A stretch of 64,000 nt of DNA, taken from contig PGXW01000013.1 of assembly GCA_002839355.1 (NCBI GenBank), positions 124,001 to 188,000 on the forward strand. Direction: 5' to 3'. Positions 1-64,000 of this stretch are shown piece after piece. The notes under the pieces are model-generated. The model saw only the letters and a program-made list of their open reading frames with translations. It searched no databases and was not told the DNA's origin. The stretch's first letter is position 1, and each line of letters begins with the position of its first letter. Both the position numbers and the translations under genes were made by a program. This DNA is from Spirochaetae bacterium HGW-Spirochaetae-2. GTDB lineage: Bacteria; Spirochaetota; Spirochaetia; Sphaerochaetales; Sphaerochaetaceae.

Positions 1-262
1 CCTCGGGTTCCTAGGGGCAAGCAGCGACATGGGTTTCAACCAGTTGAGCAGCCAGATCTCGACCTTGTTCTATTTCCTCAACCGCGAGTATGTGATGCAG
101 GAGATGGCCGATCCCCGGTTTATCGACGGACGGTGTGGAAAGCTCGTGTCAAAGGGTGTTGAAGTCGGAATATTCGGCGAAGTGCACCCTGCGGTTCTGG
201 AAAGTTGGGGTATTGCCATGCCGACCGTTGCATGTGAGATAGATCTGGATTTGCTGAAGTAG
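1..262 (+). CDS. pheT: Phenylalanyl-tRNA synthetase beta subunit, C-terminal end (5' cut)
   Basis: The reading frame is open from base 2 and ends at a TAG at 260-262, so only about 86 C-terminal residues are visible. The visible part contains LGFLGASSDMGFN and the stretch GIFGEVHPAVLESWGI, typical of the C-terminal catalytic-like core of PheT, where the beta chain packs against the alpha subunit during charging of tRNA-Phe. The end after EIDLDLL has no anticodon-binding B8 extension, which fits the shorter archaeal/spirochaete-type beta chain. The enzyme is cytoplasmic. A strong terminator follows 18 bases downstream. The assignment rests on a short fragment, so the subtype is inferred. Confidence 0.75.
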   Translation, partial: LGFLGASSDMGFNQLSSQISTLFYFLNREYVMQEMADPRFIDGRCGKLVSKGVEVGIFGEVHPAVLESWGIAMPTVACEIDLDLLK

Positions 263-266
263 ATCG

Positions 267-1259
267 TCAAGGCACGATGAAGGTTCCCGTTACAGCCGAA
301 CGCTGTTCATGCGGGAGCCTTTTTGTTTCCCATGGTCCGATCGGGACCGTGTGGGTTTCGCTCGGCAACAATCCCTTCACCAGGAGGAAGTCGACCCGTT
401 CGCTGAACCTGGAACCGGTGGTTGTTAATTCCCAGGTGGTTCCGGGAGCTGTTTCGGCATCGTAATGGGTCAAGCGCCAACTGTCCATATAGCCTTGCTC
501 GTCGAGAAGGTCCGCCATTGGCCATGCGAACGGTATCCTATAGGGGTGTCCTTCAGCGGTCTCGAACCAATCGTCACCAGAAGGCTCGCCCAGGGATGCG
601 AGTACCAGGAGAGGATAGTTCCCGGTGAATTGCACGAGGGGCTCCATATGTGCTTTTCTCGTTTCATGCGCTTCGAGGATCGTGTCGGTCCAGGCTTCTT
701 CTGTGGATTCGGCCAGCAGGCTTTGGAACACGTTCGAATCCTGGATATCCATGAGGGCTATCGCCAGTGTTTTTCCTGAATCGAGACTCGCAACCACAAA
801 TGGACTTTCGGCGTCCAACACCTTCAAGTCGGTGACCAGCAACCGTGTGCTGTCGAGGAGCGTGGAGTTGGAGGGGAATTTGGAGGCGACATGTGCGATA
901 GACGAAGCCTCGCCGGTAAAGCCCAGGATATCCATATTGGCTTTCATCGCTTCTTCGACAATGCGGTCGAGGAGGCCGGGGGAAGCTTGGCACGGCAATG
1001 GAACCAACGCCGCGGTGAATGTATCTACCAAAGTGGTTGGCCGTGGCTGTGGTGTCGTAGCCATACCCGATAGCGGTTGTTCCCCTATCGCTTCGGCAGG
1101 TTGTGCAGCCTTGGTCGTTGGAAACGGTGTCTCGGGGATCGACCGATCAGCCGGAATCACCTGTCTTGCGTCTGCATAGGTGTAGGTCATGCATGAGGTA
1201 GCCACAGCCAGGACCATCAACAGAAGGCTTGCCGAGAGGATTTTCTTCAATAGTAGCAT
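267..1259 (-). CDS. Putative lipoprotein of unknown function
   Basis: 330 residues. The N-terminus is a lipoprotein signal peptide (MLLLKKILSASLLLMVLAVA followed by TSC, Cys23 the likely lipidated residue). A Pro/Thr/Ala-rich linker (about residues 35-75) leads to a soluble domain with no motif that I recognise. The domain has several short hydrophobic strand-like stretches (for example SPFVVASLDSGKTLAIALMD) and a Trp-rich second half. It starts 3 bases after the peroxiredoxin stop, so it is the last gene of a three-gene minus-strand operon with bcp and a zinc-ribbon protein. Its 3' end overlaps the pheT terminator. An envelope location is supported by the signal; no function can be given. 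Confidence 0.75.
   Translation of the reverse strand: MLLLKKILSASLLLMVLAVATSCMTYTYADARQVIPADRSIPETPFPTTKAAQPAEAIGEQPLSGMATTPQPRPTTLVDTFTAALVPLPCQASPGLLDRIVEEAMKANMDILGFTGEASSIAHVASKFPSNSTLLDSTRLLVTDLKVLDAESPFVVASLDSGKTLAIALMDIQDSNVFQSLLAESTEEAWTDTILEAHETRKAHMEPLVQFTGNYPLLVLASLGEPSGDDWFETAEGHPYRIPFAWPMADLLDEQGYMDSWRLTHYDAETAPGTTWELTTTGSRFSERVDFLLVKGLLPSETHTVPIGPWETKRLPHEQRSAVTGTFIVP
280..325 (+). terminator. Rho-independent terminator of pheT
   Basis: A 10-bp stem (280-289 with 312-321, one G-U pair) encloses a second perfect stem ACAGC/GCTGT (292-296 with 302-306), followed by a T run at 320-324. It lies inside the 3' end of the convergent lipoprotein gene, so the last codons of that gene also encode this hairpin. 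Confidence 0.8.
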
Positions 1260-1262
1260 GAC

Positions 1263-1724
1263 TCAAGCCTCTTGTAGGAACGTTGCGATTTCTTCACCAT
1301 GGGACTGCGGGGATACTTTCGGCCAACTCTTGATCAATATTCCTTGCGGGTTGAAGATGAACGTGCTGCGCAATACGCCGATCGATGTCTTGCCATAACT
1401 GGTCTTCTCACCCCAAGCACCCAAAGCCTCAAGCAGTCGGTGCTCCGGGTCGGAAAGGAGGGTGAAGTTCAGGTTATACTTTTCTTTGAACTTGCGGTGC
1501 GAAGCCGGGGTATCGGGACTGACTCCGAGGACAATGGCCCCAGCCTGCGCAATGGCTGACGATTGGTCGCGGAAAGAACATGCCTCCGCGGTGCACCCGG
1601 GAGTGTCGTCCTTGGGATATGCATACACGACCACATTTCGACCGGAGTAATCCTGCAGGGTAACGGTATTGTCCTGATCGTCCGTCACTGGCACCGAAGG
1701 TGCGGATGAACCGAGGGAAAGCAT
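1263..1724 (-). CDS. bcp: Thioredoxin-dependent peroxiredoxin, BCP/PrxQ type
   Basis: 153 residues, the usual length for BCP-family peroxiredoxins that reduce hydrogen peroxide and organic hydroperoxides with electrons from thioredoxin. The active-site segment DTPGCTAEACSFRD carries peroxidatic Cys44 and a second Cys49 four residues later, as in atypical two-Cys PrxQ. The start is chosen at 1724 because a perfect AAGGAGG lies 6-7 bases upstream; an upstream in-frame ATG at 1748 lies before that ribosome site and overlaps the preceding gene's end. It sits between a zinc-ribbon protein and a lipoprotein in one operon. With tpx at 30 kb this gives the cell two thiol peroxidases, fitting an oxygen-sensitive anaerobe. 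Confidence 0.9.
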   Translation of the reverse strand: MLSLGSSAPSVPVTDDQDNTVTLQDYSGRNVVVYAYPKDDTPGCTAEACSFRDQSSAIAQAGAIVLGVSPDTPASHRKFKEKYNLNFTLLSDPEHRLLEALGAWGEKTSYGKTSIGVLRSTFIFNPQGILIKSWPKVSPQSHGEEIATFLQEA

Positions 1725-1740
1725 GGGGGACCTCCTTGGG

Positions 1741-2028
1741 TCAATCATCGTTGAAGAGCGAGAAGAAACGGGACCGTGCCTCTTCCTGGCTTTTTATCTG
1801 CTGAGCGTCCGAAGTTTCCTTCATGACGAAAAAGTCGCAGAAGTTTGCCAGATCCTTGTATACGACCGGTTCATCTATATCTTCCCGACACTCGTGATAC
1901 GCACTTGGATCATAGAAGCGGCAATTCAGGCACACCTTGAGCGGCCTGCCACAGAAGGCACATGCCGAGGCGTGGCCGACGGTCATTGCAGAGGGGACTT
2001 CCGTACCACAAAAATGACAACTGCTCAT
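1741..2028 (-). CDS. Small zinc-ribbon protein of unknown function
   Basis: 95 residues starting MSSCHFCGTEVP. Three CxxC pairs are visible (CHFC, CAFC, CLNC) plus further single cysteines (HEC, NFC), so the N-terminal half probably binds one or two zinc ions. The C-terminal half is charged and polar (KSQEEARSRFFSLFNDD). The start at 2028 is preferred over an upstream in-frame TTG at 2064 because AGGGA precedes it closely and the zinc knuckle begins right after it. It is the first gene of the operon with bcp and the lipoprotein. The organisation hints at a redox or stress link, but no function is known to me. Confidence 0.7.
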   Translation of the reverse strand: MSSCHFCGTEVPSAMTVGHASACAFCGRPLKVCLNCRFYDPSAYHECREDIDEPVVYKDLANFCDFFVMKETSDAQQIKSQEEARSRFFSLFNDD

Positions 2029-2097
2029 GGTCCCTAGTGTACCAACGAGTTGGCATTGGAGCAAGTGAAATCGGCTCGGCTCCCATTCTCGGCCAAG

Positions 2098-2502
2098 CTA
2101 ACGAAGCTGCAGCCGGGTACCCAATTCGGCGATTTCCCCCTCCCCATACTGCGTCTTGGTGGGAATGAAGCGCTTGCCATCCCCATCATAGCGTGGAATC
2201 ACGTGGATATGGAGGTGCGGCACTTCCTGTCCGGCTGCCGGGCCATTGTTGATTATGATATTGGTGGCCTCGGCTCCCAATTCACTTCTCAGTACCGCAT
2301 CGATCCGTTGGACAATTTCCATGAGGTGTCCCAAAACCTCCACGGGACAATCCCCGACTGTCGGATATGGATGGCGGGCAATGACCAGTGCGTGGCCTTT
2401 GTTTACCGGAGCTATATCGAGAATGGCGATACAGGTATCGTCGGCATGTAGTTGTACCGAGGGAATTTCCCCTGAAATAATCCTGCTGAAAATCGTTTCC
2501 AT
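2098..2502 (-). CDS. HIT family nucleotide hydrolase/transferase
   Basis: 134 residues with the family motif HLHIHVIPR near residues 96-104 (His-x-His-x-His), whose middle histidine attacks the alpha phosphate of nucleotide substrates. The start METIFSRIISGEIP is the classic HIT/HINT N-terminus. An ATG four codons earlier is less likely because GGAGG lies just upstream of the chosen one. HIT proteins of this type (HinT-like) hydrolyse AMP-lysine or aminoacyl-adenylates in the cytoplasm. It is read away from fusA and is probably monocistronic or leads into the zinc-ribbon operon 69 bases downstream. Confidence 0.88.
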   Translation of the reverse strand: METIFSRIISGEIPSVQLHADDTCIAILDIAPVNKGHALVIARHPYPTVGDCPVEVLGHLMEIVQRIDAVLRSELGAEATNIIINNGPAAGQEVPHLHIHVIPRYDGDGKRFIPTKTQYGEGEIAELGTRLQLR

Positions 2503-2607
2503 ATTCGCCTCCATGGTTGGATATTCTATCAGTTTTCGCTCCAGAGGGCCAGAGAAGTCTTGTTTTGCCAGTTCCCGCCGTTCGTGAAATTCTCACAATT
2601 TCATAGG

Positions 2608-2641
2608 TTGGAAAGGATTGAACAATTGTTCATAATATACT
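2608..2641 (+). promoter_or_regulatory. Candidate fusA promoter with embedded palindrome; 312-base intergenic region
   Basis: A TATACT box (2636-2641) follows a perfect 12-bp palindrome GAACAATTGTTC (2620-2631), with a poor -35. The rest of the gene-free stretch from 2503 to 2814 holds no open reading frame I believe. It includes imperfect hairpins around 2661-2686, 2713-2726 and 2750-2764, and would give fusA a leader of about 165 bases ending in an AGGAAGAGG ribosome site. Confidence 0.5.
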
Positions 2642-2814
2642 AGAATCCGTTCGGTACGCTGGGATAAAGCATACCCGACCCATATGCCCAACTTGTTGTA
2701 AATTCTCGTGTTAGCCATGGGCTATGTCGGAAACCCAATGATATCTACGACCGATGATGCGTCGGCTTTTATGGAAGCCTGCGGACTACGGCGATAAAGG
2801 AAGAGGAATCATCT

Positions 2815-4914
2815 ATGTCTGAAATTACCAAAATGAGAAACATCGGAATCAGTGCCCACATCGACTCTGGGAAAACCACTCTTTCCGAACGTATTCTCTA
2901 CTATTCCAATAGAATCCACGCTATCCATGAAGTACGTGGTAAAGATGGCGTCGGCGCCACAATGGATTCAATGGAACTTGAACGCGAACGGGGAATCACC
3001 ATTGCCTCCGCGGCCACGAATGTCTCTTGGAAAGATCATCCGATCAATGTCATCGACACTCCGGGGCACGTTGACTTCACTATCGAGGTCGAGCGTTCCT
3101 TGCGTGTGCTCGATGGGGCCATACTTGTCCTTTGTTCGGTTGCGGGAGTGCAATCCCAGTCCATTACCGTCGACCGCCAGATGAAGCGCTACCGGGTTCC
3201 CCGAATCGCATTCATCAACAAGTGTGACCGTACCGGGGCGAATCCGATTCGTGTCAAGCAACAGTTGATCGACAAGTTGGGCTTGAACGCCGTCCTTTTG
3301 CAGATTCCCATCGGGTTGGAAGACCGCCTGCAGGGTGTCGTCGACCTGATTACCATGAAAGCCATCTATTTCGACGGACCCAGTGGTGATATTCTCCGGT
3401 ACGAGGATATCCCCGCCGAAATGCAGGAAGATGCGGCTGTAAAGCGCGAAGAGATGCTCGATGCTGTCTCCCTCTGTTCCGACGAGCTCATGGAAGCTAT
3501 GCTCGAGGAAGCAGTCACCGAAGATATGATCTACAAGGCCATCCGCAAAGGAACCATCGCACTGGAATTGGTTCCCGTGCTCATGGGTTCGGCCTACAAG
3601 AACAAGGGTATACAGCCATTGCTCGATGCGGTCATCGGGTATCTTCCCAATCCGACCGAAGTTACCAACACCGCACTCGATATCGACAACGAGGAACAGG
3701 CTGTGGTCCTGAAGGCAGACGAGAAGCTCCCTGCGGTTATTCTCGGATTCAAGCTTGAGGATGGCCAGTACGGTCAGCTCACCTATATCAGGATTTATCA
3801 GGGCAAGCTCAAGAAGGGCGACGAATTGGTGAATACCCGTAGCCGAAAGAAGTTCAAGGTCGGCCGTTTGGTCAGGATGCATGCCAGCTCCATGGAAGAC
3901 ATCGTCGAAGCGGAATGTGGTGATATCGCGGCACTGTTCGGTGTGGAATGTGCTTCGGGCGATACCTTCTGCCACCCCTCGTTGAACTACTCCATGACTT
4001 CCATGTATGTCCCCAAGCCGGTCATCAGCCTATCGATCAACCCGATCGACAAGAAGTCGGCTGACAACATGGCAAAGGCCCTCAATCGCTTCACAAAGGA
4101 AGATCCGACCTTCAATACCTATGTCGACCCCGAATCGAACCAAACGATTATCCAAGGTATGGGAGAGTTGCACCTTGAAGTCTATGTCGAGCGGATGCGC
4201 CGTGAATACAAGGCCGAGGTCGTGACCGACCGTCCGGAAGTCGCCTACCGTGAAGCTATCAGCCAGCGTGCGGAGTTCAACTATACGCACAAGAAGCAGA
4301 CTGGTGGTTCCGGTCAGTACGCCCGGGTCGCCGGATATATCGAACCAATCGAAGAAGGCGAGGATGCGAAGGAATACGAGTTTGTCGACATGATCAAGGG
4401 CGGTGTCATTCCTTCCGAATACATCCCCTCCTGTGACAAGGGCTTCCAGAATGCGGTCAAGAAGGGAACCCAGCTCGGATTCCCGGTAGTCGGCATTCGT
4501 GCAGTGGTAAACGATGGTGCATACCATGCCGTCGACTCGTCCGACCAGGCTTTCCAGACTGCCGCACTCAGTGCTTTCCGTGAAGTGTACGATAGGGCAA
4601 AGCCGGTAATCCTGGAACCTGTCATGAAGGTGAGCGTTGAAGGTCCGACTGAATTCCAAGGGAATATTTTCGGAAGCATCAACCAGCGCCGGGGTATCAT
4701 TATCAGCTCGACCGAGGATGGTGCGGCTTGTACCGTCGATGCCGAAGTTCCCTTGTCGGAAATGTTCGGATATTCGACAGTGTTGCGTTCGTTGACACAA
4801 GGTAAGGCGGAGTTCACCATGGAGCTTGCGAAGTATAGTAGGGTTCCTACAAGCGTGAGCGAGGAGCTGAAGGCCGCATACCAGGAAAAAAGAAGGAAGG
4901 AACAGGGCAAGTAG
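2815..4914 (+). CDS. fusA: Elongation factor G, spirochaete/mitochondrial EFG1 type
   Basis: 699 residues, full length. The G domain shows AHIDSGKTT (P-loop), RGITI (switch I), DTPGHVDF (G3) and NKCD (G4), followed by domains II-V ending at residue 699. The switch region has [16 protein letters not shown] instead of the usual bacterial form; this [16 protein letters not shown] pattern is that of mitochondrial EFG1 and the spirochaete/deltaproteobacterial spdEFG1 group, which carries out translocation while a separate spdEFG2 does ribosome recycling (shown for Borrelia). It stands alone, not in the str operon, with its own promoter region and a strong terminator. Ribosome site AGGAAGAGG precedes the ATG. 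Confidence 0.95.
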
Positions 4915-4940
4915 GCCCTGCCTGTGTGAAATCCTGCACA

Positions 4941-4973
4941 ACCGGTCCGAAAGGGCCGGTGTTTTGTTTTTTT
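4941..4973 (+). terminator. Rho-independent terminator of fusA
   Basis: ACCGGTCC (4941-4948), tetraloop GAAA, and GGGCCGGT (4953-4960) form an 8-bp stem with a G-U pair, followed by a T-rich tract of 13 bases to 4973. Confidence 0.9.
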
Positions 4974-5004
4974 CATTGTTTTCTAACAATTTTCGAAGAA
5001 TGTT

Positions 5005-5031
5005 TTGCCCTTTGCAAAACCGTGGTATACT
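5005..5031 (+). promoter_or_regulatory. Extended -10 promoter for the RecA-fold ATPase gene
   Basis: TGGTATACT (5023-5031) is an extended -10 (TGn plus TATACT). A weak -35 TTGCCC lies at 5005-5010 with a short 15-base spacer. The transcript would start near 5038 and carries GGAGG (5051-5055) before the ATG at 5065. Confidence 0.55.
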
Positions 5032-5064
5032 TTAATGACATCAACATCTCGGAGGATGCGTAGT

Positions 5065-5772
5065 ATGGAAATTCAAGAGTTAAATGCTTTGAGCCCGCTG
5101 AGGGCGTTCGATGAGTCGCTGAATGGTGGATTGGGAAAAGGAAATCTTGGTGTTCTCGTTTCCCGACACGGAATCGGAAAGACCGCATGTCTGGTGCATC
5201 TTGCGACAGACAAGCTTTTCAGAAACGAACATATCATCCATGTCTCTTTCTCCGGTAATGTGGAACATGTGATCAATTGGTATAAGGAAGTTTTTCGTCA
5301 GATTTCCGAGAACCGTTCCCTTGAGGATGCGGCGACAGTCTACAATGAGATACTTGCCAATCGCGTGGTCATGAACTTCAGCCAGGAGAACGTCTCGGTT
5401 GAAAAGGTACTCTCCAGCCTGGAAACGCTTATCCGTCAAGGTTCGTTCAATGCCGATGCCATCATGTTCGATGGGTACAAACTCACTGTCGCGACAGAGG
5501 ACGACGTGAGGAAGATCAAACAGTTTGCCATGGACCTCCGGGTCGAAGTCTGGTTCTCTGTCTCCCCGGTACGACCTGATGTACAGTTCGACGATAATGG
5601 TGTCCCCAGTACTATCCTGAGATATGAGAGCCTGATCGATGTTCTGATCGGTTTGAAATACAATGAAACGATGGACAAGGTTATCATGACACTTGTGAAG
5701 GACGGCGAAACCATAGATCCCAAGCCGATGCGTGTCACACTTGATCCGAAGACGATGCTGATCTCCGAGTGA
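5065..5772 (+). CDS. RecA/KaiC-fold ATPase-like protein of unknown function
   Basis: 235 residues. A DnaB/KaiC-like beginning (ALSPLRAFDESLNGGLGKG) leads to a degenerate P-loop SRHGIGKT at residues 33-40, then alternating strands and helices ending in a strand-rich C-terminus. A Walker-B-like hydrophobic strand ending in Asp (ADAIMFDGYKL) is present. The start is fixed by GGAGG ten bases upstream. It lies alone between fusA and ispF with its own promoter and terminator. Single-domain RecA-fold proteins of this size recur in spirochaetes without an assigned role; nucleotide binding is likely, hydrolysis and partner are unknown. Confidence 0.75.
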   Translation: MEIQELNALSPLRAFDESLNGGLGKGNLGVLVSRHGIGKTACLVHLATDKLFRNEHIIHVSFSGNVEHVINWYKEVFRQISENRSLEDAATVYNEILANRVVMNFSQENVSVEKVLSSLETLIRQGSFNADAIMFDGYKLTVATEDDVRKIKQFAMDLRVEVWFSVSPVRPDVQFDDNGVPSTILRYESLIDVLIGLKYNETMDKVIMTLVKDGETIDPKPMRVTLDPKTMLISE

Positions 5773-5783
5773 AAGGTATACGG

Positions 5784-5808
5784 CCGGGCGAAAGCCCGGT
5801 CTTTGTTT
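5784..5808 (+). terminator. Rho-independent terminator
   Basis: A perfect CCGGGC-GAAA-GCCCGG hairpin (5784-5799) is followed by TCTTTGTTT. It ends the ATPase transcript ten bases before the convergent ispF stop codon. Confidence 0.85.
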
Positions 5809-5817
5809 GAAGCAGGG

Positions 5818-6324
5818 TCAGACCCAGTCTTCCAGCAGCTCATCTCCGTCGGTCATATGCTTCCGTAGCAGGACGACCGATTGCGCTATGATCGCTTTAC
5901 CCTCTCCCACTTCCCCCAAGAGACCTTCCGCGGTCTTGGCTTTGACCGAAATCCTATCGAGGGCAATCGAACAGGCTTGCGCCAGCGATTCGCGTATCGC
6001 TTGGACATGTGGCCGTAGCTTGGGGTTTTGGAGGATTACCGTACAGTCGATGTTTTCGATTTCATAGTCGTCGAGCATGCCCAAGACACGTTGCAGCAGG
6101 TAGATGCTGGACACATCCTTGTAGGCGTCGTCCGAAGGTGGAAAATGCATTCCTATATCACCCTTGGCCAGTGCTCCCAGCAGTGCGTCTACAATCGCAT
6201 GGACCAGGACGTCTCCATCGGAGTGTCCTGCCTCGCCAAGGGGATTGGGTATCTCCACTCCACCAAGCAACAGCTTTCTTCCCGGGACCAACGGATGTAT
6301 ATCCCAACCGGTTCCTATCCTCAT
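5818..6324 (-). CDS. ispF: 2-C-methyl-D-erythritol 2,4-cyclodiphosphate synthase
   Basis: 168 residues. It cyclises CDP-methylerythritol 2-phosphate, the fifth step of the MEP isoprenoid pathway, in the cytoplasm. The N-terminus MRIGTGWDIHPL gives metal ligands Asp8 and His10, and HSDGDVLVH gives the conserved loop with His34 and ligand His42; the C-terminal KAKTAEGLGF-like segment is present as KAKTAEGLLGE. The start codon overlaps the ispD stop in an ATGA, so the two are translationally coupled. Isoprenoids made here would feed the polyprenyl diphosphate synthase at 42 kb. Confidence 0.95.
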   Translation of the reverse strand: MRIGTGWDIHPLVPGRKLLLGGVEIPNPLGEAGHSDGDVLVHAIVDALLGALAKGDIGMHFPPSDDAYKDVSSIYLLQRVLGMLDDYEIENIDCTVILQNPKLRPHVQAIRESLAQACSIALDRISVKAKTAEGLLGEVGEGKAIIAQSVVLLRKHMTDGDELLEDWV

Positions 6325-7034
6325 GACAGTTCCTCCGAATCCGGAATATCCTGCGCGACCGTTATCTTGCGGTTGTTCAGGTCACCCTCGCTGGTTCCCA
6401 CCAAACCACCGAAATCCATATAGATCTCCGTGTCGTCGAGGTAGTTCTTGTCATTGGTGGCCGCCTTGCGATGTGCCTCGAGTATCTCGGGGAATCGGAA
6501 TATCTGGGGAGTCTGGACCGTAGCCATCCCGGTCCTATCGACATGGGAGACGATTTTCCCCTCCCTATCGATCATTTTCACCGAATCGTGAATCGGTAGT
6601 ACCGGTGCGGCTCCCCCGAATACCGTGGCAATGGCGAGGGTGGAAATGATGGTTTCTTCGGTTATCCAGGGCCTGGCACCGTCATGGACAAGTGCATACT
6701 GGATTTTAGGTGCATGGGAAGCAAGGGCCTCAAGACCCAGCAGCACCGATTGTTGACGTGTTTCACCGCCCTGCACGAGCAGCACGGGAACAGGTGAAGC
6801 GAACAGAAGATTGTCCAAGGCGACTTCGGCTTCATCCCTATATCCCTCTGCGTACGTGACAACAACTATCTTGAGCCCCGGCAGGGAAAAGAAAGGTGCC
6901 GTGGCATGATACAGCACGCTACGGTCGTCGAGAGGGATGAATTCCTTTTTCTTTTTCGCAGGATTATCCGAGGAGTTGAAACGACTGCTGCTGCCTGCAG
7001 CGGTAATGATGACACCATGCGCGGGGAAGGACAC
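6321..7034 (-). CDS. ispD: 2-C-methyl-D-erythritol 4-phosphate cytidylyltransferase
   Basis: 237 residues. It joins CTP and methylerythritol phosphate, the third MEP pathway step. The nucleotide-binding signature appears as ITAAGSSSRF with downstream basic cluster AKKKKEF, then VHDGARPW and TVQTPQIFR, all IspD hallmarks. The start is a GTG at 7034 whose G is shared with the carD TAG stop, and its end overlaps ispF by 4 bases, so carD-ispD-ispF form a tightly coupled operon. The run of four lysines in the signature loop is longer than usual but should not hinder function. Confidence 0.93.
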   Translation of the reverse strand: MSFPAHGVIITAAGSSSRFNSSDNPAKKKKEFIPLDDRSVLYHATAPFFSLPGLKIVVVTYAEGYRDEAEVALDNLLFASPVPVLLVQGGETRQQSVLLGLEALASHAPKIQYALVHDGARPWITEETIISTLAIATVFGGAAPVLPIHDSVKMIDREGKIVSHVDRTGMATVQTPQIFRFPEILEAHRKAATNDKNYLDDTEIYMDFGGLVGTSEGDLNNRKITVAQDIPDSEELS

Positions 7035-7558
7035 TAGGATTCCTTTTCTTTTGGATCTCTTTCCAATTTGCCGAAAATCAGAGCCTCAAGCTCTTCCCGG
7101 GGGCGTCCAAGCGAAAGGGCGGTCTCATCGACCAAAATCCGCAAGGCGTTGTCATAGAGCTTCCGTTCTTGTACGGGAAGTTCCTTGATCTTGCTTCTGT
7201 GATAGAGAATCTGCACGACCTTGGCAATGGAGGCGATCGAACCCTGTTTCAAAAGATCGACATTCATCTGGTAACGGGCTTTCCAGTCGACGGGAACCTG
7301 TTCTAGCTTGTTGGAGATTCCGTTGATTGCCGCGAGGGCTTCCGACGATTCGACAATTGCCCTGATTCCCAGTTCCTCGGTCTTGTCGACGGGAACCATG
7401 ACGGTCATGTCGGATATCTCCAGAAAAATTTCATAGTACAGGGAAGTGTTGCCTCTAAGAGTCTTCTTCTCAATCTTATTGATGACTCCAACACCCTGGA
7501 GGGGATAGACCACATGGTCTCCTAAAGCAAATAATCCGGTTTTTTCTGAAGATGTCAT
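7034..7558 (-). CDS. carD: CarD family transcription regulator
   Basis: 174 residues. The N-terminal RNA-polymerase-interacting Tudor-like domain is visible as LFALGDHVVYPLQGVGVINK, with YYEIFLEISDMTVMVPVDK continuing it. The C-terminal half is helical with basic residues, as in CdnL/CarD proteins that bind RNA polymerase beta and stabilise open complexes at many promoters. It heads the operon with ispD and ispF, a pairing also seen in other bacteria. A TTGTTC/TATAAT promoter ends 7 bases before its ATG, so the mRNA is probably leaderless, and no Shine-Dalgarno sequence is seen. Confidence 0.93.
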   Translation of the reverse strand: MTSSEKTGLFALGDHVVYPLQGVGVINKIEKKTLRGNTSLYYEIFLEISDMTVMVPVDKTEELGIRAIVESSEALAAINGISNKLEQVPVDWKARYQMNVDLLKQGSIASIAKVVQILYHRSKIKELPVQERKLYDNALRILVDETALSLGRPREELEALIFGKLERDPKEKES

Positions 7559-7565
7559 ACCGGTG

Positions 7566-7594
7566 ATTATACCCTAAAATCGGGTTGTGAACAA
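7566..7594 (-). promoter_or_regulatory. carD operon promoter (leaderless type)
   Basis: Read on the minus strand: TTGTTC (7594-7589), a 17-base spacer, and a perfect TATAAT (7571-7566). Only 7 bases separate the -10 box from the carD ATG at 7558. Confidence 0.8.
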
Positions 7595-7632
7595 GTATGG
7601 CAATTAATCGGTCTATACGCTATATTTTCACG

Positions 7633-9192
7633 ATGAATAAAAAGATACGCTACAGCGGAGTGCTGCTCCACCCGACCTCCCTGCCGGGTGGTCACGGTGT
7701 GGGAGATCTTGGTGATGCAGGACGCCATTTTATCGATTTGCTTGCCGAGGCCTCGGTCGGGTTGTGGCAGATTCTCCCCTTGGGCCCGGTTGGTTATGGC
7801 AATTCCCCCTATGCCGCAAGATCCGCTTTTGCTGGGAATGAACTGCTGTTGAGCTTGGATATGCTTGCCGACGACGGATATCTTGAATTGGCCGATGTCC
7901 TTGATGATCCCGGATTCCCAGAAGGTCGGGTCGACTTCGCCCTGACCGAATCATTTAAGAACCCCTTGTTGGTCAAGGCTGCCAGAAATTTTCTTGCTTC
8001 TGCTTCTACCCGGGATAGGACCGAGTACGATACCTTCTGCCGCAAGCACAGCTATTGGCTGGACGATTATGCACTGTATCGTGCCATGGTCGACCACTAC
8101 AACGATTCCCGTTGGTACAGTGCATGGGATGCCGACTTGACCAAGAGATTGCCTGAAGCTTTGGCCCGCTGGACGAACGAGAAGGATCAGGAGATTGGAA
8201 TCTGGAAAGTCCTGCAGTTTTTCTTTTTCCGCCAGTGGCAGTCCTTGAAGACCTATGCGAACGAGAGAGGGGTCGCTATTGTCGGTGATATCCCGATATT
8301 CGTCGCACCCGACAGTGTCGATGCCTGGAGCAACCGCAAATACTTGAAGATGGAGGCGGATGGATCCTCCAATGCCCTTTCGGGGGTGCCACCGGATGCC
8401 TTCAGTTCAACAGGACAATTGTGGGGCAACCCCGTCTACGATTGGGATGCCTTGGAAGCCGACGGGTTCTCCTGGTGGATACAACGGTTGGAGCATCAGT
8501 TCGAACAGACCGACCTTGTCAGGATCGACCACTTCCGTGGATTCGAAGCGTACTGGGAAGTTCCCGCAGGCCAGGTGACGGCAGAGAACGGCCGTTGGGT
8601 GAAAGCCCCCGGCAAAGCGTTGTTCGATCTGCTGCAAAAACATTTTGACCTGTTGCCGGTGATTGCCGAAGATCTTGGGGTGATTACCCCGGAAGTCGAG
8701 GAGCTGAGGGACTCGAATGGGTTTCCGGGTATGAAGATAGCCCACTTCGCCTTCAACGTTGCGGGACCGGGAAAACTGGATGCGGACAACGCATATTTAC
8801 CACACAATTATCCACAGCAATGCGTAGCATACACCGGGACCCATGACAACGATACTACCAAGGGGTGGTTCGAAAAGCTGGGCGAAGGTGAAAAGGATAT
8901 CGTGCGACGGTATCTCAGTTGCTCGGATGATGGTATCGTATGGCATCTTATGCGTTCGATCATGGCTTCAAGCGCCCGATATGCTATCGTTCCCATGCAA
9001 GATGTGCTTGGCCTTGGTGGTGAAGCCCGCATGAACCTGCCGGGAACATGCGGAGTTCCCAACTGGTGTTGGCGGCTGGTGGAAAACGAACTTGGTGATG
9101 TGGCAAAATCCACGTTGGCCGCCCTGGTCCAACCATTCGGTAGGACCGCGACGTATAAGGACTTGTCCCTGGCTTTGTCACCGGGAAACTGA
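7633..9192 (+). CDS. malQ: 4-alpha-glucanotransferase (GH77, amylomaltase)
   Basis: 519 residues, the usual plant/bacterial amylomaltase length. It transfers glucan segments between maltodextrins in the cytoplasm. Family motifs in order: GVLLHPTSLPGG near the N-terminus, LPLGPVGYGNSPY, VRIDHFRGFEAYWEVPAG with the nucleophile Asp, AEDLGVITPEV with the acid/base Glu, and GTHDNDTTKGW with the third acidic residue. The ATG at 7633 is chosen because the homologous region begins right after it; an ATG at 7597 would add 12 residues, and neither has a clear ribosome site. It converges on the peptide-binding protein gene with a 4-base gap. Confidence 0.94.
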   Translation: MNKKIRYSGVLLHPTSLPGGHGVGDLGDAGRHFIDLLAEASVGLWQILPLGPVGYGNSPYAARSAFAGNELLLSLDMLADDGYLELADVLDDPGFPEGRVDFALTESFKNPLLVKAARNFLASASTRDRTEYDTFCRKHSYWLDDYALYRAMVDHYNDSRWYSAWDADLTKRLPEALARWTNEKDQEIGIWKVLQFFFFRQWQSLKTYANERGVAIVGDIPIFVAPDSVDAWSNRKYLKMEADGSSNALSGVPPDAFSSTGQLWGNPVYDWDALEADGFSWWIQRLEHQFEQTDLVRIDHFRGFEAYWEVPAGQVTAENGRWVKAPGKALFDLLQKHFDLLPVIAEDLGVITPEVEELRDSNGFPGMKIAHFAFNVAGPGKLDADNAYLPHNYPQQCVAYTGTHDNDTTKGWFEKLGEGEKDIVRRYLSCSDDGIVWHLMRSIMASSARYAIVPMQDVLGLGGEARMNLPGTCGVPNWCWRLVENELGDVAKSTLAALVQPFGRTATYKDLSLALSPGN

Positions 9193-9196
9193 CACT

Positions 9197-10801
9197 TCAG
9201 TCCCGGGTGGTTCCAAGATATTTCACCGGATGGATATTCAAGGTATTATCGTACCATCCGGTTACATATTCGGAGTCGATGATATTGGTGGTTATGCCAT
9301 GGTAGATGGGGAACACGATCGACGCTGAGAGCAAATGTTCCTCTGCAAGGGCCACCGCCTCTCTTCTCAAGGCATTGTCTGAAATCGACATCGCGGTCGT
9401 CAACAACCTGTCGTACTCCCGGTCGCTATATTTGCCGAGGTTATAGCCGCTATCGCTGCTGTACAAGTGGAGGAATGTGAAGGGATCCTGGAAATCGCCA
9501 ATCCATGTGATGAAAGCGAAATCATACGGCGAGAGGGCAGGGAAACGGGAATACATGCTCAACGGGACGGTATCGAGTACCACGGTCATTCCCAGCGTCT
9601 TGCTCCAGATGTCTGCGATCCGTTCGGCGGACTCTACTACTTGCGAGCCCCTGTGGACGGCCATGTGCAACGTCGGCAAACCAGCTCCATAGGGGAATCC
9701 TGCCTCGGCCAAAAGATTCAACGCTTCGGTAGCTGCCTGCCTGCTGTCATGTTTCGAGGCGACAAAAGGCTTGTCTTGATTGGGGATCAGGTGTGAAGTT
9801 GGAAAAACCTGGCCACTGGCAGTCCGGATCTCATCCCAGGGGATAAGTATGTCCAGGGCACGACGTACCCGTTGATCCATGTACGTATCGGTATCGGAGC
9901 TGAAATAATAGAAGCCGGTGGAATATTCTGGCGTTATCCGCAGGTCCCGCGGGGCACGCAACAACTCGCGGGGTATGTACGCGAGCGACCAATCGATCTC
10001 CCTATTCAGGTATGACTCGAGGATCGAAATCTGGTCCATGAACCTGAATTGTATATAGTCGCTTGGAACCGAATCGTAATCGCGATACCAGGCCTGTTTG
10101 GACAGCAGTATTTCTTTCTCGGTGATTGATTCGATCCGATAGGGACCCGAGCCCACCATTTCTGTTGGTTCGGGTGGAACGTCTCCATTGCGCAACGACT
10201 CGTGGATGGCGGCAAATGAAGTAGTTCCCAGCATCGCCGGGAGATACGGGGCCGCGGTTTGCAAGGAAATCTGTATGTGGGAGGGGTTTTTTGAGGTTAT
10301 GCCGATGGAGGATCTCGATCCGGTTCCGTTCCTATAGGCGTCGACACCCACGATGCAGTCCATTATGGAGACAAGATAGGTATTGCCTTCACCGTTTTTC
10401 GACCGGTCGAGCAGCCATAGCCATGATTCGATCAGCGCCTCGGCATCGATAGGGTCGCCGTTGGAGAATCGGGCTTCCTTGTCCAATGCGAACGTCCACA
10501 CCAGACCATTGTCCGATACGGAGGCTTCCTTTGCCAATGCCAAAATGGGCTCGGCTGTGGTGGGATCGAGTGAGAACAGCCCTTCGAACAACCCGTCAAG
10601 CACCAGCAACGATGTCGTATCGGTAGCCCCGACCGGATCGAGGTAGATCGGATCCTGGCTTTCCTGTACTGCGATCACAAATCGTTTGCTTGGATCCAAT
10701 GGTTCATGTGAGGGTAAAGTTTCGAGCTCGCGTGTCCCTTTCCCCAAGAGGGGCAGTGTAAACAGAAAGAAAAGGATGGGTATGAGATACCATCGTTTCA
10801 T
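9197..10801 (-). CDS. Peptide ABC transporter substrate-binding protein (SBP family 5)
   Basis: 534 residues. A signal peptide (MKRWYLIPILFFLFTLPLLG) exports it to the periplasm, and there is no lipobox. The mature part has the family layout: a first lobe with DPVGATDTTSLLVLDGLFEGLF and DPTTAEPILALAKE, the segment WTFALDKEARFSNGDPI (the SBP_bac_5 signature) and a large second lobe ending in LNIHPVKYLGTTRD. Such proteins capture oligopeptides for Opp/Dpp importers. No permease or ATPase gene is adjacent, so it must serve a transporter elsewhere. Its ATG overlaps the lipoate ligase stop (ATGA), which couples two seemingly unrelated genes. Confidence 0.9.
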   Translation of the reverse strand: MKRWYLIPILFFLFTLPLLGKGTRELETLPSHEPLDPSKRFVIAVQESQDPIYLDPVGATDTTSLLVLDGLFEGLFSLDPTTAEPILALAKEASVSDNGLVWTFALDKEARFSNGDPIDAEALIESWLWLLDRSKNGEGNTYLVSIMDCIVGVDAYRNGTGSRSSIGITSKNPSHIQISLQTAAPYLPAMLGTTSFAAIHESLRNGDVPPEPTEMVGSGPYRIESITEKEILLSKQAWYRDYDSVPSDYIQFRFMDQISILESYLNREIDWSLAYIPRELLRAPRDLRITPEYSTGFYYFSSDTDTYMDQRVRRALDILIPWDEIRTASGQVFPTSHLIPNQDKPFVASKHDSRQAATEALNLLAEAGFPYGAGLPTLHMAVHRGSQVVESAERIADIWSKTLGMTVVLDTVPLSMYSRFPALSPYDFAFITWIGDFQDPFTFLHLYSSDSGYNLGKYSDREYDRLLTTAMSISDNALRREAVALAEEHLLSASIVFPIYHGITTNIIDSEYVTGWYDNTLNIHPVKYLGTTRD

Positions 10802-11805
10802 GCGAGTTCCTTTTCGATCAAGTCGGCCACATCGGCCGCCATTGCCTGTTTTTCCGTGGAAAATTCCTTTGCTCCGTCGTACAGGACCTTTCGGATATCT
10901 TCGATGCAATATTTTGTTCCAGGTAATGCTGAATGCAGGAATTCTATGAAATCTACGGATAAAGCGTCACTGAACACGGTGACTTTCTGGATTATCGCCT
11001 CATGTACATCAAAATCGAGGGTGATTCCACCCCAACCGAACCGACTGGAAATCGGATGGGCAAACTGGGGAGTCGAACCGAAGCGCCACTGCCAATCGGC
11101 ATACGTCTCATAGGTGGCATACAGGGATGGTTCTTTTGAAAGCCGTGCGATCGTCAAGTCCTCGACTTCGCACCGTTGGCCGTAGGTTTCGAAAAATGCT
11201 TCCTTGATGGAATCACACAAGGAATCGTGGGTGATGTTCGGGTTGAATTCGGATAAATTTGCAACTCGGGATGCCACCGACCGTATTCCCTTGGATTTCA
11301 ACTTGTCCTTGTCGGGAGTGAGATAGCCGGGAAGTTTTTCCATGTCGGTATCGATCAGCAATGTTCCATGGTGGAAGGCCCGGGTCGCAGCCATGCGGAA
11401 TGCACTTCCCGATACTTTCCTACCTCCGACCAGTACATCGTTGCGCCCCGATTGTTCGGCTATTACGCCGAATTTCGCGAGAGCCTTGGTGATTATGTTG
11501 AAGTTACGGTCCTTGTCATAGGTTTCGCGGGGGGACATGAAGGTGAAATTGGTGTTTCCCAGATCGTGGTATACGGCTCCGCCACCACTTTGGCGCCGTG
11601 CCAGTACGACTCCGTCCCTATCCATCGCGGTTAGGTCGCACTCGTTCCATGGATTCTGGAATCGGCCGATGACAATACAGGGTTTGTTCCTCCAGAGAAA
11701 AAGCACGTGATGATCGTCCGGAAAATTCTTGAACAGCCAATCTTCTGTCGCAAGATTGAACCAAGGATCGTGATGTTCTGCCGTGAACACCTTGATTTTC
11801 GGCAT
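10798..11805 (-). CDS. lplA: Lipoate-protein ligase A
   Basis: 335 residues with both the catalytic LplA domain and the C-terminal accessory domain of two-domain ligases. The lipoyl-AMP-binding motifs are RRQSGGGAVYHDLGN (residues 70-84) and GGRKVSGSAFR with the catalytic Lys that holds lipoyl-AMP. The enzyme attaches scavenged lipoate to carrier domains of 2-oxoacid dehydrogenases or GcvH in the cytoplasm. AGGAG precedes the start. It is read divergently from rsmE with a 77-base gap. A degenerate E2-like acyltransferase gene 2 kb away is the only other lipoate-associated protein family in the window. Confidence 0.95.
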   Translation of the reverse strand: MPKIKVFTAEHHDPWFNLATEDWLFKNFPDDHHVLFLWRNKPCIVIGRFQNPWNECDLTAMDRDGVVLARRQSGGGAVYHDLGNTNFTFMSPRETYDKDRNFNIITKALAKFGVIAEQSGRNDVLVGGRKVSGSAFRMAATRAFHHGTLLIDTDMEKLPGYLTPDKDKLKSKGIRSVASRVANLSEFNPNITHDSLCDSIKEAFFETYGQRCEVEDLTIARLSKEPSLYATYETYADWQWRFGSTPQFAHPISSRFGWGGITLDFDVHEAIIQKVTVFSDALSVDFIEFLHSALPGTKYCIEDIRKVLYDGAKEFSTEKQAMAADVADLIEKELA

Positions 11806-11846
11806 TTCGTTTCTCCTACCGCTTTCTTGAACTCCATAGTACTGTG

Positions 11847-11875
11847 TTTACAGAGTGCATGCAACATCCTATACT
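11847..11875 (+). promoter_or_regulatory. rsmE promoter (leaderless type)
   Basis: TTTACA (11847-11852), a 17-base spacer and TATACT (11870-11875). The ATG at 11883 follows after just 7 bases, where transcription should begin. Confidence 0.8.
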
Positions 11876-11882
11876 CCGTTCC

Positions 11883-12599
11883 ATGAACATCATTCTCTTT
11901 GACGAAATGCCAAAAGACATGGTACTTGCAAACGATGATTTTCGAGCGGAACATATCCGCAAGGTGCTCCGTTTGCATGTAGGAGATTCATTCTCCATGG
12001 GTATTGTGAACGGCCCGTGGGGAATTGCGACCATCGAATCCATGGATTCCGCGGGAATCACATTCGGTTGGCAACCACAGGAAACCCAGTCTCTGTTGCA
12101 CGGGGTGACCTTGCTGGTGGCACAGGTGCGGCCGATTTGCATGAAGCGGATCCTGCGTGAGGCGGTCAGTCTAGGTGTCGCCGAACTTCTCGTTGTCGGT
12201 ACCGATACCGCGGAGCGTTCCTATGCGGATGCCAAACTCTGGTCGACCGGTGAGTATCGGAAATATCTGCTCGACGGAGCTATGCAGTCGGGACAGACAG
12301 GCATGCCGTCCTTCAGACTGGTCGAGAATGTCGGAACAGCCTTGGCGGAATCGGACAGGTGGAAAACCAGGATACTCATGGACAACGTCCTGGCCGGTGC
12401 GCCGTTGTCACTGTTGGAATATCCCGAAGCTCCGTTGGTGGTGGCAGTGGGGCCGGAACGTGGATGGACGGAACGGGAGCGGACACTGTTCCTCGATCAC
12501 GGATTTGTACCGAAATCGATGGGAAGCAGGATACTTCGGACCGAGACAGCCTGCAGTGCCGCTTTGGCGATCGTCTTGGGGCGCATGGGAATGCTGTGA
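11883..12599 (+). CDS. rsmE: 16S rRNA (uracil1498-N3)-methyltransferase
   Basis: 238 residues of the SPOUT superfamily. It methylates U1498 of 16S rRNA in the small subunit using S-adenosylmethionine. The N-terminal PUA-like part has HIRKVLRLHVGDSF; the C-terminal knotted domain has AVGPERGWTERE (SAM-binding loop) and the closing MGSRILRTETA, the RsmE signature. The ATG at 11883 is chosen because homology starts there and a near-consensus promoter ends 7 bases upstream; an in-frame ATG at 11844 overlaps that promoter. No ribosome site is seen, in line with a leaderless transcript. Confidence 0.94.
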   Translation: MNIILFDEMPKDMVLANDDFRAEHIRKVLRLHVGDSFSMGIVNGPWGIATIESMDSAGITFGWQPQETQSLLHGVTLLVAQVRPICMKRILREAVSLGVAELLVVGTDTAERSYADAKLWSTGEYRKYLLDGAMQSGQTGMPSFRLVENVGTALAESDRWKTRILMDNVLAGAPLSLLEYPEAPLVVAVGPERGWTERERTLFLDHGFVPKSMGSRILRTETACSAALAIVLGRMGML

Positions 12600-12683
12600 G
12601 TGCAGGCAGCGTAATTGGATCCATCGGCGATTGTCCCAACAAGTGATTTATGGCAGAATGGCGGAGTATGTTAGGAGGTCTGT

Positions 12684-13505
12684 ATGGCACATTGCGTGGT
12701 AAGCGAAGCCGAGGCGTTGCTCGACAAGGAATTTCCTGTATTGGACAAGGGTTTTGTCAGGTTGGTCGATTATCTTGGGTCCGATTCCAGGATAGTCCAG
12801 GCCGCACGGGTATCGTATGGTGAAGGGACCAAGACATTCCGTCAGGACAAGGGACTTATCTCCTACCTCATGCGCAACGACCACACCTCTCCTTTCGAGC
12901 AAGTGAACTTCACGTTCCATATCAAGATGCCTATTTTCGTCGCCCGGCAGTGGATACGGCATAGGACCGCACGGGTCAACGAGATCTCCGGACGCTATAG
13001 CGTCATGGCCGATGAAGCCTATATCCCTGCGATGGAACACATCAATTTGCAGAGCGAGGACAACAAGCAGGGTCGTTCCGAAGAACCGATGGATCCTGTA
13101 ATCCAGGAAAAGATCGCCCGGTTGCTGGCCGATGACCAGAAAAGGGCATTCGAAACCTACCACGAATTGCTCGACCTGGGACTTGCCCGGGAGATCGCAC
13201 GGATCGATCTTCCCTTGAGCCTGTATACCCAGTGGTATTGGCAAATGGATCTCCACAACCTGTTCCATTTCCTGAAACTTCGGCTCGATAGCCATGCCCA
13301 ATATGAAATTCGTGCCTACGCCGAGGTGATCTTGTCCATGGTTCGTGCCGTATGCCCCATGGCATGCGAGGCATTCGAGACCTTGGTCCTGCATGGGCAA
13401 CGGTTCTCTTCGGCGGAAATGGATGCAATCAAGGTGATGCTCGGTGGAAAGGAGTGTCCTTTGACCGGTCGGGAACGTTCGTTGTTCGAGGACAAGCTTC
13501 GCTGA
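12684..13505 (+). CDS. thyX: Flavin-dependent thymidylate synthase
   Basis: 273 residues. It makes dTMP from dUMP with methylene-tetrahydrofolate and FAD/NADPH. The diagnostic RHRx7S motif is RHRTARVNEIS (followed by GRYS), and the C-terminal QWYWQMDLHNLFHFLKLR segment with the conserved DLHNL is present. AGGAGG lies just upstream of the ATG. It follows rsmE by 84 bases on the same strand and converges with the next gene. Its presence suggests the cell relies on ThyX rather than ThyA, common in anaerobes and spirochaetes. Confidence 0.95.
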   Translation: MAHCVVSEAEALLDKEFPVLDKGFVRLVDYLGSDSRIVQAARVSYGEGTKTFRQDKGLISYLMRNDHTSPFEQVNFTFHIKMPIFVARQWIRHRTARVNEISGRYSVMADEAYIPAMEHINLQSEDNKQGRSEEPMDPVIQEKIARLLADDQKRAFETYHELLDLGLAREIARIDLPLSLYTQWYWQMDLHNLFHFLKLRLDSHAQYEIRAYAEVILSMVRAVCPMACEAFETLVLHGQRFSSAEMDAIKVMLGGKECPLTGRERSLFEDKLR

Positions 13506-13514
13506 ATCTTGGCT

Positions 13515-14459
13515 TCAGGCCGACTTGCGTTCTTCCCGCTTTTGGCGGCGACGGGCCTTCTTCGCAGCCTTCCTGTGCCGTTTGACTTCCTTGAGGGTCG
13601 GCGTAGGTGACGGAATGGTCGGACGTTCCATCAGTATTTCCGGATTGTTCAGGTACTCTTGCAACAGGTGCATGGATTTGATGAAATAGAAGCCTTCGGA
13701 AATGCGTTCGTCGACGGTGACCCCGATTTCCAAAGAATCGATGAATGACCGTTCTCCCGACTCGTCCAGGATCCGTTTGCGTCGCAACATGCCCATGGTA
13801 ATGAATAGCGACGTGGTACCCCATTCGTACAGGTGGTGGTGGGGGCTTCCCTTGAGGTTGATGCTTCCCAGATTCGCGACAAAAGCGGACGCATGCAGCC
13901 CGTCGGCATCACGCAAGGCCTTCGGGGCGATTCCATACCAGTCGAGAAGCCTGATGATTCGTATGACGAACCGCAACAGCCACTTCGGGAAATGGAGGAA
14001 CAACTCGATGGCGGAATCGGTGTCGTTGTCGGTCCCACCGCTTCGCGAGTCCTCGATGGTCCTGTTTATGATCGAAGCCATTTCAGGGAACGTCATATCG
14101 GGTTCGAAATAGATGATCGAGATATGCTCCGGGGCATCGTCGGTATAATCTTCCTTCACGACAAAATTCAGCGAAAGTTCGTTGCGTTGCCAACATTCGT
14201 AGTTCATGAGGAATCTGTTGAGATGTGGCCGCATCACGATCGTACGCAGAAAAGCCGCGAGGAACAACTCGAACACCCTGTATTGGTGGTCTCCGGGATC
14301 GGTTTTGTTCAGTTCTTTGATAAACTTGACGCCATTTGTCAAATCGAGCGAAAACTGGTGGTACACCAAGGCATCGGTTCGCTTCGGCATGACATACGGC
14401 AACATGCGTTTGAAAGGGATGAGGTTTGCAACATACGTCGCGTCGTTTCTTCGCTTCAT
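13515..14459 (-). CDS. E2-like (CAT-fold) acyltransferase homologue with degenerate active site
   Basis: 314 residues. The order of elements resembles the catalytic domain of 2-oxoacid dehydrogenase E2 subunits: KRMLPYVMPKRTDALVYHQFSLDL at the start, a core with LGSINLKGSPHHHLYEWGTTSLFITMG, and near residue 265 the position of the DHRxxDG active-site motif. Here that position reads DERISEG, so the catalytic His is Glu and the Asp is Ser. There is no lipoyl or E1/E3-binding domain, and the last 25 residues are a Lys/Arg-rich tail. A role in acyl transfer by the usual mechanism is therefore unlikely. It lies just downstream of the SPL-like radical SAM gene. Confidence 0.65.
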   Translation of the reverse strand: MKRRNDATYVANLIPFKRMLPYVMPKRTDALVYHQFSLDLTNGVKFIKELNKTDPGDHQYRVFELFLAAFLRTIVMRPHLNRFLMNYECWQRNELSLNFVVKEDYTDDAPEHISIIYFEPDMTFPEMASIINRTIEDSRSGGTDNDTDSAIELFLHFPKWLLRFVIRIIRLLDWYGIAPKALRDADGLHASAFVANLGSINLKGSPHHHLYEWGTTSLFITMGMLRRKRILDESGERSFIDSLEIGVTVDERISEGFYFIKSMHLLQEYLNNPEILMERPTIPSPTPTLKEVKRHRKAAKKARRRQKREERKSA

Positions 14460-14519
14460 GACAATTTATCCTTACAAACAGTCCTTTTTTGTCAATTATC
14501 ACGTCGAACCATGCAGTTG

Positions 14520-15794
14520 TCAACTGTGGCGAGATATCTTTCCCCTGTAATGCTGTTTCATGGCGGCCTCGAAGGAAGCGTTGTCGGGGTATGAGTAACC
14601 GAAAACCGGTTCCCACAGTTGCGGCAACTCCATGCAGAGGTAGAAGAACGGTCCGTTCCCGCTTTTCCAGGATTCCGGAAAACAGTTGTAGGCATGGGAA
14701 AACATCTGTTGTTTGATTTCCAGCGGATACGAGTACTTGCCAGCCGTTTCGGTCAGTTCCATCTGCAGGATACGGCTGGGTCGGCCTGAACCCCGCAACT
14801 GTTTGAGGACCTCCTTGGTGAAGGTGAGTGTCCCGAGTGAAACCATGACAACTTCTCCGGGAGAGAACCGTGTTGTGATTTCCTCAACAACTGTCCGGTA
14901 TTCTTCTTCCCATCCGGCGAAATGGACCATGGGATGCATATGGAAACCGATCGGCATACCGCAGTCGGCAGCCTTTCGGGCAGCTTCAAACCGTTTTTCC
15001 AGGGTAGCGGTCAGATGCTCTTCCTTGTGTATGATTGTCGGCGCGTTCAATGACCATGTGGCGACCATGTTGTTGGGGTACGACGTTTTTCCGAGCCAAT
15101 CGGTCCTACCCGATTTCGTCTTCAATTCGAGAACAACATGGGGATGTTGGGCTGCGAAGCTTGACAAGGCATCGAGTATACCGTGGTCATTTCCCCACAT
15201 CAGCGAGTCGGAGGATTGTCCCGTTCCGATATGCCAGGCCCCTTCGGGCAACTCCAGGGTCTCCAGCCGCTGGGCAAGGTTCGCCGCGAAATGGATCTCC
15301 TCCTGGTGATAGAAGGATTGGATCGAACAGTAGGAGCAGGCGAAAGCGCATTGTTGGACCACGTCGAGGGTCAGCAGATTGCAACAGCGGGTCTTTTCTC
15401 CGGAGACGGGACAGGGGCATCGGCCGAGAAGCCGTTCGTCTCCAAGGGTCTCGATGTGTGTCGCCTTGCTTGTCATCCTAGGTTTCCTGGTGAAGTCGGA
15501 ATAGTCCGTGGGATTCTTGCGAAGCGAGTCTATTTGTTGGATAACGGCATCAATGATGGCCTTATTACGAGGCTTTCCAGATAATTTAGCTGCGACATCC
15601 TCGTTCCAGAGCATCGACAATGATCCTTGATCCCAGAGGGAGAGGTCGATCGACAGTTCGATCAACATACGCATCTGCTGGAACGAGAACTTGTGCCGAC
15701 GGGAAAGTTCGAGGAGAAACCGACGGTCTTCATCCCGCATCGAGGCGGCCAACGGATATGTCGCAAGGAACTGTTGCTCGGATTCGGTGTCCAT
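14520..15794 (-). CDS. Spore photoproduct lyase-like radical SAM protein
   Basis: 424 residues. The radical SAM cluster motif is CAFACSYC (CxxxCxxC), within DVVQQCAFACSYCSIQSFYH, which matches the SPL family rather than most other radical SAM groups. An upstream CPCPVSGEKTRCC segment adds cysteines, and the C-terminal half has LELTETAGKYSYP-like and FPESWKSGNGPFFYLCMELP elements typical of SPL-family proteins. SPL repairs thymine dimers in endospores, but SPL relatives also exist in non-sporulating bacteria with unknown roles. It is divergent from uvrC (46 bases), suggesting a DNA-repair setting. The promoter -10 ends 7 bases before the ATG. Confidence 0.82.
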   Translation of the reverse strand: MDTESEQQFLATYPLAASMRDEDRRFLLELSRRHKFSFQQMRMLIELSIDLSLWDQGSLSMLWNEDVAAKLSGKPRNKAIIDAVIQQIDSLRKNPTDYSDFTRKPRMTSKATHIETLGDERLLGRCPCPVSGEKTRCCNLLTLDVVQQCAFACSYCSIQSFYHQEEIHFAANLAQRLETLELPEGAWHIGTGQSSDSLMWGNDHGILDALSSFAAQHPHVVLELKTKSGRTDWLGKTSYPNNMVATWSLNAPTIIHKEEHLTATLEKRFEAARKAADCGMPIGFHMHPMVHFAGWEEEYRTVVEEITTRFSPGEVVMVSLGTLTFTKEVLKQLRGSGRPSRILQMELTETAGKYSYPLEIKQQMFSHAYNCFPESWKSGNGPFFYLCMELPQLWEPVFGYSYPDNASFEAAMKQHYRGKISRHS

Positions 15795-15801
15795 GGACCG
15801 T

Positions 15802-15831
15802 ATTGTACCGGTATTCTTGCAATTTCATCAA
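15802..15831 (-). promoter_or_regulatory. Promoter of the SPL-like gene (leaderless type)
   Basis: On the minus strand: TTGATG (15831-15826), an 18-base spacer and TACAAT (15807-15802), with 7 bases left to the ATG at 15794. Confidence 0.6.
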
Positions 15832-15840
15832 TCGGAAGCT

Positions 15841-17631
15841 ATGCTGTCGCCTATGGAGCATACCCCGAAAGAACAAGCCAGGTTCCTTCCCCATTTGCCA
15901 GGTGTCTACCTCATGAAGGATGTATCGGGAAAGATCATCTATGTGGGGAAGGCCAAGGATTTGCGCAACAGGGTCACTTCTTATTTTCTCAGCGGGAAGG
16001 ATATCAAGACCTCCTTCCTGGTCAGCAAGATAGCAATAATCGAATATATCATAACCGGCAATGAATACGAGGCACTGGTCCTCGAGAACAACTTGATCAA
16101 GAAGCATACTCCCCACTACAACATTTCGTTGAAGGACGGGAAAAGCTATCCGTTGATCCGCATCACCAACGAGCCTTTTCCCAAGGTTTTCAAGACACGG
16201 AGGATAATCAACGACGGCTCCGAATATTTCGGTCCGTATCCCGACGGAAAGAGCCTTGCCCTCTATCTGGAGTTGATTGACAAGATGTTCCCGCTGCGCA
16301 AGTGCGGCATACCTCTGCGCAAGCGGTACTCTCCCTGCCTCTATTACCATATCGGCAGGTGTTGCGGTCCTTGTGCCGATTTGGTGACCCGGGAAGAGTA
16401 TGCGAGGCACATAGTAAAGGTGCGCGCCTTCCTACAAGGGAAGGACGACGAATTGATCCGCCAGGTCCGGGAGGAAATGCTGGAAGCCGCCAAAGGACAG
16501 AAATTCGAGGTCGCGGCCGAGAAGCGCGATCTGCTGATCGCACTTGAATCGGTGACAAAAGCTCAACAGGTACAGGATTTTTCGGTCGAGAGCCGCGATT
16601 ATGCCGCATGTGAGATGCGCATGCACTTGGCCACGGTCTCGATCATGCAGATTCGGGATGGCAAGCTCATGGGCAAGGCCCTCTACCGTGCCGAGACGTT
16701 CGGCGACGAGACTGAGACATTGCTCCACTTCCTGATCCAATACTACGAGGACGGCGGTAACCGTCCCCAACAGCTTTATGTCTCGCATGATGTGGACAGT
16801 GCATTGATCGGTACCTATTTCGCGGAGCATCTCGAGCTGGCGATCGAGGTTTCCGTGCCGAAAGAGGGCAAGCACTACCGGGTCCTGCGAATGGCTGCCG
16901 AGAATGCGGCCAGGGATGTCGAGAAACGGCTGAAGAGTCGGGAGAATCCCGAGGCTCTGGACGAGCTCATGGAAGTGCTGGCACTGGAGAATCCACCCAA
17001 GAGGATCGAGGGCTTCGACATCGCGCACTTGGCAGGAAAATTCACCGTAGCCTCATTGATTACCTTTGTGGATGGAAATCCCGATCGGAAGAACTACCGT
17101 CGCTTCAATATCAAGAGTCTCGAGGGGAAGATCGACGATTTCGCCTCGATTCGCGAGGCGGTGACCAGACGATACACACGGCAAGTCAGGGAAAAGCAGC
17201 CATTGCCCGACCTGATCATGATCGATGGAGGAAAAGGGCAGGTCAATGTTGCCAAGGAGGCTCTGGTAGCCTTGGGTCTGGATGATCTGCCTGTGGTTGC
17301 GTTGGCTGGAGAATATGAGGATATCCACTTCCCGGACGAACGTCCTGCATTGCGGCTTGAGGAATCCTCGGTTGGCTTGAAAGTCCTGCAGGCGGTACGG
17401 GACGAAACCCATCGTTTCGCCACAGCGCTGAACCAACAGCAACGTTCACGAGAAGCCACATTCATCCTGTTGGAGTCCATTGCGGGGGTGGGGCCGTCGA
17501 GGAGCAAACGGTTGATGCAGACCTTCGGTACGCTGGAGGCACTGCTTTCCGCCTCAGCCGAGGAAATCGCACGTCAAGCCGAGGTTCCCCTGCCTGTTGC
17601 CACCCGGATTCTCAAAACCTTGCATCTGTAG
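15841..17631 (+). CDS. uvrC: Excinuclease ABC subunit C
   Basis: 596 residues. It makes both incisions in UvrABC nucleotide excision repair. Domains in order: GIY-YIG nuclease (LPGVYLMKDVSGKIIYVGKA, about residues 15-35), Cys-rich linker, UVR motif binding UvrB (about 200-235), the RNase H-like 5' nuclease with FDIAHLAG and LIMIDGGKGQ, and the helix-hairpin-helix C-terminus (AGVGPSRSKRLMQTFG). The start at 15841 has GGAAG a few bases upstream; ATG at 15853 is an alternative, while the frame stays open further into the divergent gene. Its 3' end overlaps convergent holA by 20 bases. Confidence 0.95.
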   Translation: MLSPMEHTPKEQARFLPHLPGVYLMKDVSGKIIYVGKAKDLRNRVTSYFLSGKDIKTSFLVSKIAIIEYIITGNEYEALVLENNLIKKHTPHYNISLKDGKSYPLIRITNEPFPKVFKTRRIINDGSEYFGPYPDGKSLALYLELIDKMFPLRKCGIPLRKRYSPCLYYHIGRCCGPCADLVTREEYARHIVKVRAFLQGKDDELIRQVREEMLEAAKGQKFEVAAEKRDLLIALESVTKAQQVQDFSVESRDYAACEMRMHLATVSIMQIRDGKLMGKALYRAETFGDETETLLHFLIQYYEDGGNRPQQLYVSHDVDSALIGTYFAEHLELAIEVSVPKEGKHYRVLRMAAENAARDVEKRLKSRENPEALDELMEVLALENPPKRIEGFDIAHLAGKFTVASLITFVDGNPDRKNYRRFNIKSLEGKIDDFASIREAVTRRYTRQVREKQPLPDLIMIDGGKGQVNVAKEALVALGLDDLPVVALAGEYEDIHFPDERPALRLEESSVGLKVLQAVRDETHRFATALNQQQRSREATFILLESIAGVGPSRSKRLMQTFGTLEALLSASAEEIARQAEVPLPVATRILKTLHL

Positions 17632-18664
17632 AGAACGAGGCACCGCCGAGGGACCTTGGACACCGGCCTTGTTTCACCATGATGATTCCCAAGAGTTGTT
17701 CGAGTACCATCGGCTGCAGTTCGGTTCCCATTTCCCTGGTCTTGATATCGTATTCGCCTATGCGGGCGATTATGGAGCGGGTAACATCCAGCGGATACCG
17801 TTGGACAGCCGAGCGGTAGGTTCCCTCGTCCTTCTTGCGTCTGATTGCGGCTGACTTGCCCATCACCTTGACCTGCTTGACCGCATCATCCCATGGATAG
17901 CCCTGCTCGAGGAGTTCCTCCAGCGAGACCAGTCGGCGGAATTGCCACAACAAGCCCCCAAGCATGGGAACGGCATCGCCTTCGCCGGAACGGATCAAGG
18001 TATGGAGGATATCGAGCACGCGTTCATACGATCCAGTCGCAATATGCTCGAACAGTGAGAACACACTTTCCTGTCGGGTATGTTGGATATAACGCAGGAC
18101 AGCTTCCTCGGTTACGGTATCGCCACCATCGGATGCGATGAACTGCATGAGCTGTTGCGAGGTCGCACGCAACTCCTGGGTATTGTTCTCAACCAATTCC
18201 AGCAACACATCGACAGCATCCGCGGTGATCCCGAAGTTGGCGGTGGAGAAGAGGTTGCGTACCCATTCCTGCTTCCTGTTGTCGAACATCTCCCAAAATA
18301 CCTGGACCTGCTGTTTGGGGACATGTCCGGTAAGCTTGGCCGACAGGAAGTTTTCCGCGCTGATAATGACCAGTGTAGCTGTATCGGAAGGTTCCTTGAT
18401 ATACTCTGCCAACTCTTTTATCTGGCCCGCCTGCAGATTCTCAGCTTGGCTAAGAATTACCAAACGATGTTCTGAAAACAATGAGTTGTTGGATAAAGCG
18501 GTGAATATTTCCCCATTGAGGGTTTCAAATGGGTAGAAACGATGAATCTCGGGATCCGCTTCGAACTCTTTTCGCAAGTTGGCACGGATCTCCTTCAAGC
18601 GTACGCCCTTCTCACCCGCCTCAGGTCCGAGAAGTACATGGACACGTTTGGTATCAGTGCTCAT
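17612..18664 (-). CDS. holA: DNA polymerase III subunit delta
   Basis: 350 residues, the normal size of the delta subunit that opens the beta clamp within the clamp loader. The N-terminal part has YPFETLNGEIFTALSNNSLFSEHRLVIL, the HolA-type segment near the beta-interaction element, and the middle lid and C-terminal collar domains follow (LLWQFRRLVSLEELLEQG). The ATG at 18664 lies inside the last codons of lexA (11-base overlap), so translation is coupled to lexA; a GTG six bases upstream is possible. Being coupled to the SOS repressor suggests the clamp loader subunit may rise with DNA damage. Confidence 0.92.
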   Translation of the reverse strand: MSTDTKRVHVLLGPEAGEKGVRLKEIRANLRKEFEADPEIHRFYPFETLNGEIFTALSNNSLFSEHRLVILSQAENLQAGQIKELAEYIKEPSDTATLVIISAENFLSAKLTGHVPKQQVQVFWEMFDNRKQEWVRNLFSTANFGITADAVDVLLELVENNTQELRATSQQLMQFIASDGGDTVTEEAVLRYIQHTRQESVFSLFEHIATGSYERVLDILHTLIRSGEGDAVPMLGGLLWQFRRLVSLEELLEQGYPWDDAVKQVKVMGKSAAIRRKKDEGTYRSAVQRYPLDVTRSIIARIGEYDIKTREMGTELQPMVLEQLLGIIMVKQGRCPRSLGGASFSTDARF

Positions 18665-19271
18665 AATCACGGATTATCATATGCAGCTTGCCAAGCACGG
18701 TCACATCCTTCGAGTAGAGCGAACCATATTTGGGGTTCTCCGGTCTCAACTCGATGGCATTGCTGGAAAGGTAGAATCGCTTGAGCGTGACACGGTTCTC
18801 TTCGCCGACCCGCGCCACGACTATCTCCCCATTGTTGGCATTGCCGGTCTGTTTGATAATGGCGAGGTCCCCGTCGAGGATTCCGGCATCGACCATGCTG
18901 TCGCCCTCGACATGCAATGCGAAATAGGGTCCTTTACCGGGAATGAGTGTGGTCGGTATATGCAATTCGAATTCCTTGTTCTCTTCGGCTAGGATCGGCA
19001 GGCCTGCCGCAGTGGCTCCAAGGACGGGAATCGCTATGGTTTCAATCGTGGGAGCGGAAGAAAATCCTACAACTCCCGTGGAGCGGGAAATGCCTTCGGA
19101 AGAATGGATGGCTCCTTTCCGTTCGAGAGCCTTCAGGTGGTCATGTGCTGCCTTCACCGTTATCCCGAACTGCTTGGCGATATCCCTGACTGCAGGGGCA
19201 TACGAATTGCTTTCGATATACCGTTTGATGAATTCAAGTACTTCGCGTTGTCTATCCGTCAGGCCTTTCAT
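18654..19271 (-). CDS. lexA: SOS repressor LexA
   Basis: 205 residues. The N-terminal winged helix (about 1-65) begins LTDRQREVLEFIKRYIES as in all LexA proteins. The linker holds the self-cleavage bond Ala89-Gly90 (GATAAGLP), and the catalytic dyad is Ser125 (VEGDSMVDAGI) and Lys164 (VTLKR). The protein represses DNA-damage genes until RecA filaments trigger cleavage. It starts 9 bases after ptsH, with AGGAGC before the ATG, so it is transcribed from the hprK-ptsH operon and leads into holA. I see no separate lexA promoter or operator immediately before it, which is unusual for a self-regulated repressor. Confidence 0.95.
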   Translation of the reverse strand: MKGLTDRQREVLEFIKRYIESNSYAPAVRDIAKQFGITVKAAHDHLKALERKGAIHSSEGISRSTGVVGFSSAPTIETIAIPVLGATAAGLPILAEENKEFELHIPTTLIPGKGPYFALHVEGDSMVDAGILDGDLAIIKQTGNANNGEIVVARVGEENRVTLKRFYLSSNAIELRPENPKYGSLYSKDVTVLGKLHMIIRDYEH

Positions 19272-19280
19272 TGCTTGCTC

Positions 19281-19544
19281 CTATTCCTCGAACCTGTTGA
19301 GGAATAGCTGTGCGATGGCATCGGCAGCCTCCTGCTCATCAGATCCTTCTGTTGAAATCGTCAACCGGGATTTGTAGGCTGCACCAAGGGTGATTATTCC
19401 CATGATCGACTTCCCGTTGATTTTCATCCTGTCCTTCTCGATATAGAGGTTGGACGAATATCGGTTCGCAATCTTGACAATCAATGCTGCTGGCCTGGCG
19501 TGGATGCCGGCGCGGTTCAGAACCTCGACTTCTCGTTCGACCAT
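19281..19544 (-). CDS. ptsH: HPr family phosphocarrier
   Basis: 87 residues starting MVEREVEVLNRAGIHARPAA. His15, the site phosphorylated by enzyme I, and Ser46 in GKSIMGI, the site used by HPr kinase, fall at exactly the canonical positions. It directly follows hprK (stop and start two bases apart; GGAGAC upstream). No PTS permease or enzyme I gene is in the window, so the protein may act mainly in regulation, as in other spirochaetes with incomplete PTS. It lies in the same operon as hpf, hprK, lexA and holA. Confidence 0.93.
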   Translation of the reverse strand: MVEREVEVLNRAGIHARPAALIVKIANRYSSNLYIEKDRMKINGKSIMGIITLGAAYKSRLTISTEGSDEQEAADAIAQLFLNRFEE

Positions 19545-19546
19545 AA

Positions 19547-20527
19547 TCAAAATGTCTCCTCGTTGCTGTAATATAGGTTCCGTGCCGATTCGCTTTCGAG
19601 CCATTTCAAGACGCTCTGGTCGAATTCCTTGGCAGAATAGTATCCGAGTTTCTTCAAGCGTTCATTACGTGCGGCAGTTTCGATTATGATGGGAACATTT
19701 CTTCCCGGTTTGACCGGAATCTCCAACTTGGGAACCGATATGCCCAGTAGTGTCTCGGTCATCTCCTCCCCGACCCGATCGTAGTTCTTGTTGGAGTCCC
19801 ACTCCTCCAGGTTGACGAGCAGTTGCACTTGCTTCTTGTCCCGTATGGAGCCGACACCGAAGAGGTTCGCGAGGTTCAGGATTCCGAGTCCCCGTATTTC
19901 CATATGGTGGGCCAACAGCGGATTCTCTCCGCTTCCTATGAGATAGGTGTCGCTGATATTCCGCAACTTGACCGTATCGTCGCTGATGAGGCGGTGTCCC
20001 CGTTCGATCAGCTCCAGTGCCGTCTCACTCTTGCCGACTCCACTTTCACCGGTGATAAGGACTCCGATACCGTATACTTCCACCAGTACCCCATGGATGG
20101 TGATGGTTTGGGCAAAAATCTCATCGAGCATCTGGATGAGACCACGGGTGAAATCGGCGGATCCCAGCGCTGTCTGCAATACGGAACAACCGGAGCGCTC
20201 GGCGATTTCAATGAATCGCAGGCTCGGTCTTCCGCCGTCACAGAAGATGCATGTGGGTATTGGGTAGGAGAACAGGCGTTCCAACGCATCGAGATTGTTT
20301 TCGGTCTCCAACTTCTTCAGATACTGTTGTTCGCCTCTACCGAATACCTGGATGCTTTCATGGCTGAACTCGTCGAAGAATCCACTGAGTGGAAGTCCGG
20401 GACGGCTGATTTTCGAGTTGGTGAGTTTTCGGGACAATCCGCTACGCCCGGCTATGCAGGTGAGTTGTAGGTGATTGTGTTCCTTGAGATCCAGATCCAA
20501 TAGATCGAGAATGGAAAATTCAACCAT
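19547..20527 (-). CDS. hprK: HPr kinase/phosphorylase
   Basis: 326 residues. It phosphorylates and dephosphorylates Ser46 of HPr in response to ATP, inorganic phosphate and sugar phosphates. The P-loop GESGVGKS is at residues 160-167, followed by the HprK signature region IEIRGLGILNLANLFGVG-like stretch (MEIRGLGILN) and the C-terminal KPGRNVPIIIETAARN loop. The start is set by GGAGG upstream; a longer frame to 20563 would cross the promoter. An extended -10 TGGTATAGT on the minus strand lies close upstream, downstream of the hpf terminator, so hprK-ptsH-lexA-holA may have their own promoter. Confidence 0.95.
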   Translation of the reverse strand: MVEFSILDLLDLDLKEHNHLQLTCIAGRSGLSRKLTNSKISRPGLPLSGFFDEFSHESIQVFGRGEQQYLKKLETENNLDALERLFSYPIPTCIFCDGGRPSLRFIEIAERSGCSVLQTALGSADFTRGLIQMLDEIFAQTITIHGVLVEVYGIGVLITGESGVGKSETALELIERGHRLISDDTVKLRNISDTYLIGSGENPLLAHHMEIRGLGILNLANLFGVGSIRDKKQVQLLVNLEEWDSNKNYDRVGEEMTETLLGISVPKLEIPVKPGRNVPIIIETAARNERLKKLGYYSAKEFDQSVLKWLESESARNLYYSNEETF

Positions 20528-20542
20528 AATTCCTCCAGCCAA

Positions 20543-20553
20543 ACTATACCACA
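20543..20553 (-). promoter_or_regulatory. Candidate extended -10 promoter for hprK-ptsH-lexA-holA
   Basis: The minus strand reads TGGTATAGT just upstream of the GGAGG ribosome site of hprK. No good -35 is seen at the right distance. It lies between the hpf terminator and hprK. Confidence 0.4.
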
Positions 20554-20606
20554 TCTTAACCAACTATGTGAGCGTTTGTTAAGTGGTTTTGCCTGTGCAA
20601 AGCGAA

Positions 20607-20632
20607 TGAAAAGCCCCGGATCGCTCCGGGGC
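20607..20632 (-). terminator. Rho-independent terminator after hpf
   Basis: On the minus strand GCCCCGGA (20632-20625), a TCGC-containing loop, and TCCGGGGC (20620-20613) form an 8-bp perfect stem followed by TTTTC. It separates hpf from hprK. Confidence 0.8.
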
Positions 20633-20666
20633 ACTACATATACATGCTGTTTTTCAACGGATTCTA

Positions 20667-20963
20667 TCAATGTTCCTGTATCTTTCCCTTCTCCTTCCGG
20701 GATACGGCTTCCAGCTTGTCCACCAACAGTTCGATCCCTTCGTACAGTTCGTAACAGTCGGTACTGACCAACTTTACCGGTCCCCACGAAAAATGGACTT
20801 TTCCATCAAGGTGGAAACCTTGACCCAGCGTCTCCCGTGTAACAGTAATGGAGAGATCGTGGATGAAGCTTTCTGCGAATGAGAGTTTTTGGAGTTTCTT
20901 GTCAAAAAACTCACGGGTCGCATCGCTCACATTGTAGTGGATTCCTCTGATTTCTAGATTCAT
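20667..20963 (-). CDS. hpf: Ribosome hibernation-promoting factor, short form
   Basis: 98 residues of the RaiA/HPF family (MNLEIRGIHYNVSDATREFF at the start, then alternating strands). Short HPF binds the decoding centre and inactivates ribosomes in starved cells. AAGGAGG lies upstream of the ATG. In many diderm bacteria hpf follows rpoN directly; here a plus-strand diguanylate cyclase gene lies between rpoN and hpf, so hpf must have a promoter in the 150-base gap at 20964-21112. A strong terminator follows the gene. Confidence 0.9.
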   Translation of the reverse strand: MNLEIRGIHYNVSDATREFFDKKLQKLSFAESFIHDLSITVTRETLGQGFHLDGKVHFSWGPVKLVSTDCYELYEGIELLVDKLEAVSRKEKGKIQEH

Positions 20964-21112
20964 AAGTCCTCCTTCAAAAGGTCGTATAAAAAGGATACGG
21001 CTCTAGAGGTGAAAAGTCAAATGGAAAGCCGATGGTCGGTTTCTCCAACCAATCGACCGATTCCATGCAATTTTCTCGGCATGGGTAAATTCTTGTGGTA
21101 GACTGGAAAATC

Positions 21113-22789
21113 ATGAATCCACACCGAAAAATCCTTCAGACCATCGGGACACTGCTATTTATCCTTATTGTGCTTGCGACCTTGTTGGATGTCTCAAACA
21201 TGCGTCTCGAACCCATCTGGGAAACCAATGCCTACCGTCTCGACGACGGGTGGACACTCATGATCGAGGGGGAACAGCGGCAGACCGATTTCCAATTGCC
21301 CACAGTCCTAAAATCGGACCGGTTGACCGGGAAGACCGTTGTCCTTTCCCGCACGATACCGGATGACGTCCACCATTTGAACAGCCTCATGATACGTACT
21401 TCACAGAAGAGTGTCGAAGTCCGTGTGGATGGAGAACGGGTGTACTTGTACCATGGGAACCTGGATGCCCGACGCTTGAAGATTCTCGGTTACCTCAACC
21501 ATTTCGTATGGTTGGGAGACCAAGCGAAAGGCAAGTACCTGGAAATAATCACAGTTGCGAATGATCCGCGTACGAGCGAAACTTTTTACGATGTGTACAT
21601 CGGCTCCCGCGTATCGCAGATTGTAGCTTTGTTGCGATACGATGGCTTTTCGTTCCTGTTCGGATTGCTTATCCTCCTCACCGCCGCAATGGTATCCCTT
21701 TTGACGTTCACATTGTTCAGGAAATTGGAGATACGCAAGAGCGCCTTGGCCTTTGCGGGTATCGAATTCTGCGCAGGTTTGTGGATTATTAGCGGCAGCA
21801 TGTCGACCCAGTTGATAATCCACAACCAACTGGTCCTGCTGGTATTCGGGCTGGTCGCCATGTTCCTCCTGCCGTATTTCCTGACCAGTTTTGTAATCAA
21901 CATGTACCATGTGCCCCAATCGAAATTGCTCGGACGTATAGTCTTGGTGTTCCCGTTTGGATTTATCGTCATTTCATCTCTCCAGTTGATGGGAATCCTC
22001 ACCTATTACGATATTTTAACTCCCGCTGCCATTATATTGTTATCGTATCTTGTTCTCCTGATCTTCTTCTCGATCCGTGCCTACCTGCGGGGAAATTCTG
22101 CTGTAAAGCAATTTCTCATCGCAATCTCCTGCCTCGTGGCTTCCGTTGTCGGTGAACTGGTTCTGTTGCTGTTACCGTTCATGACACTACTCAATGCACT
22201 GGTACTCAACTTGGGTATCGTGACTTTCGGGACAGTCTTGTTACGTCAAGTGCTTGTACTGGTTATGAAATTCGTGGAACGGAAAGGAAAGGAAGAATAT
22301 CTACTCTCGTTGGCACACAGCGATGGGCTCACCGGATTGGCGAACAGACGGGCTTTCGACGAGCGGATGGATGAAATACGGGAGCGTAAAAAATTGTTGC
22401 ATCCAATTGGCCTCATGGTGTTTGATGTGAACGACCTGAAGATGCTCAATGACAAGGAGGGCCATGCGGCGGGAGATGCCTTGCTGCGTGAGGTTGCAAG
22501 GCAATTGTCCCGCTGGTTTTCGGGAACAGGGGATGTGTACCGTATCGGCGGTGATGAATTCGCCATGATCTGCGATCCTTGCAACAGTGCTTCCTATGAA
22601 TCGATTCGCAAGGAGATTGCCTCGGATATGCTTGTGCGCGCTACGGATCCCACCCGCTTCAGCTTGGCATTCGGTGAGGCCTTGTTCACGCCAAACGGCG
22701 AACTCACTTCGATTGACGACGTCTTTGCCGAAGCCGATGCGCGCATGTACCGGCATAAGATGGAGATGAAAAACGGATTTGTCAGGTAG
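21113..22789 (+). CDS. Membrane-bound diguanylate cyclase with extracytoplasmic sensor
   Basis: 558 residues. An N-terminal membrane segment (about 9-29) is followed by an extracytoplasmic region of about 150 residues, then seven or so hydrophobic helices (about 185-385), a layout like 7TMR-DISM sensors common in spirochaetes. The C-terminal GGDEF domain starts near HSDGLTGLANRRAF and has an intact active site IGGDEF, so it should make cyclic di-GMP. The usual inhibitory RxxD site five residues before GGDEF is absent. An extended -10 TGGTAGACT (21096-21104) ends 8 bases before the ATG. It is inserted on the opposite strand between rpoN and hpf and overlaps the rpoN end by 8 bases. Confidence 0.92.
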   Translation: MNPHRKILQTIGTLLFILIVLATLLDVSNMRLEPIWETNAYRLDDGWTLMIEGEQRQTDFQLPTVLKSDRLTGKTVVLSRTIPDDVHHLNSLMIRTSQKSVEVRVDGERVYLYHGNLDARRLKILGYLNHFVWLGDQAKGKYLEIITVANDPRTSETFYDVYIGSRVSQIVALLRYDGFSFLFGLLILLTAAMVSLLTFTLFRKLEIRKSALAFAGIEFCAGLWIISGSMSTQLIIHNQLVLLVFGLVAMFLLPYFLTSFVINMYHVPQSKLLGRIVLVFPFGFIVISSLQLMGILTYYDILTPAAIILLSYLVLLIFFSIRAYLRGNSAVKQFLIAISCLVASVVGELVLLLLPFMTLLNALVLNLGIVTFGTVLLRQVLVLVMKFVERKGKEEYLLSLAHSDGLTGLANRRAFDERMDEIRERKKLLHPIGLMVFDVNDLKMLNDKEGHAAGDALLREVARQLSRWFSGTGDVYRIGGDEFAMICDPCNSASYESIRKEIASDMLVRATDPTRFSLAFGEALFTPNGELTSIDDVFAEADARMYRHKMEMKNGFVR

Positions 22790-24203
22790 TCCGTTCGTAC
22801 GAGGAGTCGATATGCAAGGCTTTCCGATATTTCGAGACGGTCCTGCGGGCAATCTTGATACCCTTGTTCTCCAACATGTCGGCGATCTTCTGGTCCGATA
22901 GCGGTTTGTCTCCGGTATGCTCGTCGATAATCTCCCGCACCATATCCATGACTGCACGTTTTGAAACATCCTCCTCCCCGGGAGTAGTGGCTTGCAACGC
23001 CGAACTGAACAGTTCCTTTATGGGAATGATTCCCCAGTCGGTGTCGATATATTTACCCTGCACCGCACGGCTGATGGTCGTTTCATGCAGCGACAGGTCC
23101 TCGGCGATCTGCCGGTACGTCAGGGGACGGAGATATCGTGGGCCTTGTAGGAAAAACTCATGCTGGAACTTGAGCAACTCCAAACCTATCTTCTTCATGG
23201 TCTCGCTACGCATATTGATCTGGGTCATGAGCTGCGTCGCCGATTTGACGGCATTGTTGATGTACGCCGTGGTTTCCTTATAGGCCTTGTCCCTTGGATC
23301 GGTTGCCAGGGAGGTGAATTCCGGGTCGATCGAGATGGTCGGAATATTCTCCGTATTCAACCTGAGTTGCAGCCGTCCATCGATCTTGCGGACAATCAGG
23401 TCGGGAATGACGTAGTGTGTCTCGATACTGTCGTACTGGAGCCCGGGGAAGGGGTTGAGCGTCTTGAGGTATCGGTACAGTGTCTGCACATCCTCCTCCG
23501 CTATTCCCATGGTTTTGGCGACCTCTTTGGTCTTGTTCAGCCGCAATAGTTCCAGGTGGTCGTAGACAATCGAACTGAGGTGTTCTAGGTCCTCCGGAGC
23601 CAGGTTGTCGGCTTTTGCCTGCAACACCAGCGACTCCCTGAAGTCCGTGGCACCCACACCAGGTGGATCAAGACTTTGCACTATGGGAAGCATTGCCAAT
23701 AGCATTTTCCGTGCATCGGCCTTGACCAGTGTTTCCGGGGGATTCTTATGGAACCCGTTGTGGTCGAGATTGCTGATGATCAGCATTCCCAATTCCCGCT
23801 GTTGCTCCGAGAGGCGGAGGCATCCGAGTTGTCGCATGAGGGATTCCTGCAAGGTCTCCGATTTTGCCAATGCCCCCTCGAGGAACTGCTGGTTCCTGTC
23901 GGCCGACTCCTGGTCATAATGGGAGGAAAGCCGGACATCGGACCGATACCTGTCGGGATCGTAGGACGTGGTGTCGCTCAATTCGTCGTCGGGACTTTTT
24001 CGACTTTCGTGCTCGGATATCCGCTCGATCGAAACCGACCGCTCGGTAGGAATCTCGATCGCGGGATTCTGCTCGATTTCCGCTTTGATCTTCTGCTGCA
24101 GCTCCAAGCTCGACATCGCGAGGATCTCGAAGGTCTGGATAAGCTGGGGAGAGAGGGTCAGTTGTTGTTTCAGGGTTTGTTGTAGACCTAATGAAGGACT
24201 CAT
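22782..24203 (-). CDS. rpoN: RNA polymerase sigma-54 factor
   Basis: 473 residues. Region I is Gln/Leu-rich (LGLQQTLKQQLTLSPQLIQT), the acidic region II follows, and region III has the core-binding part, the helix-turn-helix (YRQIAEDLSLHETTISRAVQGKY) and the RpoN box ARRTVSKYRK near residue 455, matching the consensus ARRTVxKYRE. It directs transcription at -24/-12 promoters with enhancer-binding ATPases. Its ATG overlaps the lptB stop by 4 bases, the order conserved in diderm bacteria. No clear -24/-12 promoter was found in this window by reading. Confidence 0.95.
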   Translation of the reverse strand: MSPSLGLQQTLKQQLTLSPQLIQTFEILAMSSLELQQKIKAEIEQNPAIEIPTERSVSIERISEHESRKSPDDELSDTTSYDPDRYRSDVRLSSHYDQESADRNQQFLEGALAKSETLQESLMRQLGCLRLSEQQRELGMLIISNLDHNGFHKNPPETLVKADARKMLLAMLPIVQSLDPPGVGATDFRESLVLQAKADNLAPEDLEHLSSIVYDHLELLRLNKTKEVAKTMGIAEEDVQTLYRYLKTLNPFPGLQYDSIETHYVIPDLIVRKIDGRLQLRLNTENIPTISIDPEFTSLATDPRDKAYKETTAYINNAVKSATQLMTQINMRSETMKKIGLELLKFQHEFFLQGPRYLRPLTYRQIAEDLSLHETTISRAVQGKYIDTDWGIIPIKELFSSALQATTPGEEDVSKRAVMDMVREIIDEHTGDKPLSDQKIADMLENKGIKIARRTVSKYRKALHIDSSYERTT

Positions 24204-24955
24204 GTGTTGTCACCTTCAGAAAAATCTTCACCAAAGTATATTCTGCGGGCATCTATATTCTGCAACAGCTCTTCCCGTTTTCCGCTGGCGAGTATTTCTC
24301 CCTCATTGATTATGTGGGACTGGTGAGTGATTGCCAGCGTATCGCGAACGTTATGGTCCGTGAGGAGTATACCGATTCCCTTGCTTGCCAATTTCTGGAC
24401 CAATTTCTTGATTTCATAGACAGCCTTCGGATCGATTCCCGCAAACGGCTCATCGAGCAGGAGGAACTTGGGATTGCTGCCGAGGCTCCTGGCTATTTCC
24501 GTCCGGCGCCGTTCACCACCGCTGAGAGTGTATCCGTACTGTTTCCTGATACCGGCAATGCCGAATTCCTCCAAGAGGTCCTCCACAACCGCCTGCTTCT
24601 CCTTCTTGTCCAAATCGTCCCGGGTTTCCACAACCAGGCGGATGTTGTCCTCGACCGACAGTTTCCGAAAGATCGAGGGGTCTTGGGGAAGATAGGAGAG
24701 TCCGAGACGCGAGCGCCTGTACATGGGGAGATCCGTCACGTCGTGGCTGTTCAAGAGGATTGTTCCGGCATCGGCTTTGATGAATCCCACAATCATATAG
24801 AACATGGTTGTCTTTCCAGCTCCATTGGGACCGAGCAAGCCGATGATTTGACCGGACTCCATGCTGAACGAGACATCCTTGACCACGAGTTTGCGCCCGT
24901 ATTGCTTGGCCAGGTTCCGGATATGGAGCGTTGCCTTGGAGCGTGCATCAACCAT
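24200..24955 (-). CDS. lptB: Lipopolysaccharide export ABC transporter ATPase
   Basis: 251 residues. Walker A GPNGAGKTT, Q-loop LPQDPSIFRKLSVEDN, signature LSGGERRR, Walker B FLLLDEPFAG and the switch His in LLTDHNVRDTL are all present and have the LptB form. It powers extraction of lipopolysaccharide or a related glycolipid from the inner membrane with LptFG (not in this window). The ATG at 24955 is preferred to a TTG two codons earlier; it overlaps the lptA end by 8 bases. The presence of LptB, LptA and LptC shows the organism has an outer membrane with an Lpt-type export path. Confidence 0.95.
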   Translation of the reverse strand: MVDARSKATLHIRNLAKQYGRKLVVKDVSFSMESGQIIGLLGPNGAGKTTMFYMIVGFIKADAGTILLNSHDVTDLPMYRRSRLGLSYLPQDPSIFRKLSVEDNIRLVVETRDDLDKKEKQAVVEDLLEEFGIAGIRKQYGYTLSGGERRRTEIARSLGSNPKFLLLDEPFAGIDPKAVYEIKKLVQKLASKGIGILLTDHNVRDTLAITHQSHIINEGEILASGKREELLQNIDARRIYFGEDFSEGDNT

Positions 24956-25601
24956 GGACAATCCCTTCTATCGAACCTTCCATGATTATCTCGTCCGTTT
25001 CGAGGTTGACGGTAGTGGCACTGGCCTGGTACGTATCGCCTTTCCATGCAATCGAGGTATTCCCGACTAGTGCCAGTCGCATGGTGTTCCTGTTGTATTC
25101 GATACTGTCGGCGCGGCATACCATGGGACCCGATCCGGTATGTCGCAACAGTTTCGCTGCGATCTGCAACTTCATGGTGCCATCGCTACGGTTGTACGAC
25201 AGGTATGCGCCGCTTGCGATCACCTCGTTCTCCAGGTCTTGTACCTCCACCCAGCCGTCGACCAGCAACTGTTCGGTCTCACGATCGAAGGAGATGCTGG
25301 TACAGGTGATGACGATGTTGTTCTCCGTATCGGTTATGGTGACCGATCCGGTTCCGACCATGTAGCGTGCATTCGGTCCGATAAGTTCTATGCTCTGGGC
25401 TTGGAATTCGATACTGCCGGTCGATACCATGGCTCCTTGGGTGAGCATGATGGTTTCGCGTCCTTCGCGCATGACTGCACGGGTGTACCCGCCTTTGAAG
25501 GAGATCGGTTCAGCCGCTGCCAATACTCCCGCCGAAGCGGACAGGCACACAAGTACAAGGAGGTTCCGTATGGTCCGATTGATAGTCGTGCGTCTAGTCA
25601 T
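24948..25601 (-). CDS. lptA: LptA/OstA-like periplasmic lipid-transport protein
   Basis: 217 residues. A signal peptide (RTIRNLLVLVCLSASAGVLAA) leads to an OstA/LptA beta-jellyroll made of repeated strands (for example NNIVITCTSISFDRETEQLLVDGWVEV). The family bridges inner and outer membranes and hands over lipopolysaccharide. The start at 25601 overlaps the lptC stop by 8 bases and has GGAAGG upstream; a longer frame to 25688 lies inside lptC. At 217 residues it is longer than enterobacterial LptA (about 185). Position before lptB supports the assignment. Confidence 0.85.
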   Translation of the reverse strand: MTRRTTINRTIRNLLVLVCLSASAGVLAAAEPISFKGGYTRAVMREGRETIMLTQGAMVSTGSIEFQAQSIELIGPNARYMVGTGSVTITDTENNIVITCTSISFDRETEQLLVDGWVEVQDLENEVIASGAYLSYNRSDGTMKLQIAAKLLRHTGSGPMVCRADSIEYNRNTMRLALVGNTSIAWKGDTYQASATTVNLETDEIIMEGSIEGIVHG

Positions 25602-26142
25602 ACGTAAGCCTTCCTTCCTCCAGATACATGAATTCGAATGTCGCCGTGGAGAATTCTCCGCGGAATCCGGTTCCTCTGAGTATATCATGTTCTTTGCTGA
25701 CGATGGTCACCAAAGTATCCGAATCACCCGCCATGGTCTTGCCCCCATGATTCCACGCGAGCGAGACTGCCGAAAGCGTGAAATCATCGCGATGGTTGCG
25801 GATTTCCACCCCCCCGGTCATCACGACATCGTTCGTCTCGGTGTCGACCACGGCGTTTCCGAACGAGCCGGAGAAAAGGAGCACTCCCGCCGTATCGTCC
25901 TGGGTGAAAGTCGCGTTGTCGATGTACGCTTCACCGGCTTCGCGGTACAACTCGATGGTTTGGGCCTCGATTCGGATGGGGGAGGCCCCCTCCATGCCCA
26001 GCACATAACGGGTTTGCTCCAGACGCATATCGGGGAATGCCGCCGGTCGCCGGTCTCCTGTCGCTTCTTGTGGTGCGAACGAGCAGGATGAGAAGACGAT
26101 CGTCGTGATGAGGAGCAAGAGCGGCACCCCGATTCTTTTCAA
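25594..26142 (-). CDS. lptC: LptC-like lipoprotein, lipopolysaccharide export
   Basis: 182 residues starting at a TTG (26142) with AGGAG seven bases upstream. The signal MKRIGVPLLLLITTIVFSSCS carries a lipobox with Cys20, so this LptC is a lipoprotein rather than the usual membrane-anchored form. The segment MRLEQTRYVLGMEGASPIRIEAQTIELY and later strands match the LptC/OstA-like fold, which passes lipid from LptFG to LptA. It lies directly before lptA and after rseC. The assignment rests on weak sequence likeness plus gene order. Confidence 0.75.
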   Translation of the reverse strand: MKRIGVPLLLLITTIVFSSCSFAPQEATGDRRPAAFPDMRLEQTRYVLGMEGASPIRIEAQTIELYREAGEAYIDNATFTQDDTAGVLLFSGSFGNAVVDTETNDVVMTGGVEIRNHRDDFTLSAVSLAWNHGGKTMAGDSDTLVTIVSKEHDILRGTGFRGEFSTATFEFMYLEEGRLTYD

Positions 26143-26152
26143 TATCGTACTC

Positions 26153-26572
26153 CTAGTTGGTCCGTGTTTCGATTACGCGGGTAATCTTGGGAACATATTC
26201 TGCGGCCTTTGCCTTGGAGAATATCCGGCTTATCATGAATCCTACGGCGATACCACCGATTCCACTTATGATGCGTACTCCTTCACCTACGTCCGCAACG
26301 AAGGCGGAGGGGAGGTAATACCCCACGGGAAAGAGCAGGACTGGTACCAATAGGGCGACAAACCCCGCCAATACGGTCTTGCCGGGTGGTAGGTACAATT
26401 CCACCATATCTCCCACGGAGATGGTCTGTTCGGTATCGTTCTGGGCGACAAACGTCTTGCCCTTGGTTGCACAGAAGGAGCCGGCCTTGCAATTCTCGCA
26501 TCCGGCCGTTTGGCACATGACGGTAACCACACCGTTGTCCTGCAGCGAAAGTACTGAAGCATGTTCGTACAT
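26153..26572 (-). CDS. rseC: SoxR-reducing system protein RseC family
   Basis: 139 residues. The N-terminal half has a Cys cluster CQTAGCENCKAGSFC typical of RseC/MucC, which may hold an iron-sulphur centre, and the C-terminal half has two membrane helices (TVLAGFVALLVPVLLFPVGYYL and IISGIGGIAVGFMISRIF). In other bacteria RseC acts with the Rnf complex to reduce SoxR or modulates RseB. No rnf genes are near, but a flavin-based electron transfer locus lies 15 kb away. GGAGG precedes the ATG; it follows ymdB by 17 bases. Confidence 0.88.
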   Translation of the reverse strand: MYEHASVLSLQDNGVVTVMCQTAGCENCKAGSFCATKGKTFVAQNDTEQTISVGDMVELYLPPGKTVLAGFVALLVPVLLFPVGYYLPSAFVADVGEGVRIISGIGGIAVGFMISRIFSKAKAAEYVPKITRVIETRTN

Positions 26573-26589
26573 GTCTTAATCCTCCATTA

Positions 26590-27399
26590 TCAAGCGGGCT
26601 TCTGCTCGGGTGTCGCGACCGATTGCCGAATCGTTTCGATTCCGGTGGCTTTTCCCGCTTCATCTATCTCGACGAGAACGCCCTGCAACTCCAGTTTGTC
26701 CCATGATTCAATCGACCGTGAGGGAATCTGGGTGAGGAAGCGTTCGATTTCAATCTTGGCATCGAATCCACCGACTCCGGCGATGCTGCCGCAATGTCCA
26801 TTGTCGGTCACCATGGCTGTTCCACCTGAAAGTATCCGGGCATCCGAGGTGAGTACTTTGGTATGGGTGCCGACCATTGCGGAAATCTTGCCGTTGACAT
26901 GGAAGGCCATCGTCTGTTTTTCCGCAGTGGTGGAAGCGTGGAACTGCAGGCAGATCGTCTGTGCTTCGGGTCTCAACTTTTCAACCAGTGCATTTACGGC
27001 AAGGTAGGGGTTGGCCACATGGGTGCGGGGAAAGTCGGAATTGCCCAACAGGGTGATGAAGGCAACCTTGGTTCCCTTGATATCGAAGATTCGATAGCCC
27101 CTTCCCGGATTTCCGGCAGGATAATTGGCCGGTCTGATGATATGTCCGTTCTTGCCTATGTGTTCGACCATATCTTTCTTGTAATAGGTCTTCTCGCCGG
27201 TTGTAATCAGATCCACACCAAGTTTCATTATCTGGAGCGCATGGTTCTTGCCGATGCCGAAGCCGTTGGTCGTGCCTTCGCCGTTGGCAACCACAAAGTC
27301 GATACGCTGCGATTCCTTCAATGCCTTCAGGCCATCCTTCAACGCATGGATACCGGGACGACCTACAATTTCTCCCAAAAACAGGATTCTAATGTTCAT
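26590..27399 (-). CDS. ymdB: YmdB/TIGR00282-family phosphoesterase homologue with altered metal site
   Basis: 269 residues with clear overall likeness to Bacillus YmdB, a cyclic-nucleotide phosphodiesterase that affects biofilm and nanotube genes. Several residues known as metal ligands are changed: the first Asp (GDxVG) is Glu in LGEIVGRPG, NGEN is NGEG, the GNHTWD block reads GEKTYY, and GTHTH reads GTHTK. His in LQFHASTTAEK and the first His of GTHT are kept. The N-terminus MNIRILFLGE defines the start; a TTGAAA/TACAGT promoter ends 6 bases upstream. It heads the rseC-lpt-rpoN operon. Confidence 0.85.
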   Translation of the reverse strand: MNIRILFLGEIVGRPGIHALKDGLKALKESQRIDFVVANGEGTTNGFGIGKNHALQIMKLGVDLITTGEKTYYKKDMVEHIGKNGHIIRPANYPAGNPGRGYRIFDIKGTKVAFITLLGNSDFPRTHVANPYLAVNALVEKLRPEAQTICLQFHASTTAEKQTMAFHVNGKISAMVGTHTKVLTSDARILSGGTAMVTDNGHCGSIAGVGGFDAKIEIERFLTQIPSRSIESWDKLELQGVLVEIDEAGKATGIETIRQSVATPEQKPA

Positions 27400-27405
27400 G
27401 CATAT

Positions 27406-27434
27406 ACTGTAGATGTCTTTGCAACCTTTTTCAA
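27406..27434 (-). promoter_or_regulatory. Promoter of the ymdB-rseC-lptCAB-rpoN operon (leaderless type)
   Basis: On the minus strand: TTGAAA (27434-27429), a 17-base spacer and TACAGT (27411-27406). Only 6 bases separate the -10 box from the ymdB ATG. Confidence 0.65.
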
Positions 27435-27487
27435 GTTTCCTTGCCGTCATTGGAGAACGCGCTTACACTGGTTCTCGGGAGGCCGCT

Positions 27488-29638
27488 ATGTTCGATCATG
27501 CCAAAAGGAGCGTCCTGCAATACATCATGAACCGGTACTTTCTCACCCTACGGCATCCACCTGGGGATGAAACGGGGAAATTGCCATGGGTGGAGGGCAG
27601 CAAGGGAAGCCGTGCCAAGGCTCTTGTCGATGCCATGACGTTGGAAGAAAAGATTTCCTATATTTCTGGAATCGACGGGTTTTGTATCCGTCCAATCGAA
27701 CGTTTGGGGATTCCTCCTGTTTGGATGGGTGATGCGACCAGTGGTGTCCGCGGTGTGGCGGCCCCGGTCACGATCCTCCCCAGTGCCATAGCCATGGCCG
27801 CAACTTGGAACAGCCGATGTGTACGGGAAAGCGCCGCACAATTGGCCGCGGAGTGCAGGGCGACCGGGATATCCATCCTATTGGCACCAGGTGTGAATAT
27901 CGCGCGTGTCCCCGTGTGTGGACGGAATTTCGAGTATCTGGGTGAGGATCCCTTCCTCGCTGGGCGGATGGCATGCGCATATGTGGATGGAGTGCAATCG
28001 AAGGGAGTGGGAGTCACAGTCAAGCACTTCGTGTGCAACAACAGTGAATTCGATCGCCACAAGACCAATTCGATTGTCGATGAACTGACCTTGCGCGAGC
28101 TGTATCTTCCAGCCTTCGAGGCGGTAGTAAAGGGAGGCGCAACGGGTGTGATGACTGCGTACAATCAGGTCAATGGGACATACGCGAGTGCCAATGCCCA
28201 TGTGGTGCAGGATATCCTGCGTAGCGAATGGGGGTTCGAGGGGATAGTTGTCAGCGATTGGAATTCGTTGTACGAAACCGAAGGCCCATTGCGCTATGGA
28301 GTGGATGTCGAGATGCCCAAGGCCCAATGGTTCACCAAGAACGCTCTCGAAGACCTGGTTGCAGCCGAGCCTTCATATGAAGCCCTGTTGGATGCCAAGA
28401 TACTACGTATACTTTCCGTGTGTGAGACACTTGGCGTGTTCGATCGACAGGTAGTGGATCCGTGTGCCCGGATCGGAACGGTAGAGCATCACCATGGTGC
28501 CTATACGATGGCTTCGGGATCCATAGTGCTCTTGAAAAATGAGAAGACTTTACCTCTTGAGGGTGTTAAACTTAAGAATCTTGTCGTTCTGGGACGATTG
28601 GCCAGCAGGGAGCCAATTGGAGGCGGGGGATCGAGTTTCATCAAACAGGGATATCCAGGGAAATCAATCCACGCTGAGTTGGGCGGGCAGTTGCCCGGAT
28701 GCAAGCTGTGGAAATTTCCTGGGGCATGGTGGAGATCGGCAAGGAGGCGTGCTGTCGTGGCGCAAGCCGATGCGGTGATTGTAGCCACAGGGTTCGACCA
28801 CGTTTATGAAAGCGAGGCTTACGACAGGCAATGGGAATTGCCCAACGGTGAGGTGGAAACGATACGGCAGGCTTGTCTGTTGAACGCTCGCACCGTTGTG
28901 GTTCTCCATGCCGGGGGTGCGTTGGAGATGGATTCGTGGATTCATCTGCCTCACGCGGTGCTGCATGCCTGGTACTTGGGAGAATCCTCTGCCCAGGCGA
29001 TTGCGGATGTACTGCTTGGAAAGGTGAACCCCTCGGGAAAATTGCCGATTTCGATTGCCAGGTCTTTGACTGACCACGAGTCGATGCAAGGGTATCCTTC
29101 CGATTACGCTTCTGTGTCGCTTGCCCGTGTCCAAGGCGGACAGGGAGACCCTTCAAGGCGAACGGTACAAGATCTGGTGTACCGTGAAGGGCTCATGGTC
29201 GGGTACCGGCAATTCGACACGGTTGGTCCCGATCCACTGTTCCCCTTTGGGTTCGGGTTATCCTATACACGATTCGCCTACAGCGAGCTCGAGGTTGTTT
29301 GGGATGGCGGGAAGTGGATAATCTCTTGTTACATCGAAAATTGCGGAGACATTGGTGGGGCAGAGGTCGTCCAATTGTATGTAAGGCCCAGCACGTATGG
29401 TCGAGAGCACCCGTTCCAGCAACTGCGTGGGTTCGAGAAAGCCTATATCGAGGTTGGAAGCTCTACCCGTATCGTGTTCAGCCTTGGAGAACGCGATTTC
29501 TCGGAGTATTCCGTTGCGCTTGGCACATGGAAGGTTCGGGAGGGTGATTATCGTGTGGCGATCGGCTCCTCTTCCCGGGATATCAGGTTGGAAGGAAGGT
29601 TGGAGGTAAAAAAATCCCCGGACCACGGGAAGATGTGA
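27488..29638 (+). CDS. Glycoside hydrolase family 3 protein, beta-glucosidase-like
   Basis: 716 residues without a signal peptide, so probably cytoplasmic. The N-terminal TIM barrel has LLAPGVNIARVPVCGRNFEYLGEDPFLAG and KHFVCNNSE, and the catalytic nucleophile Asp257 lies in IVVSDWNS. The alpha/beta sandwich domain follows (about 340-560), with the fibronectin type III-like C-terminal domain (VVQLYVRPS...FEKAYIEVGSS). No PA14 insertion is present. This layout fits intracellular beta-glucosidases or beta-xylosidases acting on imported oligosaccharides. GGGAGG lies before the ATG at 27488; a longer frame from 27413 reaches the divergent ymdB promoter. It stands alone. Confidence 0.92.
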   Translation: MFDHAKRSVLQYIMNRYFLTLRHPPGDETGKLPWVEGSKGSRAKALVDAMTLEEKISYISGIDGFCIRPIERLGIPPVWMGDATSGVRGVAAPVTILPSAIAMAATWNSRCVRESAAQLAAECRATGISILLAPGVNIARVPVCGRNFEYLGEDPFLAGRMACAYVDGVQSKGVGVTVKHFVCNNSEFDRHKTNSIVDELTLRELYLPAFEAVVKGGATGVMTAYNQVNGTYASANAHVVQDILRSEWGFEGIVVSDWNSLYETEGPLRYGVDVEMPKAQWFTKNALEDLVAAEPSYEALLDAKILRILSVCETLGVFDRQVVDPCARIGTVEHHHGAYTMASGSIVLLKNEKTLPLEGVKLKNLVVLGRLASREPIGGGGSSFIKQGYPGKSIHAELGGQLPGCKLWKFPGAWWRSARRRAVVAQADAVIVATGFDHVYESEAYDRQWELPNGEVETIRQACLLNARTVVVLHAGGALEMDSWIHLPHAVLHAWYLGESSAQAIADVLLGKVNPSGKLPISIARSLTDHESMQGYPSDYASVSLARVQGGQGDPSRRTVQDLVYREGLMVGYRQFDTVGPDPLFPFGFGLSYTRFAYSELEVVWDGGKWIISCYIENCGDIGGAEVVQLYVRPSTYGREHPFQQLRGFEKAYIEVGSSTRIVFSLGERDFSEYSVALGTWKVREGDYRVAIGSSSRDIRLEGRLEVKKSPDHGKM

Positions 29639-29645
29639 TCCGGGG
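29609..29645 (-). terminator. Rho-independent terminator of tpx
   Basis: Read on the minus strand, CCCCGGA (29645-29639) pairs with TCCGGGG (29622-29616) and is followed by ATTTTTTTA. It lies across the stop codon of the convergent GH3 gene. Confidence 0.8.
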
Positions 29646-29668
29646 TGTATAACGAGATTTGGAGATTG

Positions 29669-30157
29669 TTATGTTCGCACTGCGGCCAGTGCTGCTTCAT
29701 AGTTGGGGTGATCGGTTACTTCCGGAACGTACTGTACATACTTGACGGTGTTGTTTTCATCCAACAGGAAGATCGAGCGTGCGATCAATCCTACGTTCGG
29801 TAGATATGCCCCGAATGTGTGGGCAAAATCCCGATCCTTATAATCGCTCACGGTGATAACGTTCTCCACACCTGCGGCACCACACCATCGCGCCTGGGCG
29901 AACGGGAGGTCCATCGATACGGTGATTACCGTCACGTCTTTCAGTTTTGTCGCTTCGGTGTTGAAGCGGCGAACTTCGGTGTCGCATACCGAGGTGTCGA
30001 GCGAAGGTACGGCAACAATGAGTTTCCGTCCCTTGATTTCACTGAGCTTGAATGGGCTCAAGTCGTTTTTTACTGCAGAAAAATCGGCGATCGTGTCGCC
30101 TACATGTATTTCGGTTCCGGCCAGTTGTACTGGAGTTCCTCCAAAAGTTACTTTCAT
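29669..30157 (-). CDS. tpx: Thiol peroxidase
   Basis: 162 residues, matching Tpx length. The peroxidatic Cys58 lies in SLDTSVCDTEVRRFN and the resolving Cys92 in ARWCGAAG, the same spacing as in other atypical two-Cys Tpx enzymes. It reduces hydroperoxides with thioredoxin. AAGGA precedes the chosen ATG; a longer frame to 30223 would read through the upstream inverted repeat. A terminator follows. The long inverted repeat upstream may bind a peroxide-sensing regulator. Confidence 0.95.
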   Translation of the reverse strand: MKVTFGGTPVQLAGTEIHVGDTIADFSAVKNDLSPFKLSEIKGRKLIVAVPSLDTSVCDTEVRRFNTEATKLKDVTVITVSMDLPFAQARWCGAAGVENVITVSDYKDRDFAHTFGAYLPNVGLIARSIFLLDENNTVKYVQYVPEVTDHPNYEAALAAVRT

Positions 30158-30184
30158 AACGGTCCTTCCTTTCATCGGGTGATA

Positions 30185-30219
30185 TGCCGATAAGGTACTA
30201 AGAGTTTTACCTATCGGCA
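30185..30219. repeat. Inverted repeat in the tpx / tRNA-Leu intergenic region
   Basis: TGCCGATA (30185-30192) and TATCGGCA (30212-30219) are perfect inverted copies, extended inward by GGTA/TACC with a one-base offset. It sits about 28 bases upstream of the tpx start and just before the tRNA-Leu -35 box, where it could be an operator. It lacks a T run, so a terminator is less likely. Confidence 0.6.
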
Positions 30220-30224
30220 ACAAG

Positions 30225-30254
30225 TTGACAAATTACACTTCTCTAGGCTATAGT
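30225..30254 (+). promoter_or_regulatory. tRNA-Leu promoter
   Basis: A perfect -35 TTGACA (30225-30230), an 18-base spacer and TATAGT (30249-30254). Transcription would start about 4 bases before the mature tRNA. Confidence 0.85.
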
Positions 30255-30264
30255 CTCGAAGTGC

Positions 30265-30348
30265 GCCCAGATGGCGGAATTGGTAGACGCGCTAGGTTCA
30301 GGTCCTAGTGGCCGCAAGGTCGTGAAAGTTCGAGTCTTTTTCTGGGCA
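30265..30348 (+). tRNA. tRNA-Leu (anticodon CAG)
   Basis: The acceptor stem GCCCAGA (30265-30271) pairs with TCTGGGC (30341-30347), with discriminator A at 30348. The anticodon loop TTCAGGT gives CAG, reading CUG leucine codons. A long variable arm (about 30309-30323) marks it as a class II tRNA, and the T arm has TTCGAGT with one G-U closing pair. The CCA end is not encoded. A promoter and a terminator flank it, so it is transcribed alone. Confidence 0.95.
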
Positions 30349-30376
30349 ACGATGTTGGATGTATGTTATACAGAGA

Positions 30377-30417
30377 GAAAAGCCGGTTATCCCTTGAGTT
30401 GGGGAAGCCGGCTTTCT
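30377..30417 (+). terminator. Terminator of tRNA-Leu
   Basis: AAAGCCGG (30378-30385) pairs with CCGGCTTT (30408-30415), with inner pairing of TCCC and GGGG, then TTCTTC. Confidence 0.75.
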
Positions 30418-30474
30418 TCGTAGTATGACGAGCATGTCATGGTTCTTGGGGCGGCAAAGGAGGCGAAGCATCCT

Positions 30475-30511
30475 GGGTCCACCCCTTCTCCTGGGGTAGG
30501 GACCCCTTTCA
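30475..30511 (+). other. Strong bulged hairpin between tRNA-Leu and the phosphoesterase gene
   Basis: GGGTCC (30475-30480) pairs with GGACCC (30500-30505) and ACCCC (30481-30485) with GGGGT (30493-30497), a two-base bulge between them. It is followed by CCTTTC, a weak T tract. It may be a second terminator or the end of a small RNA, since it follows the tRNA terminator by 60 bases. Confidence 0.45.
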
Positions 30512-30520
30512 TTATAGATG

Positions 30521-30549
30521 TTGTGTTGTGGTACGAGTACGCTTATAGT
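30521..30549 (+). promoter_or_regulatory. Promoter of the phosphoesterase gene
   Basis: TTGTGT (30521-30526), a 17-base spacer and TATAGT (30544-30549). The start codon follows at 30568 with AGGGAG as ribosome site. Confidence 0.65.
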
Positions 30550-30567
30550 TGATTCAGGGAGATGCCC

Positions 30568-31311
30568 ATGCGCATTGCACTGCTGTCCGACATCCACGGA
30601 AACATCTCGGCACTGGAATCTGTCCTGGCCGACTGTGCGTACAATGGTGTCGACTCCTATGTGTTCTTGGGTGACCTCGTATTTTTCGGGTTGCATCCGC
30701 AAGAGTGTTTCGAGGCAGTGGTGTCCTTGGATCCGATCGCTTGCATCAAGGGGAATACCGACGCGAACCTTGAGGAGGTGGATACCTTCAAACCCTCCAG
30801 CGATTTTGAACGGCAAGTGCTCGATTGTATTGTAGACTGCGACCGCCGCCTGTCGATTGAAGCGAAGCGGGCAATCGCGGGTTGGCCGATCGTACATCCG
30901 ATTGCAGCCGGTGTTTCCGATATCATCTATTGCCACGGCAGTCCCTATTCCTTCACCGACAAGTTGCTTTCAGAAGGGAATACCGAAGAAAAGCTAGCCA
31001 AGCTGATAACCGGTGAACGTGCCACCCTGGTGTGTTGCGGACATACCCACATGCCAGGCGAATTCCATATCGGACAGAAACGGGTGGTGAATGCAGGATC
31101 GATCGGGTATTCGTTCGATGGTGACAGACGACCCTCGTATGCAATCCTTGACATCGAAGAAGACCAAATTTCCTATATCATACGGCGGGTCGATTACGAT
31201 TGGAACGGCTATAGGAAAGAGTTGTCGGGCATTGCAACCGATTTGCCCCTGTTCTCCAACATAGTGTATGCAGTGGAACATGGACGCCCCAAGCCCCGTC
31301 TGGAGTCATGA
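30568..31311 (+). CDS. Calcineurin-like metallophosphoesterase
   Basis: 247 residues with the five metal-binding blocks of the superfamily: LLSDIHGN, LGDLVFFG, GNTDAN, CHGSP and CCGHTHMP, then NAGSIG. This order matches YfcE/ApaH-type single-domain phosphoesterases acting on small phosphoesters or nucleotides. GNTD in place of the usual GNHD is seen in several of these groups. The ATG at 30568 is favoured over 30562 because AGGGAG is then correctly spaced. It is cytoplasmic and alone, converging with the chloride channel gene. Substrate cannot be told. Confidence 0.88.
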   Translation: MRIALLSDIHGNISALESVLADCAYNGVDSYVFLGDLVFFGLHPQECFEAVVSLDPIACIKGNTDANLEEVDTFKPSSDFERQVLDCIVDCDRRLSIEAKRAIAGWPIVHPIAAGVSDIIYCHGSPYSFTDKLLSEGNTEEKLAKLITGERATLVCCGHTHMPGEFHIGQKRVVNAGSIGYSFDGDRRPSYAILDIEEDQISYIIRRVDYDWNGYRKELSGIATDLPLFSNIVYAVEHGRPKPRLES

Positions 31312-31335
31312 CCGACAGACGAAACAAGCACGGTA

Positions 31336-33105
31336 TCACGATTGCTGCTTCTTCTCCAGATAATTCCTGATGATCCGGTTTGCGGTCACGAATCCTTCAA
31401 TACTATTGCCTGAAGTGACAATAAGGATATTCGTTTCCAGCGACTTCATGACTTTAAGGGCATCGTAAAGGTTCGATGAGCTTGGTATCGTAATCTGTTG
31501 CCGATGCACCATGGAAGCTATCTTCTCATCCTGTTCAGGCTGGGTCGCATACAGCTCGGCATATCCGATCGTACCCAACACCTGCTTGCCGTCCAAAACC
31601 GGCAACAGACCCAGGGCATGACTATGCATGGTCTCCAGTACCTTTGCTACCGTATCATCCGGAGAACAACTCACCATTTCCCGTTTCAAGATTTCCCCAA
31701 CCGTCAGCGTCTTGAATGTCGGGATACGTTTGTCGAACTGGATCTGGATACCCCTTCTGGTGAGTTTCTTCGTATACATGGTCTCCTTGTAGAGGGATTT
31801 CGAGACAAAATAGGAGAGGACCGCACTCAGCATGAGCGGTAACATGATCGCATAGTCCCGTGTCATTTCGAACACCATGATGATTGCCGTCAGGACGCCA
31901 CCGGTGACACCCGAGACAATCGCGGCCATCCCGACAATCGCATATGCCGATACCGGACCGGTCGTTTCAGGAAACAACATGTTCACCAGTATTCCAACCG
32001 CACCACCTAGAGCTCCCCCGAGAAAGAGCGACGGAGCGAATATTCCTCCCGATCCACCTGCAGCCAGGGTGAGGGTATTGGCCAAGAGTTTCATCAGAAC
32101 CAGCGCCAGAGCGACGCCAAGAGCTGTTATCTTGTTGTCCAGCATGAGGTCGAGGAAATCGTACCCGACGCCATATACATGGTAATTGCCGAAACACCGC
32201 AAGGAGACATACCCGATTCCTCCGACAACCAAGCCTCCCGCGAGTGCCTTGGCTGTCGCAGGAATCCGAATCGAATCGAAGAAGTCCTCCATCCCATACA
32301 CGGACCTGATGAAGATGACAGACAAGATTCCCGCGGCGAGGCCAAGCAGGGCGTAGAAGATGAGTTCATAAGGAGTGACCATGGTGTATTCAGGTACGAT
32401 GAACGCCGGATGTGCTCCCATGAACAGTGTGCCGACGGTTGTCGCGATTATCGCCGAGATCACCAACGGCATGATGGTCATGATGCTGTATTCGGGCAAG
32501 ATGAGCTCCAAGGCGAACATGATCCCGCCGATCGGGGCGTTGAATGTCGCGCTGATTCCTCCAGCCACACCGGCTCCCACAAGGATAATAGTTTCACGTG
32601 ACGACAGTTTCAGTGCCTGCCCCAATGTCGAGCCGAAGCTCGCGCCGATTTGGACTATCGGGCCTTCCTTCCCAACCGAACCGCCAGCGCCTATGGTGAT
32701 GGCAGACGCAAGCGATTTCACCAATGCCACAATCGGCCGGATCCTACCTCGATTTTCGGCTACAGCGACCATGACCTCGGGAACACCGTGCCCTTTGGCT
32801 TCGGGTGCCCAAACTTGCGTAATCTTCTGGGCTATGGCAATACCGATTGCCGGAACGAATACTATGAAGGGACCCCATTTCGAAATGGTTCCGCCACGGT
32901 TGATTTCGAAAGACAGTTCCCCTTGGAAAAAGAGATTGTGGAAGAACTCGATCAGATACTTGAATCCGACTGCTCCGAGTCCGGCAATGGCGCCTACCAG
33001 GATGCAAAGCAAACTGATGTGTATCGTACGGCGAATCTGATCGTTGTCGGCATACAAGACGTGGTCATAGGCGTGGGCTGCAGCTTCTGGTTTTATTTTG
33101 CGCAT
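31336..33105 (-). CDS. ClC-type chloride channel/antiporter with CBS pair
   Basis: 589 residues. The membrane part has GAGGSVGKEGPIVQIG with the gating Glu in GKEGP, and GGSGGIFAPSLFLGG, the selectivity filter segment of ClC proteins. The C-terminal 130 residues form a CBS pair (MVSCSPDDTVAKVLETM and ITIPSSSNLYDALKVM), which usually senses adenine nucleotides. The gating Glu favours H+/Cl- exchange but does not prove it. The start at 33105 is chosen because the frame continues upstream to 33570 only through the promoter and start of livK; GGAG lies nine bases before. Sits in the inner membrane. Confidence 0.92.
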   Translation of the reverse strand: MRKIKPEAAAHAYDHVLYADNDQIRRTIHISLLCILVGAIAGLGAVGFKYLIEFFHNLFFQGELSFEINRGGTISKWGPFIVFVPAIGIAIAQKITQVWAPEAKGHGVPEVMVAVAENRGRIRPIVALVKSLASAITIGAGGSVGKEGPIVQIGASFGSTLGQALKLSSRETIILVGAGVAGGISATFNAPIGGIMFALELILPEYSIMTIMPLVISAIIATTVGTLFMGAHPAFIVPEYTMVTPYELIFYALLGLAAGILSVIFIRSVYGMEDFFDSIRIPATAKALAGGLVVGGIGYVSLRCFGNYHVYGVGYDFLDLMLDNKITALGVALALVLMKLLANTLTLAAGGSGGIFAPSLFLGGALGGAVGILVNMLFPETTGPVSAYAIVGMAAIVSGVTGGVLTAIIMVFEMTRDYAIMLPLMLSAVLSYFVSKSLYKETMYTKKLTRRGIQIQFDKRIPTFKTLTVGEILKREMVSCSPDDTVAKVLETMHSHALGLLPVLDGKQVLGTIGYAELYATQPEQDEKIASMVHRQQITIPSSSNLYDALKVMKSLETNILIVTSGNSIEGFVTANRIIRNYLEKKQQS

Positions 33106-33224
33106 CCTCTGTCTCCAATGCAATATACGGGCTGTCTGGCATTGTAGAAGAAAGAGGCCGGGCCTGTCCACATTCATACTGCAATCGGACGGGAGGAAAA
33201 GATTTTCCATTACAATAATTTTTC

Positions 33225-33253
33225 TTGTGTCTTTCGTTTTATGGGATGATAAT
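33225..33253 (+). promoter_or_regulatory. liv operon promoter
   Basis: TTGTGT (33225-33230), 17-base spacer, GATAAT (33248-33253). A palindromic GGAAAA-GA-TTTTCC (33196-33209) lies just upstream and could be an operator. The livK ATG follows at 33289 with GGAGG. Confidence 0.65.
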
Positions 33254-33288
33254 CGAAGTATCTCAAACACATTCTTGGAGGATGACGT

Positions 33289-34452
33289 ATGAAAAGGATC
33301 GCTGTGTTCTTGTTGATAGCGTTTCTTGCGTGCCAATTCGTGTTCGCCGGCGGAAGCACGGAAAGAAAAAGCGGCGAAAAAGAGATCATCATAGGGGTTT
33401 TCGAGCCACAAACGGGAGAAAATGGTGGCGGTGGATATCAGGAAGTCTTGGGTATGCGCTATGCCAACAAGGTCTACCCTACTGTCCAAATCAATGGGGA
33501 GACCTATAAGGTCAGGCTCATAGAGGCTGACAACAAGTCCGACAAGACCGAAGCGGTTACCGCTGCACAAAGTCTTATCAGCAGTGGGGCCTCGGTCATT
33601 CTCGGGTCGTACGGTTCGGGTGTTTCGATTGCGGCCGGGGATATTTTCCTGGACAATGAAGTTCCTGCAATCGGCGCATCATGCACAAACCCACAGGTGA
33701 CGTTTGGTAACGACTATTACTTCCGGGTATGTTTCCTCGATCCGTTCCAAGGGACAGTCATGGCCAACTTCGCTTGGCAAGACGGAGCCAAAAAGGCCGC
33801 TGTCATTACCCAACTCGGTGACGACTATTCCTCGGGTCTAGGAAACTTCTTCAAGCGGGCCTTCGTCGATTTGGGTGGAAAAGTGGTCAGCGAACAGCAG
33901 TTCCAGACCAACACCACGGATTTCAAATCGATCCTGACGAACATCAAGGCAACCAATCCCGATGTCATCTTCGCCCCATCTTCGATAGCAACCGCTCCTC
34001 TGATCATAAAGCAGGCCCGTGAACTCGGCATCACTGCCAAAATCATGGCCGGAGACACTTGGGAAAATTCATCCATCATCGAGAACGCGGGCTCCAGTGC
34101 CGAGGGCGTTGTTCTCTCCACCTTCTTTGACGATGCCGACCCTGCGACCGATGAAGCGGCCAAATTCATCAAGGGATTCAAGCCATACCTCGTCCAAAAC
34201 AATCAGCCGGAGATCATTCCAGCGGTCTCAGCCCTTGGATACGATGCCTATCTCGTTGCACTCAAGGCAATCGAAGCAGCCAATTCCACGAAGGGGCCTG
34301 CGATTCGCGACGCTTTGGTCAATGTTTCTGTCGAGGGAGTAACCGGTAAGATCGTTTTCGATAAGAATGGCGATGCCGACAAGGACCTTGCCTTTATCAA
34401 GGTCATCGAGAACGGACAGTTCAAATTCCTGAAGACGGTCAGTGTTCTCTGA
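33289..34452 (+). CDS. livK: Branched-chain amino acid ABC transporter, substrate-binding protein
   Basis: 387 residues of the Leu/Ile/Val-binding family. A signal peptide (MKRIAVFLLIAFLACQFVFA) exports it; FLAC could serve as a loose spirochaetal lipobox, or the signal may be cut after VFA. The ligand-binding pattern is typical: EIIIGVFEPQTGENG, GASVILGSYGSGVSIAAG, QLGDDYSSGLGNFF and the C-terminal VSVEGVTGKIVFDKNGDADKDL. It captures branched-chain or related amino acids in the periplasm. First gene of a five-gene operon with its own promoter; 78 bases separate it from livH, room for processing that would raise binding-protein levels. Confidence 0.93.
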   Translation: MKRIAVFLLIAFLACQFVFAGGSTERKSGEKEIIIGVFEPQTGENGGGGYQEVLGMRYANKVYPTVQINGETYKVRLIEADNKSDKTEAVTAAQSLISSGASVILGSYGSGVSIAAGDIFLDNEVPAIGASCTNPQVTFGNDYYFRVCFLDPFQGTVMANFAWQDGAKKAAVITQLGDDYSSGLGNFFKRAFVDLGGKVVSEQQFQTNTTDFKSILTNIKATNPDVIFAPSSIATAPLIIKQARELGITAKIMAGDTWENSSIIENAGSSAEGVVLSTFFDDADPATDEAAKFIKGFKPYLVQNNQPEIIPAVSALGYDAYLVALKAIEAANSTKGPAIRDALVNVSVEGVTGKIVFDKNGDADKDLAFIKVIENGQFKFLKTVSVL

Positions 34453-34530
34453 TTTGGATATACAAATTTCACCGGGACGGTCGATCCGTCCCGGTGAGCC
34501 GATTCTTGTACTTCTCACGAAGGAGACTGC

Positions 34531-35412
34531 ATGAGCATCACGACCATCTTGCAGCATAGTCTGACAGGCATATCGCTTGGTGGAGCCTATGGTTTGATCG
34601 CCATTGGCTATACGCTGGTATACGGTATCCTCAGGCTGATCAATTTTGCACACGGGGATATTTTCATGATGGCCGGGTACTTCATGATATTCTCCCTAGC
34701 CAGTTTTCCGTGGCCTATAGCCATTGGCATCACACTGTTGATAACGGTGTTGATGGGAATAGCCATAGAGCGGGTTGCCTACAAACCGTTGCGTTCATCT
34801 CCACGGATGTCGATCATGATCAGTGCGATCGGGGTCTCGTACCTGTTGCAGAATCTCGCCACCTATCTGTTCACGGCGATTCCACGGGGGTATCCCGAGA
34901 TTCCGCTGCTCAAACGGATTTTCCGGGTTGGGGAATTGAGCGCATCGCTCGTGACCTTGCTGACGCCTGTCCTCACAATCGTACTGGTGGCACTACTCAT
35001 GATACTGGTCAACAAGACGAAGACCGGTATGGCCATGCGGGCGGCAAGCAAGGATTTCGAGACCGCCAAACTCATGGGTATCAATATCAACCGGGTCATA
35101 ACCGTGACCTTTGCGATCGGTTCGCTGCTTGCGGGGATCGGATCGATCCTCTACTTCACCGACCGGATGTCGGTGACCCCGTTCTCAGGAACCTTGCCCG
35201 GCTTGAAATGTTTCGTCGCCGCGGTTTTCGGTGGAATCGGCAATATCCCCGGGGCTGTCATAGGTGGATTCTTTATCGGTATCGTCGAGACGCTCCTGGT
35301 GGCCTTGGGATATTCGACCTTTTCGGATGCGTTCACGTTTGTCCTCCTTATCGTGATGCTCCTGGTCAAACCTACCGGCTTGTTTGGCGAAAAAACCATG
35401 GAGAAGGTATAG
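34531..35412 (+). CDS. livH: Branched-chain amino acid ABC transporter, permease LivH
   Basis: 293 residues, about eight membrane helices. The start GISLGGAYGLIAIGYTLVYGILRLINFAHGD is the LivH signature, and GGIGNIPGAVIGGFFIGIVE near residue 240 is the conserved loop that meets the ATPases. Pairs with LivM in the inner membrane. AAGGAGA precedes the ATG; only 3 bases separate its stop from livM. Confidence 0.95.
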   Translation: MSITTILQHSLTGISLGGAYGLIAIGYTLVYGILRLINFAHGDIFMMAGYFMIFSLASFPWPIAIGITLLITVLMGIAIERVAYKPLRSSPRMSIMISAIGVSYLLQNLATYLFTAIPRGYPEIPLLKRIFRVGELSASLVTLLTPVLTIVLVALLMILVNKTKTGMAMRAASKDFETAKLMGININRVITVTFAIGSLLAGIGSILYFTDRMSVTPFSGTLPGLKCFVAAVFGGIGNIPGAVIGGFFIGIVETLLVALGYSTFSDAFTFVLLIVMLLVKPTGLFGEKTMEKV

Positions 35413-35415
35413 CGT

Positions 35416-36552
35416 ATGCGTAGAAGCCGAAACACTGTTTTGAGTGTCATTTCCGCCGGGGTGTTCCTGGCAATCCTGTACATGCTCAATATGAATCGGG
35501 CAGGGAACGGCATGCTGATATCGATCATGCAGAAAAGTGCGATATTCGCCCTGGTGGCCGTCTCCATGAACCTATTGAATGGTTTTACCGGGCTGTTCAG
35601 CCTTGGGCAAGCTGGATTCATGTCCATCGGAGCCTATACGACGGCTATCCTGTTGATTCCCGTGCAAAGCCTCGATGGTGTGTATTACATGAACGGTATA
35701 AATCCGGGTATTCGGGCACTGAAGGTATTCCTCAGTGCGTTGCCACCATGGTTCCAAAGTGTCTATCCCTTCATGGCGTTGATCGTGGGAGCCCTGTTCG
35801 CGGCTGTCATTGCCTCCATAGTCGGCGTTGCGGTTCTTCGATTGAAGAGCGACTATCTGGCGATTGCCACACTGGGACTCTCGGAGATTATCCGGGCGTT
35901 GTTCTCGTCTCCGCAACTCGACGGTATAACCAACGGATCCTATGGACTGAACAAGATTCCGGCGTTCCCCAAGATGTTCGGTGGTTTGGTTCCTCCGATA
36001 ATAACACCGTTCATCGTCTCGGCTGTATGCATCACCTTGATAGTCCTGCTCATACGGTCATCGTACGGAAGGGCTTTCATGGCAATCCGCGAGGATGAGA
36101 TCGCCGCCGAGGCGATGGGTATCAGCCTGTTCAAACACAAGTCGATGAGTTTCATCATCAGTTCGTTCTTCTCCGCCCTGGCCGGCGGCATGTTGGCCAT
36201 GTACATGCGTTCGATCGAGGCGAAGACCTTTTCCATCACATTGACCTACGATATCCTGCTCATTGTAGTGATCGGGGGTATCGGAAGTGTTACTGGCAGC
36301 GTGTTGGGGGCTTTTCTGGTGACGGCTTCCAAGGAATGGTGGCTGCGGTTCTTCGACCAGCCGCTGGAACTCTTCGGATGGGATGTCCCATTGTTCAGGA
36401 CCGGTTTTCGGATGGTGATCTTCTCGATCCTGCTCATGGTGGTGGTGCTTATCTACCGCCGTGGACTCATGGGGACCAACGAGTTCAGTTGGGATCGGAT
36501 CTTCGGACGATTCAAGTGGAAACGTAGGAAGGTGCAGGGAGGTGGGTCATGA
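35416..36552 (+). CDS. livM: Branched-chain amino acid ABC transporter, permease LivM
   Basis: 378 residues with around ten membrane helices. MNLLNGFTGLFSLGQAGFMSIGAYT and the cytoplasmic loop AIREDEIAAEAMGISLFKHK (which couples to the ATPase) mark it as LivM, as does GGIGSVTGSVLGAF. The C-terminus is a short basic tail (KWKRRKVQ). The last four bases overlap livG as ATGA. It is somewhat longer than typical LivM because of a 40-residue insert around residues 75-115. Confidence 0.94.
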   Translation: MRRSRNTVLSVISAGVFLAILYMLNMNRAGNGMLISIMQKSAIFALVAVSMNLLNGFTGLFSLGQAGFMSIGAYTTAILLIPVQSLDGVYYMNGINPGIRALKVFLSALPPWFQSVYPFMALIVGALFAAVIASIVGVAVLRLKSDYLAIATLGLSEIIRALFSSPQLDGITNGSYGLNKIPAFPKMFGGLVPPIITPFIVSAVCITLIVLLIRSSYGRAFMAIREDEIAAEAMGISLFKHKSMSFIISSFFSALAGGMLAMYMRSIEAKTFSITLTYDILLIVVIGGIGSVTGSVLGAFLVTASKEWWLRFFDQPLELFGWDVPLFRTGFRMVIFSILLMVVVLIYRRGLMGTNEFSWDRIFGRFKWKRRKVQGGGS

Positions 36553-37388
36553 ACGGGATCGTATTGAAGACCGAACACCTCACCATGCAATTCGGGGGAG
36601 TTGTCGCTGTCGATGACTTGAATATAGAGATTCCGCAAGGGCATATCACCGCGTTGATCGGCCCGAACGGTGCAGGAAAGACCACCGCGTTCAACGTCAT
36701 TACCGGCGGCTATATGCCGACAAACGGTAGGGTGGTGTTCCATGACAAGGTGATTGGAGAGAACCATCCCCGTTCGAAGATGAAGAAGATCTACAACGGC
36801 AGCGATCGGACGACGTTCCACCACCAGGTGGTCAACACCCCGGACAAGATCACCCGGTTAGGTATGGCGCGAACCTTCCAGAATATCAGGTTGTTCAAGG
36901 AACTGTCGGTATTCGAGAATGTCTTGATCGCAAAACACTGTAGGATCAAAGCCGGTATGCTTAGTGCTACTTTCAGGCTGAACCACGTCGAGGAGCGGAC
37001 CATGCGTGAGCAAACGCAGGAATTGCTCAAGACGGTCGGATTGGCTGATTTGGCTCGGGAAAAGGCATCCTCCTTGCCCTACGGCAAACAACGGAGGTTG
37101 GAGATTGCCCGGGCATTGGCCACCTCGCCTTCCTTGCTCCTGCTGGACGAGCCGGCGGCAGGCATGAACCCGAAGGAGACCGAGGAGCTTGCCCAATTCA
37201 TCATAGATATCAAGGATTCGTTCAACTTGACCGTGTTCCTCATCGAGCACCATATGAACCTGGTCATGGACATTTCGGATAAGATATATGTGTTGGATTA
37301 TGGCAAGACCATTGCCATGGGAACACCGAAAGAAGTGCAGAACGACCCGGCTGTGATCCGTGCCTACCTGGGGGTTGAAGACGAATGA
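36549..37388 (+). CDS. livG: Branched-chain amino acid ABC transporter, ATPase LivG
   Basis: 279 residues. Walker A GPNGAGKTT, the LivG-specific RTFQNIRLFKELSVFENV Q-loop region, signature LPYGKQRRLEIARAL (with PYG in place of SGG, usual for LivG) and Walker B LLLLDEPAAGMNPKE. It hydrolyses ATP to drive import. It overlaps both neighbours by 4 bases, so LivM, LivG and LivF are translationally coupled. The insert at residues 55-95 (KMKKIYNGSDRTTFHH region) is normal for LivG. Confidence 0.95.
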   Translation: MNGIVLKTEHLTMQFGGVVAVDDLNIEIPQGHITALIGPNGAGKTTAFNVITGGYMPTNGRVVFHDKVIGENHPRSKMKKIYNGSDRTTFHHQVVNTPDKITRLGMARTFQNIRLFKELSVFENVLIAKHCRIKAGMLSATFRLNHVEERTMREQTQELLKTVGLADLAREKASSLPYGKQRRLEIARALATSPSLLLLDEPAAGMNPKETEELAQFIIDIKDSFNLTVFLIEHHMNLVMDISDKIYVLDYGKTIAMGTPKEVQNDPAVIRAYLGVEDE

Positions 37389-38101
37389 GTTTACTGGAAA
37401 TACGTGATCTGAAAGTTTGTTACGGCGGTATCGTCGCACTCAACGGTATCTCCTTCGATGTGGAGGAACATGAGATCGTGACTTTGATCGGTGCCAATGG
37501 TGCCGGGAAGTCCACCACGTTGCGCGCAATCATGGGATTGATTCCGATTGCGGGAGGCACAATCATGTATCGGGGAGAGAAGCTCAACGGTCTCGATACA
37601 CAGAAGATTGTCGGCAAGGGTGTGGTTCTCGTACCCGAGGGCCGCAGGGTGTTCCCCAACCTGACCACCTTGGAGAACCTGCGTTTGGGTGCTTACCTGC
37701 AAAAGGACAAGGCGGTGATCGAAGCCAACTTGGAACGTGTATATGGTCTCTTCCCGAGACTCAAGGAACGGCACTGGCAACATGCCGGTACCTTGTCGGG
37801 TGGTGAACAGCAGATGCTCGCTGTCGGGCGGGCACTTATGGCAGACCCCAAGCTGATCATGATGGACGAGCCTTCACTCGGACTGGCTCCCCTGGTGGTG
37901 AAGGAAATCTTTTCTATCATCAGGAAAGTGAATGAGGCCGGGGTTACTGTCCTGTTGATAGAACAGAACGCGAACGTGGCGCTGAAGACGGCAAACCGGG
38001 GCTATGTGCTCGAAACGGGAACCGTCAGCATGACGGGACCGGGAAGGGCGCTGCTGGAGGACGAACAGATCAGGGTTGCATACTTGGGCAAGACCCGCTA
38101 G
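37385..38101 (+). CDS. livF: Branched-chain amino acid ABC transporter, ATPase LivF
   Basis: 238 residues. Walker A GANGAGKST, LVPEGRRVFPNLTTLENL, signature LSGGEQQMLAVGRAL and Walker B LIMMDEPSLGLAP, all LivF-like. Last gene of the operon. The 32 bases between its stop and the convergent Sua5 gene show no clear terminator, so the transcript may run into the antisense strand. Confidence 0.95.
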   Translation: MSLLEIRDLKVCYGGIVALNGISFDVEEHEIVTLIGANGAGKSTTLRAIMGLIPIAGGTIMYRGEKLNGLDTQKIVGKGVVLVPEGRRVFPNLTTLENLRLGAYLQKDKAVIEANLERVYGLFPRLKERHWQHAGTLSGGEQQMLAVGRALMADPKLIMMDEPSLGLAPLVVKEIFSIIRKVNEAGVTVLLIEQNANVALKTANRGYVLETGTVSMTGPGRALLEDEQIRVAYLGKTR

Positions 38102-38133
38102 AGGCAGCTTCTCCTTGCCCCGTGTCTTTGAAT

Positions 38134-39627
38134 CTATTTCTCAGACGCACCAGAAAAGTTGTTCGCAGCTTTCCGAAGCCTATTGTTCACTGCGATTCCA
38201 ATGCCGGTTTCCGGAAGCAACTTCACCACGATCAATGATAGTGACAGGCTGTCGAGGTTTCTCATTGCCTGGTACAATCGCTTGGCAGCCTCAGTCGGAT
38301 CCGAGGATGGGCTCAGATATTCCACCGGTCCAAGAAAATCTTCTTCACATTTTCCGAAGAGGAGCACCCCTACATCAATTCTTGATGCATAATTGCTCGG
38401 ATTCTCGACGATTCGAAGGGGAGTGGATGTGGCATAGTGGCTTGGCAGCATACCGGGACTCGTCGTAGAGTCCTCGGGATTGTCTTGTCGATCCGACAAC
38501 ACCTTGCCGATACATGCTTCTATCGCTTGCTGGTCTATGCCTCCTGGCCTAAGGATCCTAGGCGTTTCTCCAAGGAATGAAATCACTGTCGATTCGATTC
38601 CCACAATGCACGCACCACCGTCGATAATCGCATCGTATGTTCCCCCCAACTGTTGCTGAACATGTCGTGCGGTTGTCGGGCTCGTGCAACCGAAAAGATT
38701 CGCGCTTGGTGCGGCGATTGGCCTTTCCGATAGGCGGATCAGTTCAAGGGCCAATGGATTGCTGGGCATCCGTATCGCTACCGAAGGACTTCCAGCAGTC
38801 ACTATCGATGGTACCAATGATGATTTGGGGAGCACGATTGTCAACGGTCCAGGCCAAAAGTGGGTTGTCAACGCTTTTGCCTTCTCGGAAAATTCAGTAA
38901 CCAGGGGTAGCATCTGCTTCGTATCCGAAACATGTACGATCAGCGGATCATAGAATGGACGTTTCTTGGCTGTAAAGATTTTTTCCACAGCTGTCGGATT
39001 TGTGGCATCGGCACCGAGCCCATAGACTGTTTCTGTCGGGAGCACAACCAGGGCGCCTTCCCTGATGACCTCTGCTCCAGCACGGATGCCTTCGAGCAGG
39101 TTTTTGTAGGGAGTCGGATGAGACAGTATCCAAGACACCAGATCATTATAGGTGTGGAAACAAAGGGCAAGCATTTCTGGAAGAAAGGTTCCTGTCCCAA
39201 GATCCCTCTGGTCAGAAAAGATTGACACCTTGGTCCCAGCTTGAATGAGAAGCCTGCGCTCGGCAGGAATGCCATGGCGTAGTGAGAACTGCTCGATTTG
39301 CGTGACTGTTGAATATCCATCCAGGGTGGATTTGTCTTTTCCGGTCCTGTGTTCCGAGGTGTTGGAGAGGTCTATCCCGGATTCCAACAAAAGGGTATTC
39401 AAGCGATCGTCAGTGGAAGGTTCCGAAATTCCCGTCTCTTCTACAATCACCAGATGGTGGTGGGTTTTCAATTCAAGCAATGCAGAAACGAAGTCCTTGG
39501 CGAGTCTCCTTTGATCAACCCGTCTATCGGATGCAAAGATTTCTTCAGTAAGGGTTTTCTTTTCGAGAAAGATGACTGGTCTATCGGAATAATCCTTGTC
39601 GTTTCGGGTTCCGTTCTGCAATACCAT
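38134..39627 (-). CDS. Sua5/TsaC-type threonylcarbamoyl-AMP synthase with an extra N-terminal domain
   Basis: 497 residues. Residues about 175-365 are the YrdC domain: LVVLPTETVYGLGADA, KRPFYDPLIVHV, RMPSNPLAL and SANLFGCTSPTTARHV, which bind Thr, bicarbonate and ATP to make threonylcarbamoyl-AMP for tRNA t6A37. A linker with PGMLPSHYATSTPL and a Sua5 domain follow, so this is the long Sua5 form. The first 170 residues are extra; they contain HHHLVIVEETGIS and AERRLLIQAGTKVSIFSDQRD, faintly like a worn HAD phosphatase. The start is firm: AGGAG lies 7 bases before the ATG at 39627. The PHP phosphatase lies upstream in the same direction. Confidence 0.85.
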   Translation of the reverse strand: MVLQNGTRNDKDYSDRPVIFLEKKTLTEEIFASDRRVDQRRLAKDFVSALLELKTHHHLVIVEETGISEPSTDDRLNTLLLESGIDLSNTSEHRTGKDKSTLDGYSTVTQIEQFSLRHGIPAERRLLIQAGTKVSIFSDQRDLGTGTFLPEMLALCFHTYNDLVSWILSHPTPYKNLLEGIRAGAEVIREGALVVLPTETVYGLGADATNPTAVEKIFTAKKRPFYDPLIVHVSDTKQMLPLVTEFSEKAKALTTHFWPGPLTIVLPKSSLVPSIVTAGSPSVAIRMPSNPLALELIRLSERPIAAPSANLFGCTSPTTARHVQQQLGGTYDAIIDGGACIVGIESTVISFLGETPRILRPGGIDQQAIEACIGKVLSDRQDNPEDSTTSPGMLPSHYATSTPLRIVENPSNYASRIDVGVLLFGKCEEDFLGPVEYLSPSSDPTEAAKRLYQAMRNLDSLSLSLIVVKLLPETGIGIAVNNRLRKAANNFSGASEK

Positions 39628-39706
39628 CGATAAACTCCTCTATGTGCATGTTCTGAAACAGGTTGCGGTCAATCCAACGCATTATATACGTAATAGGGAA
39701 ACCCTA

Positions 39707-40594
39707 TCAATATAAGGGCTCTATGCAAGTGGACGACAGAAGAGGCTGCGATAGGGATAGGACGGTGGTATCGGCGTTGCGTCCGACACTCCATCCATAC
39801 GGACGGATACCCAGTTTGGAGGTGAATTCGAATGCGCCGGTATTTCGAAGGTCCAAATCCTGCGGCCTGTGCGCATCGCTATTCAAAATCACCTTCACCG
39901 GATATTCAGTTGCAAGTTTCCAGAAGTTTTCCAACGGATACTGAAGCCTTCTCCCACTCTGCGTATCAATCTGTGGCTTTCGGAATCCATATCCGTTGAT
40001 TTCAAGTGGCATGTCGAATTCAGCCGCACACGAGAGTATCCGTCGGGCGCTGTGCTCGGCATCCTTGTCCCATTCTGTGTAGAACATGCCGAATAGGTCG
40101 GGATGCACGCCGAACAGGAACAATCCGCTTTTCAATCCATCCACATAGGCATCGGTATACATATCCAACCATTTCTTTTGCGAAGGCAGATTCTTGATAT
40201 AGGTCTCCTTACCATCGGGTCCCACCAGGTAATGGACTCCAAAGCAGAGGTAGTCGACTTTTTTCGTATCGACCAGATGTTCGGTATACCACTGGATGTA
40301 CCGTGCGTCGTAATCGCATTCGAATCCGCAAAGGATATGCAGATCGTTGTTCAATGCTTGCAATGTCCGGCATTCCTGCAGATAGGGGTCCATCTGGGTA
40401 AACGTCATGCGGGAATTCTTCCAACGTCCGTCGGGAACGGGACAATGTTCGCTGAAACCAAGCACAGATATTCCTGTGTTGCGGGCCGATGTAACATACT
40501 CGGACAATTGGCCGGTTCCATGTCCGCAATACCATGAATGTGTATGAAGATTCACTAGCTCAGGTGCAAAATGTGAAGTTGCTGTGTTAACCAT
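39707..40594 (-). CDS. PHP-domain phosphatase, histidinol-phosphatase (HisK) family
   Basis: 295 residues. The PHP metal sites are visible: LHTHSWYCGHGTG near residue 16, GFSEH, CGFECDYD, FGVHYL, FGVHPDLF and LNSDAHRP. This pattern matches the trinuclear-metal HisK group that removes phosphate from L-histidinol phosphate; other PHP enzymes of this family act on other small phosphates, and no his operon is near. It begins MVNTATSHFAPELVNLHTHS. On the same strand as the Sua5 gene 79 bases downstream. Confidence 0.85.
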   Translation of the reverse strand: MVNTATSHFAPELVNLHTHSWYCGHGTGQLSEYVTSARNTGISVLGFSEHCPVPDGRWKNSRMTFTQMDPYLQECRTLQALNNDLHILCGFECDYDARYIQWYTEHLVDTKKVDYLCFGVHYLVGPDGKETYIKNLPSQKKWLDMYTDAYVDGLKSGLFLFGVHPDLFGMFYTEWDKDAEHSARRILSCAAEFDMPLEINGYGFRKPQIDTQSGRRLQYPLENFWKLATEYPVKVILNSDAHRPQDLDLRNTGAFEFTSKLGIRPYGWSVGRNADTTVLSLSQPLLSSTCIEPLY

Positions 40595-40696
40595 GGATGT
40601 ATCATCTCAAATTCCGGAGAAAAGGTAAACAATCGGAACTGTCGTTTCCTAACGGAGCCAGCGGAAAGGAATTTGATGGTAGCCAGGGAATTGAAG

Positions 40697-40723
40697 AAGG
40701 TCGGACACAACAAGTCCGGCCTT
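40697..40723 (+). other. Orphan 10-bp hairpin between divergent genes
   Basis: AAGGTCGGAC (40697-40706), loop ACAACAA, GTCCGGCCTT (40714-40723), with one G-U pair, then ATTTC. It lies between the PHP phosphatase and the aldo/keto reductase, upstream of the latter's promoter, so it is not the end of a known gene. It may close a short plus-strand RNA or be a protein-binding site. Confidence 0.45.
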
Positions 40724-40732
40724 ATTTCACAA

Positions 40733-40762
40733 TTGGCCGTTTCTCTGTTTTTCAACTATACT
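40733..40762 (+). promoter_or_regulatory. Promoter of the aldo/keto reductase gene
   Basis: TTGGCC (40733-40738), 18-base spacer, TATACT (40757-40762); the ATG is at 40791 with AGGAGG before it. Confidence 0.6.
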
Positions 40763-40790
40763 GTAACCATATCCAGAATAGGAGGAATCG

Positions 40791-41618
40791 ATGATCCAGA
40801 ATTTGCAAGATACAATTATGCTAAACAATGGTGTGGCCATGCCCGGGCTTGGCTTGGGTGTTTTCAAGGTAGGCGACGGTTCACCTGTGGTGAGTGCGGT
40901 GAAATCGGCGTTGCGTGCCGGATACCGGAGCATAGACACCGCGGCGGTGTACGGAAACGAGGAAGGCGTTGGTCAAGCGATCAAGGAGAGTGGTCTCGAT
41001 CGGGAAAAGCTGTTCATTACCTCCAAGGTATGGAATGCCGACCAAGGCTATGAAACCACCTTGCAGGCATACGAAACAAGCCTGAAAAAATTGGGACTCG
41101 AATATCTCGACCTGTATCTCATCCATTGGCCGGTGAAGGGAAAATACCTGGATACCTGGCGGGCTATGACCGAACTTTACAAACAAGGAAAGGTACGTGC
41201 GATTGGAGTGAGCAATTTCCAGATCCATCATTTGAAGGATATTCTCGATGCAAGCGATGTTGTTCCTGCGGTAAACCAAATCGAGTTGCATCCCTTGTTG
41301 AACCAGAAGGATATCCGCGATTTCTGCCAGTTGAACAATATTGTCGTGGAGGCTTGGAGTCCGTTGATGAAAGGGAATCTCGATCTTCCCATCCTTTTGG
41401 ACCTGGCTAAGAAATACCAGAAGAGCCCTGCCCAGATCGTCCTTCGCTGGCATATCCAGCATGGGGTTGTGGTCATACCCAAATCGGTCCATGACCATCG
41501 GATCCGGGAAAATGCGATGGTCTTCGATTTCTCATTGAGTGCCGATGAGATAAACCTAATCGATACCCTGCATACAGGAAAGCGGTTCGGACCGGATCCG
41601 GACAATTTCGATTTCTAG
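40791..41618 (+). CDS. Aldo/keto reductase (AKR5-like)
   Basis: 275 residues, the normal size for 2,5-diketo-gluconate-reductase-like enzymes. The catalytic tetrad is visible: Asp in RSIDTAAVYGNE, Tyr in the same segment, Lys in FITSKVWN, His in YLIHWPVKG. NADPH binding is shown by GVSNF and VIPKSV. It reduces small aldehydes or ketones in the cytoplasm; the true substrate cannot be told. AGGAGG precedes the ATG, and a short hairpin follows. Monocistronic. Confidence 0.93.
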   Translation: MIQNLQDTIMLNNGVAMPGLGLGVFKVGDGSPVVSAVKSALRAGYRSIDTAAVYGNEEGVGQAIKESGLDREKLFITSKVWNADQGYETTLQAYETSLKKLGLEYLDLYLIHWPVKGKYLDTWRAMTELYKQGKVRAIGVSNFQIHHLKDILDASDVVPAVNQIELHPLLNQKDIRDFCQLNNIVVEAWSPLMKGNLDLPILLDLAKKYQKSPAQIVLRWHIQHGVVVIPKSVHDHRIRENAMVFDFSLSADEINLIDTLHTGKRFGPDPDNFDF

Positions 41619-41636
41619 AAGATGCGTCTCTTATGA

Positions 41637-41658
41637 GGGGCTGCCAGCGGGTAGCCCC
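41637..41658 (+). terminator. Weak terminator of the aldo/keto reductase gene
   Basis: GGGGCT (41637-41642) pairs with AGCCCC (41653-41658) and is followed by TTGTTAT. The T tract is poor. Confidence 0.5.
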
Positions 41659-41661
41659 TTG

Positions 41662-41913
41662 TTATGATGTTCCATTTTCAGGATGCTTGTCTTTCCACCG
41701 TTTCAGGAACACCTGGTAGGCATAGACATGGCCTTGGATCTCGGCGTTCTTGATTTCACCCCTTCCGACCCAATCCTGGCCTTGGTAGACCAACAGATGG
41801 TGCAGTTCTTGCTCAATATCCCGGATATCGAACTTGGGACTCTTGGAGCGCAAGGCAAGATGGTCGAGCATAAGCTCGAATTCCGAATCAAGTGTATGCT
41901 GTTCTATAGACAT
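41662..41913 (-). CDS. Small conserved-looking protein of unknown function
   Basis: 83 residues, acidic at the start and basic at the end, no membrane segment and no cysteine. It is rich in aromatic residues toward the C-terminus (HVYAYQVFLKRWKDKH). AGGGG lies 9 bases before the ATG. It lies 91 bases downstream of the polyprenyl synthase gene on the same strand and may share its transcript, placing it at the edge of the electron-transfer locus. No function can be given. Confidence 0.6.
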   Translation of the reverse strand: MSIEQHTLDSEFELMLDHLALRSKSPKFDIRDIEQELHHLLVYQGQDWVGRGEIKNAEIQGHVYAYQVFLKRWKDKHPENGTS

Positions 41914-42004
41914 TCAGGTACCCCTAGGTGGTTTTCCCAGACGAAGGGAGTGCAAGAGAACGGAATCCCTTGGGTCGAGCATGTACCTAGGGCTCCGATA
42001 TCGT

Positions 42005-43006
42005 TCACTTTCTTCGATCGGACAGTTTCTCGAACATACCCAGAAGGATAGTGGAAACCTGTTCGTTTCCCAAAGCATGGATGTCCTTCAGCGCCCGTTC
42101 GGAGTATGTTGTAGCAAGAATCTTGGATTTTTCCAATCCTCCCAGCTCGATCACCCGACGGACAGCACGCGCCACATCCCGTTTGGACAGTTTCGCTTTT
42201 CCGGTGATCCGGTGCAGAAGCTGGTCCTCCAGAGGCAGGGACTTTTCAATTTCCATGGCTTCCAACAGGGGTAGGGTTGGAATACCACAGAGCAAATCCT
42301 TACCTGGTTCCTTGCCTAATTTTTCCTTGTCACCATCATAATCGAGAATATCGTCCTGGATCTGGAAGGCCATGCCCATATTGTACCCGATACGGTGCAT
42401 GCGTCTTTGGACACACTTGTCCGACTGTGCAACCGCTGCCCCTGCATACGAGCTCAAGGCGAACAGCGATGCGGTCTTTCCTGCGATCCTTCGAAGATAG
42501 GTGGCAGTCGAAATGGTAAAATCTCCCTGCCCGGCATCCTGCTCCAATTCGCTTTCACATAACCTGCTGAACGCATTCGATACTGCCGAAGCTTCGAGGT
42601 CTCCTTCGCTGCCTCCGACCAACGCCATGGCTCTGGATAGGAGATAATCTCCTGCCAATACTGCTTGTTTCGCACCGGTCTGGGCATACAAGGTGGGTAT
42701 GCCCCTGCGTGTCCGGGCATCGTCGATGATATCGTCATGGACCAAGGAGGCCATGTGGATCATCTCCAACACACTGGCGATACGCTTGACCTCGCCCCTT
42801 CGCTCGGGTTTCCCCAAACGTGAGCCGATCAACACCAAGGCGGGGCGTAACAGCTTGCCGCTGGTTCGCACCTGGGCGGCAAGCAACTGACGGACAAAAG
42901 AGTGGGAACGATCTATCGCGTCCTGTATCAACGAACCGACCTCTTCAAGCTCCGCGGCAATTTCCGGTTCGTCTTTCCAAAATTCGTCTTTCCAAAATTC
43001 ATTCAT
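42005..43006 (-). CDS. Polyprenyl diphosphate synthase (DmkB-like)
   Basis: 333 residues of the trans-isoprenyl synthase family. The first aspartate-rich motif is HDDIIDD and the second is QIQDDILDYDGD, with GKLLRPAL and the RR that bind diphosphate. The residues before the first motif are small (MASLV), which suits a long-chain product. It elongates isopentenyl diphosphate to the side chain of quinones. It follows ndh2 by two bases in the same operon, as DmkB accompanies Ndh2 in the Listeria electron-transfer locus. The N-terminus has a tandem FWKDE-FWKDE from a 15-base duplication. No Shine-Dalgarno sequence is obvious. Confidence 0.9.
   Translation of the reverse strand: MNEFWKDEFWKDEPEIAAELEEVGSLIQDAIDRSHSFVRQLLAAQVRTSGKLLRPALVLIGSRLGKPERRGEVKRIASVLEMIHMASLVHDDIIDDARTRRGIPTLYAQTGAKQAVLAGDYLLSRAMALVGGSEGDLEASAVSNAFSRLCESELEQDAGQGDFTISTATYLRRIAGKTASLFALSSYAGAAVAQSDKCVQRRMHRIGYNMGMAFQIQDDILDYDGDKEKLGKEPGKDLLCGIPTLPLLEAMEIEKSLPLEDQLLHRITGKAKLSKRDVARAVRRVIELGGLEKSKILATTYSERALKDIHALGNEQVSTILLGMFEKLSDRRK
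42970..42999. repeat. 15-base tandem duplication at the start of the polyprenyl synthase gene
   Basis: Units at 42970-42984 and 42985-42999 are identical and in frame, giving two FWKDE pentapeptides right after MNE. Confidence 0.9.
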
Positions 43007-43008
43007 GA

Positions 43009-45096
43009 TTAAAGGGCTGCATCCTTCTGCTTGGCGATCCGTCGCTCCATCTGCTTGCGGGTGAACTCGGGCTCATCCATGAAGAAATAGAGTTTCTTGG
43101 CGATAGGGGTCTTGTTCCACAGTTTCTTGAGATATGGCATTACCCAATAGTCAAGACCAAAGGCCCGTCCGGCTCCACCCAGCATGACGATCGACACCGC
43201 CATGTACCAGAGGATTTCCTTTCCTGCAAGAGCTCCAATGAGGAACATGATCGACAATCCGATCGAAACGATCGCTGCGGGGAAGGTGAACAGACCACCG
43301 AGGAAGCACAACCCGATACCCACTTCCGCCAAGACAATCATGACCTGGAACAGATATGGCGCGGAGGCAACAAAGGTTTCGTTTATCCAAGTATAGATGG
43401 CAAGCGGCTGATCCAACAATGGTGGGGCGAATTGCTTGACCTTGGTGACCACTTCACCAGCGACCTCCGCACCCCATGTGCTTGCACTGCCGACTGCTTC
43501 GACAACCGGTTCCGCAGCCCACGTACTGGCCGAGCCGACTGCTTGTGCCACAGGTTCCACATAGGAAGCGGAAGCAACAGAAACACTCCCGACAGCCTCG
43601 ACAACCGGTTCTGCAGCCCACGTACTGGCAGAGCCGACAGCTTCTGCGACAACCCCCGATGCGGCGGTTACGGTATCACTTCCAGCACCCGGCAACGGCC
43701 CCCAATAGACTTTCCTCCCGGTCGTGTCAGTGAGCCAACCCTCGACAATCTTGTTCCCACCTTCGATCAACCACATGACACCGAGGTACATGCGCAAGAA
43801 GACAATCCAGTATGATGGAACCTTGTAGGCTGCCATGCCACCGATAAGGGATCTGCGGTGCTTGATGTTGAGGATCTCATGCTTGAAATAGGTCCACGCC
43901 CCATTCACACCACACACGCCGAACTGGTAGTACATGTTCACCAGGTGCTTCACCGCCTGGGCGAAGAAACCGGATAGGGCCATGCCCATGTTATAGGAGA
44001 CGGCATAACGACCACCGATCGACACCATGTACCCATGGAAGGCCGACTTGAAGGGTGCCACCGGTTTTGTGGGCAGACCCAATTCACTTCTGATGGCATG
44101 GATAATGCCATCTGCGGCTGTAGCTGCAGTCTGTTCGGCCGCCTCGACGATCTGTGGGAGAGCCTTGCCATCTTCCATGAACCAGATTCCGTCTCCAGCG
44201 AGGTATACATTCTCATGGTCAGGGGATTGCATGAACTCGTTGACCTTCTTGCGTTGGACTTTTCCGTCGGTCAAGGACAGCGAGTGACAGAAGGTGGTCC
44301 CGCGAACACCGCAGGTCCAGACCAATGTCTTGGTCTTGATGACGGTGCCGTCCTTTATGGTGAAACCGTTCTCATCGGCATTGACAATCAGACTGTTGGT
44401 CCGAATCTCGACGCCCTTCTTCTTCATATAGGCGATTGCCTTGTCGCGCGGTTTGTCGGGCAACATGTTCAGGATATTGCCGAGGGCCTCGACGTTCATG
44501 AGCTTCACTTCGTTGAAATCGACTCCGTATTCCTTGCAGAGGATCGGCAGCCATTCGATGAGTTCTCCAACGAGTTCCACTCCAGTGAATCCGCCACCTG
44601 CGACGACGAATGTCAACATCTCCTTGCGGATCGTCTCGTCCTTCTCGTACGCGGCAGCCTTGACCGTATCGATCAGGTGACGCTTGATACGGCAGGCATC
44701 CTCAAGACTCCATAGATAGAAGGAGTGGTCCTTGACTCCGGGGATATTGAAGTCGGTCGATTCGGCACCGGTTGCTATGATGAGCTGATCGTATGGATAG
44801 CTGGCCCCGGCACCCTCGAGCACCTGTTTCTGGAAATCGATGTTCTTGATCTCGTCGCGAATGACATTGACCATTTTTCCGGCAAATATCCTATCGAAGG
44901 AAATCTTCACCGATGCCTCGTCGACACGATTTCCGGCAACCTCATGCAATTCGGTCATGAGAATGTGGTGTCTGTGACGATCGATCAGAGTCACCTCGAC
45001 TTGGTCCTTCATCTTCTTGAAAGCTTTGTGCAGCCTCTTAGCCGCATGGACTCCGGCATATCCTCCGCCAAGAATCACAATCCGTTTCTTATCCAT
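43009..45096 (-). CDS. ndh2: NDH-2-type NADH dehydrogenase fused to a DoxX-like membrane domain
   Basis: 695 residues. The first 400 are a type II NADH dehydrogenase: FAD site VILGGGYAGVHAAK, NAD(P)H site VVAGGGFTGVELVGEL, second FAD motif VYLAGDG. Residues about 425-450 (WIVFLRMYLGVMWLIEGGNKIVEGWL) begin a DoxX-like membrane domain that continues after residue 565 with several helices. Between these lies a 70-residue low-complexity stretch with a repeated AVGSASTWAAEPVVEAVGS. NDH-2 oxidises NADH and reduces quinone without pumping. AAGGAG precedes the ATG. The operon with the polyprenyl synthase is read divergently from apbE; the gene set matches flavin-based electron transfer. Confidence 0.9.
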   Translation of the reverse strand: MDKKRIVILGGGYAGVHAAKRLHKAFKKMKDQVEVTLIDRHRHHILMTELHEVAGNRVDEASVKISFDRIFAGKMVNVIRDEIKNIDFQKQVLEGAGASYPYDQLIIATGAESTDFNIPGVKDHSFYLWSLEDACRIKRHLIDTVKAAAYEKDETIRKEMLTFVVAGGGFTGVELVGELIEWLPILCKEYGVDFNEVKLMNVEALGNILNMLPDKPRDKAIAYMKKKGVEIRTNSLIVNADENGFTIKDGTVIKTKTLVWTCGVRGTTFCHSLSLTDGKVQRKKVNEFMQSPDHENVYLAGDGIWFMEDGKALPQIVEAAEQTAATAADGIIHAIRSELGLPTKPVAPFKSAFHGYMVSIGGRYAVSYNMGMALSGFFAQAVKHLVNMYYQFGVCGVNGAWTYFKHEILNIKHRRSLIGGMAAYKVPSYWIVFLRMYLGVMWLIEGGNKIVEGWLTDTTGRKVYWGPLPGAGSDTVTAASGVVAEAVGSASTWAAEPVVEAVGSVSVASASYVEPVAQAVGSASTWAAEPVVEAVGSASTWGAEVAGEVVTKVKQFAPPLLDQPLAIYTWINETFVASAPYLFQVMIVLAEVGIGLCFLGGLFTFPAAIVSIGLSIMFLIGALAGKEILWYMAVSIVMLGGAGRAFGLDYWVMPYLKKLWNKTPIAKKLYFFMDEPEFTRKQMERRIAKQKDAAL

Positions 45097-45158
45097 GTGC
45101 CCTCTCCTTATCCCTTGGTCCTAAAACCGTTTAATTTTCTGCGAAATTGATCTCCGAA

Positions 45159-45210
45159 CACGACGATTCGGTCGTGACTGGTTGCCGTTTCTCGCATAAT
45201 GCGATATATC
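45159..45210 (+). promoter_or_regulatory. ndh2/apbE divergent control region with two palindromes
   Basis: CACGAC-N6-GTCGTG (45159-45176) lies next to a candidate apbE promoter, TTGCCG (45182-45187), 17-base spacer, TATATC (45205-45210). Within the spacer is TCGCATAATGCGA (45192-45204), a palindrome around one central base. Both could be operators for coordinated control. Confidence 0.5.
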
Positions 45211-45227
45211 ACTTACATAGTAGTACC

Positions 45228-46289
45228 ATGAAACATACAAACATTGCAATTCAGTTCTTTTTTATCGGAATGATTTTTCTTATAATCTCAACGATTTCTT
45301 GCTCGAAGCCGAGCGGAGATGTTGTTGTCGATCCGCAATCCCGTTCCGAGCTCATGTTGGGGACCGCCTGCCGTATCACCATATACGACAAGCCGTCCGA
45401 AGAAGCCTTCGAAGCGGCGTTTGCCCGTATCGCCGAAATCGAGGCAAGGATGAGCTTGCATCTCGATACAAGCGAGATCGCCGCGATCAACCGTGCCGCC
45501 GGAATCGGTCCGGTCGTTGTCTCCGACGATACGTTTCGGGTCGTGGAGAAAGCGCTCGAGGCAGCCCGCTTGAGTCACGGGGCATTCGACCCGACCGTCG
45601 GGCCGCTGGTTAAGGCATGGGATATCGGAGGAGACAATCCCCGTCGTCCTTCCCAAGCTGAGATTGACCGGCTGTTGCCGCTTATCGGATATGATCGTGT
45701 GGTTCTCAACGAACAGGACCATTCGATCGAGTTGCTCGATGCCGGAATGATGCTCGATCTGGGTGGTATCGCCAAGGGGTATGCCGCTGACGAAGTTGCC
45801 GAGATATTGGTTGCCCACGGAATACACAAGGCGATTGTCAACCTTGGTGGAAACGTATTGACCGTAGGCTCCCGGGTCGATGGAAGCGCGTGGCGCATCG
45901 GTATCCAGAATCCTGAGGCTGAGCGGGGTGGCCATGTCATGGTCGTTGGACTGGACAGTCAGACGCTGGTTACCAGTGGACCCTACGAACGGTATCTCGA
46001 GGTTGATGGAATAGTCTACCACCATATTCTCGATACGGAAACGGGGTATCCGGTCAAGACGGATATTACCAGTGTGAGCATCATCACAGCCGAGTCCTTC
46101 TTGGCCGATGCATTGTCGACAGCTGTGTATTCGCTTGGACTACAGGAGGGAATGGCTCTGATCGATTCCATGGATGGTGTGGAGGCGGTGTTCCTGGATT
46201 CCATGAACACGATCCACCTTTCCCGGGCATTGAGGAACGGATCCGTTTCCTACACCATCTCCGATGCAAAGTTCAGCGTTATCGATTGA
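45228..46289 (+). CDS. apbE: FAD:protein FMN transferase lipoprotein (ApbE, FmnB-like)
   Basis: 353 residues. Lipoprotein signal peptide with FLIISTISC (Cys25 lipidated). The ApbE core shows [62 protein letters not shown] and the [11 protein letters not shown] metal-binding end. It transfers FMN from FAD to a Thr or Ser of target proteins outside the cytoplasm. Its obvious target is the three-repeat FMN-binding lipoprotein at 49 kb. No Shine-Dalgarno sequence is visible before the ATG at 45228. Read divergently from ndh2. Confidence 0.95.
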
Positions 46290-46295
46290 AATGAT

Positions 46296-46913
46296 TCAGA
46301 GTGTGGGAAGAATTCCGCTTTGACCGAGGACAAACAATGCCCAAAGCACGATGAGGTGGAAGGCATTCACCAATAGTGCCGATCCCGTCGCCCTGGTGCC
46401 AAAAGTATGGGGGCTGTCGTCCGTAATTGGACTTCCGCTATCGGTTGCTGGCGCAGAGAGGGCTATTAACAATCGGTCGATGGCCGGGATAAACGGTCTC
46501 TTCGGGCTGATCGATCTCCAACTTGTCGTGATCCTTTCGAAATAATAGAATTGCAATGAGACAAGTTTTCCCAACCGGCCGGGAAACTGGGGTCTGCCGG
46601 TGACCATATAGTGGGACAGGTAGAGCAGGGCGATCAGCGTGAAGGCCTTGCGCGCACCCAGCAGCAATGCTCCTGCAGTTACGGGGAAGTTGCCTATTGA
46701 GAACAAGTGCAATCCATGGGGCTGCAACAGATGTGCACTGGAGACACTCACCAATAGGATGATGTTGGGAAGTAGCCGGAACCGTCTTCCGTGGGTTAGT
46801 GCCAACATGATCACATAGCCGGCTTGGATCGCAATGCCGACACTTGAGTCTTGCAGCAATATCGAGGGAAGTGCGAGCAATCCCATGTAGAGGCGGATAT
46901 TGGAAGACTTCAT
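46296..46913 (-). CDS. Membrane protein resembling EcfT/CbiQ transporter subunits
   Basis: 205 residues with four to five hydrophobic helices, then a soluble loop (PFIPAIDRLLIALSAPATDSG) and a final helix (ALLVNAFHLIVLWALFVLGQSG). The part ALLLGARKAFTLIALLYLSHYMV and then LVSLQFYYFERITTSWRSI recalls the coupling region of energy-coupling-factor T subunits, but it is shorter and lacks a firm Ala-Arg-Gly motif. Its ATG overlaps the Gx-transporter stop (ATGA), so the two proteins likely work together. EcfT-like proteins also occur in flavin-based electron transfer loci, where they may move flavin. Assignment tentative. Confidence 0.55.
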   Translation of the reverse strand: MKSSNIRLYMGLLALPSILLQDSSVGIAIQAGYVIMLALTHGRRFRLLPNIILLVSVSSAHLLQPHGLHLFSIGNFPVTAGALLLGARKAFTLIALLYLSHYMVTGRPQFPGRLGKLVSLQFYYFERITTSWRSISPKRPFIPAIDRLLIALSAPATDSGSPITDDSPHTFGTRATGSALLVNAFHLIVLWALFVLGQSGILPTL

Positions 46914-47449
46914 GAGCGTTTCTCCAACTCGGCCCGATACCAGGATGAAGTCTGTACGAATTGCTGTGCGAATATCCCAAGGATTATCGAGGTGATCAGT
47001 CCTACTATGAGGAAGGGCGGCGCGATCAGTCGGGCCGCAGCACCGAACAATATGAGTTGGCTCAGCAACAGCTGGACACAATTGCTGGCCATGGCTCCAC
47101 CGATGCTGACACCGACCAGACTTATCCAACGCTTTCCGAACCGATACAACAGGTACATGACCAAGGCGCTCGCGATGGTTCCTCCGAGGGAAAAGAGGAT
47201 GATATAGGAGAATATGGTGCCGGTGACCAAACCCTGGCCCAATACCTTCAAGATCGCCAACATGATATATTCGCGATCCTTGAGGATTCCCAGACCGATG
47301 ATGAGCGGAAGGTTCGCCAAGCCGATACGCATGAAGGGGACTGGTTTGGGTATGAGGTATTCAACTGTGGAAAGGAAGAGGGCGAAGGCAGCTAGCAGGG
47401 CGACAAATTCGATGCGTGCGTACCGGTTGGATTCAGAATGCCGTATCAT
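46910..47449 (-). CDS. Gx transporter family membrane protein (EetB-like)
   Basis: 179 residues of the Hpre_diP_synt_I / Gx-transporter family, misnamed heptaprenyl synthase component I in older annotation. The signature IPKPVPFMRIGLANLPLIIGLGI is near the N-terminus, and five to six membrane helices follow, resembling S components of ECF transporters. In Listeria the homologous EetB is needed for flavin-based extracellular electron transfer. The ATG at 47449 has GGGAGG before it and lies 17 bases inside the preceding gene. Confidence 0.85.
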   Translation of the reverse strand: MIRHSESNRYARIEFVALLAAFALFLSTVEYLIPKPVPFMRIGLANLPLIIGLGILKDREYIMLAILKVLGQGLVTGTIFSYIILFSLGGTIASALVMYLLYRFGKRWISLVGVSIGGAMASNCVQLLLSQLILFGAAARLIAPPFLIVGLITSIILGIFAQQFVQTSSWYRAELEKRS

Positions 47450-47807
47450 CGACACCTCCCTCTTGGGCTGCCATGGTACCTTCCACCAGTATGAATACGT
47501 CGTTTGGTAGACAGATTATCCAGTCTCCTGGTCTCGAGACCCATCCGGCGGCGATACAGACCTTGTTCCTGCAATCGGAATCATGCACATGAACTTTCCC
47601 ATCGCGAATTTCCATGGTTGTCTCGCCGACAGGACCGTAAAATGTGGCAAAGGTGTCGACGGACAAGTCGTAGACCCATTCCTTGTTTCCCGCACGGACA
47701 TGTACCTCAGGTTTTCCCGTAAAGTCCCCGTAGGAGTTGAAGCTGGAAATGACAATCGCCAACGAGATGACCAATAGTGCGATATCGCCCAACTTGAACT
47801 GCTTCAT
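47433..47807 (-). CDS. NusG domain II-like membrane-anchored protein (EetA-like)
   Basis: 124 residues. One N-terminal membrane helix (LGDIALLVISLAIVISSF) and then a beta-rich extracytoplasmic NusG-II domain with VHVHDSDCRNKVCIAAGWVSRPGDWIICLPNDVFI, the family signature with its two cysteines. Homologues stand next to Gx-transporter genes; the Listeria counterpart is EetA. It is first in the operon with the EetB-like and EcfT-like genes and overlaps EetB by 17 bases. A TTGACA/TACCAT promoter ends 6 bases before its ATG. Confidence 0.88.
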   Translation of the reverse strand: MKQFKLGDIALLVISLAIVISSFNSYGDFTGKPEVHVRAGNKEWVYDLSVDTFATFYGPVGETTMEIRDGKVHVHDSDCRNKVCIAAGWVSRPGDWIICLPNDVFILVEGTMAAQEGGVDDTAF

Positions 47808-47813
47808 GGGCGC

Positions 47814-47842
47814 ATGGTAGCAGGTTGTCTTTCGCTTGTCAA
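47814..47842 (-). promoter_or_regulatory. Promoter of the EetA-EetB-EcfT-like operon (leaderless type)
   Basis: On the minus strand a perfect -35 TTGACA (47842-47837), 17-base spacer and TACCAT (47819-47814), 6 bases from the ATG at 47807. Confidence 0.65.
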
Positions 47843-48024
47843 AGTAATGCGACGCGCCTCTTCCGAACACCTTACGTGCCGATGGCGTGTCATGAATTCG
47901 AAGGTCGGATTATACCCTGTCTACCCGGTTGCAACACCAGCGACGAGTTGACCGGGGACGGGAAATGGGTCTCACGGAGAAAAGTCTAAAAATTTTCGTA
48001 ATTCGGAAAAAATATCTTGATTAG

Positions 48025-48066
48025 AATCGATAAAGTAATATATTATCGATTTAACCTAATATACTA
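48025..48066 (+). promoter_or_regulatory. Control region of the unknown lipoprotein gene: inverted repeat plus shared 12-mer
   Basis: AATCGATAA (48025-48033) and TTATCGATT (48043-48051) are perfect 9-bp inverted copies 9 bases apart. They abut CCTAATATACTA (48055-48066), which holds a TATACT -10 box and is repeated exactly at 49007-49018 before the FMN-binding lipoprotein gene. No good -35 is present, so an activator or repressor site is likely. The rest of the 280-base gap 47808-48087 shows nothing else clear. Confidence 0.65.
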
Positions 48067-48087
48067 CCAAATGGGGAGAGATTGATT

Positions 48088-48900
48088 ATGAAAAAAATGA
48101 CTTGGCTTTCTATGGTTGCGATCGTTCTTTTGGTCGCATTCGTTGCAATCGGCTGTTCCAAGCCCGCTCCTGCAGCCCAGGCTCCAGCAGCACCCGCTGC
48201 AGCAGCTCCTGCCGCACCCGCAGCACCCGTTTCCGATGGTTCCCAGGATCTCAAGATCAGCTACCGCTTGAACACAGCTGCTCCAGATGCCGAGAACTAT
48301 TTCTCCTTTGCCGGCAATATCCGCTACATGGCAGCTGAAAAAGACCATGCCGATGCGACCACCGGTGCTTCTGCCCTCGGTTCCACCCACCTGTTCAATG
48401 CGTACCTCTACGACGTTGAAGGGAAGGCCACCTTGTCCAGCGGACTTCGCGGCTTGTTCCTTTTCGGTGTCACACCCTATGATCAGATCGTGGTCGACAA
48501 CCTCCAGGCTTCCAAAGCTGCCGATGGTACGATCACCATCCAGTATACACACCGTGGTACAGCCTACCGGATCACGACCGACAAGTCGGGCAAATTGCTC
48601 TTCCCCAATGGTGGATTCGAGATGCGTGCCATCGGTTACATCGTTGGTGGCGGACCCCAGGTCATCAGCAAGGATTTCTCTGCTGATGGTACCGCGGCAA
48701 CCGTCGATTATGCAAAGGTTTGGGACAGCAGCGTAGCTGGTGGGAAATTGGTCGATGACAAATCTACCGCCAAGACCGGCAACATTGTGAAGAATATCGC
48801 GGCAGCCGATGCCAAGTACTTCTTTGACGGTGCCTTGCAGGCAACTCTCGAGAACAACATCCTGACAATAAACGGCGCATTGACTGCAGTCCACCGCTAG
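48088..48900 (+). CDS. Lipoprotein of unknown function in the electron-transfer locus
   Basis: 270 residues. Lipoprotein signal ending VAFVAIGC (lipidated Cys about residue 23), followed by an Ala/Pro-rich linker of about 25 residues. The rest is a soluble domain, mainly strands, with a single Cys only in the lipobox. I recognise no family and no FMN-binding or haem motif. GGGGAGAG lies 7 bases before the ATG. It shares a promoter 12-mer and the same linker style with the FMN-binding lipoprotein 150 bases downstream, so both may sit on the same membrane face and work together. A strong terminator separates them. Confidence 0.8.
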   Translation: MKKMTWLSMVAIVLLVAFVAIGCSKPAPAAQAPAAPAAAAPAAPAAPVSDGSQDLKISYRLNTAAPDAENYFSFAGNIRYMAAEKDHADATTGASALGSTHLFNAYLYDVEGKATLSSGLRGLFLFGVTPYDQIVVDNLQASKAADGTITIQYTHRGTAYRITTDKSGKLLFPNGGFEMRAIGYIVGGGPQVISKDFSADGTAATVDYAKVWDSSVAGGKLVDDKSTAKTGNIVKNIAAADAKYFFDGALQATLENNILTINGALTAVHR

Positions 48901-48922
48901 GTCGGGCACAAGCCTCCTTATG

Positions 48923-48951
48923 GCCGGCCTCCAGTTTGGGGGTCGGTTTTT
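48923..48951 (+). terminator. Rho-independent terminator
   Basis: CCGGCCTCC (48924-48932), loop AGTTT, GGGGGTCGG (48938-48946), with two wobble pairs, followed by TTTTT. Confidence 0.85.
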
Positions 48952-49004
48952 CTATATCCGCAGGGGATATATTTCTTGGCTTGCACCCTTGCAAAAGTAG
49001 CTTG

Positions 49005-49043
49005 CTCCTAATATACTATACGCCGATATCGATATATTAGGAG
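49005..49043 (+). promoter_or_regulatory. 11-bp inverted repeat covering the -10 box and ribosome site of the FMN-binding lipoprotein gene
   Basis: CTCCTAATATA (49005-49015) and TATATTAGGAG (49033-49043) are perfect inverted copies 17 bases apart. The left arm overlaps the likely -10 box (TATACT, 49012-49017 region), the right arm contains the AGGAG ribosome site for the ATG at 49052. The spacer holds another palindrome, CGATATCG (49024-49031). Confidence 0.7.
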
Positions 49044-49051
49044 TGATTCAC

Positions 49052-50347
49052 ATGAGAAGATTACGTATTGCATTGTTGGTGCTTGCACTTGCAGTGACCG
49101 TGTTTGCCATGGTCGGCTGTGCAAAGGAAGCTGAACCTACAGCACAGGCACCATCTGCTGCCCCCGCCGTTGTTCCTGCTCCGGCTGCAACTCCTTCCGT
49201 GCCATCGGGCAACTATAAGGATGGTATCTATTATGCCATGGATGAAGCATTCGGTTCTTCCGGCTGGAAATATGCGGTCACTATAACCGTTGAGGGTGGA
49301 AATATTGTCGATGTCGACTGGAATGGCTTGAATGTCAATGCCGGTGTTGACAAGAAGACCTACGACCGGGCCGGCCGATACAACATGGTCAAATTCGGTG
49401 GAGCACAGGCCGAGTGGTACCAGCAGGCCCAGAAGGCCGAGGCCCACCTGATCAAGACTCAGGATCCGAGAGCGATCACCTACACCGATGAATCGGGACA
49501 TACCGATGACATCGCGGGTGTTTCTATCCATGTGGTGGAGATGTTCGAATTGGCCGAGAAGGCGCTGGCCGCCGGTCCTGTAGGTGTCGGAATGTATGAG
49601 GATGGCGCCTACTTTGCGATTGCCGATGAATATCCTTCCTCTGGTTGGAAGGAATATGTCTCGCTTACCGTAATCAACGGACGCATTGCGGCTGTGAACT
49701 GGAGTGCGGTGAACAAGAACGGGGACGACAAGAAGCAATATGACAAGGCCGGCAAATACAACATGGTCAAGTTTGGTGGAGCACAGGCCGAATGGTACCA
49801 GCAGGCTGAGAAGGCCGAAGCCCATTTGATCGAGATCCAGAATCCGACGTTGGTGAATTATATCGACGACGAAGGGCATACCGATGACTTCGCCGGTGCA
49901 TCGATCCATGTGGATGCATTGTTCGAGCTGGCCTTGGAGGCCCTTGCCGCAGGACCGGTCGAACTCGGTCCGTACGCCGACGGTGGCTATTTCGCTTCCG
50001 ACGATGCCTTCGGTTCATCTGGTTGGAAGGGTAATGTTTCCCTCTTCGTGAAAGATGGAAATATCGTGAATGTATATTGGAGTGCTGTGAACGAAGCCGG
50101 TGACGACAAGAAGGTCTACGATATGGAAGGCAAATACAACATGGTCAAGTTCGGTGGTGCGATTGACGAATGGTATGTCCAGGCGCAGCGTGTCGAGAAT
50201 TATCTGCTCGAGACCCAAGACCCCAAGAAGATCACCTACAAGGATGACAATGGACATACAGACGATATCTCCGGTGCTACAATCCACGTGAACGATTTCT
50301 ATGCTTTGGTCGAAAAAGCGTTCGCTGCTGGTCCCAAGAAGTATTGA
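49052..50347 (+). CDS. pplA: Lipoprotein with three FMN-binding repeats (PplA-like)
   Basis: 431 residues. Lipoprotein signal with FAMVGC, an Ala/Pro-rich linker, and three repeats of an FMN-binding domain (about residues 50-172, 180-298, 306-427). Each repeat has a DG-Y motif, GWK and YNMVKFGGA, and ends in the flavinylation motif: DIAGVS (Ser158), DFAGAS (Ser284), DISGAT (Thr410), exactly 126 residues apart. ApbE attaches FMN by a phosphoester to this Ser/Thr, so up to three flavins are expected. Listeria PplA, with two such domains, passes electrons to iron or extracellular acceptors. Its gene ends in a terminator. Confidence 0.92.
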   Translation: MRRLRIALLVLALAVTVFAMVGCAKEAEPTAQAPSAAPAVVPAPAATPSVPSGNYKDGIYYAMDEAFGSSGWKYAVTITVEGGNIVDVDWNGLNVNAGVDKKTYDRAGRYNMVKFGGAQAEWYQQAQKAEAHLIKTQDPRAITYTDESGHTDDIAGVSIHVVEMFELAEKALAAGPVGVGMYEDGAYFAIADEYPSSGWKEYVSLTVINGRIAAVNWSAVNKNGDDKKQYDKAGKYNMVKFGGAQAEWYQQAEKAEAHLIEIQNPTLVNYIDDEGHTDDFAGASIHVDALFELALEALAAGPVELGPYADGGYFASDDAFGSSGWKGNVSLFVKDGNIVNVYWSAVNEAGDDKKVYDMEGKYNMVKFGGAIDEWYVQAQRVENYLLETQDPKKITYKDDNGHTDDISGATIHVNDFYALVEKAFAAGPKKY

Positions 50348-50384
50348 GCGGTCGGCTCTAGCCGGCTCTGGTGACTAAGATGGT

Positions 50385-50417
50385 CTTGGATGGGTGTTCC
50401 CGTCCAAGGCTATTTTT
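50385..50417 (+). terminator. Rho-independent terminator of the FMN-binding lipoprotein gene
   Basis: CTTGGATGGG (50385-50394), loop TGTT, CCCGTCCAAG (50399-50408), one G-U pair, followed by GCTATTTTTAT. Confidence 0.85.
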
Positions 50418-50421
50418 ATGT

Positions 50422-51117
50422 CTATGGCTTCAGCTTAGTCCGAAGCGACGCTGCCCACTCCTTCCCCTCAACCGTTACACGACGGGAATCCCTGATCTTT
50501 TGGATAGCCATGCGCATGGTTTCTGTCGAAAAGGGCAGTTGGGCCAACCATGGTTGCACAACCTGGGGGTCGACGGTGTAGGCGGTTGCGGCTGCCCACG
50601 CAACTGCCATCCGTACATAGTAATGATCATTCTCTGCCGTCGACAACAGGGGGAGTATCCTCGGGTCCAAGGGAAAGTCCATGAATTGGAACAACAGCAT
50701 TACCACAGAGAATCGGATGGCATAAGGATGCGAATCATGGATATGCCTTTCAACGAGCCTCATATAGTGCTCTTTCGCCCTGTTGGCTTTTCGCAAGGTA
50801 GCGCAGAAGCTGTCGCAGATTGCCCAGTTGTCGATGTTGGGGAGGAAACTTTCGACCAGACCGACCCGTTGCTCTTCAGGCATGTTCGCATAAGCGACAA
50901 CCAAGGCTCGCAGGAGCGTTTGCTCATGGTAGGTGTCCGCTTCAGGATTCTCCAAGATAGATTTCCAATCACCACGTGCCAGTTCCTTGCCAAGCGATCG
51001 GATTTGGGGAATGCGTACCCCAAGCAATGGTTTCCCATCTGGAATCAGACGTTGGGAGAATTCCCTGTATCCGCTTTCTGCCATGAGTTCCAATCGTTGG
51101 AGTACGGATGGTTCCAT
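50422..51117 (-). CDS. DNA alkylation repair glycosylase, AlkD-like HEAT-repeat protein
   Basis: 231 residues made of HEAT-like helical repeats. The N-terminal LLGVRIPQIRSLGKELARGDW and the block NWAICDSFCATL keep the Asp thought to be catalytic in AlkD, and the Arg in AIRFSVVMLL matches the other key residue. Such enzymes remove N3- and N7-alkylpurines without flipping the base. The ATG at 51117 lies 4 bases after the cysK stop, so it is the second gene of the cysK operon. Confidence 0.85.
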   Translation of the reverse strand: MEPSVLQRLELMAESGYREFSQRLIPDGKPLLGVRIPQIRSLGKELARGDWKSILENPEADTYHEQTLLRALVVAYANMPEEQRVGLVESFLPNIDNWAICDSFCATLRKANRAKEHYMRLVERHIHDSHPYAIRFSVVMLLFQFMDFPLDPRILPLLSTAENDHYYVRMAVAWAAATAYTVDPQVVQPWLAQLPFSTETMRMAIQKIRDSRRVTVEGKEWAASLRTKLKP

Positions 51118-51121
51118 GGCG

Positions 51122-52054
51122 CTACTCGTTGAACAGGGCGGTGGAGAGGTAACGGTCACCGTTGTCCGGCAAGACGACCACAATGGTCTTTCCTGCGTTT
51201 TCTGGCCGTTGTGCGATTTTCAATGCAGCTGCGAGGGCTGCCCCGGAAGATATGCCGGCGAGAATCCCCTCTATCCGAGCCAATTCCCTCCCGGTCTCGA
51301 ATGCCTCTTCATTTTCAATGGTTACGATCTCATCATAGATCGAAACATCCAGCGTGTCGGGAATGAACCCCGCACCAATACCTTGGATCTTGTGTGGCCC
51401 CGGAATACCGGTGCTCAAGACAGGAGACCCGCTTGGTTCTACGGCAATCACCTTCAGTGCAGGGTTCTGGGCTTTCAGATAGGATCCGGCACCACTAATA
51501 GTCCCTCCGGTACCTACTCCCGCAACGAGGAAATCAACTTTCCCGTCCGTATCCCGCCAGATTTCGGGACCGGTTGTCGCCTCATGGATCGCAGGGTTGG
51601 CACTATTGGTGAATTGGCTGGGGATAAATGAATTCGGAATCTCCTTTGCCAATTCCTCGGCTTTTGCAATTGCACCCTTCATACCTTTCGTTCCTTCGGT
51701 CAGCACCAGTTCCGCACCGTAGGCTTTCAATAGGGTCCTCCGTTCCACACTCATGGTGTCTGGCATGGTCAGGACCACCCGATAGCCGTGGGCAGAACCC
51801 ATGAGCGCGAGTCCTATGCCGGTATTGCCACTGGTCGGTTCTATGATTGTCGAGCCTTCAATGAGCAGGCCCTTTTTCTCGGCATCCTCCACCATCGCCT
51901 TTGCTATCCTGTCCTTCACACTTCCCGCTGGATTGAACGATTCGAGTTTTGCCAGGATTCGAGCTTGCAATACATGCTTTTGGGTGAAGTGTGGCAGTTC
52001 GACCAAAGGGGTGTTTCCAACGAGTTCGGTTATGTTTCCAAATATGCGTGACAT
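51122..52054 (-). CDS. cysK: Cysteine synthase A (O-acetylserine sulfhydrylase)
   Basis: 310 residues. The PLP-binding Lys47 lies in [21 protein letters not shown] is the substrate loop, [10 protein letters not shown] binds the PLP phosphate. It makes cysteine from O-acetylserine and sulphide in the cytoplasm. AGGAG precedes the ATG. Upstream is an AT-rich region with the palindrome ATCATATATGAT (52077-52088), a possible operator. It leads directly into the AlkD-like gene. Confidence 0.95.
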
Positions 52055-52076
52055 GGTGTTCTCCTATATCATACTA

Positions 52077-52088
52077 ATCATATATGAT
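52077..52088. promoter_or_regulatory. Palindrome upstream of cysK
   Basis: A perfect 12-bp palindrome ATCATATATGAT, 23 bases before the cysK start, in an AT-rich promoter region. It could be an operator for a cysteine regulator. Confidence 0.4.
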
Positions 52089-52135
52089 AAATGTATTATA
52101 ATGGCAGAGACGAGGGAAGTCAAGAATCCGTATAT

Positions 52136-52168
52136 AAAAAAACCGTCGTGGAAACATATCCACGACGG
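52136..52168 (-). terminator. Rho-independent terminator of the FKBP gene
   Basis: On the minus strand CCGTCGTGG (52168-52160) and CCACGACGG (52151-52143) form a perfect 9-bp stem followed by TTTTTTTATAT. Confidence 0.9.
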
Positions 52169-52191
52169 CGAAGGAAGTTCAATGCGTGTGT

Positions 52192-53292
52192 CTATTTGAC
52201 AATGTCATGCAGTTCAACATCGAAAATCAGTAGTGTGTTGGGGGGGATCATTTCATTGCCCATTTCCCCGTATGCCAAGGATGGGTGCACATAGAAGCGG
52301 TAATGGCTACCGACAGGCATGAGCCTCACTCCTTCGGAGAATCCGGGAATCAGGTTTGAAAGGCCGAACACCGAAGGTTCGCCCCGGCTGTACGAGTTGT
52401 CGCCGGTGGACCCGTCGAGGAATGTGATCATGTAATCGAGCTCCACGGTATCCTCGGCTGTTGGAATGGCTCCATTACCGGCCGACATAACCTTGTATTG
52501 GAGCCCGCTTTCTGTTGTAACGACACCTTCGAGCTGGCTGTTCTCGGCAAGGAAAGTCTCCGCCTCGACGAGATTCTGGGCGGCATACTCCCTGACCATG
52601 CTATCGTATTCGGCCATCAGCTTGTCCTGATAGGCGGTGAACAATGCATCGATGTCCTCGTCTGTGTAGGGAAGGGGAATCTCGGCATAGGCGTCGGAGA
52701 TACCGGAGTTGAAGTCCTTGAGCACAACAATGATACCTTGGCTCTGCAGATTGTATTGGACCACATAGCCGTAGCCGTAACTGAAGCGGTCGCGGAATGA
52801 AGCCAGTTCCCCGGCATCCTCCCCGATCCCGGCTTCAAGATCCGTCTCGGTGAGGACTCCATCCAGGAAGCCCTGGTATTGCATGAACAGATTGTTGATC
52901 TCTTCCTCTGTCAATTTTGGATCGGCATAATTGAAGAAATCGGCAGATCCGGAGATAAAGGGTCCAGCCGCCAAATCGATGCCTTGTCCGATAATGTTGT
53001 TGGCCAACAGGTGTCCATATACATAACTGAATTTCTGGTCGAGTTCGGGATCGTCCGCGGTGATTGCCGGAGCGGTATCTATTACGATCGTGTCGGTTTT
53101 GCTTTCAACCACAGGTGCTTCTTCGGCTTGTACGACCGGTTCTGACACTACAGTTGACTGTGCAGCGGTAGCTGGAACCGTTTGCGTACTTTCTGTCGTT
53201 GTTGTCGGTGCTGTCTCGGCTTTTGTGCCTGTACAGGAAACAATCAGGGCAGTGGCAAGCAATAGAATTGCCAGTATAGAGAATTTTTTCAT
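52192..53292 (-). CDS. FKBP-type peptidyl-prolyl isomerase lipoprotein with duplicated N-terminal domain
   Basis: 366 residues. Lipoprotein signal LLLATALIVSC (Cys20), then a Thr/Val-rich linker. Two FkpA-N-like helical repeats follow: FSYVYGHLLANNIIGQGIDL (about 88) and FSYGYGYVVQYNLQSQGI (about 166), each ending in an EEINNLFMQYQ / EDIDALFTAYQ element. The C-terminal FKBP domain (about 255-366) has the usual DYMITFLDGS, IPGFSEGVRLMPVG and PPNTLLIFDVEL. It should help fold periplasmic or outer-membrane proteins. One FkpA-N region is the rule, so the duplication is unusual. AAGGAG precedes the ATG at 53292. Confidence 0.9.
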   Translation of the reverse strand: MKKFSILAILLLATALIVSCTGTKAETAPTTTTESTQTVPATAAQSTVVSEPVVQAEEAPVVESKTDTIVIDTAPAITADDPELDQKFSYVYGHLLANNIIGQGIDLAAGPFISGSADFFNYADPKLTEEEINNLFMQYQGFLDGVLTETDLEAGIGEDAGELASFRDRFSYGYGYVVQYNLQSQGIIVVLKDFNSGISDAYAEIPLPYTDEDIDALFTAYQDKLMAEYDSMVREYAAQNLVEAETFLAENSQLEGVVTTESGLQYKVMSAGNGAIPTAEDTVELDYMITFLDGSTGDNSYSRGEPSVFGLSNLIPGFSEGVRLMPVGSHYRFYVHPSLAYGEMGNEMIPPNTLLIFDVELHDIVK

Positions 53293-53369
53293 GAAACGAT
53301 ACTCCTTGGGAAAATTGTTTTTATGTCCAAACATTCCCTAAATATCTCCTGATACCGCATGATAGTCAA

Positions 53370-53403
53370 CACACAATCCTCCCCTGCAGGTGAAGATTGT
53401 GTG
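53370..53403 (-). other. 9-bp inverted repeat between the phosphodiesterase and FKBP genes
   Basis: CACACAATC (53370-53378) and GATTGTGTG (53395-53403) are perfect inverted copies enclosing CTGCAG. On the minus strand it follows the phosphodiesterase stop by 11 bases and may end that operon, though the T tract after it is poor. Confidence 0.5.
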
Positions 53404-53413
53404 AAGACACGAA

Positions 53414-54325
53414 TTATCGGGCGATGGGAATGGTTTTACCGAGAATGTCGGGAAAGTCCGAGGTGATGAAATCGACACCCATGGCGGCAAGGCGTTCCAT
53501 GGCACTGGGCTCGTTCACCGTCCATACCCCGATGCCCAGGTTCTTGTTCCGCAATTCGGTATACAAGGTTTTGGACAGGTACGAATAGTTGATACCGACA
53601 TAATCGACTCCAAGGGAGGCGATATCCGCCGCGACCGCCTTGGGGCCGCCAGTTCCGATACCCGTCATGTATTTCTTGCTTATCAGGGCCGCACGCTTGA
53701 GTTTGGGTTCCAACTGCCCGATTGTTTCCAGAGTGGGAAAATCGAAAGATATGACCACACTTCTATCGGTCAGTCCACGTTCGGCCAGTAATTCAACCAG
53801 TTTCTCCTCAATTCCCGCATACCGCGAGCCATCGCTTCTCAGCTTGATCTCGATCTGGTACCCGATCGGATACCCGGCCTTGGTCTCGACCAGATCAAAC
53901 ACTTGCGGGAGTGTGGGAATGGCTTGAAACCCAAATGAATGGCCCGGAGAGTACGTGGCCGCAGCATCGAAGGTGGCCAAAGTCGCCCGGTCATAGTCGG
54001 AGATGTGTCCAATTATTCCGGTTGTCCGCTCGAGCAGCGGATCGTGCATGACAATCAATTCACCGTCCTTGCTGAGGTGGATATCCAATTCAACCATGTC
54101 GGGGCGATAGTGCAGCCCGTTTTCGAATGCTGCCAACGTATTCTCGGGAGCCAGACCAGCTCCACCCCTGTGTGCCACCAACAGTGGCTGTTCGCGTCCT
54201 TTCATTGAGCTACATCCTGTTGTTGCCAATACGAGTAGTACCCACACAAGGAGACCGATGGCCGCCCAGGCGGCCATCGTCTCGCGTACCACAGCACCAG
54301 CTGCTTTCCTACTTGAACGAATCAT
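53414..54325 (-). CDS. Glycerophosphodiester phosphodiesterase lipoprotein
   Basis: 303 residues. The N-terminus has a hydrophobic segment (AAIGLLVWVLLVLATTGC) with a lipobox Cys about residue 38. The GDPD domain has LLVAHRGGAGLAPENT and ELDIHLSKDGELIVMHD with catalytic His and metal-binding Glu/Asp, and ends VWTVNEPSAMERLAAMGVDFITSDFPD. It releases glycerol 3-phosphate from glycerophosphodiesters. The ATG overlaps the ugpB stop by 17 bases and follows AAGGA, which supports joint work: cleavage outside, import by the adjacent transporter. Lipid anchoring at the outer or inner membrane fits. Confidence 0.92.
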   Translation of the reverse strand: MIRSSRKAAGAVVRETMAAWAAIGLLVWVLLVLATTGCSSMKGREQPLLVAHRGGAGLAPENTLAAFENGLHYRPDMVELDIHLSKDGELIVMHDPLLERTTGIIGHISDYDRATLATFDAAATYSPGHSFGFQAIPTLPQVFDLVETKAGYPIGYQIEIKLRSDGSRYAGIEEKLVELLAERGLTDRSVVISFDFPTLETIGQLEPKLKRAALISKKYMTGIGTGGPKAVAADIASLGVDYVGINYSYLSKTLYTELRNKNLGIGVWTVNEPSAMERLAAMGVDFITSDFPDILGKTIPIAR

Positions 54326-55592
54326 TGTATTCCTTCAAAAGGTCGGCAGAGGTCTCTTCCATGACCCTCTTCGGATCCCTGTTTGCGATCAACAGTTTCT
54401 CGATCATCTGGCGAAGGATTTCTGTTCCCTTTCCCAAGGAGATTACGCTAGCCTGTGGACGGGTGAACTGGAGCTGGTCGACTGCGACCTTCCGTACCGG
54501 GTTTGCCTGGAAATAGGCGACCGTCTCAGGATATGCCATAGAGGATTTGCTTACCGGCATGTATCCGGTCTTGATCACAATCGCCGAATTGGCTTCGGCG
54601 CTGGTCATGTATTTCATGAATTCCCAAGCGGCATCCTGACGGAACTTGTCGGTGCTGGTCATGGCAAGGACCGATCCGCCGACTGGAACGAGATTCTGCA
54701 CCTGGCCGGGCATGAAGGCGGGAATCACATCGAAATCGGCACGGCTGAGCAGGTTGCCCATGCTTCCTGTCGAACCGAAGACCATGGCGACTTTCCGGTT
54801 GAGCAGATCGTCATGGCTGTTGGATGGCATGGCGGTCTTGTCCTTGAACACCATGTCCTGCCAGAGGGTTGCCAGCTTGATAGCCGGTTCCTCGGTAAGA
54901 TGGATGTTGAACTGCTCATCGGAAACCTGTCCCCCAAACGAGTAGACGGCACCTTGGAAATACCAGTGTGCACTGGTCTGGCCCATGGTGAAACCGGCTC
55001 CGAGCTGGATCGGTTCGCCAGCGGCGTTGTACTTGCTGACCTTCTTGCTGAATTCCCTGAATTCGTCCCAGGTCTTGGGGGCTCTTCTGGGCAAGCCCGC
55101 TTCGACCAGCATGTCTCCGTTCACATAGAGCAGCGGTGTGCTGCGCATGACCGGCATGGCGTACAGGGACCCGTCATAGTACCCGTCCTGGATGAGTCCC
55201 GGGATATAATCGTCCAAGTCGAATCCAGTCTTGTCCTTCTTCACGAACTGGTCGAGGCTTACCAATGCCCCATCCTTTGCGAACAGTGCGACGAACGGTG
55301 AATCGAGCAGCACGACATCGGGAAGATTCCCAGCTGCAAGGGCCGCAAGTAATTTTTGCAGGATCTCCGCATAGGCTCCCTGGAACTGCGATTCCACAAT
55401 CACCTTGTCCTGGGAAGCGTTGAATCGGGCGACCAGCTCTTCCTGGACTTCTCCTGCTACACCGGTGAGACTGCGCCAATAGACGATCTTGACCGGTCCC
55501 TCGGGAGCCTTTTCAGCCGCGGCTCCCGCCCAGACGGCTGTGGTGCTGAGCGCGAGCAGCGCAATCAGCAATACGAGCACATACCTTTTCAT
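54309..55592 (-). CDS. ugpB: ABC transporter substrate-binding protein, UgpB-like
   Basis: 427 residues of the SBP_bac_1 family. Signal peptide MKRYVLVLLIALLALSTTAVWAG. The start VKIVYWRSLTGVAGEVQEELVARFN and later LPDVVLLDSPFVALFAKDGAL, GGSVLAMTSTDKFRQDAAWEFMKYMTS match sugar and glycerol-3-phosphate binders. Linkage to the GDPD lipoprotein favours glycerol 3-phosphate or glycerophosphodiesters. AAGGAGG precedes the ATG at 55592; a start at 55619 lacks such support. A hairpin between it and ugpE may adjust expression. No ATPase gene is nearby. Confidence 0.88.
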   Translation of the reverse strand: MKRYVLVLLIALLALSTTAVWAGAAAEKAPEGPVKIVYWRSLTGVAGEVQEELVARFNASQDKVIVESQFQGAYAEILQKLLAALAAGNLPDVVLLDSPFVALFAKDGALVSLDQFVKKDKTGFDLDDYIPGLIQDGYYDGSLYAMPVMRSTPLLYVNGDMLVEAGLPRRAPKTWDEFREFSKKVSKYNAAGEPIQLGAGFTMGQTSAHWYFQGAVYSFGGQVSDEQFNIHLTEEPAIKLATLWQDMVFKDKTAMPSNSHDDLLNRKVAMVFGSTGSMGNLLSRADFDVIPAFMPGQVQNLVPVGGSVLAMTSTDKFRQDAAWEFMKYMTSAEANSAIVIKTGYMPVSKSSMAYPETVAYFQANPVRKVAVDQLQFTRPQASVISLGKGTEILRQMIEKLLIANRDPKRVMEETSADLLKEYNDSFK

Positions 55593-55614
55593 GAAAACCT
55601 CCTTAGTTTTCTTC

Positions 55615-55634
55615 GGCAACCTCGACGGGTTGCC
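55615..55634 (-). other. Intercistronic hairpin between ugpE and ugpB
   Basis: GGCAACC (55615-55621), loop TCGACG, GGTTGCC (55628-55634), a perfect 7-bp stem without T tract. Such hairpins between permease and binding-protein genes can protect one end of a processed mRNA. Confidence 0.5.
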
Positions 55635-55656
55635 TCTCCAATCTCAAGTCAAGGCA

Positions 55657-56508
55657 TCAACCTTTTACGGCTCCGGCAGCGATTCCCTCGATCAGCTGCT
55701 TTTGAGCCAGGAAATAGACAATCAAAGGAGGAACAAGGACAAACAATGATGCGGCCATGAGATGTTCGGGGCCAATCGCATACTCGGCCGTACGTACCAT
55801 GGCCAACCCGACAGGGAGCGTCCGCATGTTCTGTGTGTTGGTCACAATCAACGGCCAGAGGTAGCTGTTCCACTTTGCCAGGAACAGGTACAGCACCAGC
55901 GTTCCCAAAACAGGCCGTGCCAGCGGCAATGCGATATGGACCATCGTCTTGAAATGGCCCAATCCGTCCAATTCTGCCGCATCGTAGAGTGCCGCCGGGA
56001 CGGATAGGAAGTACTGGCGCAACAGGAAAGCACCGAACACACTGGAAACGTGTGGTATGACGATACCCTGGTACGTATTGATCCACTTGAGGTGCTTCAA
56101 CACGACATAATTGGGGATCAATGCCACCTGGCTTGGAATCATCATGGCAGCGAGCATGACCAGGAACATGACATCGCGATACTTGAAGCGGATCCGGGCG
56201 AACGCATATGCCGAGAGTGCCGCGATAGAGACTTCGAGGAAAACCCCGGTGGTTGCGGTTATGATGCTGTTGATATAGAAGCGTCCGAATGGAGCCAGGC
56301 TCCAAGCTTTGGCGAAGTTGTCCCATCGTATGGTCTTGGGCCACCAGATCGGAGGAAATATCGCTACTTCTGCAGGACTCTTGATGGAAGTGGTGACCAT
56401 CCAGAGGAACGGAATGCCGATGAACAGCGATGCGAGGATCAATATCAGATGGGAGCCGGCTCTTCCAAGGTACCAGCGGGCGGAACGTTTCTTGTGGACC
56501 TCTACCAT
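55657..56508 (-). CDS. ugpE: ABC transporter permease, UgpE-like
   Basis: 283 residues, six membrane helices. The EAA loop is AALYDAAELDGLGHFKTMVHIALPLARPV, which contacts the ATPase, and the C-terminus QKQLIEGIAAGAVKG is the usual MalG/UgpE end. Pairs with UgpA in the inner membrane. AGGAGG precedes the ATG, 12 bases after ugpA. Confidence 0.93.
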   Translation of the reverse strand: MVEVHKKRSARWYLGRAGSHLILILASLFIGIPFLWMVTTSIKSPAEVAIFPPIWWPKTIRWDNFAKAWSLAPFGRFYINSIITATTGVFLEVSIAALSAYAFARIRFKYRDVMFLVMLAAMMIPSQVALIPNYVVLKHLKWINTYQGIVIPHVSSVFGAFLLRQYFLSVPAALYDAAELDGLGHFKTMVHIALPLARPVLGTLVLYLFLAKWNSYLWPLIVTNTQNMRTLPVGLAMVRTAEYAIGPEHLMAASLFVLVPPLIVYFLAQKQLIEGIAAGAVKG

Positions 56509-56520
56509 GCCGCACCTCCT

Positions 56521-57399
56521 CTAATAGTGTACCCACCGGCGGGAGAGCCGGTTCTGGACGAGTGTCACGACCATGATCAGCAGGAACAGGATCAAGGCCA
56601 AGGCCGAAGCATAGCCGGTCTTGAACCATTGGAACGCGTTCTGATACAGGTAGAGCACATATACGTTGGAGCTGTTGAGTGGTCCTCCGTCGGTCATGAT
56701 CGAGATGATGTCGAACGCCTTGAGCGCTCCGATGAATGACGTGACGGTCAGGAAGAAAGTCGTGGGACTCAACAACGGAAAAGTTATATGGATGAAGTTT
56801 TGCCATGGGGTGACACCATCCACAAGTGCCGCATCGTAGATATCCTGCGGAATATTCTTCAATCCGGCGAGGAACAGTACCATGTCGTAGCCGATTCCGC
56901 TCCATACCAACACGATGATGACCGCCGGCAGTGCCCAGTGGATATTGTGGATCCAGTCGGGACTGGTCATGCCGACTGCGCGGAATAGGAACCGGAAGAG
57001 TCCGTAGGTTGGCTCGAATATCCATGTCCACACCATGGCGACCGCGACACTGGTGGTGAATGTAGGGCTGAAGATGATTGCCCGGTATAGCGATCCGCCC
57101 CTGGGATTCCTGTTCAGTTGGATCGACAGGGACAGGGCGATACCGAGTTTGAACAGGACGGTGAAAACTGCCAAGGCCAAGGTGTTGCGGGTTATCTGCC
57201 AGAAGACCGGATCGTTGAACAACGACACATAGTTGTCCATACCGATGAAGGTCTTTTTGGGTGCGATCATGTTCCACTTGAAGAAACTCAAGAACAGGCT
57301 GTATACGATAGGCCAGAATACAAAGACACCAAGCAGGATAAAATTGGGAGCGGTGAATCCTATGAATGCCAAGGCATCCTTGCGTGCCCGCCTGGACAT
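56521..57399 (-). CDS. ugpA: ABC transporter permease, UgpA-like
   Basis: 292 residues from the chosen ATG, six membrane helices. Its EAA loop is QDIYDAALVDGVTPWQNFIHITFPLLSPT. First gene of the operon ugpA-ugpE-ugpB-phosphodiesterase. The order with the binding protein third is uncommon. The start is uncertain: ATG at 57399 begins MSRRARKDALAF, a typical permease N-terminus, but a GTG at 57453 has AGGGG upstream and the frame opens at 57495. Confidence 0.88.
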   Translation of the reverse strand: MSRRARKDALAFIGFTAPNFILLGVFVFWPIVYSLFLSFFKWNMIAPKKTFIGMDNYVSLFNDPVFWQITRNTLALAVFTVLFKLGIALSLSIQLNRNPRGGSLYRAIIFSPTFTTSVAVAMVWTWIFEPTYGLFRFLFRAVGMTSPDWIHNIHWALPAVIIVLVWSGIGYDMVLFLAGLKNIPQDIYDAALVDGVTPWQNFIHITFPLLSPTTFFLTVTSFIGALKAFDIISIMTDGGPLNSSNVYVLYLYQNAFQWFKTGYASALALILFLLIMVVTLVQNRLSRRWVHY

Positions 57400-57527
57400 C
57401 GTTTGTCTGCGGAACTTCCCTTCGCGAAATACTTTCTGTGAATCTCCCCTCACTGCACAAACCCCTTTAGGCTGTTGCCGACAAGTAAAATCCATGACTA
57501 GTATATCGCACTACCGGGTAAATACAA

Positions 57528-58574
57528 TTAAAAATTTGTGAGAAAAGGAATATTGAACATTCCGAGAAGCGACTTGATCTCCCGTTTTGTCCGAACCATG
57601 ATCCGGTCCACTGTACTTCTGAGCATCCGCAGCGATGCAGCTTCCTTCCTCACCGGTACGAACGCGGTACTATCGGCCGAATAGGCTTCCCGTTCAGCCA
57701 TGGATGCCCTGAACTCATCCAAATCCCAAAGGGAGATATCGAAGCTGGCTTCCAGCAGCGTTTCCTCGTCATCGGGCAATTGGGGAAAGAAATCCAAGTC
57801 CGAGATCCGTTCGATTTCATCGACGCTGGTCGCGAACCGTTCGAGTCTAGCTCGGGAACCTTCGTTGGGAAGGAGGAAGCCGATCATCTTCTTCTCCGGT
57901 TCGGTATAGTCCAGTATCACCTTATAATAGTAGTTCGGAACGGAGACTTTGTTTTCACCGATAGTCTTGTACGGACCGTCTGTCAGGATCGGCCCGGTGA
58001 CGACATGGACGGCTCCCTCTGTCGAAGCGAAGTTGCGGACCACTGCTTCGAGACTTGCCCAGATCCCGCGGTTGAACGTCGGATCCTGGGGACTCATGTT
58101 GCTCATGTAGAACGAATCGCCCATCGCCTCTTCGGCCCAGGGCAAATCTGCGGCGGGAATCAAGTGTCCCCTATCATAGCCGGAGTTGCGGTAGTCGGCC
58201 AATGTCGCCGAACCTGAAGGGATCGAAGGATCGGGTCTAAAATTGTCCGCCCGCTCGTGGACACCATAGATCTCGTCGCGGGTCAGCTCGTAGGCGACCC
58301 AACGCGGTTGCTCGTGTTCCTCATCGTAGAGTAGCGAAAAGCCGGTATGGATGGTGACGACATCGCCTTCGCCGAGTAGGGGAATCTCAAGTCCCGCAAT
58401 AACCCCGGTTTGCCCGCCATCACCATAATACTCGTCCACCGAAGGTGTGGCTATCCAAAGGACCACATATGCGACAAGCAGCAACACCAGAAGGACCAGG
58501 ATGCGTTTCGCCTTCTTCTTCCACCTGCGTTTCATGCGACTCGACTTGCCTGCATCCGATTTTTCCTTGCCCAT
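57528..58574 (-). CDS. Membrane-anchored DNA/RNA non-specific endonuclease (DRGH family)
   Basis: 348 residues. A short basic cytoplasmic part (MKRRWKKKAKR) and one membrane helix (ILVLLVLLLVAYVVLWIA, about 22-39) anchor it, then an extracytoplasmic ββα-metal nuclease domain: NSGYDRGHLIPAAD with the catalytic His, and MSNMSPQDPTFNRGIW with the metal-binding Asn. The tail after residue 270 is an extra helical region of unknown role. NucA-type nucleases of this form degrade extracellular or periplasmic nucleic acids for nutrients or during DNA uptake. Divergent from the TM2 gene with 104 bases between. Confidence 0.9.
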   Translation of the reverse strand: MGKEKSDAGKSSRMKRRWKKKAKRILVLLVLLLVAYVVLWIATPSVDEYYGDGGQTGVIAGLEIPLLGEGDVVTIHTGFSLLYDEEHEQPRWVAYELTRDEIYGVHERADNFRPDPSIPSGSATLADYRNSGYDRGHLIPAADLPWAEEAMGDSFYMSNMSPQDPTFNRGIWASLEAVVRNFASTEGAVHVVTGPILTDGPYKTIGENKVSVPNYYYKVILDYTEPEKKMIGFLLPNEGSRARLERFATSVDEIERISDLDFFPQLPDDEETLLEASFDISLWDLDEFRASMAEREAYSADSTAFVPVRKEAASLRMLRSTVDRIMVRTKREIKSLLGMFNIPFLTNF

Positions 58575-58678
58575 GGCTACCCACCCCCGATGTATGTGCT
58601 GTCCAATTATTGTAAAGAAACCTTGTGGAAGCCACAATGTTACATGTAAACTAGGATTTGTACATAAGGAGCAAGCGC

Positions 58679-59011
58679 ATGGAACAGTATGGAAGGACTC
58701 GGGACGAGAAGTATTGCCAATCCTGCGGGAGAACAATCTCCGCGCAAGCGGACATCTGTCCGGCTTGTGGAGCCAGGGTCGGGTACCGGTCCGGTGAATC
58801 GTATATCTATGAACACCAGACTTGGTTGATTGTCCTGTTGTTGTGTATTTTCATCGGGCCTCTCGGATTGCATCGTTTCTACGTCAGGAAAATCGGTACC
58901 GGGGTACTCATGTTGCTGACCGCCGGAGGTCTGGGTATCTGGGTGATCGTTGATTTGATCATGATAGTCATGGGCCGGTTTACCGATGCCGAGGGCAACC
59001 GGATCTATTGA
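58679..59011 (+). CDS. Zinc-ribbon and TM2-domain membrane protein
   Basis: 110 residues. An N-terminal zinc ribbon (CQSCGRTISAQADICPACG) is joined to a TM2 domain with two membrane helices and the conserved GPLGLHRFYVRKIGTGVLM. TM2 proteins are widespread and poorly understood. AAGGAG lies before the ATG at 58679. Its last 7 bases overlap the convergent CPBP protease gene. Confidence 0.88.
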   Translation: MEQYGRTRDEKYCQSCGRTISAQADICPACGARVGYRSGESYIYEHQTWLIVLLLCIFIGPLGLHRFYVRKIGTGVLMLLTAGGLGIWVIVDLIMIVMGRFTDAEGNRIY

Positions 59012-59901
59012 AAGCGTGCGTTGTTGCCGTACCGGATTATGATATGGGAACAGACCACCAGCACCATCAGGTCCAGCCAGATTACTGGAGCCTGCTGAAT
59101 CAACCACGGGTCGCTGGGTAGGGACGATCCCGAATAGTTGACGACTAGGACCAGGAACAGGTTGTTCGCGATATGCGCCCCGAATGCCGCTTCAGTCCCC
59201 CCGTGGATACGTGTCATTTCCATGAACAGGACACCGGAAAGAAAGTAATACAGCAGGATGGGAAGGCTGAAGCTTGTCGACTGGACTTCGACATTCGACA
59301 GGTGGGCAATGGTGAATACAATACCGGATATGGTACCGACGATCCAGGTCCGCCGCAATCTGGGTCCCAGCATGCGCCAGAGGGTGGTCCTGAACAGCAA
59401 CTCTTCCGCTATACATTGGATAGGTGTGAACACCAGGGCCAAGGTCATGAGCAGGAGCCGGTCCCATAGCCGATCGGTCGTATTGACCATGACCGCCTGT
59501 GGTTCGACGACTACCGTGACAACGGTTGCGATCCCGATACCGACCAACCAAACCAGTGCCGCGAACCAAAAGAGATTCCATCGGAATTGTGGAGCGTCGG
59601 TCACATAGCGGAGCAAGGGAATCCGGACCACAGCATGCGCGAAAAATGCGACGGCGGCAAACAATACGAGGAAATTGGCATGCTGGTTCAGATACATGGT
59701 CCATGAAGCCGAACTCCACGGGAAATCGCGCGTCCCCTCCATGCTGAGATACGTCACCGCCCCGCCGACAAACGTCCAGACCAGTTCTATGAAGAAAAAT
59801 CCGGCGATCCAATAGCGGAGGGGTAGTTTCATTCCGATTGGGTCACTGGACAGGTAGGAGGTCCGCGCAAACACTTCCATCCGGTTGTCCCGACCATTCA
59901 T
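59005..59901 (-). CDS. CPBP/CAAX-type intramembrane metalloprotease
   Basis: 298 residues, seven or eight membrane helices. The Abi signature is present: CIAEELLFRTTLWRMLG (EExxxR), FTIAHLSN and AHIANNLFLV, giving Glu-Glu and His metal/catalytic residues. Functions in bacteria range from bacteriocin self-immunity to protein secretion and are not predictable here. ATG 59901 is used, though ATG at 59880 or 59832 may be the real start. It is divergent from addB; the addB promoter lies directly upstream. Confidence 0.88.
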   Translation of the reverse strand: MNGRDNRMEVFARTSYLSSDPIGMKLPLRYWIAGFFFIELVWTFVGGAVTYLSMEGTRDFPWSSASWTMYLNQHANFLVLFAAVAFFAHAVVRIPLLRYVTDAPQFRWNLFWFAALVWLVGIGIATVVTVVVEPQAVMVNTTDRLWDRLLLMTLALVFTPIQCIAEELLFRTTLWRMLGPRLRRTWIVGTISGIVFTIAHLSNVEVQSTSFSLPILLYYFLSGVLFMEMTRIHGGTEAAFGAHIANNLFLVLVVNYSGSSLPSDPWLIQQAPVIWLDLMVLVVCSHIIIRYGNNARFQ

Positions 59902-59904
59902 CCT

Positions 59905-59932
59905 TTGAGTATACCACCAAAGATGCTATACT
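59905..59932 (+). promoter_or_regulatory. addBA promoter (leaderless type)
   Basis: TTGAGT (59905-59910), 16-base spacer, TATACT (59927-59932); the ATG at 59940 follows after 7 bases. Confidence 0.7.
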
Positions 59933-59939
59933 TGCCACC

Positions 59940-62657
59940 ATGATTCTATATTCATATGGGGACATCAGGGCAATGGTCCATCGGAGTCTGGATGATGCGT
60001 CCATGGTCAGTGTATTCCCCACCGAGACAGCAGTCCGATTCTGGACAAACGACTATGTCAGGACCAGTGAAAAGGGAATTCTCCGCCATGACAGCACTAT
60101 GGCCTGGGATACCTTCCGGTCCCATTTCCTGCCGACGGGCGATGCTGCTCCAGTCAATGGTTTCATACGGCACCTGTTCGCCCTGCATCTGCTTGGTGAC
60201 CCGGATACTGCTGCATCCCTGCAATGGTTCCGCCACCCCACGTTTCCCGAGTCGGTGGGAAACCTGGCATCCACCGTGGCCTCGTTGCTGCCGAAGCTCC
60301 AGGAGATCGAGCGCATGCGATTGGTGAAGGGCGAATCCTACGACCGTTTGCCGCTTGCATATCGCAATGACGCTGCTCGGCTGCAGGTGGCCTATGGGGA
60401 TTTCTTGGCGAAACGGAACCTATTCGAGCCGCGGTACCTGTTGCCCTCTGTCGGAAACCTGCCTTCCGGATTCGAACGGAACTACCGTATCTTTTTCCCC
60501 GAGGTCTGTGACGGGTGGGAAGAGTTCACCCTCATGTCCCACGTTCCCGCATGGATCGAGACTTGCTCGGCAGATGCCTCCAAGACGGAAAGCAGCCTGC
60601 AGGTGTACGAAAACGAACTCATGGAGTTGCGTGCCTGCATGCGTAGGATCGGAGAGCTTCTCGACACTGGCCAGGACTTTGCGGATATCGTGGTTACCGT
60701 CGGCAACTTGGAACGGTGGCGCCCCTATCTGGAGCACGAGGCCCTCTTGTGCGATATACCCCTCGCAATCGTCGAAGGACTCTCTCCCTTGCAATATCCT
60801 CCTGGACGGTTCTTCCAGTCGATACAGGAAGTGCACGCCCAATCGTTCAGCCTCGACGCGATGAAATCGTTCCTTCTCGATCCGCGCATGCCTTGGAAGG
60901 ACGCCAAGGTGCAACGGGATCTGATCCTGCGGGGACTCGAGCTCTCGGTTGTGCAAGGAAACCCGAATCCACGCAAGGACGATTGGCAGGTGAAGTTGGC
61001 AAGATCGCTGGTGAAAACCGATGCGCAATTGTTGATCTGGTATAAAGCCTTCAAGGTTCGCATTTCCTCTGTTGTCGCAGCCAAAGATGCCGAATCGTTG
61101 ATGCAAGCCGTGTATGTGCTGCAGGAGTTTCTCCTCGAGACGGGGAGCTGGAGCGAAACAGAGGGCGGGGACCTCCACTCGAGCGTATATGCATATTGTC
61201 TGCACCAGCTGTCGGAACTGGGAAAAGCCGTGCGATCCTGTGGATTCACCACCACACAAGCACTGGTGTCCCTGTTCGTGCAGTTCCTGGGTAAACAGCA
61301 GTATATCCCGAGGGATCGCCCACCAGGTATTCCCGTATTCTCCTATACGGTATCCGCAGGATTGTGTCCGAGGTATCATTTCTTGTTGGGATGCACACAA
61401 GAGGACATCGGACAACACACAGACCAGCTTCCTCTTGTTCCCGAGCCGATCTGGCGCGACGATGCTGCCAACGACCGTACCGGCCTGTTTCTCGACCATT
61501 ACCGGGTAATGGCCCGACAAGTCCACATATCGATGGCACAAGCAACCTTCGGCAATTCGAGCGCATTGGCTCCGAGTTGGTTTGTCGACCACGACGCAAT
61601 CGAAATGCAACGATATGTTCCTGCCGACGCACGGACAAGGGAACAGGCTGCCTGGGCAGCCGCCGGCGCCACCCCATTCAAGGCCAACGCGATGCAAAGC
61701 CGATGGTTCGACCAGGCTTGCCGTACGGCATTTCTTCCCCCAAGGTTCGATATGGCGGACAACAAGGCTGTATTTTCGGTCTGGGATAGGAGTTGTAAGG
61801 GTGAAGGACACCTGTCTCTGTCGGCGACGGCATTGGACATGTTTTTCGCGTGTCCCATGAAATGGGCTTCATCGTACCTCCTGCACCTGGGGAAGGGGAC
61901 GTTCGATACGGTATCGCTGGACCATGCGGCCGTTGGAATCCTCCTGCACGAAATACTGGCCCGTTTCTTCCAGCGGGTACGTGAGGAAAGCGGTGTGTTC
62001 CGCAAGGAACTGGTAGACCGGTACGAGGTGCTTCTCTCAGCCAGTATCGACGAAGTCTTCACCCGGTTTGCGCACAGTCCCCAGGCTCCCGTGCACACGA
62101 CTGTCCAGTATATCGCCGAACGCTACGGGACAGAACTCAAGGCGATCCTCAACGCGGAGGGCGACATGTTCGACGGATTCGCGAGTTGGGGCTTCGAGAT
62201 CTCCCTGGAACACCTGTATGCCCAAAGCGATTGCCTGCTCAACGGCCGTATCGACCGCATCCTGGTGCAGGATCATGCCGACGGAACACAGACGGTCGCT
62301 GTCGTCGATTACAAGAAAACCTACCGGGGAAGCAGGAAAGCCTACGACAATTATGCACAGGGCCTTCCTTCGCACCAGCTTCCGCTATATGCCAAGCTGA
62401 TTCGCGACTCGGATTCGACGGAATTGGGGCAAGTCGGGACCGCCGCCTTCTACTCGATCGAAAAAGGCAAGTACATTCCTATCTGGGAAGAATCGCAGGA
62501 GGAACGCCGTGATGGGATGATCGCGATCCTGGAGGAGCACATGCTCCATATGGTCGACGCCCTTCGGCAAGGCAGATTGGGTGCGACCCCATCCAAACAA
62601 GCGTGCGCCAATTGTGACTATCGGCAGATATGCAGAAGGAGATATGCACTGGTATGA
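59940..62657 (+). CDS. addB: AddB-like helicase-nuclease subunit
   Basis: 905 residues. The N-terminal two thirds are helicase-like without a Walker A motif, as expected when AddB has lost ATPase function. The C-terminal PD-(D/E)XK nuclease (about 650-905) has LLHEILARFF, GRIDRIL and VAVVDYKKTY with the catalytic Asp and Lys. Four cysteines for an iron-sulphur cluster are visible: FFACPMKW and the closing CANCDYRQIC. With AddA it resects double-strand breaks for RecA. The ATG at 59940 lies 7 bases after the promoter; the frame opens at 59838 in the divergent gene. Stop overlaps addA as ATGA. Confidence 0.92.
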   Translation: MILYSYGDIRAMVHRSLDDASMVSVFPTETAVRFWTNDYVRTSEKGILRHDSTMAWDTFRSHFLPTGDAAPVNGFIRHLFALHLLGDPDTAASLQWFRHPTFPESVGNLASTVASLLPKLQEIERMRLVKGESYDRLPLAYRNDAARLQVAYGDFLAKRNLFEPRYLLPSVGNLPSGFERNYRIFFPEVCDGWEEFTLMSHVPAWIETCSADASKTESSLQVYENELMELRACMRRIGELLDTGQDFADIVVTVGNLERWRPYLEHEALLCDIPLAIVEGLSPLQYPPGRFFQSIQEVHAQSFSLDAMKSFLLDPRMPWKDAKVQRDLILRGLELSVVQGNPNPRKDDWQVKLARSLVKTDAQLLIWYKAFKVRISSVVAAKDAESLMQAVYVLQEFLLETGSWSETEGGDLHSSVYAYCLHQLSELGKAVRSCGFTTTQALVSLFVQFLGKQQYIPRDRPPGIPVFSYTVSAGLCPRYHFLLGCTQEDIGQHTDQLPLVPEPIWRDDAANDRTGLFLDHYRVMARQVHISMAQATFGNSSALAPSWFVDHDAIEMQRYVPADARTREQAAWAAAGATPFKANAMQSRWFDQACRTAFLPPRFDMADNKAVFSVWDRSCKGEGHLSLSATALDMFFACPMKWASSYLLHLGKGTFDTVSLDHAAVGILLHEILARFFQRVREESGVFRKELVDRYEVLLSASIDEVFTRFAHSPQAPVHTTVQYIAERYGTELKAILNAEGDMFDGFASWGFEISLEHLYAQSDCLLNGRIDRILVQDHADGTQTVAVVDYKKTYRGSRKAYDNYAQGLPSHQLPLYAKLIRDSDSTELGQVGTAAFYSIEKGKYIPIWEESQEERRDGMIAILEEHMLHMVDALRQGRLGATPSKQACANCDYRQICRRRYALV

Positions 62658-64000
62658 TCGATTCCTCCACCTTTGCCACATTGCTTGAACCGCTGAACGA
62701 AGAGCAGAGGGCAGCAGTCTATTGCGATCGCAACTGCGTGGTGACCGCTGGTGCCGGTTCAGGCAAGACCATGGTCCTCTCCTACCGCTTCCTTCGCTTG
62801 ATAGTCGAACAAAAAGCCCATGTCGATGAGATATTGACGCTGACATTCAGTCGGATGGCGGCTGCCGAAATGAACACCCGCATCCACGGCAAATTGCACG
62901 AGTTCAGTCAGGACGAGGATATCCATGCCGAATTGGTTCGCTTCAGCGAGGCGACGATCACCACCATCGATGCCTTTTGCAACCGCATCGTCGCAGCCGA
63001 CCCCACGCGCTATGGAATCGGACCCGATGTCACCATGGACGAACAGAGCAACCGGGAAATGGCTGCACAGTGTGCCCATAATCTGTTGGTGGAACTCGAT
63101 GGACATCCCGGTGTCGCCTTTCTTGCCACCATGTACCATCCCGACGAATTGGTCGATTCGCTGTTTGTCGAGTTGGCAAGCACCCATTTCCACCCGTCCA
63201 CGACCTTCGATGCCGCTTCTTGTGCCCGGTCGGTGCTGCTCCGAATAGGGGAAGTGTACCGAAACAGCATCGCACAGGTGTTGCAAGCCTACTCGGCGAT
63301 CACGGGAATCGATGGGGAAGGCAAACAGTTTGAGGACAACAAGCAGAGTGCCCGGATGCTGCTCGCTCAGGCCAGGGTCTTGGAAGCGGCAGAGGATCAA
63401 ACCGCGTGTCTGGAAATTCTGCAAGCCGCTGTCACCAGGAAGTGCTCCAGCAAAAAGGACTTTGCCCAGAATTGCAACGAACAGGTGGAGATACTGAGGG
63501 AAGTTTTGCCGTTGGCACGCAAAGCCTGTGCCGCATTGAAGGACCAACACCTATTGAAGCCGATTTACGAAGTCCTTGCCCTATTCCATACGCGCTATCT
63601 GGCGACCAAGCGGGAGCGGGGAATCCTTACCTTTGGTGATATCGCCCATATGGCTTGCGATATCCTCATCCACAACCCTGTCGTGCGACGTCATTTCCAA
63701 CGGAAGTTCCGCTATATCATGGTGGATGAATTCCAAGACACCAACCGGCTTCAGAAGGACCTTGTCTACCTGTTGGCACAGGATCCGCAGAAGGAAGTGT
63801 CCGGCATTCCCAAGGCAACGGACCTGCTTGGGGACAAGTTGTTCTTCGTCGGCGATGAGAAGCAGTCAATCTACCGGTTCCGGGGTGCCGACGTCAGCGT
63901 ATTCAAGCAACTGGACTTGGAGATTGCCCAATCGGGAGGATTGCAGCTCACGTTGTACCGAAATTATCGCAGCGAACCGCAATTGATAGGTTTTTTCAAT
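62654..64000 (+). CDS. addA: AddA-like UvrD/RecB-family helicase-nuclease (3' cut)
   Basis: 449 residues are visible; the gene runs off the window. Motifs in order: Q motif LNEEQRAAV, Walker A AGAGSGKT (residues 32-39), motif Ia LTFSRMAAAEM, Walker B MVDEFQDTN (about 356), and motif III GDEKQSIYRFRGAD. These are the superfamily 1 helicase motifs of AddA. It unwinds DNA 3' to 5' and holds the second nuclease domain at its C-terminus, not seen here. The ATG is inside the addB stop (ATGA), so the subunits are made together. Confidence 0.93.
   Translation, partial: MIDSSTFATLLEPLNEEQRAAVYCDRNCVVTAGAGSGKTMVLSYRFLRLIVEQKAHVDEILTLTFSRMAAAEMNTRIHGKLHEFSQDEDIHAELVRFSEATITTIDAFCNRIVAADPTRYGIGPDVTMDEQSNREMAAQCAHNLLVELDGHPGVAFLATMYHPDELVDSLFVELASTHFHPSTTFDAASCARSVLLRIGEVYRNSIAQVLQAYSAITGIDGEGKQFEDNKQSARMLLAQARVLEAAEDQTACLEILQAAVTRKCSSKKDFAQNCNEQVEILREVLPLARKACAALKDQHLLKPIYEVLALFHTRYLATKRERGILTFGDIAHMACDILIHNPVVRRHFQRKFRYIMVDEFQDTNRLQKDLVYLLAQDPQKEVSGIPKATDLLGDKLFFVGDEKQSIYRFRGADVSVFKQLDLEIAQSGGLQLTLYRNYRSEPQLIGFFN

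Follow-up and report, generated by a model that had tools for sequence, protein, structure and literature searches.

A Listeria-like gene locus predicted to serve flavin-based extracytosolic electron transfer in a diderm spirochaete

The window analysed here, a stretch of 64,000 nucleotides from the genome of Spirochaetae bacterium HGW-Spirochaetae-2, contains a gene set resembling that of the Listeria system for flavin-based extracellular electron transfer (EET). We consider it likely that this gene set specifies a flavin-based chain for extracytosolic electron export that works like Listeria EET, with acquired DHNA and with the sole ApbE of the cell maturing RnfG and NqrC as well. As a prediction from the genes, the term "extracytosolic" is well supported. 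A sequence-only reading of the window had proposed a locus for flavin-based extracytosolic electron transfer in a diderm spirochaete. The setting was correct and the Listeria-type set stands, but the genome's sole ApbE presumably serves Rnf and Nqr too, which would give the locus a role beyond EET.

Results

All genes named in the sequence-only reading are open frames and belong to the expected families (Table 1). The polyprenyl synthase, the NDH-2 fusion, ApbE, the PF07456 and NusG_II proteins and the multi-FMN lipoprotein were recovered by profile matches in Pfam and NCBIfam, and the EcfT-like identity was upheld by the predicted fold. Two genes had escaped that reading, those of an 83-aa protein and of the lipoprotein Lip272. 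The four transcripts with divergent and convergent joints that it had described are NDH2-PPS-83aa (-), ApbE (+), EetA-EetB-EcfT (-) and Lip272/PplA (+), but the last may be two transcription units, since a terminator-like site with a 12-bp stem lies at 48922-48948 between its two genes. The ATG of the EcfT-like gene overlaps the eetB stop. No FMN riboswitch or other RNA element near the locus gave an Rfam match at the gathering threshold. Statements of absence are based on profile searches of a draft genome that comprises 86 contigs and is 99.8% complete.

Table 1. Genes of the locus and their positions in the window
Feature	Position	Strand	Basis
Listeria-like gene set (contig C52 of the genome)	41662-50347	both	Pfam + NCBIfam
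83-aa soluble protein, final gene of the NDH2-PPS operon	41662..41913	-	three-helix fold
Long-chain polyprenyl diphosphate synthase (PPS, DmkB-like)	42005..43006	-	PF00348, DDxxD motifs
Ndh2: type II NADH dehydrogenase + C-terminal membrane domain	43009..45096	-	PF07992
ApbE flavin transferase lipoprotein, FmnB-like	45228..46289	+	PF02424
ECF-T-like transmembrane subunit (EcfT-like, FmnA-like)	46296..46913	-	AF2 model fold
EetB-like ECF-S subunit ("Gx transporter"), predicted FAD exporter	46910..47455	-	PF07456
EetA-like, one N-terminal hydrophobic segment + NusG_II domain	47433..47807	-	PF07009
Lip272, 272-aa lipoprotein of an unnamed spirochaete family	48082-48900 or 48088..48900	+	ApbE-type motif
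PplA-like lipoprotein, three FMN_bind domains	49052..50347	+	PF04205, NCBIfam PplA

Features characteristic of Listeria-type EET that were found are an NDH-2 with a C-terminal membrane domain adjoining a polyprenyl synthase, an FmnB-type ApbE within the locus, the exporter pair of EetB (PF07456) and ECF-T, and EetA (NusG_II). Ndh2 matches Pyr_redox_2 (Pfam PF07992, E 7e-39), and solved NDH-2s are the top PDB matches of its NDH-2 part. Homologues over its whole length occur across Spirochaetota and in Clostridia. Its linker, at about residues 470-553, is variable and rich in Ala/Ser, and TRF found no tandem repeat in the DNA encoding it. The polyprenyl synthase (polyprenyl_synt PF00348, E 9e-60) has both DDxxD motifs, and its top NCBIfam model is HepT, at 203 bits and under the cut-off. 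The 83-aa helical protein travels with Ndh2, its gene adjoining that of the synthase in 16 of the 20 family loci compared. It shows the invariant pattern ...YxGQDWxGRG...K..EI.G..YAY and is modelled by AF2 as three helices (pLDDT 90.5), with no PDB fold match at E<=0.001 and no Pfam or NCBIfam family.

ApbE (Pfam PF02424, E 7e-93) is single-copy in the genome by profile search, and its nearest solved protein, best of 13, is Listeria FmnB (7esa, 264 bits; treponemal ApbE 211 bits). The EetA-like protein matches NusG_II (PF07009, 76.9 bits, cut-off 29.6, E 2e-21), and we take EetA to be the NusG_II domain protein. The EetB-like protein matches PF07456, named "Hpre_diP_synt_I" (125.6 bits, cut-off 30, E 2e-36), the family that has been assigned as EetB (PMC9973259). 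In Listeria, Rivera-Lugo et al. established by experiment that the FAD used by FmnB is exported by EetB (PF07456) together with FmnA, which is ECF-T-like (PMC9973259), and it is for this reason that the fold of the EcfT-like protein matters. This protein has no Pfam match, but ECF-T chains take all nine top places among the PDB matches of its AF2 model (pLDDT 75) in Foldseek. These chains come from transporters of cobalt, folate and pantothenate; the match probabilities are 0.84-1.00, the E-values start at 3e-3, and the TM-scores are modest (0.39-0.59). Contig C50 carries an ECF-A ATPase (211 bits, under the cut-off), which could power the EetB/EcfT exporter, together with a CbiQ-type ECF-T subunit.

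The PplA-like lipoprotein matches FMN_bind over the cut-off (PF04205, E 4e-6), and the NMR structure 2kzx covers one of its FMN domains (E 4e-37). It scores 96 bits against NCBIfam PplA, short of the cut-off of 325, versus 23.5 bits against RnfG, and by sequence comparison it is a distant homologue of PplA. The homology to Listeria proteins that the sequence-only reading had asserted is thereby sustained, as it is by FmnB being the nearest solved ApbE and by the full-length match of Ndh2 to Clostridial proteins of EET-type loci. The motifs of domains 1-3 are DDIAGVS, DDFAGAS and DDISGAT. Among 20 family PplA proteins with 59 motif sites, 44/59 read GV[ST] and 15/59 GA[ST]; in the first FMN domain Val replaces Ala of the flavinylation motif family-wide. 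The consensus given in a review of ApbE is D-x-x-[ST]-G-A-[ST], with Ser accepted, and Ala-to-Val cut flavinylation to about 50% in one Klebsiella model (PMC12052999). The Val-containing series of PplA motifs puts the accepted consensus to the test.

Elsewhere in the genome, FMN_bind proteins belong to an Nqr cluster on C47, where NqrF scores over its cut-off, and to an Rnf cluster on C37; there are also two small ones. No Rnf or Nqr structural gene is found at the locus itself. Since ApbE is single-copy, the locus probably also matures RnfG and NqrC, and the ApbE that it encodes presumably supplies FMN to the small FMN_bind proteins as well.

Named relatives assign the host to Sphaerochaetaceae. 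The Ndh2 fusion is present in about 37 of 119 Sphaerochaetaceae genomes. Nine of the 20 family loci compared have the complete ApbE/EetA/EetB/EcfT/PplA/Ndh2/PPS set, and every fetched family locus with ApbE keeps it whole (9/9). This synteny within the family excludes chance assembly. The closest contig belongs to "Spirochaetae bacterium HGW-Spirochaetae-4", with an NDH2 95% identical. Loci of genus g3 have a reduced PplA-NDH2-PPS-83aa set, with ApbE, EetA and EetB all missing from the vicinity. Sphaerochaeta halotolerans, a cultured relative, has Ndh2, PPS, PplA and the gene of the 83-aa protein. Beyond Sphaerochaetaceae, Ndh2 and PPS are paired throughout Spirochaetota (including Gracilinema and Breznakiella) and in Clostridia. 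A recent transfer from Firmicutes was considered and is not indicated, since a single branch separates the Spirochaetota and Bacillota Ndh2 sequences (SH-aLRT 98 in a quick tree computed without bootstrap).

The statement of the sequence-only reading that no DmkA-like gene lies in the window was confirmed; complete absence of DmkA is ruled out by a DHNA-prenyltransferase-like gene on contig C11, the genome's sole member of the UbiA family (186 bits against NF004749, cut-off 277). In some relatives the DmkA-like gene is within the Ndh2-PPS locus (L091, L110, L117, L122, L128, L129). Across 119 family genomes UbiA and Ndh2 are both present in 35 and both lacking in 80, while two have Ndh2 only and two UbiA only, these four exceptions being genomes 68-86% complete. 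Counted by genus, the eight with UbiA are also the eight with Ndh2, out of 22. The Fisher value for the co-occurrence is 3e-25, inflated by shared ancestry.

The search for DHNA synthesis took in MenD, MenB and MqnA/D. MenD was found in 0/119 family genomes at E<=1e-30, both weak matches in the window's own genome being acetolactate-synthase-like, and profile searches of this genome gave no match to MenB or to MqnA/MqnD. The host thus keeps naphthoquinone-finishing enzymes but, as far as tested, no DHNA-making ones. Of the DHNA/quinone pathway, to whose presence the sequence-only reading had tied its interpretation, synthesis of DHNA went undetected but the DHNA prenyltransferase is present. 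The lack of MenD, MenB and MqnA/D suggests that DHNA is probably acquired from the community, as in Lactiplantibacillus plantarum. No gene for a cytochrome bd quinol oxidase was found in the genome, which makes PplA-type proteins the most plausible quinol outlet among those looked at.

Lip272 combines a signal peptide or lipobox with a conserved D-x-x-[ST]-G-A-[ST], the features expected of an ApbE substrate; its ApbE-type motif is D91-A-T-T-G-A-S97. Homologues were found in 55 of 393 Spirochaetota genomes. D..[STG]GA[ST] is present in 37 of 40 aligned homologues, down to about 30% identity, with Asp91, Ala96 and Ser97 invariant (40/40) and Gly95 and Ser/Thr94 each in 38/40; the three that break it read DATSHAS, DTASSAS and DVAAGAS. 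The protein has no PDB sequence match and no Pfam family, DUF2271 and DUF3570 included. The possibility that it is a diverged FMN_bind protein was rejected, as hhalign against the PplA alignment gave 13% probability over 8 columns and Pfam gave no match. On its sequence, Lip272 is a candidate new substrate for ApbE flavinylation, and would carry covalent FMN.

Discussion

The electron path, FMN attachment and DHNA uptake proposed here are what we infer as the best explanation of computed gene identities, synteny, DmkA-Ndh2 co-occurrence and the lack of MenD, MenB and MqnA/D matches; the gene content is computed, and every electron step is modelled on the Listeria system. Cytosolic NADH would be oxidised by Ndh2 and the electrons passed to (demethyl)menaquinone, which the DmkA-like enzyme from C11 would make by joining DHNA to the polyprenyl tail from the synthase of the locus. 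The DHNA would be taken from the community and not made by the cell. The quinol would then reduce covalently bound FMNs on periplasm-facing lipoproteins, namely the PplA-like protein and probably also Lip272. The EetB/EcfT-like ECF complex would export FAD with energy from an ECF-A ATPase whose gene lies outside the locus, and FMN would be attached by the genome's only ApbE, which would then necessarily also mature RnfG and NqrC. The last acceptor may be a periplasmic reductase or may lie beyond the outer membrane. The gene identities, the conserved locus, the Ndh2-PPS adjacency, the co-occurrence with DmkA, the ECF-A and ECF-T module on C50 and the lack of cytochrome bd all argue for such an export chain. 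Counting against it are the scores of the PplA-like, DmkA-like and ECF-A proteins, which lie under their cut-offs, the Val motif, the undetected DHNA pathway and a co-occurrence that partly reflects shared ancestry.

One may alternatively view the locus as mainly a hub of flavin export and flavinylation for Rnf and Nqr, with Ndh2 and PplA as accessories and the electrons staying in the membrane or periplasm. The single ApbE of a genome with both an Rnf and an Nqr cluster is consistent with this, as is the co-localisation of eetB with Rnf in 572 genomes of Clostridia (PMC9973259); genus g3, without ApbE/EetAB at its Ndh2-PplA locus, indicates further that the two halves can separate. Nevertheless, wherever a genus has the full locus, the ApbE/EetAB half is conserved between Ndh2 and PplA with no Rnf or Nqr gene alongside, and ApbE is nearest to FmnB, so we regard this alternative as unlikely. 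Where an export chain would end is a more evenly balanced matter, and we give about equal weight for and against the possibility that PplA and Lip272 pass their electrons to an oxidoreductase in the periplasm or to some small, diffusible acceptor, with no extracellular transfer. The locus yielded no outer-membrane conduit, further small FMN_bind proteins occur in the genome, and spirochaetes are diderm, LptC/LptA-like genes being present at 24948-26142 just under the cut-offs. On the other hand, iron outside the cell is reduced by the most similar systems characterised so far, and some spirochaete lipoproteins are surface exposed. A DUF1302 barrel beside dmkA was considered as a general outer-membrane conduit and dismissed, as among the loci examined only the window's genus has it.

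Tentatively, and with slightly less than even confidence, we further propose that Lip272 founds a new spirochaete class of ApbE-flavinylated periplasmic electron carriers, unrelated to FMN_bind, DUF2271 and DUF3570 and serving several donors (Ndh2 here, Rnf/Nqr-type elsewhere), in a chain using naphthoquinone head groups from other microbes, which would make electron export a cross-fed trait across a large part of this diderm family. Lip272 could instead be an ordinary structural lipoprotein in which the GAS motif is part of the fold and not a flavinylation site. The three exceptions among the 40 homologues fit such a role, most homologues sit away from ApbE and Ndh2, and 0.6% of composition shuffles of Lip272 contain the motif, which makes a lone occurrence not negligible. 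The invariance of its Asp, Ala and Ser in divergent homologues speaks against a structural role, as does the position of homologues beside Rnf/Nqr-type membrane genes as read from sequence (L162, L166) and beside Ndh2 (L099), and to us this alternative appears rather doubtful. Meheust et al. described DUF2271 and DUF3570 as non-FMN_bind substrates and expected further ones still to be identified (PMC8238504). If the proposed class is real, the Lip272 family would be a third non-FMN_bind substrate class for ApbE.

The Listeria-type flavin chain has been described as Gram-positive, and the searchable literature holds one passing mention of a spirochaete member. If the chain works in diderm spirochaetes, it raises the questions of how electrons cross the outer membrane and of whether "fermentative" Sphaerochaeta-type bacteria respire on their neighbours' quinones.

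The flavin-based EET locus of Listeria monocytogenes, reportedly described by Light et al. in 2018, shares with the spirochaete locus an Ndh2 with membrane domain, DmkB, FmnB, EetA, EetB, an ECF-T protein (FmnA) and a multi-FMN PplA-like lipoprotein. Unlike in Listeria, the host is diderm, transcripts are divergent and convergent, DmkA lies outside the locus, the PplA-like protein has three FMN domains with GVS, GAS and GAT, Lip272 and the 83-aa protein are added, DHNA synthesis is undetected, and Rnf and Nqr are in the same genome. L. plantarum FLEET, which uses exogenous DHNA, likewise keeps the DHNA prenyltransferase and prenyl synthase while its own DHNA pathway is missing (PMC10746273); that host, however, is a monoderm lactic acid bacterium with experimental DHNA dependence, whereas the dependence of the spirochaete is predicted. 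Like the proteins of PMC8238504, those of this locus include multiple FMN domains and an [ST]GA[ST] motif outside the FMN_bind fold, but in contrast to the DUF2271/DUF3570 substrates Lip272 matches no Pfam family. A survey of Cad (cAD1)/apbE/NADH dehydrogenase modules, in which the same gene types are co-localised, lists a spirochaete representative in passing and finds cad-apbE confined to genomes that lack rnf, whereas Rnf and Nqr coexist with the spirochaete locus (PMC7074142). The system type was already known, and a spirochaete member had been listed in passing; added here are the Lip272 family, the pattern of DHNA auxotrophy and the finding that the locus shares its genome with Rnf and Nqr.

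Genomic context of the probable electron-export and quinone genes

The same-strand run ahead of the dmkA-like gene (a DHNA-prenyltransferase-like UbiA-family gene) in the window's genus comprises a TetR gene, an RND/MMPL-type gene, a LolA-like gene and a DUF1302 outer-membrane barrel gene. This order is complete in the relatives' loci L176 and L177; in the window's own genome (locus L167) the DUF1302-dmkA pair stands where contig C11 ends. In other genera dmkA occurs without the run. The run could be relevant to how lipids or quinones reach the outer membrane.

Residues ~470-553 of Ndh2 form a repetitive Ala/Ser/Val-rich linker that interrupts the membrane domain and differs in length among relatives; TRF found no DNA-level tandem repeat in this region. 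A homologue of the lipoprotein Lip272 lies immediately upstream of Ndh2 in locus L099; its coding sequence is broken into two frames that overlap, through either a frameshift or an error in the sequencing.

Features of the window and of compared loci
Feature	Position	Strand	Remark
Radical SAM protein	14520-15794	-	match to spore photoproduct lyase, 55 bits
LptA- and LptC-like genes	24948-26142	-	scores slightly below Pfam cut-offs
RseC/MucC-family protein	26153-26572	-	
Ndh2	43009-45096	-	
Lip272 homologue	L099:9087-9817		
DUF1302-dmkA pair	L167:17778-19909		
Nqr cluster	L168:7000-10895		order B-C-D-E-F

The LptA- and LptC-like genes tentatively suggest a diderm cell with LPS-type transport. 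The radical SAM protein, with its match to spore photoproduct lyase, is encoded here by a spirochaete, and spirochaetes are not known to form spores.

NqrA was not recognised among the ORFs adjoining the Nqr cluster on the genome's own contig C47. The RseC/MucC-family gene is distant from the same genome's Rnf cluster; proteins of this family are frequently associated with Rnf/Rsx complexes.
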